A stretch of 64,000 nt of DNA, taken from contig JAVJVX010000006.1 in assembly GCA_040220875.1 (NCBI GenBank), positions 310,001-374,000 of the forward strand. Direction: 5' to 3'. The notes below the pieces were generated by a model, which ran no database searches, had not been told where the DNA came from, and worked only from the letters and a program-made list of their open reading frames with translations. Numbering within the stretch: the stretch's first letter is position 1; each line of letters opens with the position of its first letter. Of the stretch, positions 1-64,000 are shown in pieces. This stretch comes from Alphaproteobacteria bacterium. Lineage in GTDB: Bacteria; Pseudomonadota; Alphaproteobacteria; JAVJVX01. The translations under genes were made by a program, and so were the position numbers.

Positions 1-2819
1 TCCCCGTTGGCGCGTGGCTTGGCCCGCTCCGGGTCTTCGCCCCCTTCGCCGCTGCACGAGGAACCGCCGATCCGGTTCATGGCAATGGCAAGCGCCTCGT
101 GCGCTTCACGTGACAGTGCCCCATGGGACATGCTGCCGGTGCCGAAACGCTTGCGCAACTGCGTGATCGATTCCACCTCGTCCACCGAGATGGGGTCTCG
201 ATCCGAGCGGAAATCCAGAAGGTCGCGCAAGTGGATCGGCGGCAGACGATAAATCATCTGCGCGTATTTCTTGAAAGTAGCAAAGGAATCGGTCGCCACC
301 GCCGCCTGCAGCGTATGGATTGCATTGCCCGTCAGACCGTGTGCCTCGCCACTGCGCCGGTACTTGTAAAACCCGCCAACGGGCAGCGTGGTCACATTTT
401 CGCGGTACGCCTTCTTGAACTGAGCCACGACATTGCGCTGGATGCCAGGCAGGCCAATGCCTGAAATCCGCGAAATCATGCCGGGGAAAAATTCGCTCAC
501 CAGCGCACGAGACAGACCCACGGCCTCGAAATTAAGGCCGCCCCGATAGGAGCTGAGGACCGAGATCCCCATCTTGGACATGATTTTCAGAAGCCCGGCG
601 TCGACGGCTTTCTTGTAATTCGCGAGGCAATCCTCCAGCGACTTGCCGGGGAACAGCCCCCTGGCGTGACGATAGGCGATCGCTTCCTGCGCGAGGTAGG
701 CGTTGACCGTCGTGGCCCCGAGACCGATCAGCACCGCGTAGTAGTGCACGTCCATGCATTCGCCGCAGCGCACGTTGAGCGACGTGAAGGTGCGCAGGCT
801 CTGGCGCACGAGATGGGTGTGCACGGCGCCGGTCGCCAGGATCATCGGGATCGGCGCCCGGTCGGGGCCGCTGCTCTTGTCGCTCAGGATCACATGGACG
901 GCGCCGCCGCGCACCGCATCCTCGGCCTGCCGCTGAATCCGGTCGATTGCCTCCCGAAGGGCGTGATTGCCGCTGTCGGGATCGAAAGTGCAGTCGATCT
1001 CGACCACCGCATCGCCCATGTGACGGCGCATGCGCTCGAACTCGCCGTTGGTAAGGACCGGCGACTTGAGCTGCAGCAGCCGGCACTGGGACTCGTCCTC
1101 GTCGAGGATATTGCCCAGGTTGCCGAGCCGCGTCGTCAACGTCATGACCCGCCATTCGCGCAGGGAATCGATGGGCGGGTTGGTGACCTGGCTGAAATTC
1201 TGCCGGAAGAAATTATGAAGGCCCCGATAATAGCCCGACAGCACCGCCGTCGGCGTGTCGTCCCCCATGGAGCCGGTGGCTTCCTTGCCGTCCTCGGCCA
1301 TGGGGTGGAGGATCATCTCGATCTCCTCCATGGTCCAGCCAACCTGGATCTGGCGCCGGCGCAATTCGTCCGGATCGAGCTGCGAGCCGCTATCGGCCGC
1401 CTGTTCCGGGCCTTCCTGGATGATCTCGTCGATCGGCTTTATGTTCTTGACCCACTCGCCGTACGGCTTGCGGGCGGCGAGGAGGTCCTTGATCTCGCGG
1501 TCGTGAAAGAGCCGCCCCTCGCGCAGGTCGACCGCGATCATCTGGCCCGGACCGATGCGGCCCTTCTCGCGCACATGTGCCTCGTTCACCGGCACCATGC
1601 CCGTCTCCGACCCGACGAACAGCAGGTCGTCGCCGGTAATCGTGTAACGCATCGGCCGCAGGCCGTTACGATCCATCCCGGCGACGACCCACTTGCCGTC
1701 CGTGGCCGCGATCGCGGCCGGACCGTCCCAGGGCTCCATCACCGAGTTGCAATAGCTGTAAAAATCGCGGTGATGCTGGGGTACGGTGCGCGACTTTCCC
1801 CAGGCTTCCGGAATGAGCATGCTCTTGACGAGCGGCAGCGGATGGCCACCCTGCGCCATCACCTCGAACGCGGCATCAAGGGCAGCGGAGTCCGAGCTGC
1901 CATCCTGGATGATGGGCTTGATGTCCTCGATGTATTCGCCGAAAACCGGCGAGGACAGGCGCGTCTCGTGGCTGCGCATCCAGTTGACATTGCCGCTGAG
2001 CGTGTTGATCTCGCCATTATGGGCGAGTTTGCGAAACGGCTGTGCCAGCCACCATTGCGGAAAGGTGTTGGTGGAATAACGCTGGTGGAAGACCGCAAAA
2101 CTTGAGACGAAGCGTTCGTCCAGAAGATCGGGATAAAAGGCGGTGAGCTGCTCGGCCAGGAACATGCCCTTGTAGATGAGCGACCGGCATGACAGCGAGC
2201 AGATGTAAAAACCGGTGATATGCGCCGACAGGACCGCCTTCTCGATGCGCCGGCGGATGATGTAGAGATCGCGCTCGAAGGAATCCTCGTCCGTGCCCTT
2301 GGTGTTCTCCACCATGATCTGCTCGATCTCGGGGCGCGTTGCATTCGCCTTTTCACCAATGACGCCGGTATTCACCGGCACCTGCCGCCAGCCGTAGATC
2401 CCGTAGCCGAAGCGCAGGATTTCGCTTTCCACGATCGTACGGCAGCGCTCCTGCGCGGCCATATCCACACGCGGCAGGAAGATCTGGCCGACGGCGAAAC
2501 GCATCTCGCTCGGCTCGTGCCCCGTCGCCGCCACATGCTCGCGGAAAAAATCGTGAGGGATCTCGACATGAATACCCGCGCCGTCGCCGGTTTTCCCATC
2601 GGCATCCACGGCCCCCCGGTGCCAGACCGCCTTCAGCGCATTGATCCCGGCCACGACAACCGAGCGGCGCGGCATCCCGTCCAGTGCAGCGACCAGCCCG
2701 ACGCCACAGGCATCGTGTTCCTGGGAGGGGTGATACGCACCGCTGGCCTGGAGGCGGGCCGAGTTGCGGATCCAGTCCGCGACGAATGTCGCACCAGCAT
2801 CCTTGGTGACTTCGGTCAT
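1..2819 (-). CDS. gltB: Glutamate synthase [NADPH] large subunit, C-terminus beyond window
   Basis: Catalyses transfer of the glutamine amide nitrogen to 2-oxoglutarate in the cytoplasm, the nitrogen-assimilation partner of glutamine synthetase. About 939 codons are visible; family members are near 1,500 residues, so the FMN/3Fe-4S half and C-terminal helix domain are mostly off the left edge. The start is the ATG at 2817-2819. A propeptide of about 37 residues precedes Cys38 in the motif ACGVG, the expected N-terminal nucleophile of the class II glutaminase domain after cleavage. Further typical stretches include FHQRYSTNTFP and the GEINTLSGN motif. It lies 28 bp downstream of gltD, on the same strand, so the two form an operon in the order gltD-gltB. 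Identification is secure; only the end is missing. Confidence 0.97.
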   Translation of the reverse strand, partial: MTEVTKDAGATFVADWIRNSARLQASGAYHPSQEHDACGVGLVAALDGMPRRSVVVAGINALKAVWHRGAVDADGKTGDGAGIHVEIPHDFFREHVAATGHEPSEMRFAVGQIFLPRVDMAAQERCRTIVESEILRFGYGIYGWRQVPVNTGVIGEKANATRPEIEQIMVENTKGTDEDSFERDLYIIRRRIEKAVLSAHITGFYICSLSCRSLIYKGMFLAEQLTAFYPDLLDERFVSSFAVFHQRYSTNTFPQWWLAQPFRKLAHNGEINTLSGNVNWMRSHETRLSSPVFGEYIEDIKPIIQDGSSDSAALDAAFEVMAQGGHPLPLVKSMLIPEAWGKSRTVPQHHRDFYSYCNSVMEPWDGPAAIAATDGKWVVAGMDRNGLRPMRYTITGDDLLFVGSETGMVPVNEAHVREKGRIGPGQMIAVDLREGRLFHDREIKDLLAARKPYGEWVKNIKPIDEIIQEGPEQAADSGSQLDPDELRRRQIQVGWTMEEIEMILHPMAEDGKEATGSMGDDTPTAVLSGYYRGLHNFFRQNFSQVTNPPIDSLREWRVMTLTTRLGNLGNILDEDESQCRLLQLKSPVLTNGEFERMRRHMGDAVVEIDCTFDPDSGNHALREAIDRIQRQAEDAVRGGAVHVILSDKSSGPDRAPIPMILATGAVHTHLVRQSLRTFTSLNVRCGECMDVHYYAVLIGLGATTVNAYLAQEAIAYRHARGLFPGKSLEDCLANYKKAVDAGLLKIMSKMGISVLSSYRGGLNFEAVGLSRALVSEFFPGMISRISGIGLPGIQRNVVAQFKKAYRENVTTLPVGGFYKYRRSGEAHGLTGNAIHTLQAAVATDSFATFKKYAQMIYRLPPIHLRDLLDFRSDRDPISVDEVESITQLRKRFGTGSMSHGALSREAHEALAIAMNRIGGSSCSGEGGEDPERAKPRANG

Positions 2820-2847
2820 GCTTGCACTTCCCTGCGTTCGGGCGTCG

Positions 2848-4308
2848 TCAGGACGCCGTCGCCATGTCGTCACGCCGGGACTGTCCCGCCCCCGCGTGCG
2901 CGCTCAGATATGTGTGAATGTTTCGCGCCGCATCGCGTCCGTCGCGGATGGCCCAGACAACCAGCGAGGCGCCCCGGACGATATCGCCGGCGGCGAACAC
3001 GCCGTCCACCTCGGTCATCATGGTGCGGTGGTTGATCTTGATGGTGCCCCACCGGCTGACCGCAAGCTCCGGCGCGCCGAACAGGGTGGGCACGTCTTCA
3101 GGATCGAAGCCGAGAGCCTTGATGACCATGTCCGCGTCGACCGTGAAGCTCGAACCCTCGATGATCTTGGGCGACTGCCGGCCGGAACTGTCGGGAACGC
3201 CAAGATGCACCCGGGCGGCGCGTACGCCGGTCACGACCTCGTCACCGAGGAAAGCCTCGGGCGCCGACAGCCAGAGGAATTCGACACCTTCCTCCTCGGC
3301 GTGCTGCACTTCCCGCAGCGAGCCCGGCATGTTGGCGCGGTCCCGGCGGTACAGGCATTGCACCGATTTGGCGCCCTGACGCACCGAGGTGCGGACGCAG
3401 TCCATCGCCGTATCCCCGCCCCCGATCACCACCACGCGCTTGCCTGCGGCATCGAGCGCGCCATTGTCGAACTCCGGCACCTTGTCACCCAGCCCCTTGC
3501 GGTTGGAGGCGATGAGAAAATCAAGTGCGGGGAAAATGTTGCCAAGCCCGACACCCGGCGCCTTGATGTCGCGGGCCTTGTAGACGCCCGTCGCAATCAA
3601 AATCGCATCGTGCCGATCACGCAACTCCTCGAGCGTGGCATTGCGGCCGACCTCGAACTCGCACCTGAACTTGACGCCGGCCTCCGCGAGAAGGTCGACC
3701 CGCCGTTCGACAACGTATTTCTCCAGCTTGAAATTCGGGATGCCGTAGATCATCAGGCCGCCCATCCGGTCATAGCGGTCGTAGACCGTGACCTGATAGC
3801 CTTGCTTGCGCAATTCTTCCGCCGCCGCGAGCCCGCCCGGGCCGCCGCCGATGATGCCGACGGTCTCTTCACGCTCCTGCGCCGGCTTCACCGGTTTGAC
3901 CCAGCCCTTTTCCCACGCGGTGTCGGTGATGTATTTCTCGACTGAACCGATCGTCACCGTGCCGTGGGTCGATTGCTCGAGCACGCAACTGCCCTCACAA
4001 AGCCGGTCCTGCGGACAGATGCGGCCGCAGATCTCGGGAAAATTGTTGGTCGCCTGGGAAACCTCGTAAGCTTCCTCCAGCCGGCCATTGGCGGTCAGCA
4101 TCAGCCAGTCGGGAATGTTGTTCGATACCGGGCAATGCACCTGGCAGAACGGGATCCCGCACTGCTCGCAGCGCGAGGACTGGGCCGCCGCCTCGTCGGC
4201 GGAGAACTCCTCGTAGATCTCGCCGAAATCGGCGCGCCGTGTCTCGGCCGCCCGCTTGTCCGGCATCCGCGACGGGAGATCGACGAATTTGAGCATCTTT
4301 TCGGCCAT
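2848..4308 (-). CDS. gltD: Glutamate synthase [NADPH] small subunit
   Basis: Electron-input subunit of glutamate synthase: oxidises NADPH through FAD and passes electrons through Fe-S clusters to GltB. At 486 residues it has the normal length. The N-terminus carries two cysteine clusters (Cys47, 50, 55, 59 and Cys94, 98, 104, 108) for 4Fe-4S centres, then the FAD-binding GGGPGG at 154-159 and a second Rossmann motif (VVIGGGDTAMDC) for NADPH. The C-terminal FAD segment includes VFAAGDIVRG. It is the first gene of the gltDB operon and is divergent from uppP across a 555-bp spacer. I see no clear sigma-54 site upstream. Confidence 0.97.
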   Translation of the reverse strand: MAEKMLKFVDLPSRMPDKRAAETRRADFGEIYEEFSADEAAAQSSRCEQCGIPFCQVHCPVSNNIPDWLMLTANGRLEEAYEVSQATNNFPEICGRICPQDRLCEGSCVLEQSTHGTVTIGSVEKYITDTAWEKGWVKPVKPAQEREETVGIIGGGPGGLAAAEELRKQGYQVTVYDRYDRMGGLMIYGIPNFKLEKYVVERRVDLLAEAGVKFRCEFEVGRNATLEELRDRHDAILIATGVYKARDIKAPGVGLGNIFPALDFLIASNRKGLGDKVPEFDNGALDAAGKRVVVIGGGDTAMDCVRTSVRQGAKSVQCLYRRDRANMPGSLREVQHAEEEGVEFLWLSAPEAFLGDEVVTGVRAARVHLGVPDSSGRQSPKIIEGSSFTVDADMVIKALGFDPEDVPTLFGAPELAVSRWGTIKINHRTMMTEVDGVFAAGDIVRGASLVVWAIRDGRDAARNIHTYLSAHAGAGQSRRDDMATAS

Positions 4309-4863
4309 CGGATCGGGTCCTCCGGTCTGTCGTTCCTGCGCGCCGGCTCACCGGCGCCACAGTCGACGGTATCGGTCTCGGTTGGGTTGCGTTGAGTTTC
4401 GCTTCTCGGTCTTGCTTTATCGGTTCCAGCCGCGTTGCCTGTCCCGGCGGCAAGCCCCGCTGCCATCCGCGCCAGGCACGCCGGCCGCCTTGCTTTCCGG
4501 GCCCGCTTTCGGGGGCCGGGGCCGCGTTTCGCCCCCATGCTGGATCGGTATCATCATTTGCTGCCGCCCCGCTTGCGCCCCAATCTAGCTTTCCAGGGCG
4601 GCGGACGCTATCTAAAACCAGATGATAGGTCAAGGTTTCTGACTTATTTCAGAGTCTTCACAGCAATTCGGTATTTCAGAGGCGGTTTCATGCCGTTTTT
4701 TAGAAGATACCCCATCTTGATAGTCCTGTTTCGAGACTATCAAGATGGCCGGTCGCATGGGAACATCGAACCGTCCGGACTATGGCCGGCGCGGCGGGGG
4801 TGCTAAAAGGCGACCGCGCCGGTTGCGGGAGACGGGAAACCGGGGCTGCGGAAAAGGGGGGAC
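4309..4863. other. Divergent intergenic region gltD / uppP (555 bp)
   Basis: No convincing gene in either strand; the short open frames here lack family resemblance. The part next to gltD (4320-4600) is GC-rich like coding DNA. From about 4605 to 4745 the sequence turns clearly AT-rich, unlike the rest of the window. This part contains two direct copies of TATTTCAGAG (4645-4654 and 4672-4681) and then a perfect inverted repeat (4712-4748). It probably holds the promoters for the two divergent units, but I could not assign defensible -35/-10 boxes. Confidence 0.6.
4712..4748. repeat. Perfect inverted repeat, 14-bp arms, 9-nt spacer
   Basis: Arms CCATCTTGATAGTC (4712-4725) and GACTATCAAGATGG (4735-4748) match without a mismatch around the spacer CTGTTTCGA. 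It stands 115 bp before the uppP start and about 400 bp before gltD. No T-run follows on either strand, so it is not an ordinary intrinsic terminator. It could be an operator, an RNA hairpin in a leader, or the remnant of a small mobile element. The function is unknown. Confidence 0.75.
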
Positions 4864-5670
4864 ATGTCGGATCTTCAACTCGCCGTGCTGGCGCTGGTCC
4901 AGGGGATAACGGAATTCCTGCCGATCAGCTCCTCGGGGCATCTCGTGCTGGTGCCGGTCTTCATGCGCTGGCCCGATCAGGGGCTGACCATCGATGTTGC
5001 GGTTCATGTCGGGACCCTCGCGGCGGTGGTGCTCTATTTCCGGCGGGATGTGGCCCGGCTTTTCCTTGGCGCCTGGACGGCCGTGCGCGGCCGGCGGGGG
5101 CCGGAGGCCCGTCTTCTCGGGTTCTGGCTTCTGGCCAGCCTGCCGGTGATGGTGGCGGGCTTCTTCCTCGCCAAATATGCCGGCGAGATTCTCCGCAGCG
5201 CCGCCCTGATTGGCTGGACCACCCTGATCTTCGGACTGGTCCTATACCTGGCCGACCGGTTCACGCTGCGTATCCGGCGCCTCGAACACCTGACGATGGC
5301 TCATGCCCTGGTGATCGGCCTGCTGCAATGCCTGGCCCTGGTGCCGGGGACCAGTCGGGCGGGCATCACCATCACGGCGGCCCGGCTTCTGGGTTACGAG
5401 CGCACCGAGGCGGCACGATTTTCGATGCTGCTTTCCATACCGGCCATTCTGGGGGCGGGCGTTCTCCTGGGCGAGAGGATCGTCGCCTCGGGCGACGTTG
5501 CCCTCGGGCTGGACGCTCTCGTGGCGGCCGCGCTCGCGGGCGTGGCGGCGCTGGTCGCGATATCGCTGATGATGGCCTGGCTGCGCCGGGCGAGTTACAC
5601 GCCCTTTGTCCTCTATCGTATCGCCCTGGGCGGGGTCATCCTGTGGTTTGTATACGGTGGCGCCCTCTAG
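4864..5670 (+). CDS. uppP: Undecaprenyl-diphosphatase UppP (BacA family)
   Basis: Integral membrane phosphatase that converts undecaprenyl diphosphate to the monophosphate, recycling the lipid carrier for peptidoglycan and O-antigen; extra copies are associated with bacitracin tolerance. The product has 268 residues, the normal length. The first family motif lies at residues 13-26 (QGITEFLPISSSGH, catalytic Glu17 and the Ser-Gly-His turn). The second, PGTSRAG, is near residue 162. Multiple hydrophobic segments run the length of the protein. The ATG follows a purine-rich ribosome site (AAAAGGGGGGAC). Its stop lies 16 bp from the stop of the convergent epimerase gene. Confidence 0.97.
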   Translation: MSDLQLAVLALVQGITEFLPISSSGHLVLVPVFMRWPDQGLTIDVAVHVGTLAAVVLYFRRDVARLFLGAWTAVRGRRGPEARLLGFWLLASLPVMVAGFFLAKYAGEILRSAALIGWTTLIFGLVLYLADRFTLRIRRLEHLTMAHALVIGLLQCLALVPGTSRAGITITAARLLGYERTEAARFSMLLSIPAILGAGVLLGERIVASGDVALGLDALVAAALAGVAALVAISLMMAWLRRASYTPFVLYRIALGGVILWFVYGGAL

Positions 5671-5686
5671 GTGACCGGCGCGCGGG

Positions 5687-6652
5687 TCAGTCGGCCGCCC
5701 GGCCGAGACGCTCCGCATTGCCCCCGCCCCGCCGGTAGCGCGCGAGATAGGCCGGCACAAACCCCTCGATGGCATTCGCGGTCAGTCCAAGCTCTTTCAG
5801 GCCCGGGCTGCCGGGGCTGGCCACATTGTCCGATTTGAGCAACTCCACCTGATCGCGGGTTAGCGGCGGCACGGGCAGGAATTCAGCGAAAAACGCCATG
5901 ATGCGGGCGAGACGGTACGGAACCGGCACGAGAAACCGGCGCCGGCGCGTCCATCTCAGAACGAGCCGCATGAGCTCGGTGAAGGTGTAGGTGTTGGGGC
6001 CGCCGAGTTCATAAATACGTCCCCGGGCCGCCGGGTCCGCGAGCGCCGCCGACACCGCATCGGCCACATCGCCCACATAGACAGGCTGAAATTTGGTGTG
6101 GCCGCCACCGATCAGGGGCAGGGCCGGAAGGAACTGCGCCATCAGCGCGAAGCGATTAAAGAAATCGTCTTCCGGCCCGACCAGGATGCTGGGTCGCAGG
6201 ATGGTGGCTTCGGGAAAAGCTTCCCGGATCGCTCGCTCGCCGCCCGCCTTGCTGCGGGCATACGCGGCGGGCGAGCGCAAATCCGCGCCGATGGCGGAGA
6301 CGTGCACGAGCCGCCGGACATTGGCCCGGGCCGCCGCCTCGGCGACATGGGCCGCTCCGTCACGCTGGACGGCATCAAACCCGTACCTGCCCGTCTCATA
6401 GAGAATTCCCACCAGGTTCACGACCTCGTCCGCGCCGGCCAGGGCGGCGGCGACCGATCCCGGATGGAGCAGATCGGTCCGGCGCAACACCACCTGACCG
6501 ACATTGCCGGCGGTTTTCAGATAGAGCCCTTCCTCGGGATGGCGCACGGCCACGGTCACCACCTTCCCCTCGGCCGCGAGCTGGCGGACGACGTAGCGCC
6601 CGAGAAAGCCCGTACCGCCGAAAACCGTGACCTTTGTGGCTGACCCGACCAT
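5687..6652 (-). CDS. NAD(P)-dependent epimerase-like, complex I NDUFA9 family
   Basis: Atypical short-chain dehydrogenase/epimerase of 321 residues. The N-terminus has the Rossmann motif VFGGTGFLG (residues 10-18), followed by HVSAIGAD and a YARSK segment like the SDR Tyr-x-x-x-Lys pair. Alphaproteobacterial members resemble NDUFA9, a mitochondrial complex I accessory subunit, and are often annotated as complex I NDUFA9 subunit family proteins. The substrate is unknown. I placed the start at ATG 6650-6652, directly before MVGSATKVTVFGG; the open frame continues 68 codons upstream but that part lacks homology. It is convergent with uppP and divergent from rnd. Confidence 0.85.
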   Translation of the reverse strand: MVGSATKVTVFGGTGFLGRYVVRQLAAEGKVVTVAVRHPEEGLYLKTAGNVGQVVLRRTDLLHPGSVAAALAGADEVVNLVGILYETGRYGFDAVQRDGAAHVAEAAARANVRRLVHVSAIGADLRSPAAYARSKAGGERAIREAFPEATILRPSILVGPEDDFFNRFALMAQFLPALPLIGGGHTKFQPVYVGDVADAVSAALADPAARGRIYELGGPNTYTFTELMRLVLRWTRRRRFLVPVPYRLARIMAFFAEFLPVPPLTRDQVELLKSDNVASPGSPGLKELGLTANAIEGFVPAYLARYRRGGGNAERLGRAAD

Positions 6653-6880
6653 ACCCTGCACCCTATCAGAAAAAGCCCCGGCCAGGCTGCCGGGCCGTGG
6701 TTGGCATCCGGGAAACCGGGTCCCGTGACGGTTCAGGGTTATATAAGGGTTCCGGCGCGAGGTGAGAACCGTCGATTGACAGGCCAGCCGCGGCGGCCTA
6801 CCACCCGCCGGACCCGGGCGGCGCGGCAAGTCTGTCGTCTGCCCGGATTTAGCCATATCATCGGGCTAGTTCATACCCGA

Positions 6881-6908
6881 CGGTCAGGAAAGCGCGGTCA
6901 GGACAGCG
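6881..6908. repeat. 14-bp tandem duplication upstream of rnd
   Basis: CGGTCAGGAAAGCG at 6881-6894 is followed directly by CGGTCAGGACAGCG at 6895-6908, one mismatch. It lies 14 bp before the rnd start. It may be a chance duplication in the leader; no function is assigned. Confidence 0.5.
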
Positions 6909-6922
6909 CGCGTAGGAAAGCC

Positions 6923-7549
6923 ATGTCGAAGCCAAGCGGACAATACACCCTGCATCGGGGCGACCTGCCGGCCGGGCTGGTTTTCGGTGCCAGCGTCGCG
7001 GTCGATACCGAGACCCTCGGGCTCAACCTGGCGCGGGACAAGCTGTGCCTGGTTCAGCTTTCCTCGGGCGACGGCACAGCCCACCTCGTCCAGCTCGACC
7101 GCGCCACCTATGACGCGCCGCGCCTCCGGGCCCTGATGGCCGACCCCGATGTGACCAAGATATTCCATTTCGCCCGGTTCGACATGGCCGCCTTCGCCCA
7201 TTATCTCGACGTGATGCCCGCGCCCGTCTTTTGCACCAAGATCGCCTCGCGCCTCGTCCGCACCTATACGGACCGTCACGGGCTGAAGGATCTTTGCCGC
7301 GAGATCCTTGGCCAGGAGATTTCCAAGCAGCAGCAATCCTCCGATTGGGGAGCCGACCAGCTTACGGATGAACAGATGCGCTATGCGGCGAGCGATGTGC
7401 TCTTTCTTCACAAACTGAAGAGCTGGCTGGAGGACCGTCTCGCGCGCGAGGGGCGGAGCGAGCTGGCGGCGGCGTGTTTCGATTTCCTGCCGGCGCGGGT
7501 CCGGCTTGACCTGACGGGCTGGCCGGAAGAGGACATTTTCGCCCATTGA
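6923..7549 (+). CDS. rnd: Ribonuclease D-type 3'-5' exonuclease (short form)
   Basis: DEDD-family exoribonuclease likely acting in tRNA or small-RNA 3' maturation. The 208 residues contain only the catalytic domain: DTET at residues 28-31 (Asp and Glu metal ligands), the second motif in FHFARFDMA, and the third in YAASDV with its conserved Tyr and Asp. The HRDC domains of E. coli RNase D are absent, as is common for the short alphaproteobacterial form. The ATG at 6923 was chosen because the upstream part of the frame has no family similarity. It heads the block leading into the LPS genes. Confidence 0.9.
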   Translation: MSKPSGQYTLHRGDLPAGLVFGASVAVDTETLGLNLARDKLCLVQLSSGDGTAHLVQLDRATYDAPRLRALMADPDVTKIFHFARFDMAAFAHYLDVMPAPVFCTKIASRLVRTYTDRHGLKDLCREILGQEISKQQQSSDWGADQLTDEQMRYAASDVLFLHKLKSWLEDRLAREGRSELAAACFDFLPARVRLDLTGWPEEDIFAH

Positions 7550-7663
7550 TCCGGGCAGAACCGGGCGACGGGCCGATTGACGCCGAGGGATGAGGGGGGC
7601 AGATTGAGCGCGGGCCCGCCACGTGACCGAGCGGCCCGCCACACGAAAGGTGGCAGCGACCTT

Positions 7664-8689
7664 ATGAGGGGCAGAAGCACAACCAACCCATCGGCCGGGG
7701 CGCAGTCTGCGGCACCGGCATCGCCGGATGCGGACATCGCGGCCGGCGCCCGCGTGCTCATGCTCGAAGCCTCGGCCCTCACCCGCCTTGCCGAAACGCT
7801 GGGCGACAGCTTTGTCGCGGCGCTCGACCGGCTTGGCGCCGTCAAGGGGCGCGTGGTCATCACCGGAATCGGAAAGAGCGGTCATGTCGGGCGCAAGATC
7901 GCGGCCACCCTGGCATCCACCGGCACGCCGGCAATGTTCGTTCACACCGCCGAGGCCAATCACGGTGATCTGGGCATGATCACGGCCGGGGACGCGGTTC
8001 TCGTTCTGTCGAACAGTGGCGAGACGGAGGAGTTGCAACCCCTGATGGCCTTCACGCGCCGCTTCAAGATTCCGCTGATCGCCATCACAAGCCGCCCCGA
8101 CAGCTCGCTGGCCCGCTATGCCGACACGGTCCTGGCCCTGCCCGACGCGGCGGAGGCCTGCCCCATGGGGCTGGCTCCAACCACATCGACGACCCTGATG
8201 CTCGCGCTGGGCGACGCGATCGCCATCAGCCTGCTGGAACGCAAACTGGCGCGCAACGAATTCTCGCCAAACAAATTCCGCATTTTTCACCCCGGTGGCA
8301 AGCTGGGCCGCAGCCTCCTGCCGGTGTGCGATCTGATGCACGGCGCGGACGAATTGCCCCTCGTCACCGACGAGCAGGCCATGTCCGACACACTTCTCGT
8401 GATGACGCAAAAGAGGTTCGGATGTGCCGGCGTGGTGGACGGCGCCGGCCGGCTTATCGGCATCATCACCGACGGTGACCTCCGGCGCCACATGGACAAC
8501 CGCCTGCTGGATCTCGGCGTGCGCGAAGTCATGACCCCCTCTCCCAAGACCATCGCCCCGGATGCGCTCGCGGCTGAAGCACTCGGCCTGATGAATGAAA
8601 GCGCCATCACCAGCCTGTTTGTGGTCGAGAGTGAAAAACCCGTGGGCATCCTGCACATCCATGACTGCCTCAGGGCCGGCGTCGCCTGA
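7664..8689 (+). CDS. kdsD: Arabinose-5-phosphate isomerase (KpsF/GutQ family)
   Basis: Interconverts ribulose-5-phosphate and arabinose-5-phosphate, the first step of Kdo synthesis for LPS. The product has 341 residues: an N-terminal SIS domain (GIGKSGHVGRK, then the SNSGETEE phosphosugar loop) and two C-terminal CBS domains from about residue 215, including GIITDGDLRRHM. The start is ATG 7664; the frame continues upstream to 7577 without recognisable sequence. The stop is one base before the lptC start, consistent with an operon. Identity is strong because the gene is next to lptC, lptA and lptB. Confidence 0.95.
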   Translation: MRGRSTTNPSAGAQSAAPASPDADIAAGARVLMLEASALTRLAETLGDSFVAALDRLGAVKGRVVITGIGKSGHVGRKIAATLASTGTPAMFVHTAEANHGDLGMITAGDAVLVLSNSGETEELQPLMAFTRRFKIPLIAITSRPDSSLARYADTVLALPDAAEACPMGLAPTTSTTLMLALGDAIAISLLERKLARNEFSPNKFRIFHPGGKLGRSLLPVCDLMHGADELPLVTDEQAMSDTLLVMTQKRFGCAGVVDGAGRLIGIITDGDLRRHMDNRLLDLGVREVMTPSPKTIAPDALAAEALGLMNESAITSLFVVESEKPVGILHIHDCLRAGVA

Positions 8690-8690
8690 T

Positions 8691-9365
8691 ATGTCCAAGA
8701 CGACTGAACGCGAGAGGTCCGGCGAAGGCAGGCCACCCTCGCGGCGCCCGGGCGCACGGGGACTTCTCGTCTACAGCCGGTTCGTCGGCGCCATGCGGTG
8801 GCTGTTACCGGTCGTCGCCCTCGGCCTCATTCTCCTTGTCGCACTCTGGCCGCAACTGAAGATGGACGAGGACGAGTTCCGGATCGGGTTTGCCGCGCTC
8901 GACATGATGGATGTCACCCGCGACGAAATGTTAAACCCGCGCTACACGGGCGTGGACGAGGAGGACCAGCCTTTTTCCGTCACAGCCAGCAAAGCCATTC
9001 GGGCGCAGAACGACGCGAGCCTGATCGAACTGGACAAACCGCAGGCGGACATGACGCTGGACAATCAGGCCTGGGTCTCGGTCACGGCGCGGGAAGGCAT
9101 CTACAATCAGGACAGCCAGGTTCTGGACCTGTCTGGAGAAGTCGCGATCTTTCATGACGGCGGCTACCAGTTCCACACGGAAAGCGCGCGTCTCGACCTG
9201 AACCGGAAGACCGCCAGAGGCGAGGACCCGGTCACCGGACACGGCCCGCTGGGTCAGATCGTCTCGGACGGGTTTTTTATCGACCACAACAAGAGTCGGG
9301 TCCATTTTACCGGGCAGGCGAAGCTGATCGGCCGCTTTGGCCAGTCCCGCAGCAACAAGAGTTGA
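8691..9365 (+). CDS. lptC: LPS export system protein LptC
   Basis: Bitopic inner-membrane component of the Lpt bridge that takes LPS from LptB2FG and passes it to LptA. The 224-residue protein has a cytoplasmic N-terminus, one membrane helix around residues 35-55 (RWLLPVVALGLILLVALWP) and a periplasmic beta-jellyroll domain. The start ATG 8691 overlaps no upstream gene and follows the kdsD stop by one base; an in-frame ATG at 8595 lies inside kdsD and was rejected. The family is weakly conserved, so position between kdsD and lptA is an important part of the assignment. Confidence 0.9.
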   Translation: MSKTTERERSGEGRPPSRRPGARGLLVYSRFVGAMRWLLPVVALGLILLVALWPQLKMDEDEFRIGFAALDMMDVTRDEMLNPRYTGVDEEDQPFSVTASKAIRAQNDASLIELDKPQADMTLDNQAWVSVTAREGIYNQDSQVLDLSGEVAIFHDGGYQFHTESARLDLNRKTARGEDPVTGHGPLGQIVSDGFFIDHNKSRVHFTGQAKLIGRFGQSRSNKS

Positions 9366-9372
9366 CGTCAGG

Positions 9373-10266
9373 ATGACCGACATGCGACCGCGAAACCGCC
9401 GCTTGCTGCCGGCCCTGTTCCTGGGCCTGGGGCTGGCCCTGGCCTGGACACCCGGCGCGACTCCCACGCGGCCCGCCCTGGCCCAGGGTGTCGGGCTGGA
9501 GGCGCTCGGCAGCGCGGACGCGCCCATCGAGATCAACGCGGAAAACGGCATCGAATGGCACCGCGACCAGAAGGCCTATTTCGCCCGCGGCAATGCATCG
9601 GCGAAACGGGGCGAGGTCACGGTGTTTGGCGATACGCTGACGGCGCATTATCGCGAGCTCGCTTCGGGCGATACGGAAATCTGGCGCCTCGAGGCGGACG
9701 GCAATGTGCGAATCACTTCCCCCGACGAGACCGCCTATGGCGACCACGCGATCTATGACGTCGACACCAGCGTCCTTGTGCTGACGGGCGACGGGCTGAA
9801 GCTGGTTTCCGCCGATTCCGTCGTCACGGCGGAAGATTCGCTGGAATACTGGCAGGCCCGCCAGATGGCGGTCGCGCGGGGCGACGGGACGGCGGTTCGC
9901 GACGGCCGGACCCTGTCGGCGGAAGTGCTGGTTTCATTCTTCCGAAAGACCGAGGCGGGCGAGACGGTACTCGAGCGGATCGAAGCCTTTGACAATGTGG
10001 TCGTCAACACGGACCAGGACCGGGCCGCCGGCAACCGGGGTGTTTATGACACTGCCTCGGGCGTGGCCCATCTTTATGGCGATGTGGTTCTCACCCGAGG
10101 CAAGAGCCGGCTAAGCGGCGAATACGGGACAATCGACCTCGATAGCGGCGTGAGTCGCCTGCTGCCCGCCCCGGATCAGGCCGGCGGGAACCGGGTCACG
10201 GGGGTCATCGTCCCCCCGCCCCGCAAGGCGCCGGACGCCGCGCCCGCGGCCGAAGCCGCTGAATAG
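9373..10266 (+). CDS. lptA: LPS transport periplasmic protein LptA (OstA-like)
   Basis: Periplasmic beta-jellyroll protein that forms the bridge carrying LPS from LptC to LptD. The 297 residues begin with a signal peptide (basic MTDMRPRNRR, hydrophobic core, probable cleavage after ALA in RPALAQG). The rest is the LptA/OstA N-domain fold with repeated short beta strands (for example IEINAENGIEW, ARGNASAKRG). The C-terminal tail is Pro/Ala rich. I chose ATG 9373 because it gives the normal signal peptide; the frame is open from 9337. It is longer than E. coli LptA (185 residues), as is usual in alphaproteobacteria. Confidence 0.9.
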   Translation: MTDMRPRNRRLLPALFLGLGLALAWTPGATPTRPALAQGVGLEALGSADAPIEINAENGIEWHRDQKAYFARGNASAKRGEVTVFGDTLTAHYRELASGDTEIWRLEADGNVRITSPDETAYGDHAIYDVDTSVLVLTGDGLKLVSADSVVTAEDSLEYWQARQMAVARGDGTAVRDGRTLSAEVLVSFFRKTEAGETVLERIEAFDNVVVNTDQDRAAGNRGVYDTASGVAHLYGDVVLTRGKSRLSGEYGTIDLDSGVSRLLPAPDQAGGNRVTGVIVPPPRKAPDAAPAAEAAE

Positions 10267-10412
10267 GGCCACGACTCGGCGAGACCAAGCTTGATCCCGG
10301 GCGCAAAGCCTTGCAAAGATGCTGTTAACCGCTTCTCTGCAAACTTGGTGCCAACCTGCGCTATACCCCTTTTTAGGGACAAGGACGCCGATCGCATGAC
10401 ATCTGGACCGCC

Positions 10413-11207
10413 ATGCCGGATTTAGCCGCAACGCCGCCCGCAGCAGCCTCGGGCGCGGACCAGGGGCCTCATCTGGTGCGCGAGAACCTCGGACTCGTCG
10501 CCCATAACCTGGGCAAGTCTTTCAAGAAACGGCCCGTGGTGCGCGGTGTCAGCTATTCGGTCCAGCGCGGCGAGGCGGTGGGGCTTCTCGGCCCCAACGG
10601 CGCGGGCAAGACCACCTCGTTCTACATGATCACCGGCCTGATCTCTCCCGATTACGGGACCGTCACCCTGGACGGCTACGATATCACCCGGCTGCCGATG
10701 TACCGCCGCGCCCGGCTGGGCATCGGGTATCTGCCCCAGGAGGCCTCCATCTTCCGTGGCCTGACGGTGGAACAGAACATCCGTGCCGTTCTCGAGCTGA
10801 CCGAGCCCCTGCCTGAACGCCGCGAGGGGCTGCTCGACCAGTTGCTCGGCGAATTTTCCATCACCCATCTCCGGCGCACGCCGGCGCTGGCCCTGTCGGG
10901 CGGTGAGCGGCGGCGCGTGGAGATCGCCCGCGCCCTCGCCGCGCAGCCGCGTTTCATCCTTCTCGATGAGCCGCTGGCCGGCATCGACCCTATTGCCGTC
11001 GCCGAAATCCGGGATCTGGTCTCGCATCTCAAGGACCGGGGCATCGGCGTGCTGATCACGGATCACAATGTGCGCGAAACACTCGACATCGTCGATCGGG
11101 CCTACATCATGTTCGAGGGGGCCGTGCTGATGGAGGGGGAACCGTCCGAGATCGTCGCCCATCAGGACGTGCGCCGCGTCTATCTCGGCGAAAAATTCAG
11201 TCTTTGA
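10413..11207 (+). CDS. lptB: LPS export ABC transporter ATP-binding protein LptB
   Basis: Cytoplasmic ATPase of the LptB2FG exporter that extracts LPS from the inner membrane. The 264 residues contain Walker [10 protein letters not shown] (about 60-68), the Q-loop in YLPQEASIF, the signature LSGGERRR, Walker [14 protein letters not shown] and the H-loop in [12 protein letters not shown], all typical of LptB. An N-terminal extension of about 28 residues precedes the usual start. The gene is separated from lptA by 146 bp, which could hold a separate promoter. The permease genes lptF/lptG are not in the window. Confidence 0.96.
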
Positions 11208-11223
11208 CGGCGGTGTAACGCAC

Positions 11224-12756
11224 ATGGCGATCACCACTCGCTTGGACCTGAGGCAAAGCCAGTCGCTGGTGATGACGCCGCAACTGCAGCAGGCGATCAA
11301 GCTGCTGCAGCTTTCAAACATCGAGCTGGCCGCGTATGTCGAGCAGCAGCTCGAGGAAAACCCTCTGCTGGAACGCCAGGGCGATGACGGCGACCGCCAG
11401 GACCGAGGCGATGGACCCGAGGCCGGGGCCGTGCGGGAAACGGAGCGGGACGGCCCCGATGAGGGGGTGATGGCTACCACTTCCGATTTCGAAAGCACCG
11501 AGACGGCGGGCGATAATCTGTGGAGCGGCGACAACGATGCCGCGAGTTTCCGCGAGGAAGACTCGTTCCTTTCCCTCGCGAACTGGGGCCCGGCCGGGGC
11601 CGCCGGTCCCGGCGGCGGGCGAATGGATTTCTCCGCGCCGACGGGTGGCCTCGAGGACAATCTCACTGAAGGCCTTTCGCTTCGCGACCACCTGATGGCC
11701 CAGGTAAATATGGACCTCACCGATCCGGTCGATCGCCTGATCGCGGCCGATCTGGTCGAGCGGCTGGACGAGGCCGGCTATCTGACGGGAGAGCTTGAGG
11801 CGACCGCGGAGCGCCTGGGCTGCCCCGTCGCGCGGGTCGCGGAAACCCTGGAGAGGCTGCAGCGCTTCGACCCGCCCGGCATTTTCGCGCGCAACCTCGC
11901 CGAATGCCTGGCGATCCAGCTCAAGGACCGGGACAGGTTCGATCCGGCAATGGCCGCCCTGGTCGCGCATCTCGACCTCCTGGGCAAGCGGGACAAAAAA
12001 GCACTCATGAAATGCTGCGGCGTGGATGCGGAGGATTTCGCCGACATGGTCGCCGAAATCCGGGCACTCAACCCCAAGCCGGCGCTCGCTTTCGACACGA
12101 TCAGCGCCGAGCCGGTCACGCCGGATATCCTGATGCGTCCGCGCCAGGATGGTGGCTGGCACATCGAACTCAATACGGACACGCTGCCGCGCGTTCTCGT
12201 CAACAATCGCTATTATTCCCAGATAAGCAACAGCACGAGCGACAGGAAAGCCAAGCAATACATTACCGAACAGCTTCATTCGGCAAATTGGCTCGTCAAG
12301 GCGCTGCACCAACGGGCCAAGACGGTCTTGCGCGTGGCCGAGGAAATCGTGCGCCAGCAGGAAAAGTTTTTCACAAATGGCGTCGGTGGCCTCAAGCCGC
12401 TCGTGCTGCGGGACATCGCGGAAGCGATCGAAATGCACGAAAGCACAGTCAGCCGCGTTACCACGAACAAGTATATCGAAACACCGCGCGGCATTTACGA
12501 GCTTAAATATTTCTTTACCACGGCAATTCCGGGCGCGGCGGGCGAGAGCGCCCATTCGGCTGAAGCAATCCGCCACCGGATCAAGATGCTGATCGATAAA
12601 GAGACCGCCGAGACCGTCCTGTCCGACGATCGCATCGTGGCGATCCTCAGGGGGGAAGGGGTCGAGATCGCCCGGCGGACGGTGGCCAAATATCGCGAGG
12701 CCCTGCGGATTCCCTCGTCGGTGGCCCGGCGGCGCGAGAAAATGTCTGCATTCTGA
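11224..12756 (+). CDS. rpoN: RNA polymerase sigma-54 factor
   Basis: Directs RNA polymerase to -24/-12 promoters that need enhancer-binding activators such as NtrC. The 510-residue protein has the Gln/Leu-rich region I at the N-terminus (MTPQLQQAIKLLQLSN), an acidic, glycine-rich variable region II (about 55-140), the core-binding domain, and the RpoN box ARRTVAKYRE at residues 483-492. The N-terminus and RpoN box are diagnostic. It lies 16 bp after lptB and before hpf and ptsN, the order commonly seen in proteobacteria. Confidence 0.98.
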   Translation: MAITTRLDLRQSQSLVMTPQLQQAIKLLQLSNIELAAYVEQQLEENPLLERQGDDGDRQDRGDGPEAGAVRETERDGPDEGVMATTSDFESTETAGDNLWSGDNDAASFREEDSFLSLANWGPAGAAGPGGGRMDFSAPTGGLEDNLTEGLSLRDHLMAQVNMDLTDPVDRLIAADLVERLDEAGYLTGELEATAERLGCPVARVAETLERLQRFDPPGIFARNLAECLAIQLKDRDRFDPAMAALVAHLDLLGKRDKKALMKCCGVDAEDFADMVAEIRALNPKPALAFDTISAEPVTPDILMRPRQDGGWHIELNTDTLPRVLVNNRYYSQISNSTSDRKAKQYITEQLHSANWLVKALHQRAKTVLRVAEEIVRQQEKFFTNGVGGLKPLVLRDIAEAIEMHESTVSRVTTNKYIETPRGIYELKYFFTTAIPGAAGESAHSAEAIRHRIKMLIDKETAETVLSDDRIVAILRGEGVEIARRTVAKYREALRIPSSVARRREKMSAF

Positions 12757-12880
12757 ATGAGTTAGGCAAAGCCAAGCGAGAGTTGACTCCCCCTCGCCCC
12801 GCACCTATGGTCGCGCCGCCCTGGCCAGGGGCCCCCTGGCGGCACCCGGCCTGTCGAGCCAATCTTCGAGCAAGTCATCC

Positions 12881-13471
12881 ATGCAGGTTTCTGTCAAAGG
12901 CAAGCAGCTTGACGTCGGGGACGCTTTGCGCACCCACATCACCGAGGCGGTCGAAGCCGTCACGGCGAAATACTTCGAGAACCCGATGGAATGCACCGTG
13001 GTGCTCTCCAAGGAGGCGCACCTCTTCCGATCGGACATTCAAGCGCATATCGGGCGAGGAATCCTGATTCAAGCCCACGGCGAGGCGGCCGATCCCTATG
13101 CAGCGTTCGACGCGGGGGCAAGCCGCATCGCGAAGCAGCTCAGGCGGTACAAGCGCCGCCTGCGCGACCATCACAGAAACCACGGCGACGTGGTGGGGCT
13201 GCCCGCACAGCAACGCGTGATCGCGCCACACCAGGACGAAGACGAAAACGAAACGGCGGAAGAGGCCGGCAACGACGGACCGGTCATCGTGGCCGACATG
13301 GAAACGGCCGTGGAGACGTTGAGCGTGAGCGAAGCCGTGATGCGGATGGAACTCGCAGATCTGCCGGCAATGATGTTCCGCAATAAGCAAACCGGGGGGA
13401 TCGGTATGGTCTTCCACCGGCCTGACGGCAATATCGGCTGGGTCGAGACGGACCTCGCAAAACTGTCGTAG
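12881..13471 (+). CDS. hpf: Long-form ribosome hibernation-promoting factor
   Basis: Binds the 30S decoding region and dimerises ribosomes into inactive 100S particles during stress. At 196 residues it is the long form: an N-terminal S30AE domain (about 1-100, with a basic helix ending RYKRRLRDHHR), an acidic linker (around 110-130) and a C-terminal dimerisation domain containing VIVADMETAVETLSVSEAV and GMVFHRPDGNIGWVE. It follows rpoN by 124 bp and is followed 24 bp later by ptsN, as in many proteobacteria. Confidence 0.93.
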   Translation: MQVSVKGKQLDVGDALRTHITEAVEAVTAKYFENPMECTVVLSKEAHLFRSDIQAHIGRGILIQAHGEAADPYAAFDAGASRIAKQLRRYKRRLRDHHRNHGDVVGLPAQQRVIAPHQDEDENETAEEAGNDGPVIVADMETAVETLSVSEAVMRMELADLPAMMFRNKQTGGIGMVFHRPDGNIGWVETDLAKLS

Positions 13472-13495
13472 CGGAAAACCGGAAAGGTTTTATCC

Positions 13496-13960
13496 TTGGA
13501 TATGCACGACCTGATTACGCCCGATGGCGTCATCTCGGACCTGAAGGCAGGCAGCAAGAAGCAGGCCCTGCAAGAGCTCGCCCGCAAGGGGGCCGACCTG
13601 ACGGGGCTCGATGAGCGCGAAATTTTCGAGGTCCTGCTGGAGCGCGAGAGGCTGGGGACAACCGGCATCGGTTCCGGCGTGGCGATCCCGCACGGGAAGC
13701 TGAAAGGGCTGGACAGGATCTATGCCATCTTCGCGCGGCTGGAACGGCCGATCGACTTCGATTCGATCGACGATCAGCCGGTCGACGTCATCTTTCTTCT
13801 GCTGGCGCCGGAAACCGCGAGCGCCGATCACCTCAAGGCGCTGGCGCGAATCTCCCGCCTGCTGCGCAATCAGGGCATCTGCGACAAGCTGCGCGGATCG
13901 AGTGGCGGGGATGCGCTCTATGCCGTGCTGACGAGCGAGGCGACCAGCAACGCCGCCTGA
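13496..13960 (+). CDS. ptsN: Nitrogen-regulatory PTS protein EIIA(Ntr)
   Basis: Phosphoryl acceptor of the nitrogen PTS; it regulates potassium transport, stringent response and other targets rather than moving sugar. The 154 residues form a PTS EIIA type-2 domain, with the phosphorylated His66 in VAIPHGK. Two starts are possible: TTG 13496, 8 nt after the GGAAAGG ribosome site, or ATG 13502, 14 nt after it. Spacing favours TTG. HPr and EIIA(Man), the other members of this pathway, are encoded 31 kb away. Confidence 0.95.
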   Translation: MDMHDLITPDGVISDLKAGSKKQALQELARKGADLTGLDEREIFEVLLERERLGTTGIGSGVAIPHGKLKGLDRIYAIFARLERPIDFDSIDDQPVDVIFLLLAPETASADHLKALARISRLLRNQGICDKLRGSSGGDALYAVLTSEATSNAA

Positions 13961-13983
13961 CCCGCGCCAGGAACTGGCGCGGG
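13961..13983 (+). terminator. Possible terminator hairpin after ptsN
   Basis: CCCGCGCCAG and CTGGCGCGGG form a perfect 10-bp stem with a 3-nt loop, starting right after the ptsN stop. The nearest T-run (14004-14009) is 20 nt downstream, so this is not a canonical intrinsic terminator. It may instead stabilise the 3' end of the transcript. Confidence 0.45.
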
Positions 13984-14018
13984 CGGCGAGCCCTCTAGTC
14001 TCGTTTTTTCCGGAACCG

Positions 14019-14237
14019 CTAGTGGACGCTCACGGGATCGAGCCCGTGCTGCTTGACAGCGGCGAATGCGAGGTCGCGGCTTTCAGCCATCCCCACAGCG
14101 TTCCCGTCGGCCGTGTGAATGACGAACTGGATCCGGCCATCCACCATCTGCGGCGCCACGTAGGCGAGGCTTTCCATGCCCAGGGCAGCGAAATCCTGGG
14201 CCGTCAGACCCTTCAATGCGTCGGTCGTATTCAACAT
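14019..14237 (-). CDS. DUF1150 family protein
   Basis: A 72-residue protein of unknown function. The sequence (start MLNTTDALKGLTAQDFAALG, core AYVAPQM, then FVIHTADGNAVGMAESRDLA) fits DUF1150, a small alphaproteobacterial family usually encoded beside an Hsp20. It is downstream of the Hsp20 gene here (127 bp), on the same strand, and a ribosome site (AAAGGAGCACG) precedes its ATG. A role linked to the small heat shock protein is suggested only by context. There are no membrane segments or signal peptide. Confidence 0.8.
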   Translation of the reverse strand: MLNTTDALKGLTAQDFAALGMESLAYVAPQMVDGRIQFVIHTADGNAVGMAESRDLAFAAVKQHGLDPVSVH

Positions 14238-14364
14238 ATCGTGCTCCTTTCAGGCCCTGTTACAGCGGCCTCTCTTTGCCGGCCCGCCCACGCGGCGCCG
14301 GCCTTCACTTTCGCCTCCCCATTTCGTTCGATTTGACGGCGTACGGTTTTGCTTCCCCCGGCGC

Positions 14365-14838
14365 TCAGCGCCGGACGCCGCCCTCGTTTGTCACGTTGAG
14401 CGCACGGCCCCGGCCGTCACCCGCGGCCGCGCCGGCCCGGATATGGATCGAGCGCGGCGCCTTTTCCACCACCGGCCGCACCAGCGTCACGTTCAAGAGA
14501 CCGTCGGAGAGATCCGCGCTTTCCACCTCGATCCCGTCGGCCAGCACGAAGGCGCGCTTGAACTGCCGCGCCGCGATGCCGCGATGGATATAGACGCGGT
14601 CAGGCTCCTCGGCCTGCTGCCCGGCGATCACAAGCTGGTTGTCAACCACGGTCACCGCCAGGTCGTCCGCCCCGAACCCCGCCACGGCCAGCGTGATCCT
14701 GAGATGTTCGGGACCCACCTGTTCGACGTTGTAGGGCGGGTAGCCGTCGCTGGACGCCTTGCTCACCCTGTCCAGGGCGCGTTCGAACTGGTCGAACCCA
14801 AGAAGAAAGGGGCTATCGAATAAAGACATCCGCGCCAT
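14365..14838 (-). CDS. Hsp20/alpha-crystallin small heat shock protein
   Basis: ATP-independent holdase chaperone that keeps denaturing proteins soluble. The 157 residues have an IbpA-like N-terminus (ARMSLFDSPFLLGFDQFERALD) and an alpha-crystallin domain at about residues 38-130. The C-terminal I-x-I anchor appears as SIHIRAG. The ATG at 14836-14838 has a GAGGA ribosome site 8 nt upstream. A possible sigma-32 promoter lies 37 nt before the start. The gene heads a two-gene unit with the DUF1150 protein. Confidence 0.95.
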   Translation of the reverse strand: MARMSLFDSPFLLGFDQFERALDRVSKASSDGYPPYNVEQVGPEHLRITLAVAGFGADDLAVTVVDNQLVIAGQQAEEPDRVYIHRGIAARQFKRAFVLADGIEVESADLSDGLLNVTLVRPVVEKAPRSIHIRAGAAAGDGRGRALNVTNEGGVRR

Positions 14839-14875
14839 GCACCCGTTCCTCGATCATTGTCGTCGCTCGGCATTA

Positions 14876-14904
14876 CATTTGGGAAAGAATGGCGCGTTTT
14901 CAAG
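14876..14904 (-). promoter_or_regulatory. Candidate heat-shock (sigma-32) promoter for hsp20
   Basis: On the minus strand, CTTGAAAA (plus 14897-14904) resembles the sigma-32 -35 box CTTGAAA. CCCAAATG (plus 14876-14883) lies 14 nt after CTTGAAA and partly matches the -10 box CCCCATNT. The distance to the hsp20 ATG is 37 nt. The -35 match is good and the -10 match is partial. Confidence 0.5.
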
Positions 14905-14931
14905 TACCTATAAGGCACTGATTTATAATCT

Positions 14932-15633
14932 CTATTCCACGTTTCGCGTGAAACCGTGTCCTGAGCCCGGGCTTTCCGGCGGGCGGGATCCGGCAAGCCG
15001 CGCCGCCTCATCCAGGAGCCGGCGCACCTCGTCATCCCCGACCTGCGGGAAATTCTCGTAGAACATGCTGATCGCACCGAAACGCGATGGCTGTTCGAGA
15101 CATTCAATCCGGTCCGCCTCGGATTCGAGTGCCGCTACGGTTTCGGGCGGCGCGACGGGAATGGCGAGGATGATTTCGCGCGGGCCCGCGGCTCGCACGC
15201 TTTGCAGCACCGCGCGCGTCGTTGCGCCGGTCGCGATGCCGTCGTCGGCGACGATGACGGTCCGGCCGGCCAGGGGAATACGCACCCGGCCGGCCAGATA
15301 GGCCCGGCGGCGACGTTCGATTTCCGCCAGTTTTTGTCGCTTTTCCATTTCGAGCCAAGTCTCGTCGATGTCCAGCAGGCGCGCGACATCCACGTTCACG
15401 ATCATCTGCGGATTGTCCCCGTCCGCCACCGCCGCCACGGCGAGTTCCGGCTGCGCGGGGGCGCCGATCTTGCGCACCAGGACGAGGTCGAGCGGTGCGG
15501 CGAGGGCACGGGCGATCTCAAGGCCGATCGGCACACCGCCGCGCGGCACCGCCAGCACCACCGGCGATTTCGCGGCAAGCGGACGCAGGCGCTCGCCCAG
15601 CTCCCGGCCTGCTTCCTCCCGGTCCCTGAACAT
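14932..15633 (-). CDS. Phosphoribosyltransferase-family protein
   Basis: Type I phosphoribosyltransferase fold, 233 residues. The PRPP-binding loop is VIVADDGIATGATT (about residues 124-137). The N-terminus (MFRDREEAGRELGERL) and the PRGGVPIG segment are typical of a stress-associated PRTase family with unknown acceptor, often fused or adjacent to a dienelactone-hydrolase-like domain. Just upstream is a decayed piece that looks like such a hydrolase C-terminus, its stop 3 bp before this ATG. The next gene on the other side makes PRPP, which would be this enzyme's donor. Substrate unknown. Confidence 0.85.
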   Translation of the reverse strand: MFRDREEAGRELGERLRPLAAKSPVVLAVPRGGVPIGLEIARALAAPLDLVLVRKIGAPAQPELAVAAVADGDNPQMIVNVDVARLLDIDETWLEMEKRQKLAEIERRRRAYLAGRVRIPLAGRTVIVADDGIATGATTRAVLQSVRAAGPREIILAIPVAPPETVAALESEADRIECLEQPSRFGAISMFYENFPQVGDDEVRRLLDEAARLAGSRPPESPGSGHGFTRNVE

Positions 15634-15636
15634 GTG

Positions 15637-15759
15637 CTAAACCTCCGTCGCCAGAACGAGATGGGCGCGAGACCCCGCGCCGGCCAGGCTCACGACCTCG
15701 TCCAGGGCGCCTGGCTTCGCAAAAAGATGGGGCGCACCGACCACGATCTCGAGCCGGCG
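15637..15759 (-). pseudogene. Remnant of an alpha/beta (dienelactone-type) hydrolase C-terminus
   Basis: The minus-strand frame ending in TAG at 15637 reads RRLEIVVGAPHLFAKPGALD and on for some 20 more residues. This resembles the last part of dienelactone-hydrolase-like proteins, whose final His sits in a G-A-x-HLF motif followed by an EPG-like turn and a helix. Upstream of about 15760 the resemblance stops and the sequence reads as unrelated residues, so I see only about 40 codons. It ends 3 bp before the phosphoribosyltransferase start, the spacing expected of an operon partner. The assignment rests on recall of the family, not a search. Confidence 0.42.
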
Positions 15760-15861
15760 GGCGCCATCTTTTTCCCTGCACGGCGGGGTGGGATGGATGC
15801 TCAACCCATGACAGCCGGCGGCACGTTCCGGAATGACCCAGATCATTTCGCTCCCCCGCGC

Positions 15862-15925
15862 CCCATGGCGAAGATGGCCCATGGCGAAGGTGGCCCATGG
15901 CGAAGGTGGCCCATGACGAAGACGG
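15862..15925. repeat. 16-bp tandem repeat, four units
   Basis: Four head-to-tail units: CCCATGGCGAAGATGG, CCCATGGCGAAGGTGG (twice) and CCCATGACGAAGACGG, with 0-3 differences between units. The unit length is not a multiple of three, so the repeat would be read in all three frames if translated. It lies 69 bp before the PRPP-synthetase-like start. Each unit contains CCATGG and hence a potential ATG. Confidence 0.85.
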
Positions 15926-15993
15926 CGACGACATCGGCCCGGCCTGCCATCCCGGCCAGAGGGTCGATCAGGCCATCTCCTACGGTCGGGCGC

Positions 15994-16980
15994 ATGGGAA
16001 CGGATGAAGCGGCCCTGTTCGCGCTGAGCGAAAGCCGGGCCTTCGGCGAGGCGATGGCCGCACATCTCGGCCTCGGCCTCGCACGCCATGAAGAGCGGCA
16101 CTTCGACGACGGCGAACACAAGATCCGGCCGCTCGAAACGGTCCGTGGCCGGGACGCCTACATCGTGCAGTCGCTCCATGGCGACCCGTGCCTGAGCGGT
16201 AATGACAAGCTTTGCCGGCTTTTGTTTTTCGCAGCCACGCTCAGGGATGCCGGCGCCCGACAGGTGACCCTCGTCACCCCCTATCTGTGCTATGCGCGCA
16301 AGGACCGCAGGACCAAGAGCCGTGATCCGGTGACGACGCGCTACGTCGCCCAGCTCGCGGAGGCGATGGGGGCGGACGCGATCGTGACGATCGATGTCCA
16401 CAATCTTGCCGCCTTTCAGAACGCCTTCCGCTGCCCGACCGTGCATCTCGAGGCGGCCGGTCTGTTCGCGCGCCATTTCGCGGCACGCGAGTCAGATGCG
16501 CCCCTTGTCGTGGCCTCCCCCGATATCGGCGGCATCAAGCGCGCCGAATCCTTCCGCCTTGTTCTGGAGGCGGCAAGCGGGCAGCCCTGCGGCAGTGCCT
16601 TCATGGAAAAACGCCGCAGCGCGGGCGTGGTCAGCGGCGAGCGGCTCACCGGCGACGTCCGGAATGGGACGGTCATCATTCTCGACGATCTCATCAGCAC
16701 CGGCGGCACGATGCTGCGCGCGGCCCGTGCCTGCCGCGACGGCGGCGCACGGCGCGTTTTCGCGGTCGCCACGCACGGGCTCTTCATGCCAGGCGCGACC
16801 GAGGTGGTCGCGGACCCGGCCTTTGACGGTTTTGTGATTACCGATACCGTTCCCCCCTTCCGGCTCGATCCAGCGCTCGGGCAGCGCAAGGTGACGGTCC
16901 TGACCGCCGCGCCGCTTTTTGCCGAGGCCATCGGGCGGATGCACGCCGGCGGGTCGGTGACCGCGTTGTTCGAACCCTGA
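15994..16980 (+). CDS. Ribose-phosphate pyrophosphokinase-like protein
   Basis: Predicted to make PRPP from ribose-5-phosphate and ATP. The 328 residues match the PRPP-synthetase layout: VTPYLCYARKDRRTKSRDP (ATP/catalytic loop, normally PYxxYARQDR), DVHNLAAFQNAF (the PRPP-synthetase signature region, divergent), and the PRPP loop VIILDDLISTGGTML. It diverges enough from standard Prs to suggest a second, specialised paralogue. The start is uncertain: ATG 15994 gives a family-like N-terminus, but the frame is open upstream through the 16-bp repeats. It is divergent from a phosphoribosyltransferase, which would use its product. Confidence 0.85.
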   Translation: MGTDEAALFALSESRAFGEAMAAHLGLGLARHEERHFDDGEHKIRPLETVRGRDAYIVQSLHGDPCLSGNDKLCRLLFFAATLRDAGARQVTLVTPYLCYARKDRRTKSRDPVTTRYVAQLAEAMGADAIVTIDVHNLAAFQNAFRCPTVHLEAAGLFARHFAARESDAPLVVASPDIGGIKRAESFRLVLEAASGQPCGSAFMEKRRSAGVVSGERLTGDVRNGTVIILDDLISTGGTMLRAARACRDGGARRVFAVATHGLFMPGATEVVADPAFDGFVITDTVPPFRLDPALGQRKVTVLTAAPLFAEAIGRMHAGGSVTALFEP

Positions 16981-17016
16981 GCGCAGCCGTTCGCCCGCAG
17001 GGGGTGAGCCGGGCGG

Positions 17017-18072
17017 TCAGGCCGCACCCTGGGCGAGCGCCATATCACGCCCGGCCAAAGTCAGGTAACGCCCGGCCAGACAGGACCATTTTGCGGGGTC
17101 GGGACCCGAGGCGTCATCGAGATGCCAGACCGAGATCTTGGCCCGGATGCCGGCCCGCACACTCTTGTGAAAATGGATCAGCGCGGGCGGGGGCCGGTCG
17201 CCGGTCTCGGCGCCGTAAGTCTCGAAAAGCCAGGGGCCGATTTCGGCCGCGCCCAGAAACGCGCATTCCATCGCCAGATAGGCAAGCTCGTCGGCCGGAT
17301 CGATGATGCGGAACGCGCGATTGAATTCGAGACAATCGGTCACGAGCGGCCGGCGGCCGAGATAGACGTGCTCGGGACGCAGGTCGCCATGGCCCTCGAC
17401 GATGCGCCCGGCCGCGACGCGGATGCGAAAGAGCTCCGCCGCGCCAGCGAGAAACGCCTGCTGCGCCGCCAGAACCGGCCTCGCCAGCTCGGCGCTTACG
17501 CCGTAGCGCCGGTCCGAGAGGACAGCCAGGTTCTCCTCGATCGTGTCATGAATCCGGCCCACATACACCTCGGCCGCGATCGGCTCGACCGGCGCCTTTT
17601 GATAGAACCCGGCAAGGAGACGGGCCAGGGCGACGATGTCGGGCCTGCGCACCTGCCCCGCACCGATCCGGCTTTTCAGCGTTCCCGCCTCAGGCAGCCG
17701 GCGCATCCGCACGAGCCAGTCCACGGCCACCCCCGGGCCGTCGAGCGCCAGCCCGCGGGGGCCCTCATCCGTCAGGGCAGCCACGCCCAGATAAACATCG
17801 GGCGCGAGCCGGCGATTGAGACGGACCTCCTCCTCGCAAAAGAACCGCCGTGCGGCGCTGGTCCCGAAATCCAGAAACGACCATGTGACCGGCTTCTTGA
17901 GCTTGTAGGCGTAATCGTCGGTAAGAAAGACCCAGGACATATGGGTTTCGACCACGTCGATCCGGCGGGGGTGGTCGGGATAGGCGCCGGGATCGCGCAG
18001 GAAGGCCACCTTTCGCGCCACCGGCACGGTTTCGCGGGCGGGATCACGCGCCGGCCCCGTCGGCTCAGGCAT
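17017..18072 (-). CDS. Aminoglycoside-phosphotransferase-like kinase fold protein (COG2187-like)
   Basis: A 351-residue protein with a phosphotransferase-like fold. THMSWVFLTDDYAYKLKKPV near residue 44 has the ATP-binding-type Lys, and VEGHGDLRPEHVYL holds the catalytic-loop-like HGDL motif. The pattern is that of the N-terminal half of a bifunctional family in which a P-loop ATPase domain follows; that second domain is absent here. The substrate is unknown; antibiotic modification should not be assumed. The start ATG (18070-18072) overlaps the BON gene's stop by 8 bp, so the two are translationally linked. Confidence 0.75.
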   Translation of the reverse strand: MPEPTGPARDPARETVPVARKVAFLRDPGAYPDHPRRIDVVETHMSWVFLTDDYAYKLKKPVTWSFLDFGTSAARRFFCEEEVRLNRRLAPDVYLGVAALTDEGPRGLALDGPGVAVDWLVRMRRLPEAGTLKSRIGAGQVRRPDIVALARLLAGFYQKAPVEPIAAEVYVGRIHDTIEENLAVLSDRRYGVSAELARPVLAAQQAFLAGAAELFRIRVAAGRIVEGHGDLRPEHVYLGRRPLVTDCLEFNRAFRIIDPADELAYLAMECAFLGAAEIGPWLFETYGAETGDRPPPALIHFHKSVRAGIRAKISVWHLDDASGPDPAKWSCLAGRYLTLAGRDMALAQGAA

Positions 18073-18787
18073 GCACCTGGATTTCGTTCAGCACCTTATC
18101 AACGCCAAAGACATACCAGGCATCGAATCCCGCCATATCGCGCTCCGAATCGGTCGGCACCAGCCCGGTCAGCCGCGCGACCCCGTGACGCGCGGCAATC
18201 CGGATCTGGGAAGCATCGACGAACGGGTCCTTCTCGAGAACGATGCGGACGGCCTCGACAATCGCATGATCCGAATCGGTCTCCTCCGGCTCGACGGCGA
18301 TGCCGTTGATCACATCCCGGCTGCCCGGCACCCACCAGGCCAGCACCCCCGCGAGGCGCTTGCGGACGAGGCCGGGCAGGGCGCCGTTCAGCGTAACGAC
18401 GCCGTCGGCAACGGCGATCTCGAGGTGGCCCCGGGGCGCAACGGGCGCGCGGGCCATCTCCCTCTCGCCGTTGCCAAGGATGCCTATGGCGCACTCGCCG
18501 AAGGCAGACTCCTGCAAAAAGGCGTCGCAGACATGCCGGGCGATTTCCCGGTCCCCCATCGGGGCCGCCGGGCGCACGTGGAGGCGGTCGAGGATGCCCT
18601 CGACCCCGGCCGTGCCAGCCGCCGCTTCGAGGGCCAGCTTCTTGACACTGATGTCGGCCACCTCGCCGGTCATGGTGAGGGTGCCGCCATCGAGCGCGAG
18701 CCGGATCGACGAGGCCCTGGCGCCGATCGCCGCTTCGCTCGCAAGCGCGTGGCGCACCCGATCGAGAATTTCCTGCCGTTCCACCAC
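18065..18787 (-). CDS. BON-domain protein (three BON-like repeats)
   Basis: About 240 residues made of three BON-like modules: roughly 5-70 (GGTLTMTGEVADISVKKLAL), 80-155 (VADGVVTLNGALPGLVRKRL) and 165-240 (ARHGVARLTGLVPTDSERD). BON domains bind phospholipid or glycine-zipper partners and occur in osmotic-stress and envelope proteins. No signal peptide is evident, so a cytoplasmic location is likely, as for some BON-repeat proteins. The frame opens at TTG 18817, but GTG 18787 sits 6 nt after GGAAAGG and is the better start. It overlaps the downstream kinase-like gene. Confidence 0.75.
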   Translation of the reverse strand: MVERQEILDRVRHALASEAAIGARASSIRLALDGGTLTMTGEVADISVKKLALEAAAGTAGVEGILDRLHVRPAAPMGDREIARHVCDAFLQESAFGECAIGILGNGEREMARAPVAPRGHLEIAVADGVVTLNGALPGLVRKRLAGVLAWWVPGSRDVINGIAVEPEETDSDHAIVEAVRIVLEKDPFVDASQIRIAARHGVARLTGLVPTDSERDMAGFDAWYVFGVDKVLNEIQVHA

Positions 18788-18900
18788 GCCTGGCCTTTCC
18801 GCGCACCCTGTTTTCAAGGATGAGCCGGCCGAGCCGATGTCGCGCTGATCTGCGTCAAAGGACGGGCGTCAGGCGTCAAATGCGGTTTGTCGAAGAATAT

Positions 18901-18944
18901 TGAGGAGGAGGATGGAGGAGGATGGTGGTGGAGGAGGGGGATGG
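18901..18944. repeat. Homopurine-rich repeat next to tRNA-Ala
   Basis: The plus strand runs as repeated GAGGA/GGAT units with very few pyrimidines, ending at the 3' end of the tRNA-Ala gene; the transcript of the tRNA would read it as a C/U-rich tail. It may serve as the 3' trailer or a loose terminator, or simply be a slippage-prone tract. Confidence 0.6.
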
Positions 18945-19017
18945 TGGAGCCAAGGGGATTCGAACCCCTGACCTCTACACTGCCAGTGTAGCGCTCTCCC
19001 AACTGAGCTATGGCCCC
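18942..19017 (-). tRNA. tRNA-Ala (anticodon GGC)
   Basis: A complete 76-nt cloverleaf on the minus strand with encoded CCA. The acceptor stem pairs GGGGCCA with TGGCTCC, including the G3:U70 wobble that identifies alanine tRNAs. The anticodon arm is CTACA-CTGGCAG-TGTAG with anticodon GGC, reading GCC and GCU. The T-arm has GGTTCGAATCC. It lies 45 bp downstream of the FYDLN gene on the same strand and may be cotranscribed with it. Confidence 0.97.
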
Positions 19018-19062
19018 GTCCGCAATATCCGCCCCGACTTTAGCGGTTTTTTCCCCGGGCGG

Positions 19063-19413
19063 CTATTTTTCGTGATCGTGGACGCTGGGCTTGACCCCGA
19101 CGCCGACATCGTCATCTTCGCCGAAGTCTGAGGTGTCTTCCATAACCGACTCTTCCTCGTCATCGTCCTGATCGTCGATATCGGCCTCCTCGAGATCGAT
19201 ATCGATACCGTCGTCACTATCGTCACTGTCCGCTTCCGGACGAGCCTTCTTGGGCTCCGCCTTTTCCACCGGCTTCGGCTTCTTCGGTTTGACGGCCTTG
19301 AACTTGAACTCCGCGCCGCATTTGGGACAGAGCGGCGGAACTTTGTTCAGGTCATAAAACGGAGCGCCGCAGGCCTGGCAACCGCGCTTCGTGCCTAGCT
19401 TGTCCTTGCCCAA
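19063..19413 (-). CDS. TIGR02300 (FYDLN acid) family protein
   Basis: A 116-residue protein of unknown function found across alphaproteobacteria. The N-terminus LGTKRGCQACGAPFYDLNK contains the FYDLN signature, and C-x-x-C pairs (CQAC, CPKC) make a probable zinc ribbon. A Lys/Pro-rich stretch follows, then a strongly acidic Asp/Glu tail. The frame is open far upstream because it crosses aroA antisense. I chose TTG at 19411-19413, with a GGAGAGGA ribosome site just before it, because it gives the family N-terminus. A perfect TTGACA (plus 19495-19500) lies upstream, but no good -10 is seen. It is divergent from aroA. Confidence 0.85.
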   Translation of the reverse strand: MGKDKLGTKRGCQACGAPFYDLNKVPPLCPKCGAEFKFKAVKPKKPKPVEKAEPKKARPEADSDDSDDGIDIDLEEADIDDQDDDEEESVMEDTSDFGEDDDVGVGVKPSVHDHEK

Positions 19414-19542
19414 AAGGTCCTCTCCAACTGTTTCCGGACAGAAGATTCCGGGCCAATCGAGTCCGGTAAGCCAATTGCCATGATCCGCCGCAAGTGTCAA
19501 AAGTAAAATCCGGGGCGCCGGCAAGCCGTCTGTTGGGCCATC

Positions 19543-20937
19543 TTGCCTGAACGTGAAAGGAGCGTTTCCCTGACTGCTCAGCCACTCACCGCCGCGCCGT
19601 CGGGCCCGCTTTCGGGCGATGCCGCCGTGCCGGGCGACAAGTCCATTTCGCACCGGGCGCTCATCATGGGCGCCCTCGCCATTGGCGACAGCGAGATCAC
19701 GGGCCTGCTCGAGGGTGATGACGTGCGCCGGACCGCGCGCGCACTGGAAGCCTTCGGCGCGCGCATCGCGCGCGACCCGGATGGCGCCACGTGGCGGATC
19801 CGCGGTGTCGGCATAGGCGGGCTTCGCGAGCCGGCGGATGTACTCGATCTCGGTAATTCCGGTACCGGCGCGCGCCTGCTGATGGGTCTCGTCGCGAGCC
19901 ATCCGATACAGGCGGTCTTTACTGGTGACCAGTCGTTGCGCCAGCGCCCGATGGGGCGCGTGACCGCACCGCTCGAGAAAATCGGCGCCGTTGCGATGAC
20001 GCGCCAGGACGGGCGCATGCCGGTCACGATTCGGGGCACATCCAGCCCCGTGCCGATTGCCTACGCGAGCCCCGTCGCGTCTGCGCAGGTCAAATCGGCG
20101 GTGCTCCTGGCCGGTCTCAACATCCGCGGCCGCACCACGGTGATAGAGTCGATACCGACACGCGATCATACCGAACTGATGTTCCGTCATTTCGGCGTCG
20201 AGGTGACGACCGAGCCGGCGCCCGAAGCCGGCGACGCAGCGCTCGCGGTCACCGTAACGGGGCAGCCCGAGATCACCGGTCGGACGGTGACGGTGCCGGC
20301 CGATCCCAGCTCGGCCGCTTTCCCGATCGTTGCCGGGCTGGTGGTGCCGGGATCGTCGGTCCGGCTCGCCAATATCGGCCTCAACCCGCTGCGCACCGGC
20401 TTTCTGGATACGCTCGAGGAGATGGGCGCCCATATCGTCGTCGAGAACGACCGGCGGGCGGCGGGCGAGCCTGTGGGCGATTTGCACGTCAGCTTCGGGG
20501 AACTGCGCGGTGTCGATGTGCCGGCGAGCCAGGCCGCGCGCATGATCGACGAGTATCCCGTCCTCGCCGTCGCCGCCGCCTATGCGCGGGGGACGACGCG
20601 CTTCAACGGGATCGGCGAATTGCGGGTCAAGGAAAGCGACCGGATCGCCGCCATGATGAAGGGGCTGGTCGCCGCCGGTGTCCGGGCCGAGGCGGGCGAG
20701 GATTGGATGGAGATTCACGGCACCGGCCAGCCGCCGCGTGGCATTGCGGAAGGCGCTCCGCCCATCGAGACCCGCCACGACCACCGGATCGCGATGGCCT
20801 TCCTCACGCTGGGGCTGGGCGCCGAAAACGCCGTCACCGTCGATGACGGGGCAATGATCGAAACCAGTTTTCCCGGTTTCCAGGCGGTCATGCGCGGGCT
20901 GGGGGCGAAGATCACCGACGGCCGGAAGGAACCCTAG
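19543..20937 (+). CDS. aroA: 3-phosphoshikimate 1-carboxyvinyltransferase (EPSP synthase)
   Basis: Sixth step of the shikimate pathway: joins PEP to shikimate-3-phosphate. Up to 464 residues. Motifs include PGDKSISHRA, RPMGRV, SAQVKSAVLLAGLN, the DPSSAAFP stretch and ELRVKESDR, which together resemble the class II (CP4-type) enzymes. At the position of CP4 Ala100 this protein has Gly107 (LGNSGTGAR). The start is unusual: the frame opens at TTG 19543 with no ribosome site, whereas AAAGGAG at 19556-19562 is correctly spaced for CTG 19570, which would give MTAQPLTAAPSGPL. It is 3 bp upstream of cmk. Confidence 0.95.
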   Translation: MPERERSVSLTAQPLTAAPSGPLSGDAAVPGDKSISHRALIMGALAIGDSEITGLLEGDDVRRTARALEAFGARIARDPDGATWRIRGVGIGGLREPADVLDLGNSGTGARLLMGLVASHPIQAVFTGDQSLRQRPMGRVTAPLEKIGAVAMTRQDGRMPVTIRGTSSPVPIAYASPVASAQVKSAVLLAGLNIRGRTTVIESIPTRDHTELMFRHFGVEVTTEPAPEAGDAALAVTVTGQPEITGRTVTVPADPSSAAFPIVAGLVVPGSSVRLANIGLNPLRTGFLDTLEEMGAHIVVENDRRAAGEPVGDLHVSFGELRGVDVPASQAARMIDEYPVLAVAAAYARGTTRFNGIGELRVKESDRIAAMMKGLVAAGVRAEAGEDWMEIHGTGQPPRGIAEGAPPIETRHDHRIAMAFLTLGLGAENAVTVDDGAMIETSFPGFQAVMRGLGAKITDGRKEP

Positions 20938-20940
20938 GCC

Positions 20941-21666
20941 ATGGGGACAACAGACGGCCAGGAGCCGCCCCTGGTGATCGCCATCGACGGCCCCTCGGCC
21001 GCGGGCAAGGGCACGGTGGCGCGAAAGCTCGCGGCTCATTACCGGCTCGCCTATCTCGACACGGGCAGCCTGTACCGCGCCACGGCCCTCAGGCTGCGCC
21101 GCGCGGGGCACCCGGCCGGGTCCGACCCCGCCCCGGCCGAGGCGGCCCTGGCGGCCAGGTGCGTCGAGCCGGCTGATCTGGTGGATCCGGAACTCCGCCA
21201 CGAGGATACGGGCCGGCTGGCCTCGCGGGTGGCCGCGATCCCCGAGGTGCGCGCGGCGTTGCGCGATTATCAGCGGGATTTCGCCCGAAACCCGCCGAAA
21301 TCAGCCCTTTTGCCGGCGGAAGCGGGAAACGGCCCGTCCGGCCGGCCCCGGGGCGCGGTGCTGGACGGGCGCGATATCGGCACCGTGGTCTGGCCCGAGG
21401 CGTCCATCAAACTGTTCGTGACGGCGCGCCCGGAAGTTCGGGCGGACCGGCGGCTCAAGGAGTTGCAGGACCGCGGGGTCGCCGCTATAAAGGCCCGCGT
21501 TCTGGCGGACCTCGTGGACCGCGACAGTCGGGATAGCGAGCGGGCCGTATCGCCCCTCAAGCCCGCGGAAGACGCGTTCGTTCTCGACACCAGCGAGATG
21601 GACGCAAACCAAGTCTTCGACATGGCTGTGCAGCATATCTCCGCCACGCTGGACCAGGACATCTGA
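20941..21666 (+). CDS. cmk: Cytidylate kinase
   Basis: Phosphorylates CMP and dCMP with ATP to make nucleotide precursors. The 241 residues include the P-loop GPSAAGKGT near residue 18, the YLDTGSLYRA substrate segment, LDGRDIGTVVWP, and the lid with RDSRDSERAVSPL. It is slightly longer than E. coli Cmk (227), from a short insertion before the LDGRDIG motif. It lies 3 bp after aroA and 136 bp before rpsA, the usual aroA-cmk-rpsA order. Confidence 0.97.
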   Translation: MGTTDGQEPPLVIAIDGPSAAGKGTVARKLAAHYRLAYLDTGSLYRATALRLRRAGHPAGSDPAPAEAALAARCVEPADLVDPELRHEDTGRLASRVAAIPEVRAALRDYQRDFARNPPKSALLPAEAGNGPSGRPRGAVLDGRDIGTVVWPEASIKLFVTARPEVRADRRLKELQDRGVAAIKARVLADLVDRDSRDSERAVSPLKPAEDAFVLDTSEMDANQVFDMAVQHISATLDQDI

Positions 21667-21802
21667 TCCCCTCTTTGCTCCGGATCACACCTGCCGCCCG
21701 ACAGGCGCGCCGGTCGCCCGACTGGCGAGAGGGAGACAACCGCAACCCAAGACCCCCGGAGACAACCGGGTGGCCCGAATAGAAACGAACAAAGGAAATT
21801 TT

Positions 21803-23590
21803 ATGTCTGACAGTTCCACCATTCCCGCCGAGGCGCCCAAGCCTTCGGAAAGTTTTGAAGACCTTCTCAACGAATCGCTCGATGACAGCGGCAGCTTCGA
21901 GGGCCAGGTCGTCGCCGGCCGGATCATTTCGGTCGAGAACGACGCCGTTCTCGTCGATGTCGGCCTCAAGTCGGAAGGCCGCGTGCCGCTCCGCGAGTTC
22001 GGACCGCCCGCGATCCGCCCCGAACTGAAACCGGGCGACGAAGTCGAAGTCTTTATCGAGCGTATGGAAGACCGCAACGGTGAAGCCGTGCTCAGCCGCG
22101 AACGCGCGCGTCGCGAAGAGGCCTGGACCGTGCTGGAAAAAGCCTTCGCCGACAGTGAACGCGTCACCGGCACGATTTTCGGCCGCGTCAAGGGCGGGTT
22201 CACCGTGGACCTGTCAGGGGCCGTGGCCTTCCTGCCTGGCAGCCAGGTGGATATCAGGCCGATCCGCGACATCACACCCCTGCTGGGTCAGCCTCAGCCG
22301 TTCCAGATTCTCAAGATGGATCGCCAGCGCGGCAATATCGTCGTCTCCCGCCGCGTGGTTCTGGAAGAATCGCGCGCGGAGGAGCGCTCCAAGCTGGTCG
22401 CAGATCTGCGCGAGGGCGACGTGCTCAAGGGCGTGGTCAAGAATATCACCGATTATGGCGCCTTCATCGATCTGGGCGGCGTCGACGGACTGTTGCACGT
22501 GACCGACATCGCCTGGAAACGGGTCAATCATCCGACCGAAGTCCTCAATGTCGGCGAGACGGTGGAAGTAAAGGTCATTCGCTTCAACCCCGAGACCGAG
22601 CGGATCAGCCTTGGCATGAAGCAGCTTCAGCCCGACCCCTGGGACGGCGTGGCCGCGAAATATGTCATTGGCGGACGCTACACCGGCCGGGTGACGAACA
22701 TCACGGACTACGGCGCGTTCGTCGAGCTGGAGCCCGGCGTCGAGGGCCTTGTCCATGTTTCCGAGATGAGCTGGACGAAGAAAAACATTCATCCGGGCAA
22801 GATCGTGTCGACCAGCCAGGAAGTCGAAGTGATGGTGCTGGACATCGATCCGGAGAAGCGGCGCATCAGCCTCGGCCTCAAGCAGACCCAGGAAAACCCC
22901 TGGACCGATTTCGAGAAGAAGTACCAGGTCGATTCGATCATCGAGGGCGAAATCAAGAACATCACCGAATTCGGTCTCTTCGTCGGCCTGACTGACGATA
23001 TCGACGGGATGGTTCACCTTTCCGATCTGGACTGGCACGAGCCGGGCGAGGAAGCCCTCAAGAGGTACAACAAGGGCGACGTCATCAAAGCCAAGGTACT
23101 TGACGTGGACGTCGACAAAGAACGTGTCAGCCTGGGCGTCAAGCAGCTTGAGGACGACCCGATGGAAGGGGCTTTCGAGGGCATCCGGCGAGGCAATGTG
23201 GTGACCTGCACGGTATCGGCCATCACCGAGGGCGGAATCGAGGTCATGGTGAATGACAAGGTGCCGGGCTTCATCCGCCGGACCGACCTGTCCAAGGAGC
23301 GGAGCGAGCAGCGCCCTGACCGGTTTGCCGTGGGCGAAAAAGTGGATGCCCGCATCACGTCGATCGACCGCAAGGACCGCCGGCTCAGCCTGTCCATCAA
23401 GGCGCAGGAAGCGGCTGAGGAAAAAGAAGCCATGCAGCAATATGGCTCGTCCGACAGCGGGGCCAGCCTGGGTGACATCCTGGGGCCGGCAATTTCCAAG
23501 GCGACCGAGAACGCCACGGAAGACTCGCGCTCGGACGAGAATTCCGAGGCCGACGCGGAAGAGGATACGGACGGGGGCGACAAGGCCTAG
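21803..23590 (+). CDS. rpsA: 30S ribosomal protein S1
   Basis: Binds mRNA on the small ribosomal subunit and helps start translation of structured messages. The 595 residues contain six S1 (OB-fold) repeats from about residue 35 to 535, with the repeated ITDYGAF(I/V) and ERISLGMKQ patterns, and an acidic C-terminal tail. The ATG 21803 follows an AAAGGAA ribosome site; the frame is open from 21770 but the family begins at MSDSST. A strong intrinsic terminator follows. It has its own 136-bp leader, so it could be transcribed separately from cmk. Confidence 0.98.
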   Translation: MSDSSTIPAEAPKPSESFEDLLNESLDDSGSFEGQVVAGRIISVENDAVLVDVGLKSEGRVPLREFGPPAIRPELKPGDEVEVFIERMEDRNGEAVLSRERARREEAWTVLEKAFADSERVTGTIFGRVKGGFTVDLSGAVAFLPGSQVDIRPIRDITPLLGQPQPFQILKMDRQRGNIVVSRRVVLEESRAEERSKLVADLREGDVLKGVVKNITDYGAFIDLGGVDGLLHVTDIAWKRVNHPTEVLNVGETVEVKVIRFNPETERISLGMKQLQPDPWDGVAAKYVIGGRYTGRVTNITDYGAFVELEPGVEGLVHVSEMSWTKKNIHPGKIVSTSQEVEVMVLDIDPEKRRISLGLKQTQENPWTDFEKKYQVDSIIEGEIKNITEFGLFVGLTDDIDGMVHLSDLDWHEPGEEALKRYNKGDVIKAKVLDVDVDKERVSLGVKQLEDDPMEGAFEGIRRGNVVTCTVSAITEGGIEVMVNDKVPGFIRRTDLSKERSEQRPDRFAVGEKVDARITSIDRKDRRLSLSIKAQEAAEEKEAMQQYGSSDSGASLGDILGPAISKATENATEDSRSDENSEADAEEDTDGGDKA

Positions 23591-23682
23591 CCGCGCCCTT
23601 CCCGCCCGAAACGGCCGGCCCGAACCGAAAACCCGTTCCGGCCACGCGCCCGGCCGATTTCTGCCGGGCCGATTTCTGAAAG

Positions 23683-23715
23683 CCGCCCCGGTGTCACGCC
23701 GGGGCGGTTTTTTTT
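23683..23715 (+). terminator. Rho-independent terminator after rpsA
   Basis: A perfect 9-bp stem, CCGCCCCGG and CCGGGGCGG, with a 7-nt loop is followed directly by eight T. It is the clearest intrinsic terminator in the window and ends the aroA-cmk-rpsA unit 93 bp after the rpsA stop. Confidence 0.93.
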
Positions 23716-23930
23716 GCTGCGACCCGGATCCGGATTCTTGGCGCGATATCAGCGGCTTCGGTCCGCCAGGCCGGCTCCCCGGAAATGTGGCGAAAACTAC
23801 CGGATTTCAGCCATTTCCCCCCGGCCATGAACCCCCGCCAGCCCAAAAAGTCCAGTTTTCTGAGAGACTTAGACTTGACGGGCTGGGGGGGCTTTGGCAC
23901 GCTCAGCCCAAGCTCGCAAGACGGCCTCAG

Positions 23931-23959
23931 GCCCGCCGGCGGGCATAACGCCGGCGGGC
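23931..23959 (+). promoter_or_regulatory. Hairpin in ihfB leader
   Basis: GCCCGCCGGC and GCCGGCGGGC form a perfect 10-bp stem around GGGCATAAC, 37 bp before the ihfB start. There is no T-run. It could affect mRNA stability or translation; regulation is not shown. Confidence 0.5.
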
Positions 23960-23996
23960 ACAGATCATCGCGCCAGCCGGCCTCGGGGAAGTAGGA

Positions 23997-24281
23997 ATGA
24001 CCAAGTCGCAACTGATCGCGCGGTTGGCGGAGATGAATCCGCATCTGTTTCAGAGAGACGTGGAACGCATCGTCAACACGATTTTTGACGAGATTACCGA
24101 GGCTCTGGCACGGGGCGACCGGGTTGAGTTGCGCGGTTTCGGAGCGTTCTCGGTAAAAAAGCGCGACGAGCGCGTCGGACGCAACCCTCGCACCGGTCAG
24201 ACTGTCCATGTGCCGTCCAAATTCACCCCGTTTTTCAAGACCGGAAAGGAGCTGCGCGAACGCCTGAACCATGGCGATTAG
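23997..24281 (+). CDS. ihfB: Integration host factor subunit beta
   Basis: DNA-bending nucleoid protein that, with IhfA, wraps and kinks DNA; it assists sigma-54 promoters among others. The 94 residues match the HU/IHF fold, with [14 protein letters not shown] and the DNA-contacting arm [15 protein letters not shown], including the intercalating Pro. It follows rpsA, its usual neighbour in proteobacteria. The stop is 18 bp before the LapA-domain gene. Confidence 0.96.
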
Positions 24282-24299
24282 TGCAGCCGGTAAGCTAAG

Positions 24300-24638
24300 G
24301 TGAAAGCCGCATCCTGGCTTTTCTTGATCGTCGTCGCGCTGGTCATGGTCTTTGCCGTGACCAATCGCGAGGCCGTGGGCGTCAATCTCTGGCCCCTCCC
24401 CTGGGCGCTGGAAGTGCCACTCTTCGTCACCTGGATCGTGGCCTTCGCCGCCGGCTTTCTGGCCGGCGGGCTGGTAATGATAGCGCCGCTCTGGCGCTGG
24501 CGGCGGCTGGCGAAGCAGCGCAAGCGCGAACTGGCCCGGCTGGATGCGGCGCGCGCCGAATTTCGCGTCGACAGGCCGGCGGGCGAGCCGGCAACCACCG
24601 ATGACGACGGCCGCCTGATCTCGATCCCCCATCGTTGA
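24300..24638 (+). CDS. LapA-domain (DUF1049) membrane protein
   Basis: A 112-residue protein with two hydrophobic segments, about residues 4-22 and 40-64 (a TWIVAFAAGFLAGGLVMI core), and a basic cytoplasmic C-terminus. This is the LapA/YciS layout; in E. coli LapA works with LapB in controlling LPS synthesis through LpxC turnover, but a LapB gene is not in the window. The start is GTG 24300. It follows ihfB by 18 bp and is likely cotranscribed. Confidence 0.8.
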   Translation: MKAASWLFLIVVALVMVFAVTNREAVGVNLWPLPWALEVPLFVTWIVAFAAGFLAGGLVMIAPLWRWRRLAKQRKRELARLDAARAEFRVDRPAGEPATTDDDGRLISIPHR

Positions 24639-24759
24639 GGATGCGGCCCGATCAGAGCGCGTCGGGTGTGGGGTTTTCAATTTCGAGGCGACGGTCTAAA
24701 GGAGACCGCCCGGCTCCGGAACTGCCCCAGAGCCACCCCAGAACCGGCCTGGAACGCCC

Positions 24760-25491
24760 ATGATCAGCCCGTCACCTGTCTTCGTCGCCATCGACACGCC
24801 GGACCTCGAGCGGGCGCGGGGCCTGGCGAGAAGCCTGGCAGGGGCTGTTGGCGGGCTGAAACTGGGCAAGGAGTTCTTTACCGCCCACGGGCCGGCGGGC
24901 GTCCGGGAACTTCGGGAGACCGGGCTGCCGGTTTTCCTCGACCTCAAGTTTCACGATATCCCCAATACTGTCGCCGGCGCCGTCAGGGCGGCGACGGCAC
25001 TCGATATCGATATGCTGACCGTGCACGCCAGCGGCGGCCCGGCCATGATCGCAGCCGCCCGGGAAGCTGCCCGCGACGGCGCGGCGGCGGCGGGCTGCCG
25101 GCAACCGCTTGTCCTCGCGGTGACGGTTCTCACCTCGCTCGATGAGGCGGATCTCGAGGCCGTCGGCCAGACGGGACCCGTGGCGGACCAGGTCGAAAGA
25201 CTGGCCGTGTTGGCTGCCGGCGCGGGCGCCGACGGCATCGTCGCCTCGCCGCGCGAGATCAAGCGGCTGCGCGCCCGGATGGGGGCGGGTATCCGGCTGG
25301 TCGTGCCTGGCATCCGGCCCGGCTGGGCGGTGGCGGGCGATCAGAAACGGGTGACGACGCCCCGTGAGGCCATGGATATGGGCGCCGATATCCTGGTGAT
25401 CGGCCGGCCCATCACCGAAGCGGAAGATCCGGCGGCGGCGGCGCGCAAGATCGCAGCCGAAATCTCCGCCGCGCACCCCCCCAGGGGCTGA
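24760..25491 (+). CDS. pyrF: Orotidine 5'-phosphate decarboxylase
   Basis: Last step of UMP synthesis: decarboxylates OMP. The 243 residues form a TIM barrel with the catalytic Asp-Lys-Asp network in DLKFHDIPNTV (about residue 60), preceded by GLKLGKEFF. The phosphate-binding loop is VPGIRPGW, and VIGRPIT lies near the C-terminus. The stop is 3 bp before the trpF start, so the two are coupled. Confidence 0.97.
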   Translation: MISPSPVFVAIDTPDLERARGLARSLAGAVGGLKLGKEFFTAHGPAGVRELRETGLPVFLDLKFHDIPNTVAGAVRAATALDIDMLTVHASGGPAMIAAAREAARDGAAAAGCRQPLVLAVTVLTSLDEADLEAVGQTGPVADQVERLAVLAAGAGADGIVASPREIKRLRARMGAGIRLVVPGIRPGWAVAGDQKRVTTPREAMDMGADILVIGRPITEAEDPAAAARKIAAEISAAHPPRG

Positions 25492-25494
25492 GAC

Positions 25495-26157
25495 ATGCCG
25501 CTTGACGTCAAGATCTGTGGCCTGACCAGCGCCGACGCCGTGGATGCGGCCGTTACCGGGGGCGCCGCCTTTACCGGGTTCGTCTTTGTCGAGAAATCAC
25601 CCCGCTTCGTCACGGCCGAGACGGCCGCGGCGCTGGCTGCCCGCGTCCCCCCGCCCATCGGCCGGATCGGGGTTTTCGTCGATCCCGACGACACGCTGAT
25701 CGACAGCGTGCTGGCCGCCGTGAAGCTGACGGCCCTTCAGCTTCATGGCCGGGAAACTCCTCAACGCGTGGCTGCCCTGCGTGCGCGCACCGGGCTCGGA
25801 ATCTGGCGCGCGCTGCCCGTACATGAGGCGGGCGACCTGGCCCGCACAAGGCTCTTCGACCGCGGCGCCGGCGCCGTGGACCGGTTCCTGTTCGACGCCC
25901 GCCCGCCCGCAGCGGCGAGCCGAACGGGGGGCCACGGCCGGACTTTCGACTGGCGATTGCTGCGCGACCTGGAAACGACCCGACCCTGGCTTCTGGCGGG
26001 TGGTCTTACCGCCCGCAATCTGGCCGAGGCCGTGGCGACGAGCGGCGCGAAAGGGGTAGACGTGTCGTCCGGCGTGGAGGACCGGCCCGGCCACAAGGAT
26101 CCCGGCCGCGTGGCCGAGTTCCTCGCCGCCGCCGCCGTGATCCGGGCCGGGAAATAG
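25495..26157 (+). CDS. trpF: Phosphoribosylanthranilate isomerase
   Basis: Third tryptophan-pathway step: Amadori rearrangement of PRA to CdRP. The 220 residues form a TIM barrel with catalytic Cys8 in KICGLTS, the general acid Asp in GVFVDPDD, and the phosphate loops LAGGLTARN and [10 protein letters not shown]. It is first in trpF-trpB-trpA, the usual alphaproteobacterial arrangement; trpC, trpD and trpE are elsewhere. Confidence 0.97.
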
Positions 26158-26272
26158 CACCCTCTCGGCCGGCTGGACCCCGGCGCCGGCTTTGATTTTT
26201 TTCCCCGCCTGTGGTTCATTCCGGCCTCGATCCTCCGGCACCCCAGGCCGAACCCTGAAAACGGAAACAAGC

Positions 26273-27529
26273 GTGCCCCGAGAACCCGGCCCGAACCCAC
26301 GGACCCCACCCAACAGCTTTCGAGGCGGCCCCGACGAGATGGGCCATTTTGGAATTTACGGCGGGCGATATGTGGCCGAAACGCTGATGCCGCTTGTTGG
26401 CGAGGTGACGGAGGCCTACGCGGCGGCGCGCCGGGATCCAGCCTTCGCCGACGAGCTTGCCTGGTATCTCAAACATTACGTCGGCCGCCCCAGCCCGCTG
26501 TATCTGGCGAAGCGTCTTACCGAGGAACTTGGCGGCGCCAGGATCTATTTCAAGCGCGACGAGTTGAACCACACCGGCGCGCACAAGGTGAACAATACGC
26601 TCGGCCAGATCCTGCTGGCACGGCGCATGGGCAAGACCCGCATCATCGCCGAGACCGGCGCAGGCCAGCACGGCGTGGCGACGGCAACGGTCTGCGCCCT
26701 CTTCGATCTCCCCTGCGTTGTCTATATGGGTGAGGAGGATATCCGCCGCCAGCGCCCCAACGTGTTTCGCATGGAATTGCTGGGCGCCGAGGTCAGAAGC
26801 GTGTCGAGCGGATCGGGCACCCTCAAGGATGCCATGAACGCAGCGCTGCGCGATTGGGTCGCCCATGTGGACGATACCTATTACCTCATCGGAACCGCGG
26901 CCGGACCACATCCCTTCCCCGAAATGGTGCGCAATTTCCAGTCTGTGATCGGCGAGGAGGTGCGCGCACAGATGGCCGAGGCGGAAGGCCGCCTGCCGGA
27001 TTCTCTGGTTGCGTGTATCGGGGGCGGATCGAATGCGATCGGGCTGTTTTATCCGTTTCTGGACGAGCCGGACGTCGCCATGATCGCCGTCGAGGCGGCA
27101 GGCGAGGGGCTGGAGACGGCCCGCCACGCCGCCTCGCTCAACCGGGGCAGGCCCGGCGTGCTGCATGGCAACCGCACCTATCTGCTTCAGGATGCCGACG
27201 GCCAGATCACGGAGGCGCACTCGATTTCGGCCGGGCTGGATTATCCTGGCATCGGGCCCGAACACGCCTGGCTGCACGATGCGGGCCGGGTGCGCTACGT
27301 CGCGGCCACCGACGATGAGGCGCTCGACGCGTTCCAGCGCTGTGCCCGGCTCGAGGGAATTCTTCCAGCGCTCGAGCCCGCCCACGCGCTGGCGCATGTC
27401 TTGAAGACGGCGGGCGATCTGCCGAAGGATCACCTGCTGGTCATGAACATGTGCGGCCGGGGCGACAAGGATATTTTCACGGTCGCCGACGCTTTGGGTA
27501 CGGGGCTGGACCGGACGGCGCAAGAATGA
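26273..27529 (+). CDS. trpB: Tryptophan synthase beta chain
   Basis: PLP enzyme that condenses indole with serine to tryptophan. About 418 residues from GTG 26273. The PLP Lys105 sits in [13 protein letters not shown], the indole-binding Glu is in ETGAGQHG, and [10 protein letters not shown] binds the PLP phosphate. ATG 26339 would delete the family's [11 protein letters not shown]-terminal segment, so the GTG is preferred. The stop overlaps the trpA start by 4 bp (ATGA). Confidence 0.97.
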
Positions 27530-28377
27530 CGCCCGAACCGACTCCCGGCAGCGGACGCCTGGCCAGAACATTCGCCCGTCTGAAGCAGGAAGGGCGCGGC
27601 GGGCTCGTGACCTTCACCATGGCGGGCGATCCGGATGCGGAAACTTCTCTCGAACTCCTGAACGGATTGCCTGGCGCCGGCGCGGACATCGTCGAACTTG
27701 GCATGCCGTTTTCCGATCCCATGGCCGATGGGCCCGTGATCGAGGCCGCCGGGCTGCGCGCCCGCAAGGCCGGCACGACGATGCGCACGACCCTCGAAAT
27801 CGTGCGCCGGTTTCGCAGCGCAAACACGACAACGCCGCTGGTTCTCATGGGATATTTCAATCCGATCTACGCCTATGGTGTCACGCGCTTCGCCAGGGAC
27901 GCGGCCGAAGCAGGGGCCGACGGGCTGATCGTCGTCGATCTGCCGCCCGAAGAAGACGCGGAGCTGCGCCATCCCGCGGCCGAATACGGCCTCGCGGTGA
28001 TCCGGCTGGCATCGCCAACGACGCGGGGCGCGCGCCTGTCGCGGGTCCTAGATGGCGCGGCCGGGTTTCTCTATTACGTCGCGGTCGCCGGGATCACCGG
28101 CACACATTCGGCGCCGGCTGAAGATATCGCCCGCGCCCTCGCACCCATTCGCGCGCAGACGGACCTGCCCGTCGTGGTCGGTTTTGGCATCAAGACGCCG
28201 GGCCAGGCGCGTGATATTGTCCGCCACGCCGATGCAGCGGTCGTGGGCTCGGCCCTGGTCGGCCGGCTGGCGCAAAACCTGACGCCAGCCGGCGCCGCCG
28301 GCGCCGATCTGGTCGCGGATACGCTGGCGTTCGTCGGCGAGCTGGCGGCCGGGATTCGGGACGCCCGGAGCAACTAG
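27526..28377 (+). CDS. trpA: Tryptophan synthase alpha chain
   Basis: Cleaves indole-3-glycerol phosphate and channels indole to TrpB. The 283 residues form a TIM barrel. The catalytic Glu is in [17 protein letters not shown] and the catalytic Asp in IVVDLPPEE; the phosphate site GFGIKTPGQ follows. The ATG overlaps the trpB stop, which makes ATG 27526 the start rather than the earlier in-frame ATG at 27451. It is followed 13 bp later by accD. Confidence 0.97.
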
Positions 28378-28390
28378 GAGGCGAGAGACG

Positions 28391-29317
28391 ATGAACTGGC
28401 TCAAGAATTTCGTACGCCCGAAGGTGCGGGCTTTCGTTTCCAAGAAAGAAGTGCCGGACAATCTCTGGCGCAAGTGCCCCGCCTGCGGACAGATGATTTT
28501 CCATCGCGAGCTGGAGGAAAACCTCTTTGTCTGTACCCATTGCGATCATCATCTCCGGCTCAAGCCCGAACTGCGCCTGGCCCAGATTTTCGACGACGGG
28601 CAATATCGGACTATCGAGTTGCCCGATACGATTCAGGATCCGCTCAAGTTCCGGGACCGCCAGCGCTACCCCGACCGCCTGAAGAAGGCCCAGGCCGCGA
28701 CGGGAGCCAGGGACGCGCTGGAAGTGGCGCATGGCAAGGTCGGCGGCAATCCGGTGGTCGCGGCAGTGTTCAATTTCGATTTCATGGGCGGCTCCATGGG
28801 TCTTGCCGTGGGGGAAGCCCTGATCGCGGCCGCGCGGCTGGCCGTCCTGCAAGAGGCGGCGCTGATCGCCATCCCGTCCTCTGGCGGCGCACGCATGCAG
28901 GAAGGCATCCTCTCGCTGATGCAATTGCCGCGCACCGTTATTGCGGTGGAGGAAATCAAGGAAGCCGGCCTGCCTTATATCGTGGTTCTGGCCGATCCTA
29001 CGACCGGTGGCGTATCGGCCTCGTTTGCGATGCTGGGCGATATCGCGGTCGCGGAACCCGGCGCGGTGATCGGCTTTGCCGGCGCGCGGGTGATCGAGGA
29101 AACGATCCGCGAGACCCTGCCGGAAGGGTTTCAGCGTTCCGAATATCTCCTGCAGCATGGCATGGTGGACATGGTGGTCCACCGGCGCGATCTGCGCGAC
29201 ACGCTGGGACGCCTAGTGGATATGCTGCGCAATCCGGCGCCGGGCGGCGAAGTGGTGGCCCTGCGCGGACGGAGCCAGCGGCAGTCGCTGCTTCAGGCCG
29301 GACCGGCAACTTCCTGA
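28391..29317 (+). CDS. accD: Acetyl-CoA carboxylase carboxyltransferase beta subunit
   Basis: With AccA it transfers the carboxyl group from biotin to acetyl-CoA, giving malonyl-CoA for fatty-acid synthesis. The 308 residues carry the N-terminal zinc ribbon (Cys29, 32, 48, 51) and the crotonase-like carboxyltransferase domain, with SSGGARMQEG and TTGGVSASFAMLGD. A TAGGAGGCG ribosome site precedes the ATG. It sits between trpA and folC, as is standard in this class. Confidence 0.98.
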   Translation: MNWLKNFVRPKVRAFVSKKEVPDNLWRKCPACGQMIFHRELEENLFVCTHCDHHLRLKPELRLAQIFDDGQYRTIELPDTIQDPLKFRDRQRYPDRLKKAQAATGARDALEVAHGKVGGNPVVAAVFNFDFMGGSMGLAVGEALIAAARLAVLQEAALIAIPSSGGARMQEGILSLMQLPRTVIAVEEIKEAGLPYIVVLADPTTGGVSASFAMLGDIAVAEPGAVIGFAGARVIEETIRETLPEGFQRSEYLLQHGMVDMVVHRRDLRDTLGRLVDMLRNPAPGGEVVALRGRSQRQSLLQAGPATS

Positions 29318-29345
29318 CGCCGACCGCCGGGATGGAAACTTCGCC

Positions 29346-30653
29346 GTGACCCGGGACGCGCCAGGCGAACTCGCGGACATTCTGGCCCGGCTCGCCCGGC
29401 TCCACCCGAAGGTCATCGACCTGTCTCTCGGCCGGATCGAACGGCTCGTGGCCGCGCTCGGCCACCCCGAACAGCATCTGCCGCCCGTGGTTCACGTCGC
29501 CGGCACCAATGGCAAGGGATCGGTTCTCGCCTTTCTCCGGGCCATGCTGGAGGCGGCAGGACAGCGCGTCCATGTCTATACATCGCCCCATCTGGTCCGG
29601 TTCAACGAAAGGTTCCGGCTGGCCGGCGAGATCGTGGACGATGCAACGCTGATCGATGCCCTGCGACGCACAGAGGCCACGAATGACGGACACCCCATCA
29701 CATTTTTTGAAATCACCACGGCGGCCGCCTTTCTGATGTTCCGCGAACACGCCGCCGATATCGTCCTGCTGGAGACCGGCCTCGGCGGACGTCTCGATGC
29801 CACCAATCTGATCGCCCGGCCGGCCGCGGTTGCGATCACACCCGTCAGCATCGATCACACGCAATTTCTGGGCGACACCCTCGAAGAGATCGCCGGCGAG
29901 AAAGCCGGCATTCTGAAGCCGGGCGTGCCGGCCGTCATTGCCCGTCAGGACCCGGTCGCCGCAGCGGTGATCGAGGCACGCGCCCGCGACATCGACGCAC
30001 CGCTGTTTCGCGCCGACATCGAGTGGCGGGCGACAGCCCCCACAGCCCAGGCGCTGACGTGGCAGTATGAAGATGCTGCCGGCCAGCTCGTGCTGCCGCA
30101 ACCGCGCCTTCCGGGTGCTCACCAGGCCGAAAACGCTGCCTGCGCAGTCGCGCTCGCGCGCCGCCTGCCTGCACCCGGCCTGCCGGCCGGCGCGATCGCG
30201 GACGGCCTGCGCCGGGCCGACTGGCCGGCCCGCCTGCAGCGGCTGACGCGCGGCCCGCTCGCCGGACTCATGACGGAAACGGGCGGCGAATTATGGCTCG
30301 ATGGCGGACACAATCCGGCCGCCGGCCGGGTCCTCGCCGACAGCTTCCGCGCCATGGCGCCGGCCCCTCTCTATCTGGTCTTCGCCATGTTGTCGGTGAA
30401 GGATCCGGTCGGGTTTCTAACCCCCTTTGCCGGGCTTGCCGAGGGCGTCATCCAGATCCCCCTTCCGCCCGATCACGAGCAGGTACCGGACGCGCGGACG
30501 CGGGCGGTCTGCCACGACCTCGGCCTCAGGTTCGAGACCGCGCCGGATTCACGGGCGGCGGTCAGGGCGGTAACCGGGCGTGCGCGAGCGCCGCGCGTCC
30601 TGATCACCGGCTCGCTCTATCTGGCGGGGGATGTCTTGCGGGACAACAGCTAG
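29346..30653 (+). CDS. folC: Folylpolyglutamate / dihydrofolate synthase
   Basis: Mur-ligase-family enzyme that adds glutamate to dihydropteroate or folate. The 435 residues contain the P-loop HVAGTNGKGSV (about residue 48), the YTSPHLVRFNER loop, ETGLGGRLDATN, HTQFLGDTLEEIAGEKAGI with the carbamylated-Lys region, and the C-terminal LWLDGGHNPAA. The start is GTG 29346. It ends the plus-strand run; a strong hairpin separates it from the convergent trxA. Confidence 0.96.
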   Translation: MTRDAPGELADILARLARLHPKVIDLSLGRIERLVAALGHPEQHLPPVVHVAGTNGKGSVLAFLRAMLEAAGQRVHVYTSPHLVRFNERFRLAGEIVDDATLIDALRRTEATNDGHPITFFEITTAAAFLMFREHAADIVLLETGLGGRLDATNLIARPAAVAITPVSIDHTQFLGDTLEEIAGEKAGILKPGVPAVIARQDPVAAAVIEARARDIDAPLFRADIEWRATAPTAQALTWQYEDAAGQLVLPQPRLPGAHQAENAACAVALARRLPAPGLPAGAIADGLRRADWPARLQRLTRGPLAGLMTETGGELWLDGGHNPAAGRVLADSFRAMAPAPLYLVFAMLSVKDPVGFLTPFAGLAEGVIQIPLPPDHEQVPDARTRAVCHDLGLRFETAPDSRAAVRAVTGRARAPRVLITGSLYLAGDVLRDNS

Positions 30654-30668
30654 GGCCCCGACAGCAAA

Positions 30669-30691
30669 CGGCCCCGGACACGCCGGGGCCG
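30669..30691. terminator. Hairpin between folC and trxA
   Basis: CGGCCCCGG and CCGGGGCCG form a perfect 9-bp stem with a 5-nt loop. It lies 15 bp after the folC stop and 27 bp after the trxA stop on the other strand. The minus side is followed by a short T-run (GTTTGC), and the plus side has none, so it fits trxA better; it may serve both. Confidence 0.65.
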
Positions 30692-30718
30692 CCTGCAACA
30701 CATCCTGTCTCGGATGCG

Positions 30719-31039
30719 TCAAATCTTGGATTCGACCCACTCGTAAAGCTCGGACCGCGGCATGCTGCCGACCTTGGTGGCAGCGACCTGCCCGTCTTTC
30801 ACGAGGAGCAGCGTCGGAATGCCGCGCACACCGTACTTCGTCGGCGTCTGCGGGTTATCGTCGATATTGACCTTGGCGACGGTGACCCGACCATCCATCT
30901 CGGCCGCCAGCTCGTCGAGGATCGGGCCGATCTGCTTGCACGGGCCGCACCATTCGGCCCAGAAATCTACAACGGTGGCGCCTTTGGACTTGAGAACCTC
31001 GTCTTCGAAACTCGCGTCTGTGACGTGAATGACAGCCAT
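30719..31039 (-). CDS. trxA: Thioredoxin 1
   Basis: Small cytoplasmic disulfide reductase, with the active site WCGPC at Cys31 and Cys34. The 106 residues are the normal length and include the cis-Pro in [12 protein letters not shown]. It is the last gene of the long minus-strand run, separated from addA by 216 bp, so it probably has its own promoter; the ATG is preceded by AAGGTAGGAAAC. Confidence 0.98.
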
Positions 31040-31255
31040 GTTTCCTACCTTGATCTGTGCCGAGCCGGACGGCGCGACGTGTTAAGGGGTATGCGCAGTC
31101 GCCACGATCTGTCGGGGGACGTAAAACGGCCCGTCAGGGCCGGGCCGGTGCGTGGGACCGATCTTGAAGCCGAATCTAGGTAGCCCCGCCACCCCCGTCA
31201 AGCAGCGCGGACCGGGGTCCGGGACGGCAGCGAAATCAAATGAACCTGTTTTCAA

Positions 31256-34200
31256 TTACTTGCCTTCGGGCAGGTCCGGCGTGATCGTCGCGCCCGCCTG
31301 GTCCAGCAATTCATCGTCGAGCCAGAGGGCGCGGGCGGTCTCGGTCCATAACAGGGCCGTCCGGATACAATGGCGCGGATACAGATCGCGCAGCAGGGCG
31401 CGATACAGGAACATCTGCTTGAGATAGGCCGGGTCGACGTCCTGCGGTGCTTCGGGTGCCGGACGTTGCGTCTTGTAATCAATGACCAGCACGGCCTCCG
31501 CGCTGACCACCAGCCGATCCACCTGCCCGGCCACGAGATGGTCCCCGACGGTGCCGGTCAGCGGCACCTCGGCGCGCGAGCCCGGCCCGAACAGGGTTTC
31601 GAACTCGGGATCGTCGACCACGCCCATGACCTCGCCCGTGATCTGGTTGACCTCGTCCTGCGACAGGCCGTGCACCGGGCGAGAGAGAAAGCGGTGACAG
31701 GCATTGATGCGGTCGGCCTCGCCAATATCGGGCAGAATCTGCAACAGCCGGTGGATAAGCGTGCCCCGGCGAAACCTCGCCTCGCCCGCCGCGCGGCCGG
31801 GCTGGCGGCCCCCGGCCTCGCCCGCTGCCAGCGGCGAGTCTGGAGGCGCCGGCGCCAGCGACAGGCGGGAGGGGGCAAGCGGACGCGCGCGCGGCGCATC
31901 GGCCGGGGCGGGTCGCGCCAGCCAGTCGGGCGTGAGGGTCGCCGGGCGCCGGGCGCGGCCCGTGTCCGATTTCTCCGGCTTCGCTTGCTGCGGCGCGCGG
32001 AGCCGCAGCCCCTGGCCCATTTCGAGGGTCACGGGTTCGGCCAGGCCCTCGAGCCCCGCTTCGATCAGTTCGTACCAGGAGCCGGGCGGCACGCGAGGCC
32101 GGTTTTTTCCTGAAGCCTTTTGCCAGCCCGCGACATAGAGCCGGTCGCACGCGCGAGTCATCGCGACATAGAGCAACCGGCGATACTCGTCGGCCTGCTG
32201 CGCGTTGTATTTTTCGCGGGCGGCGCGCGACACCGCCACGTCCAGCCCTTTTGTCCCCGGCCAAACCGGCGGATCATTTGTCCCGTCGCCGCGCCAAAAG
32301 AGTTTTGGATCACTGTTTTTGTTGGAGACGCTGCAGGTGTCAGGCAGGAACACGATCGGCGCCTGCAACCCCTTCGCGCCGTGCACCGTCATGATTCGCA
32401 CCTCGTCGCTGCCCTGTTCCAGATCGCGCTTGATCTCGGTTGTCGCCGAGGCCAGCCAGTGAAGGAATCCTTCCAGCGAGGGCGGCGCCAGGCGTTCGTG
32501 ATCGAGCGCGCGCGCGAGGAACTCGTCGACCGGATCATGACTCTCGGCGCCCAGGCGTGCGGCCAATTGCGCCCGCCCCCCCATGGGGCCGAGGAGATTG
32601 GAAAAGAACTCGAACGGTGGCACGAGATCCGCACTTCCGAGAAGAGTGTCGAGACGCTCGTAAGCGGCCGCAAAAACAGTGTCGCCCCCCGCCATCTCCT
32701 GAAGCCGGCGCCACAGCGACTTGCGGCCGCGATCATGGGCAAGAACGAACAGCGCCTCCTCGCTGAGGCCCATCAAGGGCGAGCGCAGGAGAATGGCGAG
32801 GTTGAGATCGTCCTCGGGCAAAAGTGCGAAGCGTCCGGCGGCGATGAGATCCTTCACCGCCAACTCCTCCGTCAGGACCATTCGGTCGGATCCCGCGACC
32901 GGCACGCCGTGACGCTTGAGGGCGGCGACCACCGCATTGAAAATGTCCCCGCGCTTGCGCACCAGAACCAGCACATCCCCCGGACGCACCGGACGGGCCG
33001 CGCTTTCCAGAATCTCGGGATTATCGGGGTCGAGCCAGCGCGCGATCGTGGCCGCGATCCGGTCCGCCAGACGTTCGCACGGGTCGTCGGTCGCCACCAG
33101 TCGGGTGGGCGGCACCCAGGCCCGATCATCGGCCGCGCCTGATTCCACTGGCTCGAACACCGGCCAAAGCTCCACCAGCCCGGCCTGGCCCTTGCGGATC
33201 AGCAGATGATCGGGAAACGCCTCGCCGTCGGTGACGCCCGGCTGAGCGGCAGGCCGGGCGAAGACCGCGTTGACGGCGTCAAGGATCGGCTTGGTGGAGC
33301 GAAACGAGGCCTCAAGCCCGAGAGTTTGCCAATCCCGCGCGGCCGCCTTGACACGCGCGCTGAACCAGTCGCGATTGTCGCGAAACGCGACGGGATCGGC
33401 ACCCTGGAAGCCGAAGATGGACTGCTTGATATCGCCCACGGCGAAGACCGTGCGGATATCCGGCCGCACGCCTTCGCCGGCGAAGAATTCGTTGGCCAGC
33501 GCACGCACGATATCCCATTGCGCCGGGCTCGTGTCCTGCGCCTCGTCCACCAGAATATGGTCCAGCCGGCCGTCCAGCTTGAACAACACCCAGGCGGCGC
33601 CGTTTTCCTCCTCGCTCAGAAGGCGGCGGGTCAGAAAGATGAGATCATCGTAATCGAGCCGCCCCTGAAGCGCCTTCTCGCGCGCATAATCGCCAAGCAG
33701 CCGGTGGGCAAACCGCAACAGCGCCGACGTCGCCTCGAACACGGCGAGGGCCTTGCGCTTCTCCCGCAAGGCCTCGAGCCGCGCGACTTCGGCCGCCACG
33801 ATGCCGGCCGCCTGGGGAAAAGACTCCTCCACGCTCTTCGACCTCGGAGATTTTTTCGGCGCGCCGTCATTTTTGAAGAAGGCGTCAAGATACCCGGCCA
33901 GCGCCGACCGGCGTTGTTCCGACGCCGCCGTCAGCCAGGCGGAGATTTTTTCGGCCACCTCCTGATCCAGTTTGCCGCCCTTGGCAAGCGCCCCGGCGAG
34001 CGCGGTCAGCCCATGCTTGTCGAAGGCTTCGTCCTGGCAGGCGTTGGCGAGGATCTCGGCCTCATTTTCGTCCTGACGAAGTTCCAGCAGCCGGCGCAAT
34101 TGAGCGATTGCGCCCCCGAGGCCCGCGCCGTCACGGCCCAGAGCCCGATGCAGGCGGTTCCGATGTTTGGTCAGCTCCGTCAGGGTAGTGAGAAAATCCT

Positions 34201-34804
34201 GCTCGTTCACATGGCGCGCGATAACGGCGAGGTTGGGATCCACGGCACCCTCTTTATCGAGGGCCATCGCCAGAAGCCGGTCGCGAAGATCGCTCAGAAG
34301 CTCGCTGGCGCTGCGCTCGTCCATCACCGCCGCGCCCGGCGGGATTCCCGCCTCGACCGGAAAGCGCGAGAGGACGGATTCGCAGAATGCGTGGATGGTC
34401 TGGATCCTGAGTCCGCCCGGCAGGTCGAGCACCCGGGCGAAAAGCTGGCGCGCGCGCTCGAAATCCGCCGCCGCGAGATCCGCGCGCCCTGTGAGGCGGC
34501 GGAGCTTTTCGCCCAGCGCCGCGTCATCCAGGACAGCCCACTCGCCAAGCACCTTGTAAATGCGCGTTGCCATTTGCGCGGCCGCCGCCTTGGTGTAAGT
34601 CAGACAAAGAATGCCCTCGGGCCGGCTTCCTGCCAGCAGCAGGCGCAGCACCCTTTGCGTCAGCACATGGGTCTTGCCCGAGCCGGCCGAGGCCTCGACC
34701 CAGATGGACGATTCGGGATGGCTCGCCGCCTGCTGGACCGCGTTGACGTCGGCCTCGCTGGCTTCTCCAGGGGATGGCCGGTGATCGGGCGGCCCGGCGG
34801 TCAT
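31256..34804 (-). CDS. addA: Double-strand break repair helicase/nuclease AddA
   Basis: ATP-dependent 3'-5' helicase and nuclease of AddAB, which processes double-strand ends for RecA, the counterpart of RecBCD. The 1,182 residues have Walker A EASAGSGKTHVL near residue 40, the helicase Walker B region LVDEAQDTSP, a late motif IMTVHGAKGLQAP, and the C-terminal nuclease motif VLVIDYKTQ. The ATG overlaps the addB stop by 4 bp (ATGA). No chi-like recognition information can be read from this sequence. Confidence 0.96.
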   Translation of the reverse strand: MTAGPPDHRPSPGEASEADVNAVQQAASHPESSIWVEASAGSGKTHVLTQRVLRLLLAGSRPEGILCLTYTKAAAAQMATRIYKVLGEWAVLDDAALGEKLRRLTGRADLAAADFERARQLFARVLDLPGGLRIQTIHAFCESVLSRFPVEAGIPPGAAVMDERSASELLSDLRDRLLAMALDKEGAVDPNLAVIARHVNEQDFLTTLTELTKHRNRLHRALGRDGAGLGGAIAQLRRLLELRQDENEAEILANACQDEAFDKHGLTALAGALAKGGKLDQEVAEKISAWLTAASEQRRSALAGYLDAFFKNDGAPKKSPRSKSVEESFPQAAGIVAAEVARLEALREKRKALAVFEATSALLRFAHRLLGDYAREKALQGRLDYDDLIFLTRRLLSEEENGAAWVLFKLDGRLDHILVDEAQDTSPAQWDIVRALANEFFAGEGVRPDIRTVFAVGDIKQSIFGFQGADPVAFRDNRDWFSARVKAAARDWQTLGLEASFRSTKPILDAVNAVFARPAAQPGVTDGEAFPDHLLIRKGQAGLVELWPVFEPVESGAADDRAWVPPTRLVATDDPCERLADRIAATIARWLDPDNPEILESAARPVRPGDVLVLVRKRGDIFNAVVAALKRHGVPVAGSDRMVLTEELAVKDLIAAGRFALLPEDDLNLAILLRSPLMGLSEEALFVLAHDRGRKSLWRRLQEMAGGDTVFAAAYERLDTLLGSADLVPPFEFFSNLLGPMGGRAQLAARLGAESHDPVDEFLARALDHERLAPPSLEGFLHWLASATTEIKRDLEQGSDEVRIMTVHGAKGLQAPIVFLPDTCSVSNKNSDPKLFWRGDGTNDPPVWPGTKGLDVAVSRAAREKYNAQQADEYRRLLYVAMTRACDRLYVAGWQKASGKNRPRVPPGSWYELIEAGLEGLAEPVTLEMGQGLRLRAPQQAKPEKSDTGRARRPATLTPDWLARPAPADAPRARPLAPSRLSLAPAPPDSPLAAGEAGGRQPGRAAGEARFRRGTLIHRLLQILPDIGEADRINACHRFLSRPVHGLSQDEVNQITGEVMGVVDDPEFETLFGPGSRAEVPLTGTVGDHLVAGQVDRLVVSAEAVLVIDYKTQRPAPEAPQDVDPAYLKQMFLYRALLRDLYPRHCIRTALLWTETARALWLDDELLDQAGATITPDLPEGK

Positions 34805-37800
34805 GGGGCCTCTCTTTCGGACTCGTCATCGACGGGCCATTCGCCCCAGCGCGCGAGGTGATCGTAACCGTCATATGTAAGCGGCTCGCCATGCGGGGCG
34901 GAAAAATAGGGCGTCGCCGGGTCGTCGAAGGCGCGGATGAGGGCGAGGAGGCCATCCCTCGCCTCGGCTGCCAGGGCGGACGGATCCAGCTTATAGGCGG
35001 TCTCTTCCCCGGGGGGATTGCCGCCATTGAGACGGAGATAGACAAGCGCACCGGTTTCGGCGGCGGTCAGATCGGCAAACCCGCCCTCGGCCGCGATCAG
35101 CGCTTCAAGCGGCAATTGCGGCGCGCGCCCCGCCTCGACATTGATTTTTGTCGGCGGCTGGCCTGTCTTGTAATCCAGGATCGCAAGCCGCCCATCGGGC
35201 AGCCGGTCGATCCGGTCGGCCCGCGCGGTCAGGGTAAAATCGCCCGCCGGCCCGGGCAGCACCAGCCGCCCCGGCACTTCGGTCACAAGGGGCCGAATGC
35301 CCGTTTCGCGCCGGGTCTTTTCGTATTCGACGAACCACTCGGCGATTTTCTCGAAGCGTGGCAACCAATAGGCCGCCACGGCGGGACGCTGAAGGCTCGC
35401 TCTGAACTTCTCCCTGCCCAGAGCAAGCAGAATGTCGAGCGCGTCCGCCGGCAGCGTGTCGGGGCAGCGCGAGATGAACTCATCCAGCACATCGTGAACG
35501 AGCCGCCCGCGTTCGGCGGCGCCCGGTGCTTCATCAATCGGATCGAGCTTTTCAAGGCCAAGGACATAGCGCGCATAGATCACGTAAGGATCCTTTACCC
35601 AGCTCTCGACCCGGGTCACCGACAGGCGGCGCGGCCGCGCGGCGACGGGCGGGGTCGGCGCCGGCCGCGAGACCGGCCCCGGCAACGCGCCGCTGCCTGC
35701 GTCGAGCGCCGCTTGCCAGGCAAGCGCCGGCGCATGTTCGGGCGCGGCCCAGCGTGCCAGGACCGGTCCCGGCGTGCCTTCCGCCGCGTCCCGGTGGAGC
35801 ACGGCGTCGAGCCGCATGAGCCAGCGGGACGGCACAGTCGGCGCACCGTCAACACGCTGGGCGCGGGTCAGCCAGACCTCGGGCGCAGCCAGGGCCTGCG
35901 CGAAATCATGGGCCGACAGACCGGTGCGCCGGTCGACCGGCGAGAGGCCGAACTGATGGCGCATCTCCCGGCTCATCCACGGATCGACCGCGGGCTCGGG
36001 CGGCCAGGTGCCCTCGTTCAGCCCACCCAGCACCAGCCGGTCGGCGCTTTGCAGGCGCGCCTCGAGAGGTCCCCAGATAAAGAGGCGCGGATGCGTCCCG
36101 TAACGCGGCCGGACGCGTTGGCCCGCCATCAGCCCGTCGAGAAGGCTCGGGTAATCGGCCACGGCGACGTCGCCGAACCGGGCCGCGCCAGCGAGAAGTT
36201 CACAAAGAAATCCGTTGAGCGCCTCGCCCGCCTCGCCGGCCCAAAGGCGCTGGGCGCCCGGCTCGTCGGCGCTGGCGGCCAGCGCCTCGGCAGTCCGGAT
36301 ATGGGCTGTAAGCAATCGGGTCAGCGGCACCCGGTCATCGCGGGCGAAAAGATCGGCCAGCGGGCGATAGCATGCTTCGAGACGGTCGATCAGCGCGAGG
36401 AGTTCGGCCCTCGCGAGCGCCTCGTGGCCCTCCTTTCCCTCTGCTCGGGAGGCGGCGTCGACAAAGTCGCAGAGCCCGGCAAAACTGCTGGCGGGACGCA
36501 CGCCACGGAGCGCGATACGTTCCAAAGCCCTGACACGCGTGCGAAAGACCGCCGGCGTATATCCCGCCAGGGCGAGGGGATGCTTGAGTGCGGCGAGGAA
36601 CGCGACCGGCGCCAGCCGGTCGGCCATCAGCCTCAGGACATGGCGGAAAAACGCGCCGGGCACCGTGTCGGACAGGGCCTGGCCGGCCGAATCGTCGACC
36701 CGGATATCCCAGCGGCGAAGCTCGGCCGCGACCCGGCGGGCAAGGCGGCGATCGGGCGTGACGAGAGCCGCTGTACGCCCCGGGCTCTCGAGAACTTCGC
36801 GCAAGGCGAGCGCGATCACGGTGGCCTCTTCCTTTTGTCCCGGCGTCACCACGCGGGTCACACCACTGAGGGCGGCCTCGCTGTCCAGACGGACCAAGCG
36901 CCAGTTTGCCGTCGCGGCCGCCGGACGCATGGCTTCGGAAATCAGCTTGAGACGCCAAGGGGATGCCACCGGCGGCGCGGCCGCCTCGACCGGCCAATCG
37001 CCAATATCCGCGCGGGATAATTCGAACCGCGCAAGAAGGGCCGCCAGATTATATTGCGGGTGACTGGGCTCGAGCGCGGCCCAGGCATCGTCATCCAAAT
37101 GACGATCGAGCCCCGGCAGCACCACCCGGCCTTGCGGCAGCCGCGCGACGGCCGCCAGGAGATCGGCCGTCACCGGCACGCTGCCGGTGGAACCGGCGGC
37201 GATCACCGGCGCGCGGGGCGGGTCGGTCCGCCACAGGGCGATCAGCGTTTCGGTCACGCGGATGCGCCGGGCCACCGGGTCCATGGCGCCCTCGGCTTCG
37301 AGAAATTTCGGCCAGGTCTCGTAAACATGACGCAGCAAGTCGAGCGTCTTCTGCCAGTGCGCCGCGAAGTCTTCGGGCACAAGCGCCTGCAGGCTATCGA
37401 AGGAGAGTTTTTCCGCCTGCACCTGATCCACCAGCCGTGCCAGCTCGGTGGCGAGAAGCAGCGCCTGGTCGGCCCCCATCGGCCCGTCCTCCGTGGCCGA
37501 CGGATCGGCCATCTCGAGGATCATCCGGGCCAGGGTGAGGCGACGGCTCGTCTCGGAAACCGGTGGCGGCAGATCGGCGACGGCGGCGAGTCCGCTCGCG
37601 GCTGCCTCCGAGAACGCGGTCAGCGCGAGTTCGTCATCATCGATATCGCCGAGCGGCGCCAGCCGGGGCAAAAGCAGGGCCCGGCCGTCGGATTGGCGCA
37701 GAAACGCTCCCTGGAGCGCGCGGCACGCTCGCCGTGTCGGCAGCAGCACCAAATAATCCGAAAGCCGGAGCGGATCGTCGGCTGTCTCGGCGAGAAGGCC

Positions 37801-37872
37801 GCGCGCCAGCAGATCGAGGAATGGCCGGCCCGGCGCGATGGTAAGGACGTTCGACCGTGTCTTTTCGCTCAC
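34801..37872 (-). CDS. addB: Double-strand break repair protein AddB
   Basis: Partner of AddA with an inactivated or divergent helicase fold and a second nuclease domain. About 1,023 residues from GTG 37872. Recognisable parts are the N-terminal SDYLVLLPTRRACRALQ segment, VLGGLNEGTWP, and the nuclease motif AILDYKTGQPPTK. The GTG overlaps the murU stop (GTGA), which supports that start; the frame is open another 35 codons upstream. The alphaproteobacterial AddB is strongly divergent from the Bacillus protein, so I rely partly on its linkage to addA. Confidence 0.92.
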   Translation of the reverse strand: MSEKTRSNVLTIAPGRPFLDLLARGLLAETADDPLRLSDYLVLLPTRRACRALQGAFLRQSDGRALLLPRLAPLGDIDDDELALTAFSEAAASGLAAVADLPPPVSETSRRLTLARMILEMADPSATEDGPMGADQALLLATELARLVDQVQAEKLSFDSLQALVPEDFAAHWQKTLDLLRHVYETWPKFLEAEGAMDPVARRIRVTETLIALWRTDPPRAPVIAAGSTGSVPVTADLLAAVARLPQGRVVLPGLDRHLDDDAWAALEPSHPQYNLAALLARFELSRADIGDWPVEAAAPPVASPWRLKLISEAMRPAAATANWRLVRLDSEAALSGVTRVVTPGQKEEATVIALALREVLESPGRTAALVTPDRRLARRVAAELRRWDIRVDDSAGQALSDTVPGAFFRHVLRLMADRLAPVAFLAALKHPLALAGYTPAVFRTRVRALERIALRGVRPASSFAGLCDFVDAASRAEGKEGHEALARAELLALIDRLEACYRPLADLFARDDRVPLTRLLTAHIRTAEALAASADEPGAQRLWAGEAGEALNGFLCELLAGAARFGDVAVADYPSLLDGLMAGQRVRPRYGTHPRLFIWGPLEARLQSADRLVLGGLNEGTWPPEPAVDPWMSREMRHQFGLSPVDRRTGLSAHDFAQALAAPEVWLTRAQRVDGAPTVPSRWLMRLDAVLHRDAAEGTPGPVLARWAAPEHAPALAWQAALDAGSGALPGPVSRPAPTPPVAARPRRLSVTRVESWVKDPYVIYARYVLGLEKLDPIDEAPGAAERGRLVHDVLDEFISRCPDTLPADALDILLALGREKFRASLQRPAVAAYWLPRFEKIAEWFVEYEKTRRETGIRPLVTEVPGRLVLPGPAGDFTLTARADRIDRLPDGRLAILDYKTGQPPTKINVEAGRAPQLPLEALIAAEGGFADLTAAETGALVYLRLNGGNPPGEETAYKLDPSALAAEARDGLLALIRAFDDPATPYFSAPHGEPLTYDGYDHLARWGEWPVDDESEREAP

Positions 37873-38642
37873 GCGCCGCCTGCCCGGCTGTCTTTCGATG
37901 GGCGCTCGGCGCTGCCCGCTTCGGCCGCGAGCCAGGCTTCCACGGCCGCGATATCGGCGGGCCGGCTCACATGACACCAGTCACCGTCGTGAACGAGACC
38001 GTAGAGACGCCCCGCCGCCTCGGCCTTTCGATACAGGAGATTGAGAGAGAACGCGCCCTGGGGCGCGCCGGTGAAGAGAGATTTCGCCAGCACCTGAATG
38101 CCAGCGAAGACATAGGGCGCAACGCCATCCGCCGCGCGCCAGCTCAGAGGGGCGGGGCCACACCCGTCTGCGGTCAGCTCAAAATCGCCCGGCCCATCAT
38201 ACCCGAGGGCACCCGCCCGGGGGTAGATCAGCAGCAGCGCGTCCATCCGGCCGGGATCGAAGGCCTGCGCCAGACGGTCGAGCGCCGGCGTCGCGCCGTC
38301 GCGCCAGTAGATGTCGCCATTGAGGACGAAGAACGGGTCATCAAGAAGATCGAGCGCCTTTTTCACGCCACCCCCGGTCTCGAGCAGTTCACTCTCGTGA
38401 GACAGCTCGACCGGCACCTGGCCCGGGCGGCGGACCAGATAGGCCTCGATCTCACCGGCAAGGTGATGAGTATTGACGACGATCGTCTGCACGCCCGCTC
38501 GTTCGAGCGGCCTGAGGGCGCGGTCAAGCAGAGGTTCGCCCGCGACGGTCACAAGCGGCTTGGGCGTGTGCGTGGTAATGGGCGCCATACGCCGGCCATA
38601 GCCGGCGGCAAGCACCATGGCACTGGAAAGAGGTTCCCTCAT
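37869..38642 (-). CDS. murU: MurNAc-1-phosphate uridylyltransferase (MurU-type)
   Basis: Nucleotidyltransferase predicted to convert MurNAc-alpha-1-phosphate to UDP-MurNAc in the cell-wall recycling pathway that bypasses MurA/MurB. The 257 residues begin MREPLSSAMVLAAGYGRRM with the LAAGxGxRM signature, then TPKPLVTVAGEPLL and FFVLNGDIYW. Family sequences alone could also be read as mannose-1-phosphate guanylyltransferase. The amgK partner directly upstream, with an ATGA overlap, makes MurU the better reading. The end overlaps addB by GTGA. Confidence 0.88.
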   Translation of the reverse strand: MREPLSSAMVLAAGYGRRMAPITTHTPKPLVTVAGEPLLDRALRPLERAGVQTIVVNTHHLAGEIEAYLVRRPGQVPVELSHESELLETGGGVKKALDLLDDPFFVLNGDIYWRDGATPALDRLAQAFDPGRMDALLLIYPRAGALGYDGPGDFELTADGCGPAPLSWRAADGVAPYVFAGIQVLAKSLFTGAPQGAFSLNLLYRKAEAAGRLYGLVHDGDWCHVSRPADIAAVEAWLAAEAGSAERPSKDSRAGGA

Positions 38643-39655
38643 GCGGCCGGTCCGCGCGCGCATGCCGGGGCAATGCGTGCCTCAGCCGGCAGGGTCGCGT
38701 CCAGCCACGCGCGGACCGGAGCCAGGGCGGGATTTTCGAGATGGCGCGCGAGCAACCGCCAGACACGCGGGATATGGACCAGGTAACCGGGTTTGGCGTC
38801 GCGTTCAAAAAGCCGGGTGAAGATTCCGATCACCTTGCAATGGCGCTGGGCGGCGAGGATGGCGAAGGAACGCTCGAAGGCCGTGGGATCGAAACCGGGC
38901 ACCCCGTCGCGAAACCGGGCAACCATGCGTTGGCGCAGAAATTCCGGCACATCGCGCCGGGCATCCTCCACCAGCGACATGAGGTCATAGGTAAGGGGTC
39001 CCATGACTGCATCCTGAAAGTCGAGCAAGCCGCAAGCGGCCACACCCCGGCGCCCCGACAGGCGCATGAGATTGTCCACATGAAAGTCGCGCAGAACCAG
39101 CCCGTGCGGCACCTCAAGCGCGGGCGGCAGGACGGCCTGCCATGCGGCGAGAAAGGCATCGCGCGCCCCGGGCGCGGCCGGCCGGCCTGTCACGGCCGGG
39201 AGATACCAGTCCACGAACAGCGCTGTCTCGGCCAGAAGCAGGGTCGAATCGTAGGGCGCGAGATCCCGGCAGGCGGTCTCGGCGGGGGCGCTCGCGATCC
39301 GGATCAGCACATCGACGGCGAGCGTATAAAGCTGTTCGGCGTCAGCGCCACTATCCAAAAGCCGGGTGAAGGTATCATCGCCCAGATCCTCGAGCACCAG
39401 CACGCCGCGGTCCTGATCGGCCGCCAGGATCCGGGGCGCGCTGAGACCCAGCGCATGGAGGCAGTCCGCGACCTGGAGGAACGGCGTGACGTCCTCGGCC
39501 GGCGGGGGAGCGTCCATGACAATGGCCCGCAGGCCGGGCGCCGAAAGGCGCAGATAGCGGCGAAACGAGGCGTCGGCCGGCAGCGCGACAAGCTCGCCAT
39601 CGCCCCAGCCCCACCCGTCGAGCGCGGCACGGATGATCGCGTCCCGCCCGCTCAC
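38639..39655 (-). CDS. amgK: N-acetylmuramate/N-acetylglucosamine anomeric kinase AmgK-type
   Basis: Sugar kinase of the aminoglycoside-phosphotransferase fold that phosphorylates MurNAc and GlcNAc at the anomeric carbon; MurU then makes UDP-MurNAc. The 338 residues include VLVLEDLGDDTF and the catalytic loop LVLRDFHVDNLM (catalytic Asp in RDFH), plus the CGLLDFQDA metal-binding motif. Start GTG 39655 overlaps the tsaE stop (GTGA). AmgK is often mis-annotated as an aminoglycoside phosphotransferase; context with murU and tsaE argues against that. Confidence 0.88.
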   Translation of the reverse strand: MSGRDAIIRAALDGWGWGDGELVALPADASFRRYLRLSAPGLRAIVMDAPPPAEDVTPFLQVADCLHALGLSAPRILAADQDRGVLVLEDLGDDTFTRLLDSGADAEQLYTLAVDVLIRIASAPAETACRDLAPYDSTLLLAETALFVDWYLPAVTGRPAAPGARDAFLAAWQAVLPPALEVPHGLVLRDFHVDNLMRLSGRRGVAACGLLDFQDAVMGPLTYDLMSLVEDARRDVPEFLRQRMVARFRDGVPGFDPTAFERSFAILAAQRHCKVIGIFTRLFERDAKPGYLVHIPRVWRLLARHLENPALAPVRAWLDATLPAEARIAPACARGPAA

Positions 39656-40227
39656 GGGGCCACCTCCTGATCCGCCGCAAGGCCCGCGCCCGCCAGAGTG
39701 CGAAGGCGATGCCCCCAGCTCCCCCGGTCGGGCGCTGTCAGGGCGATGCGCCTGAGATCCGGGCACCGCACCTCGTCGATCGGCGCGAAGACGAGATCGA
39801 GGCGATCCGCCGGCAAAAATGGCGCCATGCGTTCGGGCCATTCAATCAGCGAAATCCCCTTTCCCTCAGCTTCTTCAATGCCAAGCTCCCAGACCTCGCC
39901 CGGATCGGCCAGGCGATAGAGATCGAAGTGCCAGATCGCCGCCGCGCCGATCTCGTAGCATTGCACCAGCGTGAAGGTCGGGCTGGGCACCTCGCCGAGC
40001 AGCACGCCCGCCCCCTCGGCGCGGGCGCGGATAAAGGCGCGGGCGAAGCTCGTCTTGCCGGCACCGACCGGCCCCGTCAGGGTAATCACGTCGCCGGGCT
40101 CGGCCATCGCCGCCAGGGTCGCGGCCAGCCGACCCGTCGCCGCCTCGTCCCGCGTATCCACGCGGCGCCGGACCAAGCCGGATGGCTGGCCGCGCGCGCC
40201 GGCGCCTGCGGTATCATCCTTCGTCAT
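39652..40227 (-). CDS. tsaE: tRNA threonylcarbamoyladenosine biosynthesis ATPase TsaE
   Basis: ATPase that supports TsaBD in putting the t6A modification on ANN-decoding tRNAs. The 191 residues contain Walker A GPVGAGKTSFAR (about residue 52), the SPTFTLVQCYE switch and the FDLYRL motif with the conserved Asp. An additional C-terminal extension of about 40 residues is seen compared with E. coli TsaE. It lies between divL and amgK, as in many alphaproteobacteria. Confidence 0.95.
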   Translation of the reverse strand: MTKDDTAGAGARGQPSGLVRRRVDTRDEAATGRLAATLAAMAEPGDVITLTGPVGAGKTSFARAFIRARAEGAGVLLGEVPSPTFTLVQCYEIGAAAIWHFDLYRLADPGEVWELGIEEAEGKGISLIEWPERMAPFLPADRLDLVFAPIDEVRCPDLRRIALTAPDRGSWGHRLRTLAGAGLAADQEVAP

Positions 40228-40310
40228 GCAACTATCTAAAGCCTATTCCGGCGTGATGACAACGCTGCCCCGGTTACGCCGGGCCGGAGGCCCGACGGGA
40301 TGATCCGGCC

Positions 40311-42827
40311 TCAGCGCCCGGCGGCATCGGTATTTGCGCCGACCGCCAGCGAGCCGGCGGCGAAGCCGGCCACGTCGGTTGCGGCGGCGGGGGGGCGAAG
40401 GGGCAGGTAAATCGTGACTGTCGTCCCCTTGCCCTGCTCGGAAAAGAGCTCCACCCGCCCGTCATGCAGTTCCACCAGCTTGCGGACAAGGGCGAGGCCA
40501 AGCCCGGCACCGGTTGGCCGGCGAATATATTGAGAGCCGCGCTCGAATTTTTCGAACACGCGGGTCTGCTCGTCGGCCGGGATACCGATCCCGGTGTCGC
40601 TCACGACGAAGACCATATCCTGGTCCGATCGTCTGGCGGTGATCTCGATCCTGCCGTCGGGTGGGGTAAACTTGATCGCGTTACTAACGACATTGAACAG
40701 CGCCTGACGTATGCGCCGGTCGTCACACACAACGGTGCCGGCCTGATCGGACGACGATGCCTTGATCTCGAGCCCGTGCTCGCGGGCGCGTTCCTTGCTC
40801 AGGGTCACCACATTGGCGAGAATCTCGTCCACCACCGCTTCATCCAGATCGAGAATCATATGACCCGCCTCGATTGTCGCAAGATCGAGAATATCGTTGA
40901 TGAGCGCCATGAGCTGTTGTGAGGATTCAAGCAGGCCGCGACTGTATTCCGCCTGACGCCGGTTGAGCTCGCCGAAATACTGGTTGTTGAGAATTTCCGC
41001 GAAGCCCATGATCGTGTTGAGGGGTGTGCGAAGCTCGTAGGAGACGTTGGCGACGAATTCCGATTTCAGCCGGTCTGCCGTTTCGAGCGCTTCGTTCCGG
41101 TCGAGCAGGGCCTGCTCGACCCGCACGCTGTCGGTCACATCGAGATATGACAGCAGCACGTTGCCGTCGGGCAGCGGGACGACGGCATAATCGAGCACTG
41201 AGTTATCGGCCCGCTCCATCCGGCCGGTGTGGGGGCGGGGATCGGTCACGCGGGCGATCTCGCGACGGCGCGCCTCTTCCCATTCCATGCCGTCGCCGAA
41301 GAACCCGCGGGAATTATCGACAATTTCCGCGATATGCGGGTCACCCTGCAGGTCATCGTCGGACAGGAGCCACATGCGCGCATAAACGGGATTGTACAAT
41401 TTGAGCCGCCCGTCGCTGCCGAACACCGCGACGCCCTCGTAAAGATTGTCGAGTGTCGCGCGCTGAACGGCGTTCAGGGTGTTGTAAGAGCTTTCCAGGG
41501 CCAGACGGTCGGTGACGTCCTCATAGGCAAACATCAGGCCGCCGAAGGGATGCGGCGTCACGACCAGGCGAAGCGTCTGCCCGTCCGGCAGATAGACGAG
41601 CTCTTCATGCCGCCCGATCAGGGACCGGAACATGCCCAGCCGGGCCTTCTTGTAGGCGACGAAATCCGCGACCTCGGGCAGGCGCCGCTTTTCACGCAAT
41701 GCCTCGAATTCCTCTTCGTAGGTCGGCGCCGATTGGAGGAATTTTCTGTCGAGATATGACAGGGTGCGGTAGGCGTCGTTGAAATAGCTGATGCGCTTGT
41801 CCGGCCCGTAAATAACGATCGCGGTCGAGAGCTGCTCGAACACCTCGGCATGGGCTGCGATATGCTGCGAGAGCTGGCTTTGGACGCCCTCGAGGTCGGT
41901 CTGGTCGAGGGCAATGCCGAGGAGGCGGCCGCCATCGGGATCGTTGGGCACCGGCATCTCGCTGAATTCGATCAGGCGGCGCTCTTCCCCGATTACGATG
42001 TGATGACTTTCCGCCTGGAGGCGATCGACGTCCCGCGCCATTCTGGCAAGCGACTTGCCTTTGTCACTGATAGCGCTTGCGCCAAGCTCGACCTGCCGCG
42101 AAAGGACATCTTCTGGCGCCATTTCGACGGCGCGGGCGTAGGCTGCATTGACATAGCGCAGCGACAGATCGGCATTGCGCTCCCAAAGCGGAAACGGCAG
42201 CAGATCGAGCACACAGAGAAGGTCGTCACGCTGACGGATGACGCTGGCCAGTTCTTCCTGCAATTGCGCCTGCATTTCCGCGATACGGCTGCGATCGCGC
42301 AGCCAGACGATATCGACACTGTCGCCGCCCCGGAGTTTCAACCGCCGGCCGCGCACCCGAAAGGCACCGGCCCCGTCGGCACTGTCGCAATTGAGTTCAA
42401 AATCCCGCCCCGTCTGAACGAGATCGGCCAGACTCATGGCCAGCTCCTCGCGTTCCGCGGCAGCGACCAGCGGTACCAGCGCCGTCGGGCTTTCCGGCAT
42501 TTCGTTCAGGCGTCGCTCGAGATTTGTGGCCAGGAGCGTGCGATCTCGGGTGGACCAGCAGCCGAAGAGTTCGCTGCCCTGCGTCTCGGCGGGGGTGCCT
42601 GCCTTGGCGTCAATGACCGCGAGATGGATGTCGAGCCGGCGGCGGGCGCGCCGCAGCCGATGCGCCAGCCAGAGAACCACGGCGGCGAGCGCGATAATGG
42701 CCAGTAGTGTTGTCAGTCCGCCTGGCGCGACGGCAACCGCGCCCGGGGCGCCCGGCACGACAACGTCGGCCCGCGCGGTGTCCGCCGCCAGCGACGTTGC
42801 GGCGGCAACGACAGAGAGAAGTCTCAA
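40311..42827 (-). CDS. divL: DivL-like PAS sensor kinase with tyrosine in the H-box
   Basis: An 838-residue membrane-associated PAS kinase. It has an N-terminal signal-like segment plus one hydrophobic helix (about 38-57), PAS modules (around 215-330, 335-455 and 460-585), a dimerisation helix, and a full-looking catalytic ATPase domain (NVVSNAIKFTP, DTGIGIP, GAGLGLALVRKL). Where histidine kinases have SHELRTPL this protein reads NVSYELRTPL: Tyr597 replaces the phospho-His (codon TAC at 41037-41039). That is the hallmark of DivL, the cell-cycle regulator of CckA in Caulobacter. Gene order (tsaE downstream, ahcY upstream) also fits DivL. Confidence 0.88.
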   Translation of the reverse strand: MRLLSVVAAATSLAADTARADVVVPGAPGAVAVAPGGLTTLLAIIALAAVVLWLAHRLRRARRRLDIHLAVIDAKAGTPAETQGSELFGCWSTRDRTLLATNLERRLNEMPESPTALVPLVAAAEREELAMSLADLVQTGRDFELNCDSADGAGAFRVRGRRLKLRGGDSVDIVWLRDRSRIAEMQAQLQEELASVIRQRDDLLCVLDLLPFPLWERNADLSLRYVNAAYARAVEMAPEDVLSRQVELGASAISDKGKSLARMARDVDRLQAESHHIVIGEERRLIEFSEMPVPNDPDGGRLLGIALDQTDLEGVQSQLSQHIAAHAEVFEQLSTAIVIYGPDKRISYFNDAYRTLSYLDRKFLQSAPTYEEEFEALREKRRLPEVADFVAYKKARLGMFRSLIGRHEELVYLPDGQTLRLVVTPHPFGGLMFAYEDVTDRLALESSYNTLNAVQRATLDNLYEGVAVFGSDGRLKLYNPVYARMWLLSDDDLQGDPHIAEIVDNSRGFFGDGMEWEEARRREIARVTDPRPHTGRMERADNSVLDYAVVPLPDGNVLLSYLDVTDSVRVEQALLDRNEALETADRLKSEFVANVSYELRTPLNTIMGFAEILNNQYFGELNRRQAEYSRGLLESSQQLMALINDILDLATIEAGHMILDLDEAVVDEILANVVTLSKERAREHGLEIKASSSDQAGTVVCDDRRIRQALFNVVSNAIKFTPPDGRIEITARRSDQDMVFVVSDTGIGIPADEQTRVFEKFERGSQYIRRPTGAGLGLALVRKLVELHDGRVELFSEQGKGTTVTIYLPLRPPAAATDVAGFAAGSLAVGANTDAAGR

Positions 42828-42995
42828 GCCCTACCCCTCGCGATGGAGTCCCGTTGGGCGCCGGCCCCTTGACGGAGTCTCGATTGCGCCCAGCCTCCCC
42901 GGGCGCATTCTAGGCTGCCCCGGCTGGCGGAAACAAGGTGGCCATGACGGATTTCCGCCGCTTTCCGGCATGATCCGGACTCGTTAACAGGCCGT

Positions 42996-44291
42996 CTAGT
43001 AGCGGTAGTGATCCGGCTTGAATGGACCCGACGGGCTGAGGCCGAGGTAATCCGCCTGCGCCCCGGACAGCGCCGTCAGCTTCACGCCCAGGCGGTCGAG
43101 ATGAAGCGCCGCCACTTTTTCATCGAGATGCTTGGGCAGGACGTAGACCCTGTTTTCGTAGTTCTTGTAATTGCGCCAGATTTCGATCTGTGCCAGCACC
43201 TGGTTGGTAAAGGAGGCGCTCATCACGAAGCTCGGGTGGCCGGTGGCACAGCCCAGGTTCACGAGCCGCCCCTTGGCCAGCACGATGAGGCGCTTGCCGT
43301 CGGGGAACACCACCTCGTCCACCTGCGGCTTGACTTCTTCCCAACGATAATTCTTGAGGGCTTCGATCTGAATCTCACTGTCGAAGTGGCCGATATTGCA
43401 GACGATGGCCCGATCCTTCATCTCGCGCATATGGTCGAGCGTGATGACGTCAATATTGCCGGTGGCGGTGACGAAAATATCGCCCACCGGCGCCGCTTCA
43501 TCCATGGTCACGACCTGGTAGCCCTCCATCGCGGCCTGAAGGGCACAGATGGGATCGATCTCGGTCACCACGACGCGGGCGCCCTGGGCGCGGAGGCTTT
43601 CGGCCGAGCCCTTGCCGACATCGCCGTATCCGGCGACCACGGCGACCTTGCCCGCCAGCATCACGTCGGTGGCACGCTTGATGCCATCGACGAGCGATTC
43701 GCGGCATCCGTAGAGATTGTCGAACTTCGACTTGGTGACTGAATCGTTGACATTGATGGCCGGCACCAGAAGCGTGCCCGCCTTTTCCATTTCATAGAGC
43801 CGGTGCACGCCGGTCGTGGTCTCTTCCGAAAGCCCGCGCACGTCCTTCATCAGTTCGGCAAACTTCTCATGCATGACAGTGGTGAGATCGCCGCCGTCAT
43901 CCAGAATCATGTTGGGCCGCCAGCCATCGGGGCCTTCGATCGTCTGGTCGATCGCCCACCAGAATTCCTCTTCCGTCATCCCCTTCCAGGCGAAGACCGG
44001 CACCCCCGTCACCGCGATCGCAGCCGCGGCATGGTCCTGGGTGGAGAAAATATTGCACGAGCTCCAGCGCACTTCGGCCCCGAGCTCGGCGAGGGTCTCG
44101 ATCAGGACGGCAGTCTGAATCGTCATGTGCAGACAGCCCGCGATCCGGGCGCCCTTGAGCGGCTTCGTCGCGCCGAATTCTTCGCGGAGGGCGACAAGCC
44201 CGGGCATTTCGGTTTCCGCGATGGCAATCTCGCGCCGGCCCCAATCGGCCAGCTCGATGTCCTTGACCTTGTAATCCTCGGAAGACGCCAC
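42996..44291 (-). CDS. ahcY: Adenosylhomocysteinase
   Basis: Reversibly hydrolyses S-adenosylhomocysteine to adenosine and homocysteine, relieving product inhibition of methyltransferases. About 431 residues: [16 protein letters not shown] substrate segment, [20 protein letters not shown] with the catalytic Lys/Asp, and NAD-binding [13 protein letters not shown]. The frame opens at TTG 44315, but GTG 44291 is 8 nt after GAGGAG and gives the family N-terminus ([17 protein letters not shown]). A terminator-like hairpin lies in the leader. It is followed by divL after 168 bp. Confidence 0.97.
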
Positions 44292-44313
44292 GGTATTCGC
44301 TCCTCGTTTCTTC

Positions 44314-44352
44314 AAAAATGGGGCTCCGGCAGGCAGGCCTGGATCCGGAGCC
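44314..44352 (-). promoter_or_regulatory. Terminator-like hairpin in the ahcY leader
   Basis: On the minus strand GGCTCCGG and CCGGAGCC (plus 44345-44352 and 44322-44329) make a perfect 8-bp stem with a 15-nt loop, followed by CCCATTTTTG. It precedes the ahcY GTG by about 23 nt. It could be an attenuator controlling ahcY or the terminator of the ptsH unit upstream. No SAH-riboswitch core is recognisable. Confidence 0.5.
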
Positions 44353-44500
44353 TTCGGGCACGCACAGCGCTGTAAATCGGCGCCCTATTGATACCCGAGC
44401 CCGGCAAAAGGGCAAGCGTTTCCCCGGTCGGGCCGTCCGGATCGGCAGATGAGCGATAGCCGCTGCGTCCGGCCGGGTCAACCTCCGGCCGTGTCCCCGC

Positions 44501-44770
44501 TCACTCTTCCTCCTCGAAACGCGCGGCCACGAGTTTTTCCAGCGCATCCAGCGCCGCCCCCGCCTCGGGACCATCAGCCTGAAGATCGATATGCGTCCCC
44601 TGGGCGGCGGCCAGCATCATCAGGCCCACAATGGAAAGGCCTGAGACTTCCGTCCCATCGCGCGAGACCAGGATGTCGGCCTTGAATTTCGCCGCCTCCT
44701 TGACGAAGCGCGCGGCGGCGCGGGCATGGAGACCGCGTCGATTGACGATTTCCAGGCGCCGGGATTCCAT
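44501..44770 (-). CDS. ptsH: HPr family phosphocarrier protein
   Basis: Phosphocarrier between Enzyme I and EIIA proteins. The 89 residues include the phosphorylated His15 in RRGLHARAAARF and the regulatory Ser46 in GLSIVGLMML, the site targeted by HprK, whose gene is in the same run. In alphaproteobacteria this HPr mainly serves regulation. It lies 47 bp after the EIIA(Man) gene. Confidence 0.97.
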   Translation of the reverse strand: MESRRLEIVNRRGLHARAAARFVKEAAKFKADILVSRDGTEVSGLSIVGLMMLAAAQGTHIDLQADGPEAGAALDALEKLVAARFEEEE

Positions 44771-44817
44771 GGATCAGCGACCGGGAAGTGCCGTTCGGCC
44801 CGGCATGCAGGACCCCA

Positions 44818-45225
44818 TCACCCTGTTTTGTCGGCGAGAAGGCGCGAGGCGACGTTGATGTATTTGCGCCCGGCTTCCTGGGCGCTGACGACCGCCTCTT
44901 CGAGCGAAACCTGGTCGCGGACGCTGACGAGCTTGATCAGCATGGGCAGGTTGACGCCGGCAAGAACCTCCACCTTGCCGCTCTCCATGATGGAGATGGC
45001 GAGGTTCGAGGGCGTGCCGCCGAACATGTCCGTCAGCACCACGACGCCGTCCCCCTGATCCACCTTTTCGATCTCGGCGACGATATCCTTGCGCCGGACC
45101 TCCATGTCATCGTCCGGACCGATCGAGACGGCGGCGATATGCTCCTGGCGCCCGACCACGTGCTCGAGGGCCGCGATGAATTCCTCCGCCAGGCGTCCAT
45201 GCGTAACGAGAACCAATCCGATCAT
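44818..45225 (-). CDS. PTS EIIA component, mannose/fructose family
   Basis: A 135-residue stand-alone EIIA(Man)-type domain with the phosphorylated His9 in LVLVTHGRLAEE and the DMFGGTPSNLA loop. No IIB, IIC or IID genes are nearby, so it is regulatory rather than a sugar permease part, as in other alphaproteobacteria where it interacts with metabolic or stringent-response proteins. ATG 45225 begins at MIGLVLVTHG; the earlier in-frame start would add 20 residues without similarity. Confidence 0.93.
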   Translation of the reverse strand: MIGLVLVTHGRLAEEFIAALEHVVGRQEHIAAVSIGPDDDMEVRRKDIVAEIEKVDQGDGVVVLTDMFGGTPSNLAISIMESGKVEVLAGVNLPMLIKLVSVRDQVSLEEAVVSAQEAGRKYINVASRLLADKTG

Positions 45226-45312
45226 CAGGCATCCCAATCTTTTCCGGCTCCGGCCGCTTGCGGTCGTCCCCGGCCCGGAGGGCATCCGGGCCCGAAGCTG
45301 CGTGGCCCGCCC

Positions 45313-46209
45313 CTAGCCGTGCGCGGCCGCGCCGATATCCCTGTGCAGGACATTTGCCCTGTAACCCAAATCCTTCATCCAGGCGACCAGTTTTTCCACC
45401 ACCATGACGGATCGGTGGCGCCCGCCCGTGCACCCGAAGGCGATGGTAAGGTAGCTCTTGCCCTCGCGACTGTAGCGGGGCAGGAGGCAATTTAGCATTT
45501 GTGTCAGGGTCTGGAAAAACCGCTCGAAATCGGGATCGCTGGCGATAAAGTCCTGCACCCGCGGGTCCTGGCCGGTAAGCGGCTGCAGATCCGGATTGTA
45601 ATGGGGGTTCTCCAGAAACCGGACGTCGAAGACGAGATCCGCATCGCGCGGCAGCCCGCGGCGATAGGCGAAGGACGTGACGAAAATGGCGAGCCCCTGC
45701 TCGGCGTCGTCGAAATTCGCCTGAATCAGGCGGCGCAGGTCGCGCGTATGCAGATGGGAGGTGTCGATCACCAGATCGGCCCTGTCGCGAATGGGAGCGA
45801 TCAGTTCGCGTTCAAGGCGAATGCCGTCGGTCACGGAACGATCCACGGCCAGCGGATGCCGCCGGCGGGTCTCGGTAAAGCGGCGGACGAGGACTTCGTC
45901 ATCACAGTCCAAAAACAAGACCGTGGTGGTCAGGTCCTGGCGCGGGGCAAGCTTGTCGATCTCGGCAATGAAATCCGCGGCCGCGAAGTCGCGCGTGCGG
46001 ATATCGAGACCAATGGCGATGGTCCGTCTGCCAGCCGTCGTCTCCTCGAAAGCCGGGCCGAGCAGTTGGGGCAGCAGAGATAGCGGCAGGTTGTCGACCG
46101 CCTCGCAGCCCATATCCTCCAGGACCTTGAGGCTGCTGGTGCGCCCGGCACCCGAAAGCCCGGTCACCAGGATAATGTGGCGATGCGCGCCGGCCGGATC
46201 AGACGCCAT
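45313..46209 (-). CDS. rapZ: RapZ/YvcJ-family nucleotide-binding protein
   Basis: P-loop protein; in E. coli it delivers GlmZ sRNA to RNase E to control amino-sugar synthesis, but the role here is unproven. The 298 residues have Walker A TGLSGAGRTS near the N-terminus, DCDDEVLVRRFTETRRRHPL, the C-terminal FGCTGGRHRSV motif, and LYSREGKS-like SREGKSYLTIAFGCTGG context. Oddly, the Walker A Lys is Arg23 (GAGRTS, codon CGC). The start ATG 46209 overlaps hprK by 11 bp. It is next to hprK and EIIA(Man) in the usual order. Confidence 0.94.
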   Translation of the reverse strand: MASDPAGAHRHIILVTGLSGAGRTSSLKVLEDMGCEAVDNLPLSLLPQLLGPAFEETTAGRRTIAIGLDIRTRDFAAADFIAEIDKLAPRQDLTTTVLFLDCDDEVLVRRFTETRRRHPLAVDRSVTDGIRLERELIAPIRDRADLVIDTSHLHTRDLRRLIQANFDDAEQGLAIFVTSFAYRRGLPRDADLVFDVRFLENPHYNPDLQPLTGQDPRVQDFIASDPDFERFFQTLTQMLNCLLPRYSREGKSYLTIAFGCTGGRHRSVMVVEKLVAWMKDLGYRANVLHRDIGAAAHG

Positions 46210-46678
46210 GGGTCGCCTCCGCCCGGGGCCGGAGAACAGCGGCAGAGGCCGGCGATCCCATCCTGTCGAGCGCCAGGGCGAGCTTGGCGGCAGCCGATGC
46301 CTCGAACGGCGCGAGGCGGATGAGAGGCGCGGTAAACCGCCCGCCGTCAAGCTCGACCGCCCATAGCGCACTGTCCGGCAGACGCTCGACATCGGCCGGC
46401 GCGACGAGATCGACCACCAGGCAGAGCGGCACGTCCTGGGCCGGATCGACATCGACGATCCCGATGCCGCGGACTTCCAGCTTGCCGGTGATTGCGGCCG
46501 GCGCTGTCAGCAAAAGCGTTTCCGGCGTCGCGACAAGGCAGGTCTGATCATCGGCGATGAGCCGCGCGCCGCGATCGAGGAGACGCAGCGCCAGGTCCGA
46601 CTTGCCGCTGGCTGAGGCGCCGCGCAGCAGCACGCCCTTACCGCCCAGTTCGACACTCGTCGCGTAAATCGGCTTCAT
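46199..46678 (-). CDS. hprK: HPr kinase/phosphorylase, short alphaproteobacterial form
   Basis: Phosphorylates HPr on Ser46 using ATP and removes the phosphate. The 159 residues contain only the C-terminal catalytic domain, with Walker A GASASGKS at residues 20-27 and the KLEVRGIGIVD region. The N-terminal domain of Gram-positive HprK is absent, as in other alphaproteobacteria. ATG 46678 is inside the chvG-hprK junction, 34 bp after chvG, and the end overlaps rapZ. Confidence 0.95.
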   Translation of the reverse strand: MKPIYATSVELGGKGVLLRGASASGKSDLALRLLDRGARLIADDQTCLVATPETLLLTAPAAITGKLEVRGIGIVDVDPAQDVPLCLVVDLVAPADVERLPDSALWAVELDGGRFTAPLIRLAPFEASAAAKLALALDRMGSPASAAVLRPRAEATHGV

Positions 46679-46712
46679 GGCCGGGCTAAGGTGAGCCGTT
46701 GCCGGGGCGGAG

Positions 46713-48437
46713 TCAACGCCGCCCCCCGGCCCTGGCCGGGCCGCTCTCCGCCGCCTTGTCCCGCGCCCGACGGAGCCGCACGGTAAAGCGCGCGCCGAGG
46801 ACTTCTCGCGCCGGACCCTGGCGGTTCTCTGCCGCGATGGTCCCGCCATGGACCGAAACGATCTGGCGCGAGATGCTGAGGCCCAGTCCCGAATGAATGC
46901 CGAACTGCTCATCCTTGGGCCGCTCGCTGTAGAACCGGTTGAAAATCTTGTCCTCGGTGCCGGGCGGGATTCCCGGCCCCTCATCATCGACGGTAATCAC
47001 GATGTCGTCCTTCTGCGCCCGGCCCGTGATAACGATCTCGCCGCCGGGCGGGCTGAACGAGGTCGCGTTATCGATGAGATTTCGAAAGATCTGGGTCAGC
47101 CTGTCTGGCTGGCCCATGACCAGGAGCGGCTCGTCCGCCGGCAGGTCGAGGCGGATGTCGGCCTGGCCCGGCTTCAATATTTCCCGGCGCATGGCGGCGA
47201 TAGCGCGCAGGTTCTCGGAGAGGTCGACCAGCTCGAACCGGCCGCGGGACAATTCCGCATCGAGCCGGGAGGCATCGGAGATATCCGAGATCAACCGGTC
47301 CAGGCGCTTCACGTCGGCCACCAGTATATCCATGAGTTTCTCGCGCCGGACGGGGTCATCGATACGCGAGACAGTCTCGACCGCGCTTCGGAGCGAGGTC
47401 AGCGGGTTCTTGATTTCGTGGGCGACATCGGCCGCGAACTGCTCGATTGCCTCCATCCGGTTCCAGAGCGTTTCCGTCATCTGCCGCAGGTCGAAGGACA
47501 GATCCCCGATCTCGTCATTGCGGTCGGAATAATCCGGTATTTGCGGCCGCTGGCCGAGACCGAAGCGCACTCTCTCGGCGGCCAGTGCGAGGTTGCGGAT
47601 CGGGCGCGCGATCGTTCGGGCGAGATAGAGGGACAGGAGGACCGTGATGCCGAAGGCGACGAGGAAAACCTGCAGGATTCCGAGCCGGACCTCGCGCAGG
47701 GAGGATTCGATCCCGTGACCGATGGATGAGAGCATGACCGCACCCACCACCTGCTTGTAGCGCTGGATCGGCACCGCGACCGAGAGAACCATCTCGCCCG
47801 AGCGGGCCATACGCACCGCCCTCGCGGTCTCGCCATTCAGCGCCGCCGCCACTTCGCCATAATCGGATGCCGTCTGCGGCGCGCGCTCGACATATGCCGG
47901 CAGATCGTCCTGAAAGACGGTCAGCCCGGCGAAGAAATCATAGGCATTGGTCAGCAGGCGTGTAACGAGCCCCGTCTGATGCGGCGGCAGCTCCTCGGCA
48001 TAGACAAGACCGCCCACGCCGGGGAGCGAGCTGGTGTCGCCGATCAGGGCGCCGTCGAGATTGAACAATCGCGCGCGGCTTTGCATCGGCTCCACGAGCC
48101 GGCGCAGCAGCACGCGTGCCTGCCGGATACGCAGGCGCTGGCCTTCGGGCGGACCGATGATCACCGCCGTCTCACCCACGGCCGAGGCGAGCATCTCGGC
48201 CTGCACTTTGAGGCCCTCGAGTTCGGCCCGGATCAGGTTCTGCTTGTACTGACCGAGGAACAGAAGCCCGGCCACCAGGAGGCCAAGGGCGAGGACGTTG
48301 ACGGCCAGTATCCGCTGGGTCAGCGGCGAGAACAGCCGATCGGGCGCGCGGGCCGGCCAGTTTTCGCGCCGCGCGCGGCGGCGGGAGGCATCCTCCGCCG
48401 GCCCGGCGGGGTTCTGCTGGTCCGCCTCCGTCGCCAT
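46713..48437 (-). CDS. chvG: Sensor histidine kinase ChvG
   Basis: Membrane sensor that responds to acid and envelope stress and controls exopolysaccharide, outer-membrane and symbiosis/virulence genes through ChvI. The 574 residues have a basic cytoplasmic N-terminus, membrane helices at about 43-62 and 253-273, a periplasmic sensor between them, a HAMP segment (about 274-325), the H-box with His340 in VAHEIKNPLTS, and a catalytic domain (NLIDNATSFSPP, DEGPGIPPG, GLGLSISRQ). It lies between chvI and hprK, the standard order. Confidence 0.95.
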   Translation of the reverse strand: MATEADQQNPAGPAEDASRRRARRENWPARAPDRLFSPLTQRILAVNVLALGLLVAGLLFLGQYKQNLIRAELEGLKVQAEMLASAVGETAVIIGPPEGQRLRIRQARVLLRRLVEPMQSRARLFNLDGALIGDTSSLPGVGGLVYAEELPPHQTGLVTRLLTNAYDFFAGLTVFQDDLPAYVERAPQTASDYGEVAAALNGETARAVRMARSGEMVLSVAVPIQRYKQVVGAVMLSSIGHGIESSLREVRLGILQVFLVAFGITVLLSLYLARTIARPIRNLALAAERVRFGLGQRPQIPDYSDRNDEIGDLSFDLRQMTETLWNRMEAIEQFAADVAHEIKNPLTSLRSAVETVSRIDDPVRREKLMDILVADVKRLDRLISDISDASRLDAELSRGRFELVDLSENLRAIAAMRREILKPGQADIRLDLPADEPLLVMGQPDRLTQIFRNLIDNATSFSPPGGEIVITGRAQKDDIVITVDDEGPGIPPGTEDKIFNRFYSERPKDEQFGIHSGLGLSISRQIVSVHGGTIAAENRQGPAREVLGARFTVRLRRARDKAAESGPARAGGRR

Positions 48438-48450
48438 TCAACCGCGCCCC

Positions 48451-49155
48451 TCAGGTTTCGCGATAACGGTAGCCGACCCCGTACAAGGTTTCGATCTCGT
48501 TGAAGTTCTCGTCCACCATTCGAAATTTCTTCCGCAGCCGCTTGATATGACTGTCGATCGTCCGGTCATCCACGTAGACGTGTTCGCCATAGGCCGCGTC
48601 CATCAGCTGTTCCCGGCTTTTCACATGGCCGGGGCGCTGGGCCAGGGATTTCAGAATGAGAAACTCCGTCACCGTCAGGTTCACCGGCGCCTCTTTCCAA
48701 CTGCAAACGTGGCGCGACGGGTCGAGCACGAGATCGCCACGCGCCATGGGCGGCTCGCCGGGCGCGTCGTCGGGGCCGGCCTCCTCCAGCGCGCCACTCC
48801 GGCGCAGCAGCGCATTGATCCGCTCTATCAGGAGACGCTGGGAAAACGGTTTCTTGATGTAATCGTCGGCCCCCATGCGCAGGCCGATCACCTCGTCGAT
48901 CTCGTCATCCTTCGAGGTCAGGAAAATCACCGGAAGCTGACTGACCCGGCGCAGACGGCTGAGAAGCTCCATGCCGTCCATGCGAGGCATCTTGATATCG
49001 AGGACCGCCAGGTCCACCGGGTCGGCGGTAATCCCGCGCAGCGCCTCCGAGCCGTCGGCATAGCTGCGGACCCTGAAGCCTTCGGCTTCGAGAGCCATGG
49101 AGACCGAGGCCAGGATGTTCCGGTCGTCATCGACCAATGCGATTGTCGCGCTCAC
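48451..49155 (-). CDS. chvI: Response regulator ChvI
   Basis: OmpR-family transcription factor phosphorylated by ChvG. The 234 residues have a receiver domain (acidic DDD at 9-11, phospho-Asp53 in [13 protein letters not shown], Lys in IKKPF) and a C-terminal winged helix with [11 protein letters not shown] and [13 protein letters not shown]. Start GTG 49155. A 141-bp gap separates it from the copper-chaperone gene upstream, so it probably carries the main promoter for the long downstream run. Confidence 0.96.
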
Positions 49156-49296
49156 TTATATGCCGTCTTCCGTTCTGTTGCGCCTGTCGGGACCGTCCGC
49201 CTGAACCGGCGCGCGCCGGTCCCACGGACACCTCCGGCATTCCAGCGCGGTTTGGACGCGCCATCAAGCGTCGAAACGGGCCTTGGCCCGCTCGTC

Positions 49297-49815
49297 TCAG
49301 TGGGCGTGCGCGTCGGGCGCGTCCGGGGCCATCATCCGAACCTCGAAATCGGCCTCAACCGTGCCCGCAACGGCGAATTCGAGGACGACGCGAAGCCTTT
49401 CGTCCTTCCAATGGCCGGCGGCGGACGAGTCCATCAGACCGTCGGCCAGATCGAACAACATGAGATGATCGCCGCCGGGCGCCAGGATCGCGCTGCCGCC
49501 CGGGGAGATGTCGATTCCCTCAATGCGACGCATGCGGGCCACGCCGTCTTCGAGGATATGGGTGTGAATTTCCGCGCGACCGGCCGCCGGGCTGGAGACC
49601 GCGACCAGGCGATCCGCCACATCTGCCGCATTGTGAATGGTCAGATATATGGCCGCCGCGCCGCGATTGCCGAGCGGCGGACGCATCCAGACATCCTCGA
49701 CCGTAATTTCCTGTGCGGCCGCGGCAGGTGCCGCCGCCAGCAGGACCAGAAGCAGGACCAGGAAGCGTCCGCAGGCCGGAGCCCGCCATGCCGGGGTGCC
49801 AAACACTTTTGTCAT
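49297..49815 (-). CDS. Copper chaperone PCu(A)C
   Basis: Periplasmic copper-binding protein that delivers Cu(I) to cytochrome oxidase. The 172 residues start with a signal peptide (hydrophobic LVLLLVLLAAAPAAAA). The cupredoxin-like domain has the Met/His copper site spread over MRPPLGNRGAAAIYL, EIHTHILEDGVARM and GGDHLMLFDL, in the H(M)-x-M-H-x-M type arrangement. A His-rich tail (DAHAH) is present. No terminal oxidase gene is in the window. Confidence 0.88.
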   Translation of the reverse strand: MTKVFGTPAWRAPACGRFLVLLLVLLAAAPAAAAQEITVEDVWMRPPLGNRGAAAIYLTIHNAADVADRLVAVSSPAAGRAEIHTHILEDGVARMRRIEGIDISPGGSAILAPGGDHLMLFDLADGLMDSSAAGHWKDERLRVVLEFAVAGTVEADFEVRMMAPDAPDAHAH

Positions 49816-49901
49816 TCTCCTTGCATTCGTCCGGACGTGCTGCCCCGCACGGGTCGGGGCAGCTGACCGTCAGACTGTGGCAGGCTTGAGGCAGGCCCGT
49901 T

Positions 49902-50780
49902 TCATCCCGCCAACTGGGTTTCGCGGTACCAGTCGTTGATTTCGCCCGCCGTGGCCAGCCAGACCTTCTTGTGGCTGGTGATATAGCGCAACGCCTCATC
50001 GAGATATTTCGCCCGGAACGGCTGGCCGATCAGGAAATTATGGAGGCAGATCGGCATGACCCGGGCATTCGTCTTGCCCTCCTCATACAGCCAGTCGAAC
50101 TGATCCACAATCTGCTTGCCGAAGGCTTCCGCGCTGAGGCCGAGAGAGAGGAAGGCCGGGATGTCGTTCAGCTCCACCGTGTAGGGCATGGAGAGAAGGG
50201 AACCCTTCTTCACCTTCATGGGAAACGGCTGGTCATCGCAAGTGAAATCACAAAGATATTCGATCCCGTTCTCGGCCAGGATGTCGGGCGTGTTGAAAGT
50301 CTCCGAGAGGAACGGACCGAGCCATCCCTTGGGGGCCTTGCCGGTCTTCTCCTTGATAACCTTGACGACGCCCGAGATCAGTTCGCGCTCCTCGTCCTCC
50401 GGCATGTCATTGATCATGACGGTATTGTTGTGGCCGTGGCCCATCCACTCCCAGTTTCGCTCGTTGCCTGCGGTGATGATCTGCGGGTACTCGTTACAGA
50501 CATCCGAATTGAGACATACCGTGCCCCGAATCTTGTACTTGTCGAGAATGTCGAAGAGACGCCATTGACCGACACGGGTGCCGTAATCGCGCCAGCCGTA
50601 GTTGAGCACGTCCGGCACCATATTGGCGGTCATGGGCACCATGGGCGTTCCCGGCCGGTTTTCGGGGAAATGTTCTATATTCATGTAGACGAGCAATGCG
50701 ACGCGCTCGCCATTGGGAAATTTCAGCGGCTTGCGCTCGCTGATGGGGACGTAATCGTAACGGCTTGTCTGCGTAAGCAT
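49902..50780 (-). CDS. Polysaccharide deacetylase family protein (CE4-like)
   Basis: A 292-residue NodB-fold protein. Its catalytic Asp motif is altered: the usual FDDG appears as YMNIEHFPENRPG, as in the allantoinase-like (PuuE) or uncharacterised branch of CE4. GHGHNN and PFLSETFNTPDILAENG carry the likely metal-binding residues. No signal peptide is visible, so it is probably cytoplasmic. The substrate is not known; allantoin, other ureides or N-acyl groups are all possible. The ATG follows a GGAGGGTACG ribosome site. It stands between polA and the PCu(A)C gene. Confidence 0.8.
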   Translation of the reverse strand: MLTQTSRYDYVPISERKPLKFPNGERVALLVYMNIEHFPENRPGTPMVPMTANMVPDVLNYGWRDYGTRVGQWRLFDILDKYKIRGTVCLNSDVCNEYPQIITAGNERNWEWMGHGHNNTVMINDMPEDEERELISGVVKVIKEKTGKAPKGWLGPFLSETFNTPDILAENGIEYLCDFTCDDQPFPMKVKKGSLLSMPYTVELNDIPAFLSLGLSAEAFGKQIVDQFDWLYEEGKTNARVMPICLHNFLIGQPFRAKYLDEALRYITSHKKVWLATAGEINDWYRETQLAG

Positions 50781-50863
50781 CGTACCCTCCCTTTCGTGTT
50801 ATCCATCGATTCGTGTCAGATGTTAATTCGCCGGTCCAGCGCCGGGGGTTACTTCAGAAATGG

Positions 50864-53725
50864 TCAATGGGCGTCCGACCAGTTGGCGCCGGCGCCGGTA
50901 TCCGCCACAAGCGGCACATCGAGCTGAATTGCCGGCAGCGTCGCGTGCTCCATCACTGTTTTGACGAGAGCGCTGGTTTCTTCCAGTTCGGCCCTGGGGA
51001 CCTCGAATAACAGCTCGTCATGCACCTGGAGCAGCATTCTGGCCTGCAAGCCTGCTTCAGCCAATGCCGGCGGCACCCGGATCATGGCGCGGCGGATGAT
51101 ATCGGCGGCCGCGCCCTGAAGCGGGGCATTGATCGCGGCGCGCTCGGAAAAATTCCGCCGGGCGGCGCTCTTGTCGCGGATTCCGGGCACGTGGCATTTG
51201 CGCCCGAAAATGGTTTTGACGTAGCCATGCTCGCGGCAATAGGCCTTCATGCCTTCCATATAGTCCTGAATGCCCGGATAGCGCTCGAAATAGGTTTCGA
51301 TATAGGCCCTGGCCTCAGACTGGGGAATGGCGAGCTGGCGCGCGAGGCCGAACGGGCTGATGCCGTAGATGATTCCGAAATTTATCGCCTTGGCGCGTCG
51401 TCGGGTCTGCGGATCCATCGCCGCCATGTCGACGCCGAAAACCTGCGAGGCGGTCATGGCATGAATGTCGGCGCCGTCGCGAAAGGCCTCCTGCAGTTTT
51501 TCGATTCCCGCCACATGGGCCAGAAGGCGGAGCTCGATCTGGGAATAATCGACCGATAGCAGCACATGGCCTTTTTCGGCCACGAAGGCCTTGCGGATCT
51601 TGCGGCCTTCCTCGGTGCGGATCGGGATGTTCTGGAGATTGGGTTCCGTCGACGCGAGGCGTCCCGTCGAAGTCGCGGCCAGAGAATAGGACGTATGCAC
51701 CCGTCCGGTCTCGGGGTTGATCTGTGCCACCAGCGCGTCGGAATAGGTGCTCTTGAGCTTGGCCAGTTGCCGCCAGTCGAGGATGCGCTGGGGAAACTCG
51801 TGACCCTCGGCCGCGAGGTCTTCCAGAATATCCGCGCCGGTCGAATGCCCGCCGGACTTGGTTTTCTTGCCCCCCGCGAAGCCCATTTCATCGAACAGAA
51901 TTTCGCCAAGCTGCTTGGGCGAGGCGATGGTGAACTCGCGGCCCGCCAGGCGATAGATCTCATCGGCCAGCCCATCCATGCGCGCCGCGAAGTCTGTGCT
52001 CAGCCGTTCCAGCTCGTCCCGGTCGACCTTGATGCCGGCGCGTTCCATCTCGACGACGACGGGCACGAGCGGGCGGTCCATCGTCTCGTAAACGGTCGTC
52101 ACCTTCTCGGGCGAGAGGCGCGGCTTCAGCAGGTCATGGAGTCGCAGGGTGATGTCCGCATCCTCGGCCGCATACTCGCATGCCTTCTCGAGAGGAACGA
52201 AATCGAACGTCACCTGCTGGCGTCCGATACCGGCGACATCCTTGAACTTGATCGTCGTATGACCGAGGTGAAGTTGCGCAAGCTCGTCCATGCCATGGCC
52301 ATGCGCGCCCCCCTCGAGCACGTAGGAAAGGATCATCGTGTCATCGAAGGGGTGAAGCTCGAGACCGTGGCGCGCCAGCACGAGGGCGTCGTATTTGAGA
52401 TTATGCCCGATCTTGAGAACGCCCGGGTCGGCCAGGAGTGGGCGCAGGCGATCGAGCGCGTCCTCGCGGGAGATCTGCCCGGCGACGAGCCGGGCCGCGC
52501 CGGCCCCGTCCTTCGCATCGTCATCCGTTCCCTCGCCGGCAAAATCGAGCTGGCCCTGTCCGGCCCTTTCCTTGTGGGCCAGCGGCACATAGCAGGCCGC
52601 GCCCGGCTCTACGCTGAGCGACACGCCCACAAGCTCCGCCCGGACGGCGTCGAGAGAGGTGGTCTCGGTATCCACCGCCACGCGTCCCGCCTGGTAGGCG
52701 CGCGCGATCCAGGCATCGAGCCGGTCGAGCGTATCGACCAGCTCGTAATCCCCCTTGTCCACGGCGGAGGCTGTCCCGCCGGATTTGTCGTCCGTTGCCG
52801 CCGCGGGTTGTCCGCTCGCGCCGCCGCCCTGCCCGGGACCGGAACCGGGACCATTATTGACGATATGCAGGGCCTCGACGCGCTTGAGGATGGATTTGAA
52901 CCCCTGTTGCTCGAGAAAGGCGCGCAGCCTGGCCGGATCCGGCTTGCGGACGGCCAGCGCCTCGAACGGCGGGTCGATATCGAGATCGACCCGCAGGCGC
53001 ACGAGTTCGCGCGACAGCCGTGCCTGGTCGGCATATTCGATCAGGTTCTCGCGCCGCTTCTTCTGCTTGATTTCGTCCGCGCGCGCCAGGAGCGAGTCGA
53101 GATCGCCGTATTCCAGGATGAGCTGCGCCGCCGTCTTGACGCCAATCCCGGGAACCCCGGGCACATTATCGGTCGAATCGCCGGCGAGCGCCTGCACGTC
53201 GACCACCTTGTCGGGCGGGACGCCGAATTTCTTGTTCACCTTCTCCAGATCGATCACCGAATTGTCCTTCGGGTCCTGCATGAGGACGCGGTCCCGAAGG
53301 AGCTGCATGAGATCCTTGTCCGAGGAAACGATCGTCACCTCGGCCCCGGTCTCGGCCGCGGCTCCGGCATAGCTTGCGATCAAATCGTCGGCCTCGAACC
53401 CCTCGCGCTCCAGCATGGCGACGTTGTAGGCTTCGGTCGCCTCCCGGATGAGCGGGAATTGCGGCACCAGGTCCTCTGGCGGCTCGCTCCGGTTGGCCTT
53501 GTACGCGGGATAAATCTCGTTGCGAAACGTCTTGCGTCCGGCATCGAAAACCACCGCCACGTGATCGGCATCGGTCGCGCCGAGCGTCTGGGTCAGCATG
53601 TTGACGAAACCGTAGACGGCGTTGACCGGCGTGCCGTCCGGCCGGGTCATGGGCGGCAGGGCATAGAAGGCCCGGAAGATGAATCCCGAGCCGTCGATCA
53701 GGAAAAGATGTTTGAGGGCACTCAA
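50864..53725 (-). CDS. polA: DNA polymerase I
   Basis: Removes RNA primers and fills gaps in replication and repair. About 953 residues: 5'-3' exonuclease (1-300, with VSSDKDLMQLL and GVPGIGVKTA), a 3'-5' exonuclease with intact VAVDTETTSLD, and polymerase motifs SVDYSQIELRLLAH, RRAKAINFGIIYGIS and LLQVHDELLFEV. A Gly/Ala-rich linker (about 305-330) is an insertion. The start is TTG 53725, overlapping the zinc-finger stop as TTGA; no ATG or GTG gives a family N-terminus. Confidence 0.97.
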   Translation of the reverse strand: MSALKHLFLIDGSGFIFRAFYALPPMTRPDGTPVNAVYGFVNMLTQTLGATDADHVAVVFDAGRKTFRNEIYPAYKANRSEPPEDLVPQFPLIREATEAYNVAMLEREGFEADDLIASYAGAAAETGAEVTIVSSDKDLMQLLRDRVLMQDPKDNSVIDLEKVNKKFGVPPDKVVDVQALAGDSTDNVPGVPGIGVKTAAQLILEYGDLDSLLARADEIKQKKRRENLIEYADQARLSRELVRLRVDLDIDPPFEALAVRKPDPARLRAFLEQQGFKSILKRVEALHIVNNGPGSGPGQGGGASGQPAAATDDKSGGTASAVDKGDYELVDTLDRLDAWIARAYQAGRVAVDTETTSLDAVRAELVGVSLSVEPGAACYVPLAHKERAGQGQLDFAGEGTDDDAKDGAGAARLVAGQISREDALDRLRPLLADPGVLKIGHNLKYDALVLARHGLELHPFDDTMILSYVLEGGAHGHGMDELAQLHLGHTTIKFKDVAGIGRQQVTFDFVPLEKACEYAAEDADITLRLHDLLKPRLSPEKVTTVYETMDRPLVPVVVEMERAGIKVDRDELERLSTDFAARMDGLADEIYRLAGREFTIASPKQLGEILFDEMGFAGGKKTKSGGHSTGADILEDLAAEGHEFPQRILDWRQLAKLKSTYSDALVAQINPETGRVHTSYSLAATSTGRLASTEPNLQNIPIRTEEGRKIRKAFVAEKGHVLLSVDYSQIELRLLAHVAGIEKLQEAFRDGADIHAMTASQVFGVDMAAMDPQTRRRAKAINFGIIYGISPFGLARQLAIPQSEARAYIETYFERYPGIQDYMEGMKAYCREHGYVKTIFGRKCHVPGIRDKSAARRNFSERAAINAPLQGAAADIIRRAMIRVPPALAEAGLQARMLLQVHDELLFEVPRAELEETSALVKTVMEHATLPAIQLDVPLVADTGAGANWSDAH

Positions 53726-53964
53726 GACCGGGCGGGCGCGGTCTGCTGCCCGGCCGCGTCGCGTCCCCGAAGAATGTAGCGCCGCCCGCAATACGGGCAG
53801 TCCACCCGGCCCGACTTGTCGATCGTGAGATAAACCATGGGATGGCCGAGCGGCCCCACCCCGCCGTCACACCCAACCGTCGCGCCGGTCACCTCGATCG
53901 TCTCCGGGGGCTGGGCCGGGCCTTCGTTTTCGGAACTTGCGAAGGAGTCGTGGGGGCTGGTCAT
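53722..53964 (-). CDS. Zinc-finger domain protein (CHCC/NDUFS6-like)
   Basis: An 80-residue protein with the CHCC zinc-binding pattern near the C-terminus: VGCDGGVGPLGHPMVYLTI, then CPYCGRRYIL. This resembles the C-terminus of NDUFS6, a complex I assembly subunit; bacterial members are common in alphaproteobacteria. A respiratory role is inferred only. ATG 53964 was chosen for the family length; the frame is open further upstream. Its stop overlaps the polA start. Confidence 0.85.
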   Translation of the reverse strand: MTSPHDSFASSENEGPAQPPETIEVTGATVGCDGGVGPLGHPMVYLTIDKSGRVDCPYCGRRYILRGRDAAGQQTAPARS

Positions 53965-54222
53965 GGTCGTTCCCGTGGCGTTCGAGTGGGTGTTGAGGCG
54001 GGCAGAACTGCCGGCCCCGGCGGCGGGCGCCGGCGTGTTTGGGCGCCCGAAAATTTTGGCGACACAAAAGCCCTGAAATCCGCTAAAAACCAGGAGCCAG
54101 CCGGATCCGGCATTTGACCGGGCGGCCAGACGGATGATAGCCATTCGCTCCCCGGACGCAACCAAATCCCTTGGTACCCCGGCCCGGCGGCAGGCCATCC
54201 CGCCGTATCAAGCGAGTGTTTC

Positions 54223-55251
54223 ATGAGCCGATTTCCCAACTGGCGCGAGTCGCCCCGAGACGCCCTGCCACAGTTCGCGATCACCGCGCGGGGCGTGGCC
54301 AAGCGCTATCGGGGCGTGGACGGCAGCCCGCCGGTCCAGGCGCTTTCGGATGTCGATCTCGCCGTCCCGCGCGGGGAGATTTTCGGCCTGCTCGGCCCGA
54401 ACGGCGCCGGCAAGTCCACCTTTATCAACATCCTGGCCGGGCTGGTGCGCAAATCGGCCGGCGGGGTCGAAATCTGGGGCCATGATATCGACGCGGACCC
54501 GCGCCTGGCGCGGGCGTCGATCGGGATCGTCCCCCAGGAACTCAACATGGACCCGTTTTTCACCGCACGCGAGTTGCTCGACGTGCAGGCGGGCTATTAC
54601 GGCGTGCCGCGCGCCCGGCGGCGGACCCAAGAGCTGCTCAGCATCATGGGGCTGACGAGCAAGGCGAATACCCGCGGACGCGATCTCTCGGGCGGACAGA
54701 AGCGCCGGCTGATGATGGCCAAGGCCATGGTGCACAGCCCGCCGGTCCTGGTTCTCGACGAGCCCACGGCCGGGGTCGATATCGAGCTGCGCCAGCAGAT
54801 CTACCGCTACATCCGCCACCTTCAGTCCGAAGGCACCACCATCGTGCTGACCACGCATTATCTGGAAGAGGCGGAAAATCTCTGCAAGCGTATCGCCATC
54901 ATCAACGAGGGGCGGGTCGTGGCCTGCGATACGACGGACGCGCTGCTCGACCGTCTCGACCACAAGGAGCTGGTACTCACGCTGAGCGAAGACATGCACC
55001 GCCTGCCGGCCGAGCTCGAAAGTTTGGGCGCCACCCTGCCCGCGCCGCGGCGCATCGTCTTTCATTACGGCGACAAGGAACACAAGGTGAGTGATATCCT
55101 CGATGCGGTCCACCGGGCGGGGATCGATGTGGCGGACCTGTCCACCGACGAGACCGATCTCGAGGATATCTTCCTGCTCCTGACCAAACAGCCCGAGGAC
55201 GCGGCCGGGCAGCCGGCGGGGCAGAACGCCTATGGCAGCGTGACGGCCTGA
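54223..55251 (+). CDS. ABC-2 type transporter ATP-binding protein
   Basis: ATPase subunit of an ABC-2 exporter, 342 residues: Walker A GPNGAGKST at 58-66, the LSGGQKRRLMMAKAMV signature, Walker B VLVLDEPTAGVD, H-loop TTHYLEEAE, and a C-terminal regulatory region of about 90 residues ending DLEDIFLLL. It resembles the YadG/drug-and-polysaccharide exporter type. The permease usually next to it is not present here; the downstream gene is a lipoprotein hydrolase, so the partner must be elsewhere or missing. The substrate is unknown. Confidence 0.9.
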   Translation: MSRFPNWRESPRDALPQFAITARGVAKRYRGVDGSPPVQALSDVDLAVPRGEIFGLLGPNGAGKSTFINILAGLVRKSAGGVEIWGHDIDADPRLARASIGIVPQELNMDPFFTARELLDVQAGYYGVPRARRRTQELLSIMGLTSKANTRGRDLSGGQKRRLMMAKAMVHSPPVLVLDEPTAGVDIELRQQIYRYIRHLQSEGTTIVLTTHYLEEAENLCKRIAIINEGRVVACDTTDALLDRLDHKELVLTLSEDMHRLPAELESLGATLPAPRRIVFHYGDKEHKVSDILDAVHRAGIDVADLSTDETDLEDIFLLLTKQPEDAAGQPAGQNAYGSVTA

Positions 55252-55274
55252 GCGCCCGCCACCACCGGATCGAG

Positions 55275-56288
55275 ATGATGCGACACAGCCTGACCTTGCT
55301 GGCATTGGCCCTGGCGGGGCTCCTGGCGGCCTGCATGCCCGTCGTGCAGCCGGCAGGCCCGTTCGAGGGGACCGCGCGGGTCGTGCCGGCGCCCGACGGC
55401 GCCGGCACGGGCACCTTCTTCGAGGCCGGCGACGGCGCGATCCTGCCCCTACGGGTCTGGGGTGAGGGCGAGGCGGCGGGCGGTGACACCCGACCCCGGG
55501 CGGTGATCGCCGCGCTTCACGGCTTCAACGATTACGGCCATGCCTTCGAGGCCGCGGCGCGGGACTGGGCGGCGCGGGGCATCCTCACCTACGCGATCGA
55601 CCAGCGCGGGTTCGGCGAGGCGCCACAGCCCGGCATCTGGCCGGGCGCGGCGACGCTGACGCGCGACGCGGCCGACCTCATCACCTCCCTTCGCCGTCGT
55701 CACCCCGAGGCTCCCGTCTACCTTCTCGGCCACAGCCTGGGCGCGGCCGTCGCCATCGAGACGGTCGTCCGCCAAGGCCCGCGCGTGGCGGGGCTGATTT
55801 TGGTGGCGCCCGCCACCTGGGGCGGCGATTCGATGAATGTCTTTTACCGCGCGAGCCTGTGGCTCGGTGCCCATACCTTTCCCGGGCTCAAGCTCACGGG
55901 CCGGCGCCTTGGCCGGCAGGCGAGCGACAATCTCGAGATGTTGCGCGCGCTCGGCCGCGACCCGCTGTTCATCAAGGAAACGCGCGTGGATGCGGTTTAT
56001 GGCGCCGTCAACCTGATGGGCCGGGCGCTCGAGTCGGCCGGCGCGCTTTCCCTGCCCACACTGCTGCTTTACGGCGAGCGGGACGAGATCATTCCGCGCC
56101 AGTCGTTCGAGGCCCTGCACGCGCGCCTGGCCGGCAACGGCCATCTGCGCGTGGCCGTCTACGAGACCGGCTGGCACATGCTGATGCGCGATCTCGCGGC
56201 CGAAACCGTGCGCCAGGACGTGGCCGCTTTTGTCCTCGACCCCGGCGGCGAGTTGCCCTCGGGTGCCGAGATGGCCCGGCGCGAGTGA
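55275..56288 (+). CDS. Lipoprotein alpha/beta hydrolase (lysophospholipase-like)
   Basis: A 337-residue predicted lipoprotein: signal peptide with lipobox LLAAC (Cys20). The mature part is a serine hydrolase of the lysophospholipase/monoglyceride-lipase type. Nucleophile Ser154 is in LLGHSLGAA, the oxyanion loop in [10 protein letters not shown], the acid in LYGERDEI, and the His in ETGWHMLMR. It follows the ABC ATPase by 23 bp and may be coupled to it in an envelope role. Confidence 0.9.
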
Positions 56289-56368
56289 GGACGGCCGGCC
56301 ATCAGCCCATTTGCGCGCCCCCGCCGATTTGAGTATGGTGCCGGCCATTCCCGCCCGCGCGGGACCCG

Positions 56369-56445
<77 letters not shown>

Positions 56446-56808
56446 TTTCTCCAAAAAAATCAGTGCTCTAGATGAGCGCCCTTTCGCTGGCTTGACGCTT
56501 ACGTTGGAAACTCGCGCAAGCAGCCGGGTCATCGCGGCGTGCTCAAGCAGTGTCGACGACTCGTCGCGCCGTGCCCCTTGTTCGAATCTCACTTGCCCCA
56601 GCGGATGGTCGTCGAAGTGTCGGCGGCGAGATCGCATCGTGGGGGGCTGCGGCGTGCTGGCGCAAGCCGTTTCGCAGATGGCGGGTCGCACGAGAATAGC
56701 ACTAAGATTATATGAGAGTCCGAGCCTCAGATCTCCATTGTGCTACATTTCGGATGACCGCCGCTGACGGATCCCGATGCGTCACGGCCACGGAAAGAGG
56801 AAAGAGGA
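56446..56808. other. Atypical spacer downstream of tRNA-Arg (363 bp)
   Basis: No recognisable gene. Base composition is lower in GC than the flanking core genes, with A-runs just after the tRNA and an AT-rich patch at about 56696-56715 that may hold a promoter for the oxygenase. Short open frames on both strands lack known motifs; the minus frame through 56446-56640 is open but runs into the tRNA. The tRNA 3' end is not repeated downstream within the window, so I see no attachment-site pair. Confidence 0.55.
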
Positions 56809-57708
56809 ATGCTGCCGGCAGACATAAATGCGCAGAGATCCATGTTCGGAACTCGCGCACCCATTCACAGTGGAAATTGCGGCACCGACGTTCCGGAAGA
56901 TTTCCATTATCGCGGCTGGACGCTGCGGCGAGGACTCCACGACCTTGACGCCGCGCTTGCGTGGGCTGGCTCCATACTGAGCTCGTTGACGCCGTCAAGC
57001 TACGGTCCGTTGGGGGCTGCATTGCCGCGCCTCGAACTCGCAAAATGCGATAGACTGCCCTGTCGCGAACCTGACATCCAGGAGACGTTCCAAGCGCTGC
57101 ATTTCGACATGGGTCTGCCGCTGGCCGAGCGCAGCGAGCAGTCGGGCTATCTCTTTACCATGCTGTACTTTCCGGCGGACGGGGAGCCCGGTCGCGCGCA
57201 GACCCGAATCGTCGAGACAGACCAGCTCCTGCGTCAAAGGCGTTTCCACTCCGAGCGCGTCCGCGACGAGCGGCTGCGCGACTATGCCGATCGGTTCGGG
57301 GACGGATGGACGGAACCGGAACCCTACGTAACAGGACGGCTCGGATGCTTTGCGAGAGTGGTGGATGGGATGCTGGAGAGCCACGAGCTTCTCTCGTTCC
57401 ACGACAAGGGCACGTGGGAATGGTTCAAGGATGGTCCGGCGTCGCCGGACGGACAGCGCGAAGCGTCCGCGGAGATCGAGTGGTGGCGCAGGCATGGGTT
57501 CCGCATAGAGGAGATCGAGGAACGACTCACGCTCGAACCGGGCAACGCACTGCTCTTCGACAATGTGCGATGCGCGCATGGCCGTATCGGCGCACGGCGA
57601 TCCGAAGAGATTTGGCAGATCATGTGGGGGGTGCCGCATTTGGACGCGTCGGAAGTGGCGCTCATTCGGCGCCATCTCGCGAGCGCGCTCGCCAAAGCCG
57701 CAGTCTAA
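56809..57708 (+). CDS. Predicted Fe(II)/2-oxoglutarate-dependent oxygenase (TauD-like fold)
   Basis: A 299-residue protein I cannot assign to a named family. It has the 2-His-1-Asp pattern of non-haem Fe(II)/2OG oxygenases: His98-x-Asp100 in ALHFDMGLP and a distal His257 with following Arg residues in DNVRCAHGRIGARR. FPADGEPGRAQTRIVETD matches the strand region between them. The ATG has a good ribosome site (GAGG, 8 nt upstream). Base composition and codon use look less GC-biased than neighbours. It has no partner genes: a hydroxylase of a small molecule or amino acid is most likely, but the substrate is unknown. Confidence 0.7.
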   Translation: MLPADINAQRSMFGTRAPIHSGNCGTDVPEDFHYRGWTLRRGLHDLDAALAWAGSILSSLTPSSYGPLGAALPRLELAKCDRLPCREPDIQETFQALHFDMGLPLAERSEQSGYLFTMLYFPADGEPGRAQTRIVETDQLLRQRRFHSERVRDERLRDYADRFGDGWTEPEPYVTGRLGCFARVVDGMLESHELLSFHDKGTWEWFKDGPASPDGQREASAEIEWWRRHGFRIEEIEERLTLEPGNALLFDNVRCAHGRIGARRSEEIWQIMWGVPHLDASEVALIRRHLASALAKAAV

Positions 57709-57956
57709 ACTGGAACCGTGGACGCGCAGGGCAAGACGCTCTGGTAGGTTTCAGTGCGGAAGATCAGCCTTATAACATAATGCTTCCCGGTTTCATCTTC
57801 TCCGGCGCGCCGCGGTGCCGCTCCCGCCCCGAGCCCGTATCGCAGCCCGCGTCATAACCCTGACATCTGCCAGCGGATATGACAGTTCCGTGGCCCGGAA
57901 ACGGTCCAGAGGGGGAAAACGCGCGGCAAAAGCCGCAGGGGGCAGGGGGCAGGGGA

Positions 57957-60644
57957 ATGCGCGAGCATCATACCGGACCGCTCGAGAGCGCGCACGAGCG
58001 CCTCGCGACCACACCTGCCGGGCTCAGCACCGCCGAGGCGGCCCGCCGGCGCGGGCAGGCCGGCCCCAACCGGCTCGAGGCACGCCGGCGCGCGCCCGAA
58101 TTCATCAAGTTTCTCCGCCAGTTCAAGAATTTCTTCGCCCTGCTGCTGATCGTCGGCGGTGCGCTCGCGATGACGGCCGAGGAGCTCGATCCCGACCAGG
58201 GCAACCTCTATATCGCCATCGCCCTTCTCGCCGTCGTCGTGCTCAACGCCGCCTTCACCTATTTCCAGGAGCACCAGAGCGAAAAGATCATGGACAGCTT
58301 CCGCAACATGCTGCCCGCCATGATCACCGCCCGGCGCGACGGGCGGCCCCTCGAAATCCCGGCCGACGATCTCGTGCCCGGCGATGTCATCGTCCTGAAC
58401 GAGGGCGACCGCGTGCCGGCGGACGCCCGGTTGATCGAGGCCAGGGAGCTCAAGGTCGACAACTCGAGCCTGACCGGCGAGAGCGAACCGCAGCCCCGGG
58501 ATTCCGGCGCGTTTCACCAAAACCTGCTGGAAAGCCCCAACATGGTGTTTTCGGGCAGCCTGGTGCAAAGCGGCGAAGGGGTGGCGGTCGTGTGCGAAAC
58601 CGGCATGCGCACGGAGATCGGCCGCATCGTGACGCTGACCGAGGAGACCGCGGCGGTCGAAACGCCGATCCACAAGGAGCTCAAATACTTCATCAAGGTG
58701 ATCAGCATCATCGCCGTCTTCCTCGGCGTTTCCTTCTTCGCGATCTCGGTGCTGATCGGCAATGGCGTTCTCGGCAGCCTCATCTTCGCGATCGGCATCA
58801 TCGTCGCCAACGTGCCGGAAGGGTTGCTGCCGACGGTGACTCTCAGCCTCACCATGGCAAGCCGGCGCATGGCGCAGAAAAACGCGCTCATCAAGAATCT
58901 CGAAAGCGTCGAGACACTGGGCTCCACCACCGTCATCTGCACCGACAAGACCGGCACCCTGACCCAGAACCGGCTGGGGGTGAATACTGTCCTGATCGGC
59001 GGGCATGAATTCGCGGCCGACGATGGCCGGGTCGCCGGCGAGCCGGTTTTCGAAGAGTTGATGAAGGTGATGTGCGTCTGCAACAACGCCTATCTGAGCG
59101 ATGGCGGATTTGCCGGCGACGCGACCGAGGGGGCGCTGCTGATGTTCGCGCGCCGCCATGTCGATGTTGCCGCCCTGCGCCAGGTCACACAGATCGCCGA
59201 GCAGCCGTTCAACTCCAATACCAAACGCATGATCACCGTGACCGACACGGGCGCAGGCGAGGGCCCGCGCGCCTATCTCAAGGGCGCTCCCGAAGTGGTG
59301 CTCGATATGTGCGACCGGATCGCGCTGAACGGCGATATCCTCGCCCTCTCGGCCGAGCGCCGGGCGGAAGTCATCGATGCCTATCGCAAATTGGCCGGAC
59401 GCGGCGAGCGCGGCCTCGCCTTCGCGGCGAGGGCCGCCTCGCGCGACGGGGTGCCCGAAGGGGGCTACGTCTTCCTCGGCCTCACCGGAATGATCGATCC
59501 GCCACGGCCCGAGGTGCCGGAAGCGCTCGCGCGCTGCCGGTCCGCCGGTGTGCGGGTCATCATGTTGACCGGCGATTTTGGCCTGACCGCGAAAACCATC
59601 GCCCGCCAGATCGGAATGATCACAGGACATGGCCGGGTGGTGCAGGGCGACGAGCTGGCCGTCATGGGGGAGAACGATTTGCGCCGGCTTCTCGCCGACG
59701 AGCCTGAAATCCTGTTCGCGCGGATCGCGCCCGCGCAGAAGCTGCGCGTCGTCCAAGCGCTTCAGGCGAATGGCGACATCGTCACCGTGACGGGCGATGG
59801 CGTCAATGATGCCCCCGCCCTCAAGAATGCCGATATGGGGGTCGCGATGGGTGTCGGTGGGACCGAGGTGGCGAAAGAAGCCTCCAACATGGTGCTGATG
59901 GATGACAACTTCGCCACCATCGTCAGCGCGGTCGAGGAAGGGCGGACCATCTTCGACAACATCAAGAAGTTCGTCGCCTATATCCTCACCTCCAACGTGC
60001 CGGAAATTCTGCCCTTCATCGCCTATGTACTGCTCGATATCCCGTTGCCACTGACGGTGATCCTGATTCTGGCGATCGATCTTGGCACCGATATCGTCCC
60101 CGCGCTGGGTCTTGGCGCCGAACGGCCGGAGACCGATGTCATGCACCGCCGGCCCAGGCCCCGGGGCGAGCGCCTGTTGAGTCGCAACCTGCTGCTGATG
60201 AGCTACGGAATCGTGGGCGTGCTGCAGGCGGCAGCCGGATTCTTCACCTATTTCGTGATTCTCTATGATGGGGGCTGGTCGTGGGGCGAGACACTGGCCT
60301 ATGACGACCCGCTCTACCGCACAGCGATCACGGGCTTCTTCGCCTCCATCATCATCTGCCAGGTGGCCGACGTGATCATCTGCCGCACCCGGACGCAGAG
60401 CCTCTTCACCGTGGGTGTCTTCTCGAACCGGCTGGTGCTTCTCGGCATTGCGACGGAACTCGCCCTGCTGGCGGCGATCTCCTATATTCCGGCCTGCAAC
60501 ACCTTCTTCGGGACGGCGCCGCTCGCCGCCTGGCATCTTGCGCTCTCGATCCCCTTCGCCCTCCTCATCCTGCTGGGTGACGAATTGCGCCGTGTCTTCG
60601 TCCGGCGCGAGAATCGCTTCGTCCTCAAATGGCTGCGCTGGTAG
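57957..60644 (+). CDS. P-type cation ATPase, Na,K-ATPase-like (P2C-like)
   Basis: An 895-residue membrane pump. It has the TGES loop (173-176), phosphorylated Asp330 in CTDKTGTLTQN, the TGDGVNDAP hinge, and about ten membrane helices. YFQEHQSEKIMDSFRNMLP and the end of the protein (FALLILLGDELRRVFVRR) resemble animal Na,K-ATPase alpha subunits rather than common bacterial Ca2+ pumps. The ion-site residues match: VPEGLL (Glu288), SNVPE (Ser679, Asn680, Glu683), and AIDLGTD (Asp708, Asp712), at the same spacing as Na,K-ATPase Ser775, Asn776, Glu779, Asp804, Asp808. The substrate is likely Na+ and/or K+. Start ATG 57957 has a GGGGCAGGGGA ribosome site. Confidence 0.9.
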   Translation: MREHHTGPLESAHERLATTPAGLSTAEAARRRGQAGPNRLEARRRAPEFIKFLRQFKNFFALLLIVGGALAMTAEELDPDQGNLYIAIALLAVVVLNAAFTYFQEHQSEKIMDSFRNMLPAMITARRDGRPLEIPADDLVPGDVIVLNEGDRVPADARLIEARELKVDNSSLTGESEPQPRDSGAFHQNLLESPNMVFSGSLVQSGEGVAVVCETGMRTEIGRIVTLTEETAAVETPIHKELKYFIKVISIIAVFLGVSFFAISVLIGNGVLGSLIFAIGIIVANVPEGLLPTVTLSLTMASRRMAQKNALIKNLESVETLGSTTVICTDKTGTLTQNRLGVNTVLIGGHEFAADDGRVAGEPVFEELMKVMCVCNNAYLSDGGFAGDATEGALLMFARRHVDVAALRQVTQIAEQPFNSNTKRMITVTDTGAGEGPRAYLKGAPEVVLDMCDRIALNGDILALSAERRAEVIDAYRKLAGRGERGLAFAARAASRDGVPEGGYVFLGLTGMIDPPRPEVPEALARCRSAGVRVIMLTGDFGLTAKTIARQIGMITGHGRVVQGDELAVMGENDLRRLLADEPEILFARIAPAQKLRVVQALQANGDIVTVTGDGVNDAPALKNADMGVAMGVGGTEVAKEASNMVLMDDNFATIVSAVEEGRTIFDNIKKFVAYILTSNVPEILPFIAYVLLDIPLPLTVILILAIDLGTDIVPALGLGAERPETDVMHRRPRPRGERLLSRNLLLMSYGIVGVLQAAAGFFTYFVILYDGGWSWGETLAYDDPLYRTAITGFFASIIICQVADVIICRTRTQSLFTVGVFSNRLVLLGIATELALLAAISYIPACNTFFGTAPLAAWHLALSIPFALLILLGDELRRVFVRRENRFVLKWLRW

Positions 60645-60663
60645 ACCGCGGCGGTCGGACGCC

Positions 60664-61323
60664 TCAATTGCCGCGTCGGCGCCGGGCGGTGGCGAAAAGG
60701 GATTTCGCGAGCACGGGAACGCGCCCCACCCGGTAGAACCGGATGTCCTCGAACCCGGCCTCGCTGATCAGCCGGCCGAGCGAGGCTTCCGACCAGAACT
60801 TGATATGGCCGCCGTCCCAGAGCGGGTCCCAGTGGCGATCCATGCGTCCCGAGAGGGCAAGGGCGAGGTTCTTCCAGTAGCCGTGAAACGGTGTCGAGAG
60901 GATCAGCCGCCCGCCCGGCGCCAGGAGATCCCGCGCCCGGCGCATGAATTGCCGCGGGTCGAAAAGATGCTCCACGACCTCGAGACTGTAGACCACGGGG
61001 AAACGGCCGTAATGAGCCGCCAGATCGTCATAGGCCGAGGCCTGGGCGAGATCGAGTTGGGGAAAATTCGCCTGCGCGAAGGCGATGCCCTCGGCCGAGG
61101 GGTCGATACCCCGCACCTCGAAACCGCGCCGCGTCAGTTCGTTCGCGACCCAGCCATTGCCGCAGCCGATCTCGAACAGGTGGCGGCTGCCGGTATCTTC
61201 CAGCAGGTGCAGCAGCGTGGGCAGGAGATAGGCGTGGGCCGCCGTCGCATCGCCATGGGCATAGGCGTAGCCCGCGAGCGCCGGATCGGGGGCGGGGGGC
61301 GGCGTTCCGACCCTGGCGGACAA
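60664..61323 (-). CDS. Class I SAM-dependent methyltransferase
   Basis: A 219-residue methyltransferase with the SAM motif I FEIGCGNGW (near residue 50), RGIDPSAEGI (motif II acidic residue) and YSLEVVEHLFDP (post-motif). The fold resembles UbiG-type and lipid or sugar methyltransferases, but the substrate is not determinable. It is convergent with the P-type ATPase (19 bp between stops) and downstream of the DUF3126 gene. Confidence 0.85.
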   Translation of the reverse strand: MSARVGTPPPAPDPALAGYAYAHGDATAAHAYLLPTLLHLLEDTGSRHLFEIGCGNGWVANELTRRGFEVRGIDPSAEGIAFAQANFPQLDLAQASAYDDLAAHYGRFPVVYSLEVVEHLFDPRQFMRRARDLLAPGGRLILSTPFHGYWKNLALALSGRMDRHWDPLWDGGHIKFWSEASLGRLISEAGFEDIRFYRVGRVPVLAKSLFATARRRRGN

Positions 61324-61333
61324 GCGCCGCGCC

Positions 61334-61555
61334 TCAGCTGTACCGGGGGTCGGGCAGGTCCATCTGGAGAATGGTCAGGTGAAAATCGTAGGAAACATCA
61401 CCATCCTCATCATCGCGGAACACCACACCGATAAACTCGTCGCCGATCAGCACTTCGGCCGAGGGATCCTTGGCGCGAGGCATCACCCGCAGGTTGGCCG
61501 TGCCGAATTTTTGCCGGAGATAGGCCTGCACCGCCGCCGCTTCACTCGCCTCCAC
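61334..61555 (-). CDS. DUF3126 family protein
   Basis: A 73-residue protein of unknown function, with the typical VFRDDEDGDVSYDFHLTIL segment and a preceding VMPRAKDPSAEV stretch. The family is restricted mainly to alphaproteobacteria. GTG 61553-61555 is chosen: it has a GGGAG ribosome site and gives the family length, while the frame is open 38 more codons upstream. The stop is 10 bp before the methyltransferase start. Confidence 0.8.
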   Translation of the reverse strand: MEASEAAAVQAYLRQKFGTANLRVMPRAKDPSAEVLIGDEFIGVVFRDDEDGDVSYDFHLTILQMDLPDPRYS

Positions 61556-61716
61556 GCTCTTCTCCCTTCTTGTAGCAATTTTTCGGGTCTTGCGACCGCG
61601 CCCCGCGACCCTAGCGGATGGGCGCGGGGACTGCAAAGCCTCTTGGCCGGGGCGACAGCGGGCCGGCACTTTGCTATTCCTGGGCTATTGCTGGTTCAGA
61701 TCCGGACGAAATCCCC

Positions 61717-62133
61717 ATGGCCATCGAAATCACGGGAATTGACCACGTCGTACTGCGCGTCCGCGACACCGATCGCGCGTGCGCCTTTTATATCGGGGTG
61801 CTGGGCCTGACGGAGGAGCGCCGGCTTGAGGAGGTCGGCCTGATCCAGCTTCGCGCGGGAACGGCGCTGATCGATCTGGTCCCGATCGCCTCACCCCTGG
61901 GCAAGGCGGGCGGCGCACCGCCCGCGCCCGATGGCTCGGGACAGAACATGGCCCATCTCTGCCTGACGACCGCAAGCCGCGATGCGGGCACGTTGCTGAG
62001 CCATCTCGCGCGTCACGGCGTCAGCACGAGCGGGGTGGCGGTACGCTACGGGGCGGACGGGTTCGGGCCGAGCGTGTACGTGAAGGATCCCGACGGCAAC
62101 ACGATCGAGCTGAAGCTGTCGGCGAAAGCCTGA
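61717..62133 (+). CDS. VOC-family protein (glyoxalase/bleomycin-resistance-like)
   Basis: A 138-residue protein with one vicinal-oxygen-chelate unit in two halves: IDHVVLRVRDTDRACAFYI at the N-terminus and AHLCLTT plus YVKDPDGNTIEL at the C-terminus. His10, the Glu of NTIEL and a central His are potential metal ligands. The substrate is unknown; glyoxalase I, dioxygenase-like or other roles are all possible. It is convergent with hldE. Confidence 0.85.
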   Translation: MAIEITGIDHVVLRVRDTDRACAFYIGVLGLTEERRLEEVGLIQLRAGTALIDLVPIASPLGKAGGAPPAPDGSGQNMAHLCLTTASRDAGTLLSHLARHGVSTSGVAVRYGADGFGPSVYVKDPDGNTIELKLSAKA

Positions 62134-62137
62134 GGCG

Positions 62138-63610
62138 TTATTCCGCCATCCGGGCGATGGTGGCGGTGGTGCTGAACCCGTCCTCGAGCCGGGCGAGAAA
62201 CACGCGGCCGCCATAGGATTCGACGATGTCGGCGCCGACCACCTCGGCCCGGCTGTAATCGGCGCCCTTGACCAGCACGTCGGGCTTCAGCGTGGCGATC
62301 AGCTCGATCGGCGTATCGGCGCCGAAAATCACAACGAGATCCACATTGGCGAGAGAGGCGAGAACGGCGGCGCGCGCCGCTTCGGACTGGACCGGCCGGC
62401 CCCGGCCCTTGAGCCGGGTGACAGAGGCATCGCTGTTCAGCCCCACCACCAGACGGTCGCACGCGCCCCGCGCCTGGGCCAGAAGCGAGACGTGGCCCGG
62501 ATGCAGCAGATCGAAGCAGCCATTGGTGAAGCCCACCGACAGACCTTCCTGCCGCCAGGCCGCCACCCGGCGGGCGGCCTCCTCGATCGAGACAATCTTT
62601 CCCGCCCCCGTCATCAGCGTGGCCGCATGCAGCGCGGCCACCAGTTCGTCATGCGCGACCGAGGCGGTGCCGCGCCGGCCCACCACGATCCCCGCTGCGA
62701 GATTGGCAAGTGCCATGGCATCGCCGGGCGTCATGCGCCGGGCCAGCGCCGCGCCCATCACCGCCGCCACGGTATCGCCCGCGCCCGAGACATCGAACAC
62801 TTCCCGCGCTTCGGCCGGCCGGTGCAGGACCTCGCCCGAGTGGGTGACGAGGGTCATGCCGTCGGCGCTGCGCGTGACCAGAACGGCGCCCAGATCGTGC
62901 GCCCGACAAAGCTCCCCGGCGGCCGCGACCAGCGCCCCGGTCTCGCCGAGGGTCGAGGGCGGTTGCCCGCTGGCGGCCGCGAGTTCCCGGAGATTGGGCG
63001 TGACCAGGCTGGCGCCGCGATAGCGGGCATAATCGTCGCCCTTGGGATCGACGATCACGGGTGTGCCGGCCTGGCGTGCCATCCCGATGACGTCGACCGC
63101 CATCCCGTCCGCCAGCACGCCCTTGCCGTAATCGGACAGGATCACGGCATCCGCGCGCCCGAGCTGGGTGCGGATATCGGCGCGTAGCCGGTCGGCGCTT
63201 TCGCTGTCCAGAGCGCCGGTCTCCTCCCGATCGGCGCGCAGCATCTGCTGGCTGCCCGCGAAATAGCGCGTCTTGATCGTGGTCGCCCGGTGGGCCAGCG
63301 AGAGAAGGGCCGGACGGACCCCCGCGAGCGCGCCGATACGCGCCAAGAGCTCCTCACCGGCCGGATCCGCGCCGATTACCCCCGCGAGCGTGACCCGTGC
63401 GCCCAGAGATGAAAGATTGGCCGCCACATTGCCCGCCCCGCCCGGCATCGCGGCCTCGCGCGTGATCCGGACAACCGGAATGGGGGCTTCCGGCGAAATG
63501 CGCTCCGCCTCGCCATAGACGAAGCGATCCAGCATCACATCGCCCAGGCAGAGCACCTCGATATCGCGAAACCCCGCCAGCGCTGCGGCAAGATCAGACT
63601 GATCGGTCAT
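62138..63610 (-). CDS. hldE: Bifunctional heptose kinase/adenylyltransferase HldE
   Basis: Makes ADP-heptose for LPS: the N-terminal ribokinase-like domain phosphorylates D-glycero-D-manno-heptose-7-phosphate, and the C-terminal domain adenylylates heptose-1-phosphate. The 490 residues have the kinase motifs GGAGNVAANL and DVSGAGDTVAA, and the nucleotidyltransferase motif FTNGCFDLLHPGHVS. ATG 63608-63610 gives the family N-terminus (MTDQSDLAAAL). It is 10 bp after gmhA, so the two heptose genes form an operon. Confidence 0.97.
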   Translation of the reverse strand: MTDQSDLAAALAGFRDIEVLCLGDVMLDRFVYGEAERISPEAPIPVVRITREAAMPGGAGNVAANLSSLGARVTLAGVIGADPAGEELLARIGALAGVRPALLSLAHRATTIKTRYFAGSQQMLRADREETGALDSESADRLRADIRTQLGRADAVILSDYGKGVLADGMAVDVIGMARQAGTPVIVDPKGDDYARYRGASLVTPNLRELAAASGQPPSTLGETGALVAAAGELCRAHDLGAVLVTRSADGMTLVTHSGEVLHRPAEAREVFDVSGAGDTVAAVMGAALARRMTPGDAMALANLAAGIVVGRRGTASVAHDELVAALHAATLMTGAGKIVSIEEAARRVAAWRQEGLSVGFTNGCFDLLHPGHVSLLAQARGACDRLVVGLNSDASVTRLKGRGRPVQSEAARAAVLASLANVDLVVIFGADTPIELIATLKPDVLVKGADYSRAEVVGADIVESYGGRVFLARLEDGFSTTATIARMAE

Positions 63611-63620
63611 CCTGTCCCCG

Positions 63621-64000
63621 CTATTCCCTGACGAGGCCGAGCTCGATTTCGAGCGCGCCACACAGCATTTGTCCCAGCATGATGTGCATTTCCTGAATAC
63701 GCGCGGTCACCCGAGACGGCACGATCAGGAGCGGATCGGCCAGGCCCGGCAGATCGCCCCCGTCCTTGCCGCTCAGCGCGGCTGCGCCAAGGCCCCGGTC
63801 GCGCGCCGCCTCGAGGCCGCGAATGACATTGGCGCTCTTGCCGGAAGTGCTGATGCCGATGGCGAGGTCACCCGGTCGGCCCAGCGCCTCGACCTGGCGG
63901 CTGAAGATTTCCTCGAAGGCAAAATCGTTGGCCGCCGCCGTGAGTGCGGATGTGTCCGTGGTCAGCGCTAGAGCCGCGATGGGCGCGCGGTTGGTCGAGT
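63621..64000 (-). CDS. gmhA: Phosphoheptose isomerase, N-terminus beyond window
   Basis: Converts sedoheptulose-7-phosphate to D-glycero-D-manno-heptose-7-phosphate, the first step of LPS heptose synthesis. Only the last 126 codons are visible, ending in TAG at 63621-63623. The SIS fold is shown by GDLAIGISTSGKSANVI and the C-terminal IQEMHIMLGQMLCGALE with the conserved His and Glu. It lies directly upstream of hldE, which uses its product. Confidence 0.93.
   Translation of the reverse strand, partial: STNRAPIAALALTTDTSALTAAANDFAFEEIFSRQVEALGRPGDLAIGISTSGKSANVIRGLEAARDRGLGAAALSGKDGGDLPGLADPLLIVPSRVTARIQEMHIMLGQMLCGALEIELGLVRE

Follow-up and report, generated by a model that had tools for sequence, protein, structure and literature searches.

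A P2C-type ATPase of an alphaproteobacterium with Na,K-ATPase-like ion sites, probably a single-chain Na+/K+ pump

Does a bacterial ATPase whose ion-binding residues read like those of the animal sodium pump belong to the same group of pumps, which ions would it move, and could it do so as a single chain? These questions are raised by one gene of an alphaproteobacterium, lying in a window of 64,000 nucleotides (the whole stretch of DNA analysed here). Pumps of this kind are reportedly rare in Eubacteria, as Palmgren is said to have stated in 2023 in BBA (Evolution of the sodium pump). A preliminary description of the locus had held that P2C-like genes are known in some bacteria and are mostly uncharacterised. 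Among prokaryotic P2C ATPases the best known are those of methanogenic archaea, in which the Na+/K+ sites are likewise conserved. According to PMC10654040, which cites Palmgren 2023, methanogens carry genes for Na,K-ATPase-like proteins that keep every ion-site residue, none of them characterised, and the questions that PMC10654040, itself a 2023 review, names as unsolved include "P2C ATPases: what do they do in archaea?". No transport or ATPase measurements on prokaryotic P2C pumps were found in the literature. Since prokaryotic P2C genes with conserved sites have already been published, the pump of the window adds to a known, uncharacterised kind. Our reading, with a probability of roughly 0.7, is that it is a single-subunit P2C pump, resembling the alpha subunit without a beta subunit, which would use ATP to move Na+ out of the cell and K+ into it.

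The gene translates without internal stop into an intact P-type ATPase of 895 residues. Its start was placed at the ATG at 57957 in preference to the longer, mechanically called frame from the ATG at 57879, because a Shine-Dalgarno-like stretch precedes the former and the starts of the relatives coincide with it in the alignment. Pfam finds the P2 ATPase domain set complete (A, P, N and M domains), and the DKTGT, TGES and GDGVND motifs of the P-type ATPase superfamily are all present. The host genome comprises 2.54 Mb in nine contigs and is 99.2% complete. The features of the gene itself are as follows.

57946..57955, + strand: putative Shine-Dalgarno-like, purine-rich stretch directly 5' of the ATG (from the sequence)
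57957..60644, + strand: P2C-type ATPase gene, 895 amino acids plus stop (ORF translation, homology, profile, tree)
58473..58484, + strand: A-domain TGES motif, residues 173-176 (T173, G174 and E175 invariant in the alignment)
58944..58958, + strand: DKTGT phosphorylation motif with Asp330 (translation, alignment)

Regarding the family, membership of the protein in P2C is as good as certain. A phmmer search against the PDB placed the Na,K-ATPase alpha subunit at the top (712 bits, E 7e-213), followed by H,K-ATPase (671) and, among Ca2+ pumps, by LMCA1 (462 bits, the best P2A), SPCA1 (441) and SERCA1 (367). With the NCBIfam profiles, IIC scored best at 818 bits, by 242 bits over the next, ahead of IIA2 (575), IIA1 (527), IIB (441) and IID (402), and the IIC profile was matched by all 36 aligned relatives. 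The score of 817.8 bits lies below the curated cut-off of this profile (TIGR01106), which is 946 bits. Both other P2-type ATPases of the host genome prefer IIA2 over IIC, by 178 and 143 bits. The suggestion that the A-domain and C-terminal stretches resemble P2C pumps also held: in the alignment, YFQEHQSEKIMDSFRNMLP stands opposite YYQEAKSSKIMESFKNMVP of the animal pump, and LLILLGDELRRVFVRR opposite its FLIFVYDEIRKLILRR-type stretch.

A phylogeny had been proposed as the check on this placement, with grouping among P2A Ca2+ pumps as the outcome that would speak against it. In an LG+C20 mixture-model tree of 41 rows, the protein belongs to a P2C clade that also includes human Na,K-ATPase (support 100/100), and human Na,K-ATPase forms an 18-row group with the query clade (98/95). 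The topology joining the query clade to the P2A rows was rejected (p-AU 0.028), as was the one that keeps Na,K-ATPase apart from the P2C rows of prokaryotes (p-AU 0.033), both rejections being moderate and the animal row long-branched. The comparison with P2B used one partial row in a quick tree, and that with P2D used profiles. In addition, an AlphaFold model built with 36 relatives (mean pLDDT 83) was compared with known structures: Na,K- and H,K-ATPase structures rank first, the best Foldseek match is 8jbk, the Na,K-ATPase in E1.3Na+, and the structural comparison gave a VIA Z of 42. This likeness of a predicted model is what the sequence would lead one to predict. Structural alignments with animal Na,K-ATPase alpha (3wgu, 4hqj, 2zxe, 8d3u) give 40-44% identity, with the same fold and catalytic motifs and 14 of 15 positions of sites I-III shared.

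Two other members of the P2 group were considered and rejected. For P2D (ENA type), loss of the M6 aspartate is the hallmark (PMC3355532); here both Asp708 and Asp712 are present in M6 and the profile scores are 402 bits for IID against 818 for IIC. Gastric H,K-ATPase is likewise a P2C pump and counter-transports K+, but it has Lys at the S775 position, where the window protein has Ser679, and the residues at D804 and E954 are Glu and Gln in H,K-ATPase against Asp and Glu in the window protein. As a side observation, one of the P2 paralogs of the host genome (L002:1474-4182, G000 contig C5) has Ala at the D808 position, its M6 aspartate being gone; despite this P2D hallmark it scores higher with IIA2 (644 bits) than with IID (514 bits).

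The ion sites were aligned with human Na,K-ATPase alpha3, rabbit SERCA1 (its sequence checked against PDB 1iwo), LMCA1, SPCA1 and H,K-ATPase, and the relevant features are listed below, all on the + strand and all from the alignment.

58815..58826, + strand: M4 PEGL, in which E288 = Na,K-ATPase E327
59982..60005, + strand: M5 I676-L-T678-S679-N680-V-P-E683 = T772 (changed), T774, S775, N776, E779
60078..60092, + strand: M6 D708-L-G-T-D712 = D804, G806, T807, D808
60225..60227, + strand: M7 Q757 = Q854
60360..60371, + strand: M8 Q802..D805 = Q923 and D926 of Na+ site III
60456..60458, + strand: M9 E834 = E954

All six residues first named for this protein correspond to human alpha3 as proposed (E288=E327, S679=S775, N680=N776, E683=E779, D708=D804, D712=D808). 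The signature had been called complete; 14 of 15 ion-site positions are indeed identical, and the word fails at one, where T772 is replaced by I676. The further matches are Y675=Y771, T678=T774, G710=G806, T711=T807, Q757=Q854, Q802=Q923, D805=D926 and E834=E954, so that the Na+-only site III, with equivalents of Q854, Q923, D926 and E954, is intact in the protein.

How far do these residues tell a Na,K-type pump from a Ca2+ pump? Many bacteria carry P2A pumps, the host genome itself has two P2 paralogs that prefer IIA2, and the likeness to Na,K-ATPase might be superficial in a P2A-type bacterial pump for Ca2+ (or Mn2+). Rabbit SERCA1 has five of the six first-listed residues (E327, S775, N776, E779, D808) and is separated by D804 alone, where it has Asn; the list is therefore weakly diagnostic on its own. 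On the aligned sequences it is the residues of site III, which that list had left out, that discriminate the Na,K type from Ca2+ pumps: the set Q854/Q923/D926/E954 is present in the window protein and missing from the Ca2+ pumps and from both paralogs of its own genome. LMCA1, SPCA1 and SERCA1 share the common P2 fold, the M4 Glu and the M6 Asp, but they lack D804 as well as this set and stand 250-345 bits lower by phmmer. With the M6 Asp at 804 against Asn in Ca2+ pumps, the lead of 242 bits for IIC, the 100/100 support in the tree and the p-AU of 0.028 for a P2A grouping, the residues, the profile, the LG+C20 tree and the AU test all set the P2A pump aside, and we regard it as very improbable.

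A different question is whether K+ takes part. With few exceptions, the prokaryotic P2C proteins examined have Ile or Val at the T772 position. In the crystal structures it is the backbone oxygen of T772 that contributes to K+ site I (PMC5026471, Table 1), so an Ile there need not cost a ligand. The side-chain ligands of K+ sites I and II in crystal structures are S775, N776, E779 and D804 (PMC5026471), and all of them are kept in the window protein. Among 43 proteins of the close clade, every one in which the position is read keeps E327, S775, N776, D804, D808, Q854, Q923 and E954, while D926 is kept in 40 of 41. The position of E779 (residue 683 of the window protein), however, is Gln in 16 of the 43, which means that the charge of the pocket is not fixed across the close clade and that the handling of K+ may be altered in some members. 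Together with the Ile at T772, the replacement of the animal YY cap at the C-terminus and the changes of site III in distant branches (D926N, often with Q854E), this variation could fit a pump that moves Na+ without K+, either alone as a uniporter or in exchange for H+, or one whose stoichiometry differs, for example 2 Na+ : 1 K+. An ATPase activity of the Na+ uniport type has been reported for a cyanobacterium (PMC2928168), whose gene need not be of the P2C kind. Against such a pump, none of the side-chain ligands of K+ sites I and II or of Na+ site III has been lost in the window protein, and we consider it unlikely, the exchange of Na+ for K+ being the probable activity on the ligands conserved.

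Farther from the window protein the pockets drift. Distant prokaryotic P2C branches have Asn in place of D926, and in L053-L056, L077-L083 and L085 this Asn926 is paired with a change of Q854 to Glu, as if the charge of site III had been shifted from M8 to M7; L065, L066 and L072-L076 have Asn926 with Gln854 retained. These natural variants of site III (Q854E, D926N) would allow stoichiometry to be probed by comparison among relatives.

Further differences from the animal alpha subunit lie in the M7-M8 loop and at the C-terminus, where two features were annotated.

60264..60323, + strand: short M7-M8 outside loop without DSYGQ (45 vs 69 residues)
60603..60641, + strand: C-terminal tail RRENRFVLKWLRW, which replaces the animal YY end (alignment)

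Between the equivalents of Q854 and Q923, animal pumps have 69 residues, whereas every prokaryotic P2C protein in the comparison has 45; the loop is thus 24 residues shorter, and the missing piece includes the beta-binding DSYGQ. The M1-M2 loop is also shorter. Profile PF00287 (beta) gave no match over the cut-off in the 99.2%-complete host genome or in 19 others, in a search that is uncalibrated because it included no control genome with a true beta subunit. The earlier proposal of a pump independent of beta, with no beta gene beside it, thus finds support in the missing M7-M8 extension and in this search, and the protein would work as a single chain; an unrelated partner chain is conceivable. 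Because the score stays below the curated cut-off and the beta-binding loop is lacking, we do not assign the protein to the animal alpha-beta enzyme family, though it appears alpha-subunit-like by anatomy.

Five further positions are changed relative to the animal pump, T797V, D121G, Q111D, E312G and F786Y, and we take Q111, D121, E312, F786 and T797 to be glycoside-contact positions in ouabain complexes. With these contacts changed ouabain resistance is expected, and a pump sensitive to ouabain would be unlikely. The C-terminal tail, ending in LRW instead of YY, stands where the animal pump has its YY end, close to site III; its pattern, approximately R-R-x-N-x-F-V-x-x-W-L-x-W, is shared by the greater part of the close clade and is not seen in distant branches. 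If the pump is indeed a single chain, it would show what purpose was served by adding a beta subunit, a YY end and a glycoside site. An animal-like beta subunit is reported from "Gammaproteobacteria bacterium 2W06" (PMC7911474); it resembles metazoan beta so closely that contamination is suspected.

A partner was also sought in the neighbourhood. Upstream, an ORF without Pfam match stops about 250 bases before the pump gene; downstream, a methyltransferase gene and DUF3126 lie on the opposite strand. No conserved partner gene was found, since each neighbouring gene family recurs in at most 7 of 36 related loci, the biggest such cluster being generic ABC ATPases, and an operon or partner subunit was rejected on this ground. 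Four of 35 related loci (L010, L017, L024, L041) have a Na+/phosphate cotransporter gene (PF02690) no farther than 5.3 kb from the pump, an uncalibrated count that would weakly fit a Na+ economy. In L041 a PPK2 gene also ends 98 bases before the pump, and two of the loci bearing PF02690 have a PHO4-family phosphate transporter as well.

Could the pump serve mainly to import K+ for turgor, as a substitute for Kdp? KdpA was absent from all 18 P2C-holder genomes, for which the chance is about 0.04 before correction for relatedness or number of tests; it is weak evidence, because the class baseline is only 63 of 385 genomes (16%). TrkH is present in 14 of the 18 holders, the host genome included, so that the pump is not the sole K+ route of its host. 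The four holders in which TrkH is missing are archaeal, and their lack of it is uninformative because the phylum background is only 6 of 148. Neither the KdpA nor the TrkH pattern shows a special K+ role; replacement of K+ uptake was rejected on these baselines, and a pump of this purpose has a slim chance.

Returning to a P2C pump that exchanges Na+ for K+, we infer the transported ions, a 3:2 stoichiometry, the direction and the physiological role as follows. The protein would be an inner-membrane pump running a Post-Albers cycle as in P2C pumps. Na+ from the cytoplasm would bind at sites I-III, Asp330 would be phosphorylated by ATP to give the phosphoenzyme, and Na+ would be released outside, up to three per cycle because site III is intact. 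Two K+ per cycle would then bind at sites I-II, and dephosphorylation would release them inside. Such a pump would probably serve its salt-water host by expelling Na+, taking up K+ and separating charge. The cycle might also run backwards and make ATP from Na+ and K+ gradients, which has been a speculation for P2C pumps of methanogens, the animal Na,K-ATPase being reversible according to literature cited in PMC10654040, where the speculation is made. Nothing in the present data points to such reversal, which we find barely credible. Moreover, named cultured holders such as Aliiroseovarius and Marivita are presumably respiring bacteria with an F-type ATP synthase, which counts against it.

Relatives 57-79% identical were found in Roseobacteraceae and Paracoccaceae (Primorskyibacter, Aliiroseovarius, Marivita, Seohaeicola, Boseongicola and others), in other Alphaproteobacteria, in Gammaproteobacteria including Colwellia, in a Polyangia MAG and in a Woesearchaeota MAG. 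Unlike the P2C pumps of methanogens, the clade of the window protein occurs sporadically in marine Alpha- and Gammaproteobacteria, one myxobacterial MAG and archaea of the Woesearchaeota phylum, and it may overlap the bacterial sequences of Palmgren 2023. A P2C-like match (E<=1e-180) was obtained in at least 7 of 385 genomes sampled from the class, three in the close clade including the own gene and four at 42-45% identity. The phylum sample gave at least 13 of 398 genomes, all matches except the own gene being 45-49% identical, and the Woesearchaeota phylum at least 6 of 148 with relatives at 54-63%. All these holder counts from the protein search are lower bounds, since few candidates per genome were scored.

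In the LG+C20 tree the archaeal rows branch outside the bacterial rows, which suggests that the gene may have passed from archaea to bacteria and then among bacteria. Binning errors may account for archaeal MAGs that hold the gene; the several separate archaeal lineages speak against this. The wider proposition, namely a true electrogenic 3Na+/2K+ pump without beta in respiring marine bacteria, in the prokaryotic group nearest to the animal pump and acquired by gene transfer from DPANN archaea, is tentative and rather doubtful as a whole. L060 and L062-L067 are small-genome DPANN archaea of the Woesearchaeota phylum with P2C pumps 45-63% identical to the window protein; those of L060 and L062-L065 sit immediately outside the bacterial clade in the tree.

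Named isolates of Aliiroseovarius, Marivita, Seohaeicola and Colwellia belong to the clade, in which deleting or expressing the gene should pose less difficulty than in methanogens, and these cultured marine holders make the published question on the function of prokaryotic P2C pumps testable. Plasmid-borne ATPases 40-42% identical to the window protein were also observed in Lactiplantibacillus (L084), Nostoc (L085) and Rhodococcus (L086); the last is without S775, N776 and D808, and the first two score best with the IIC profile.
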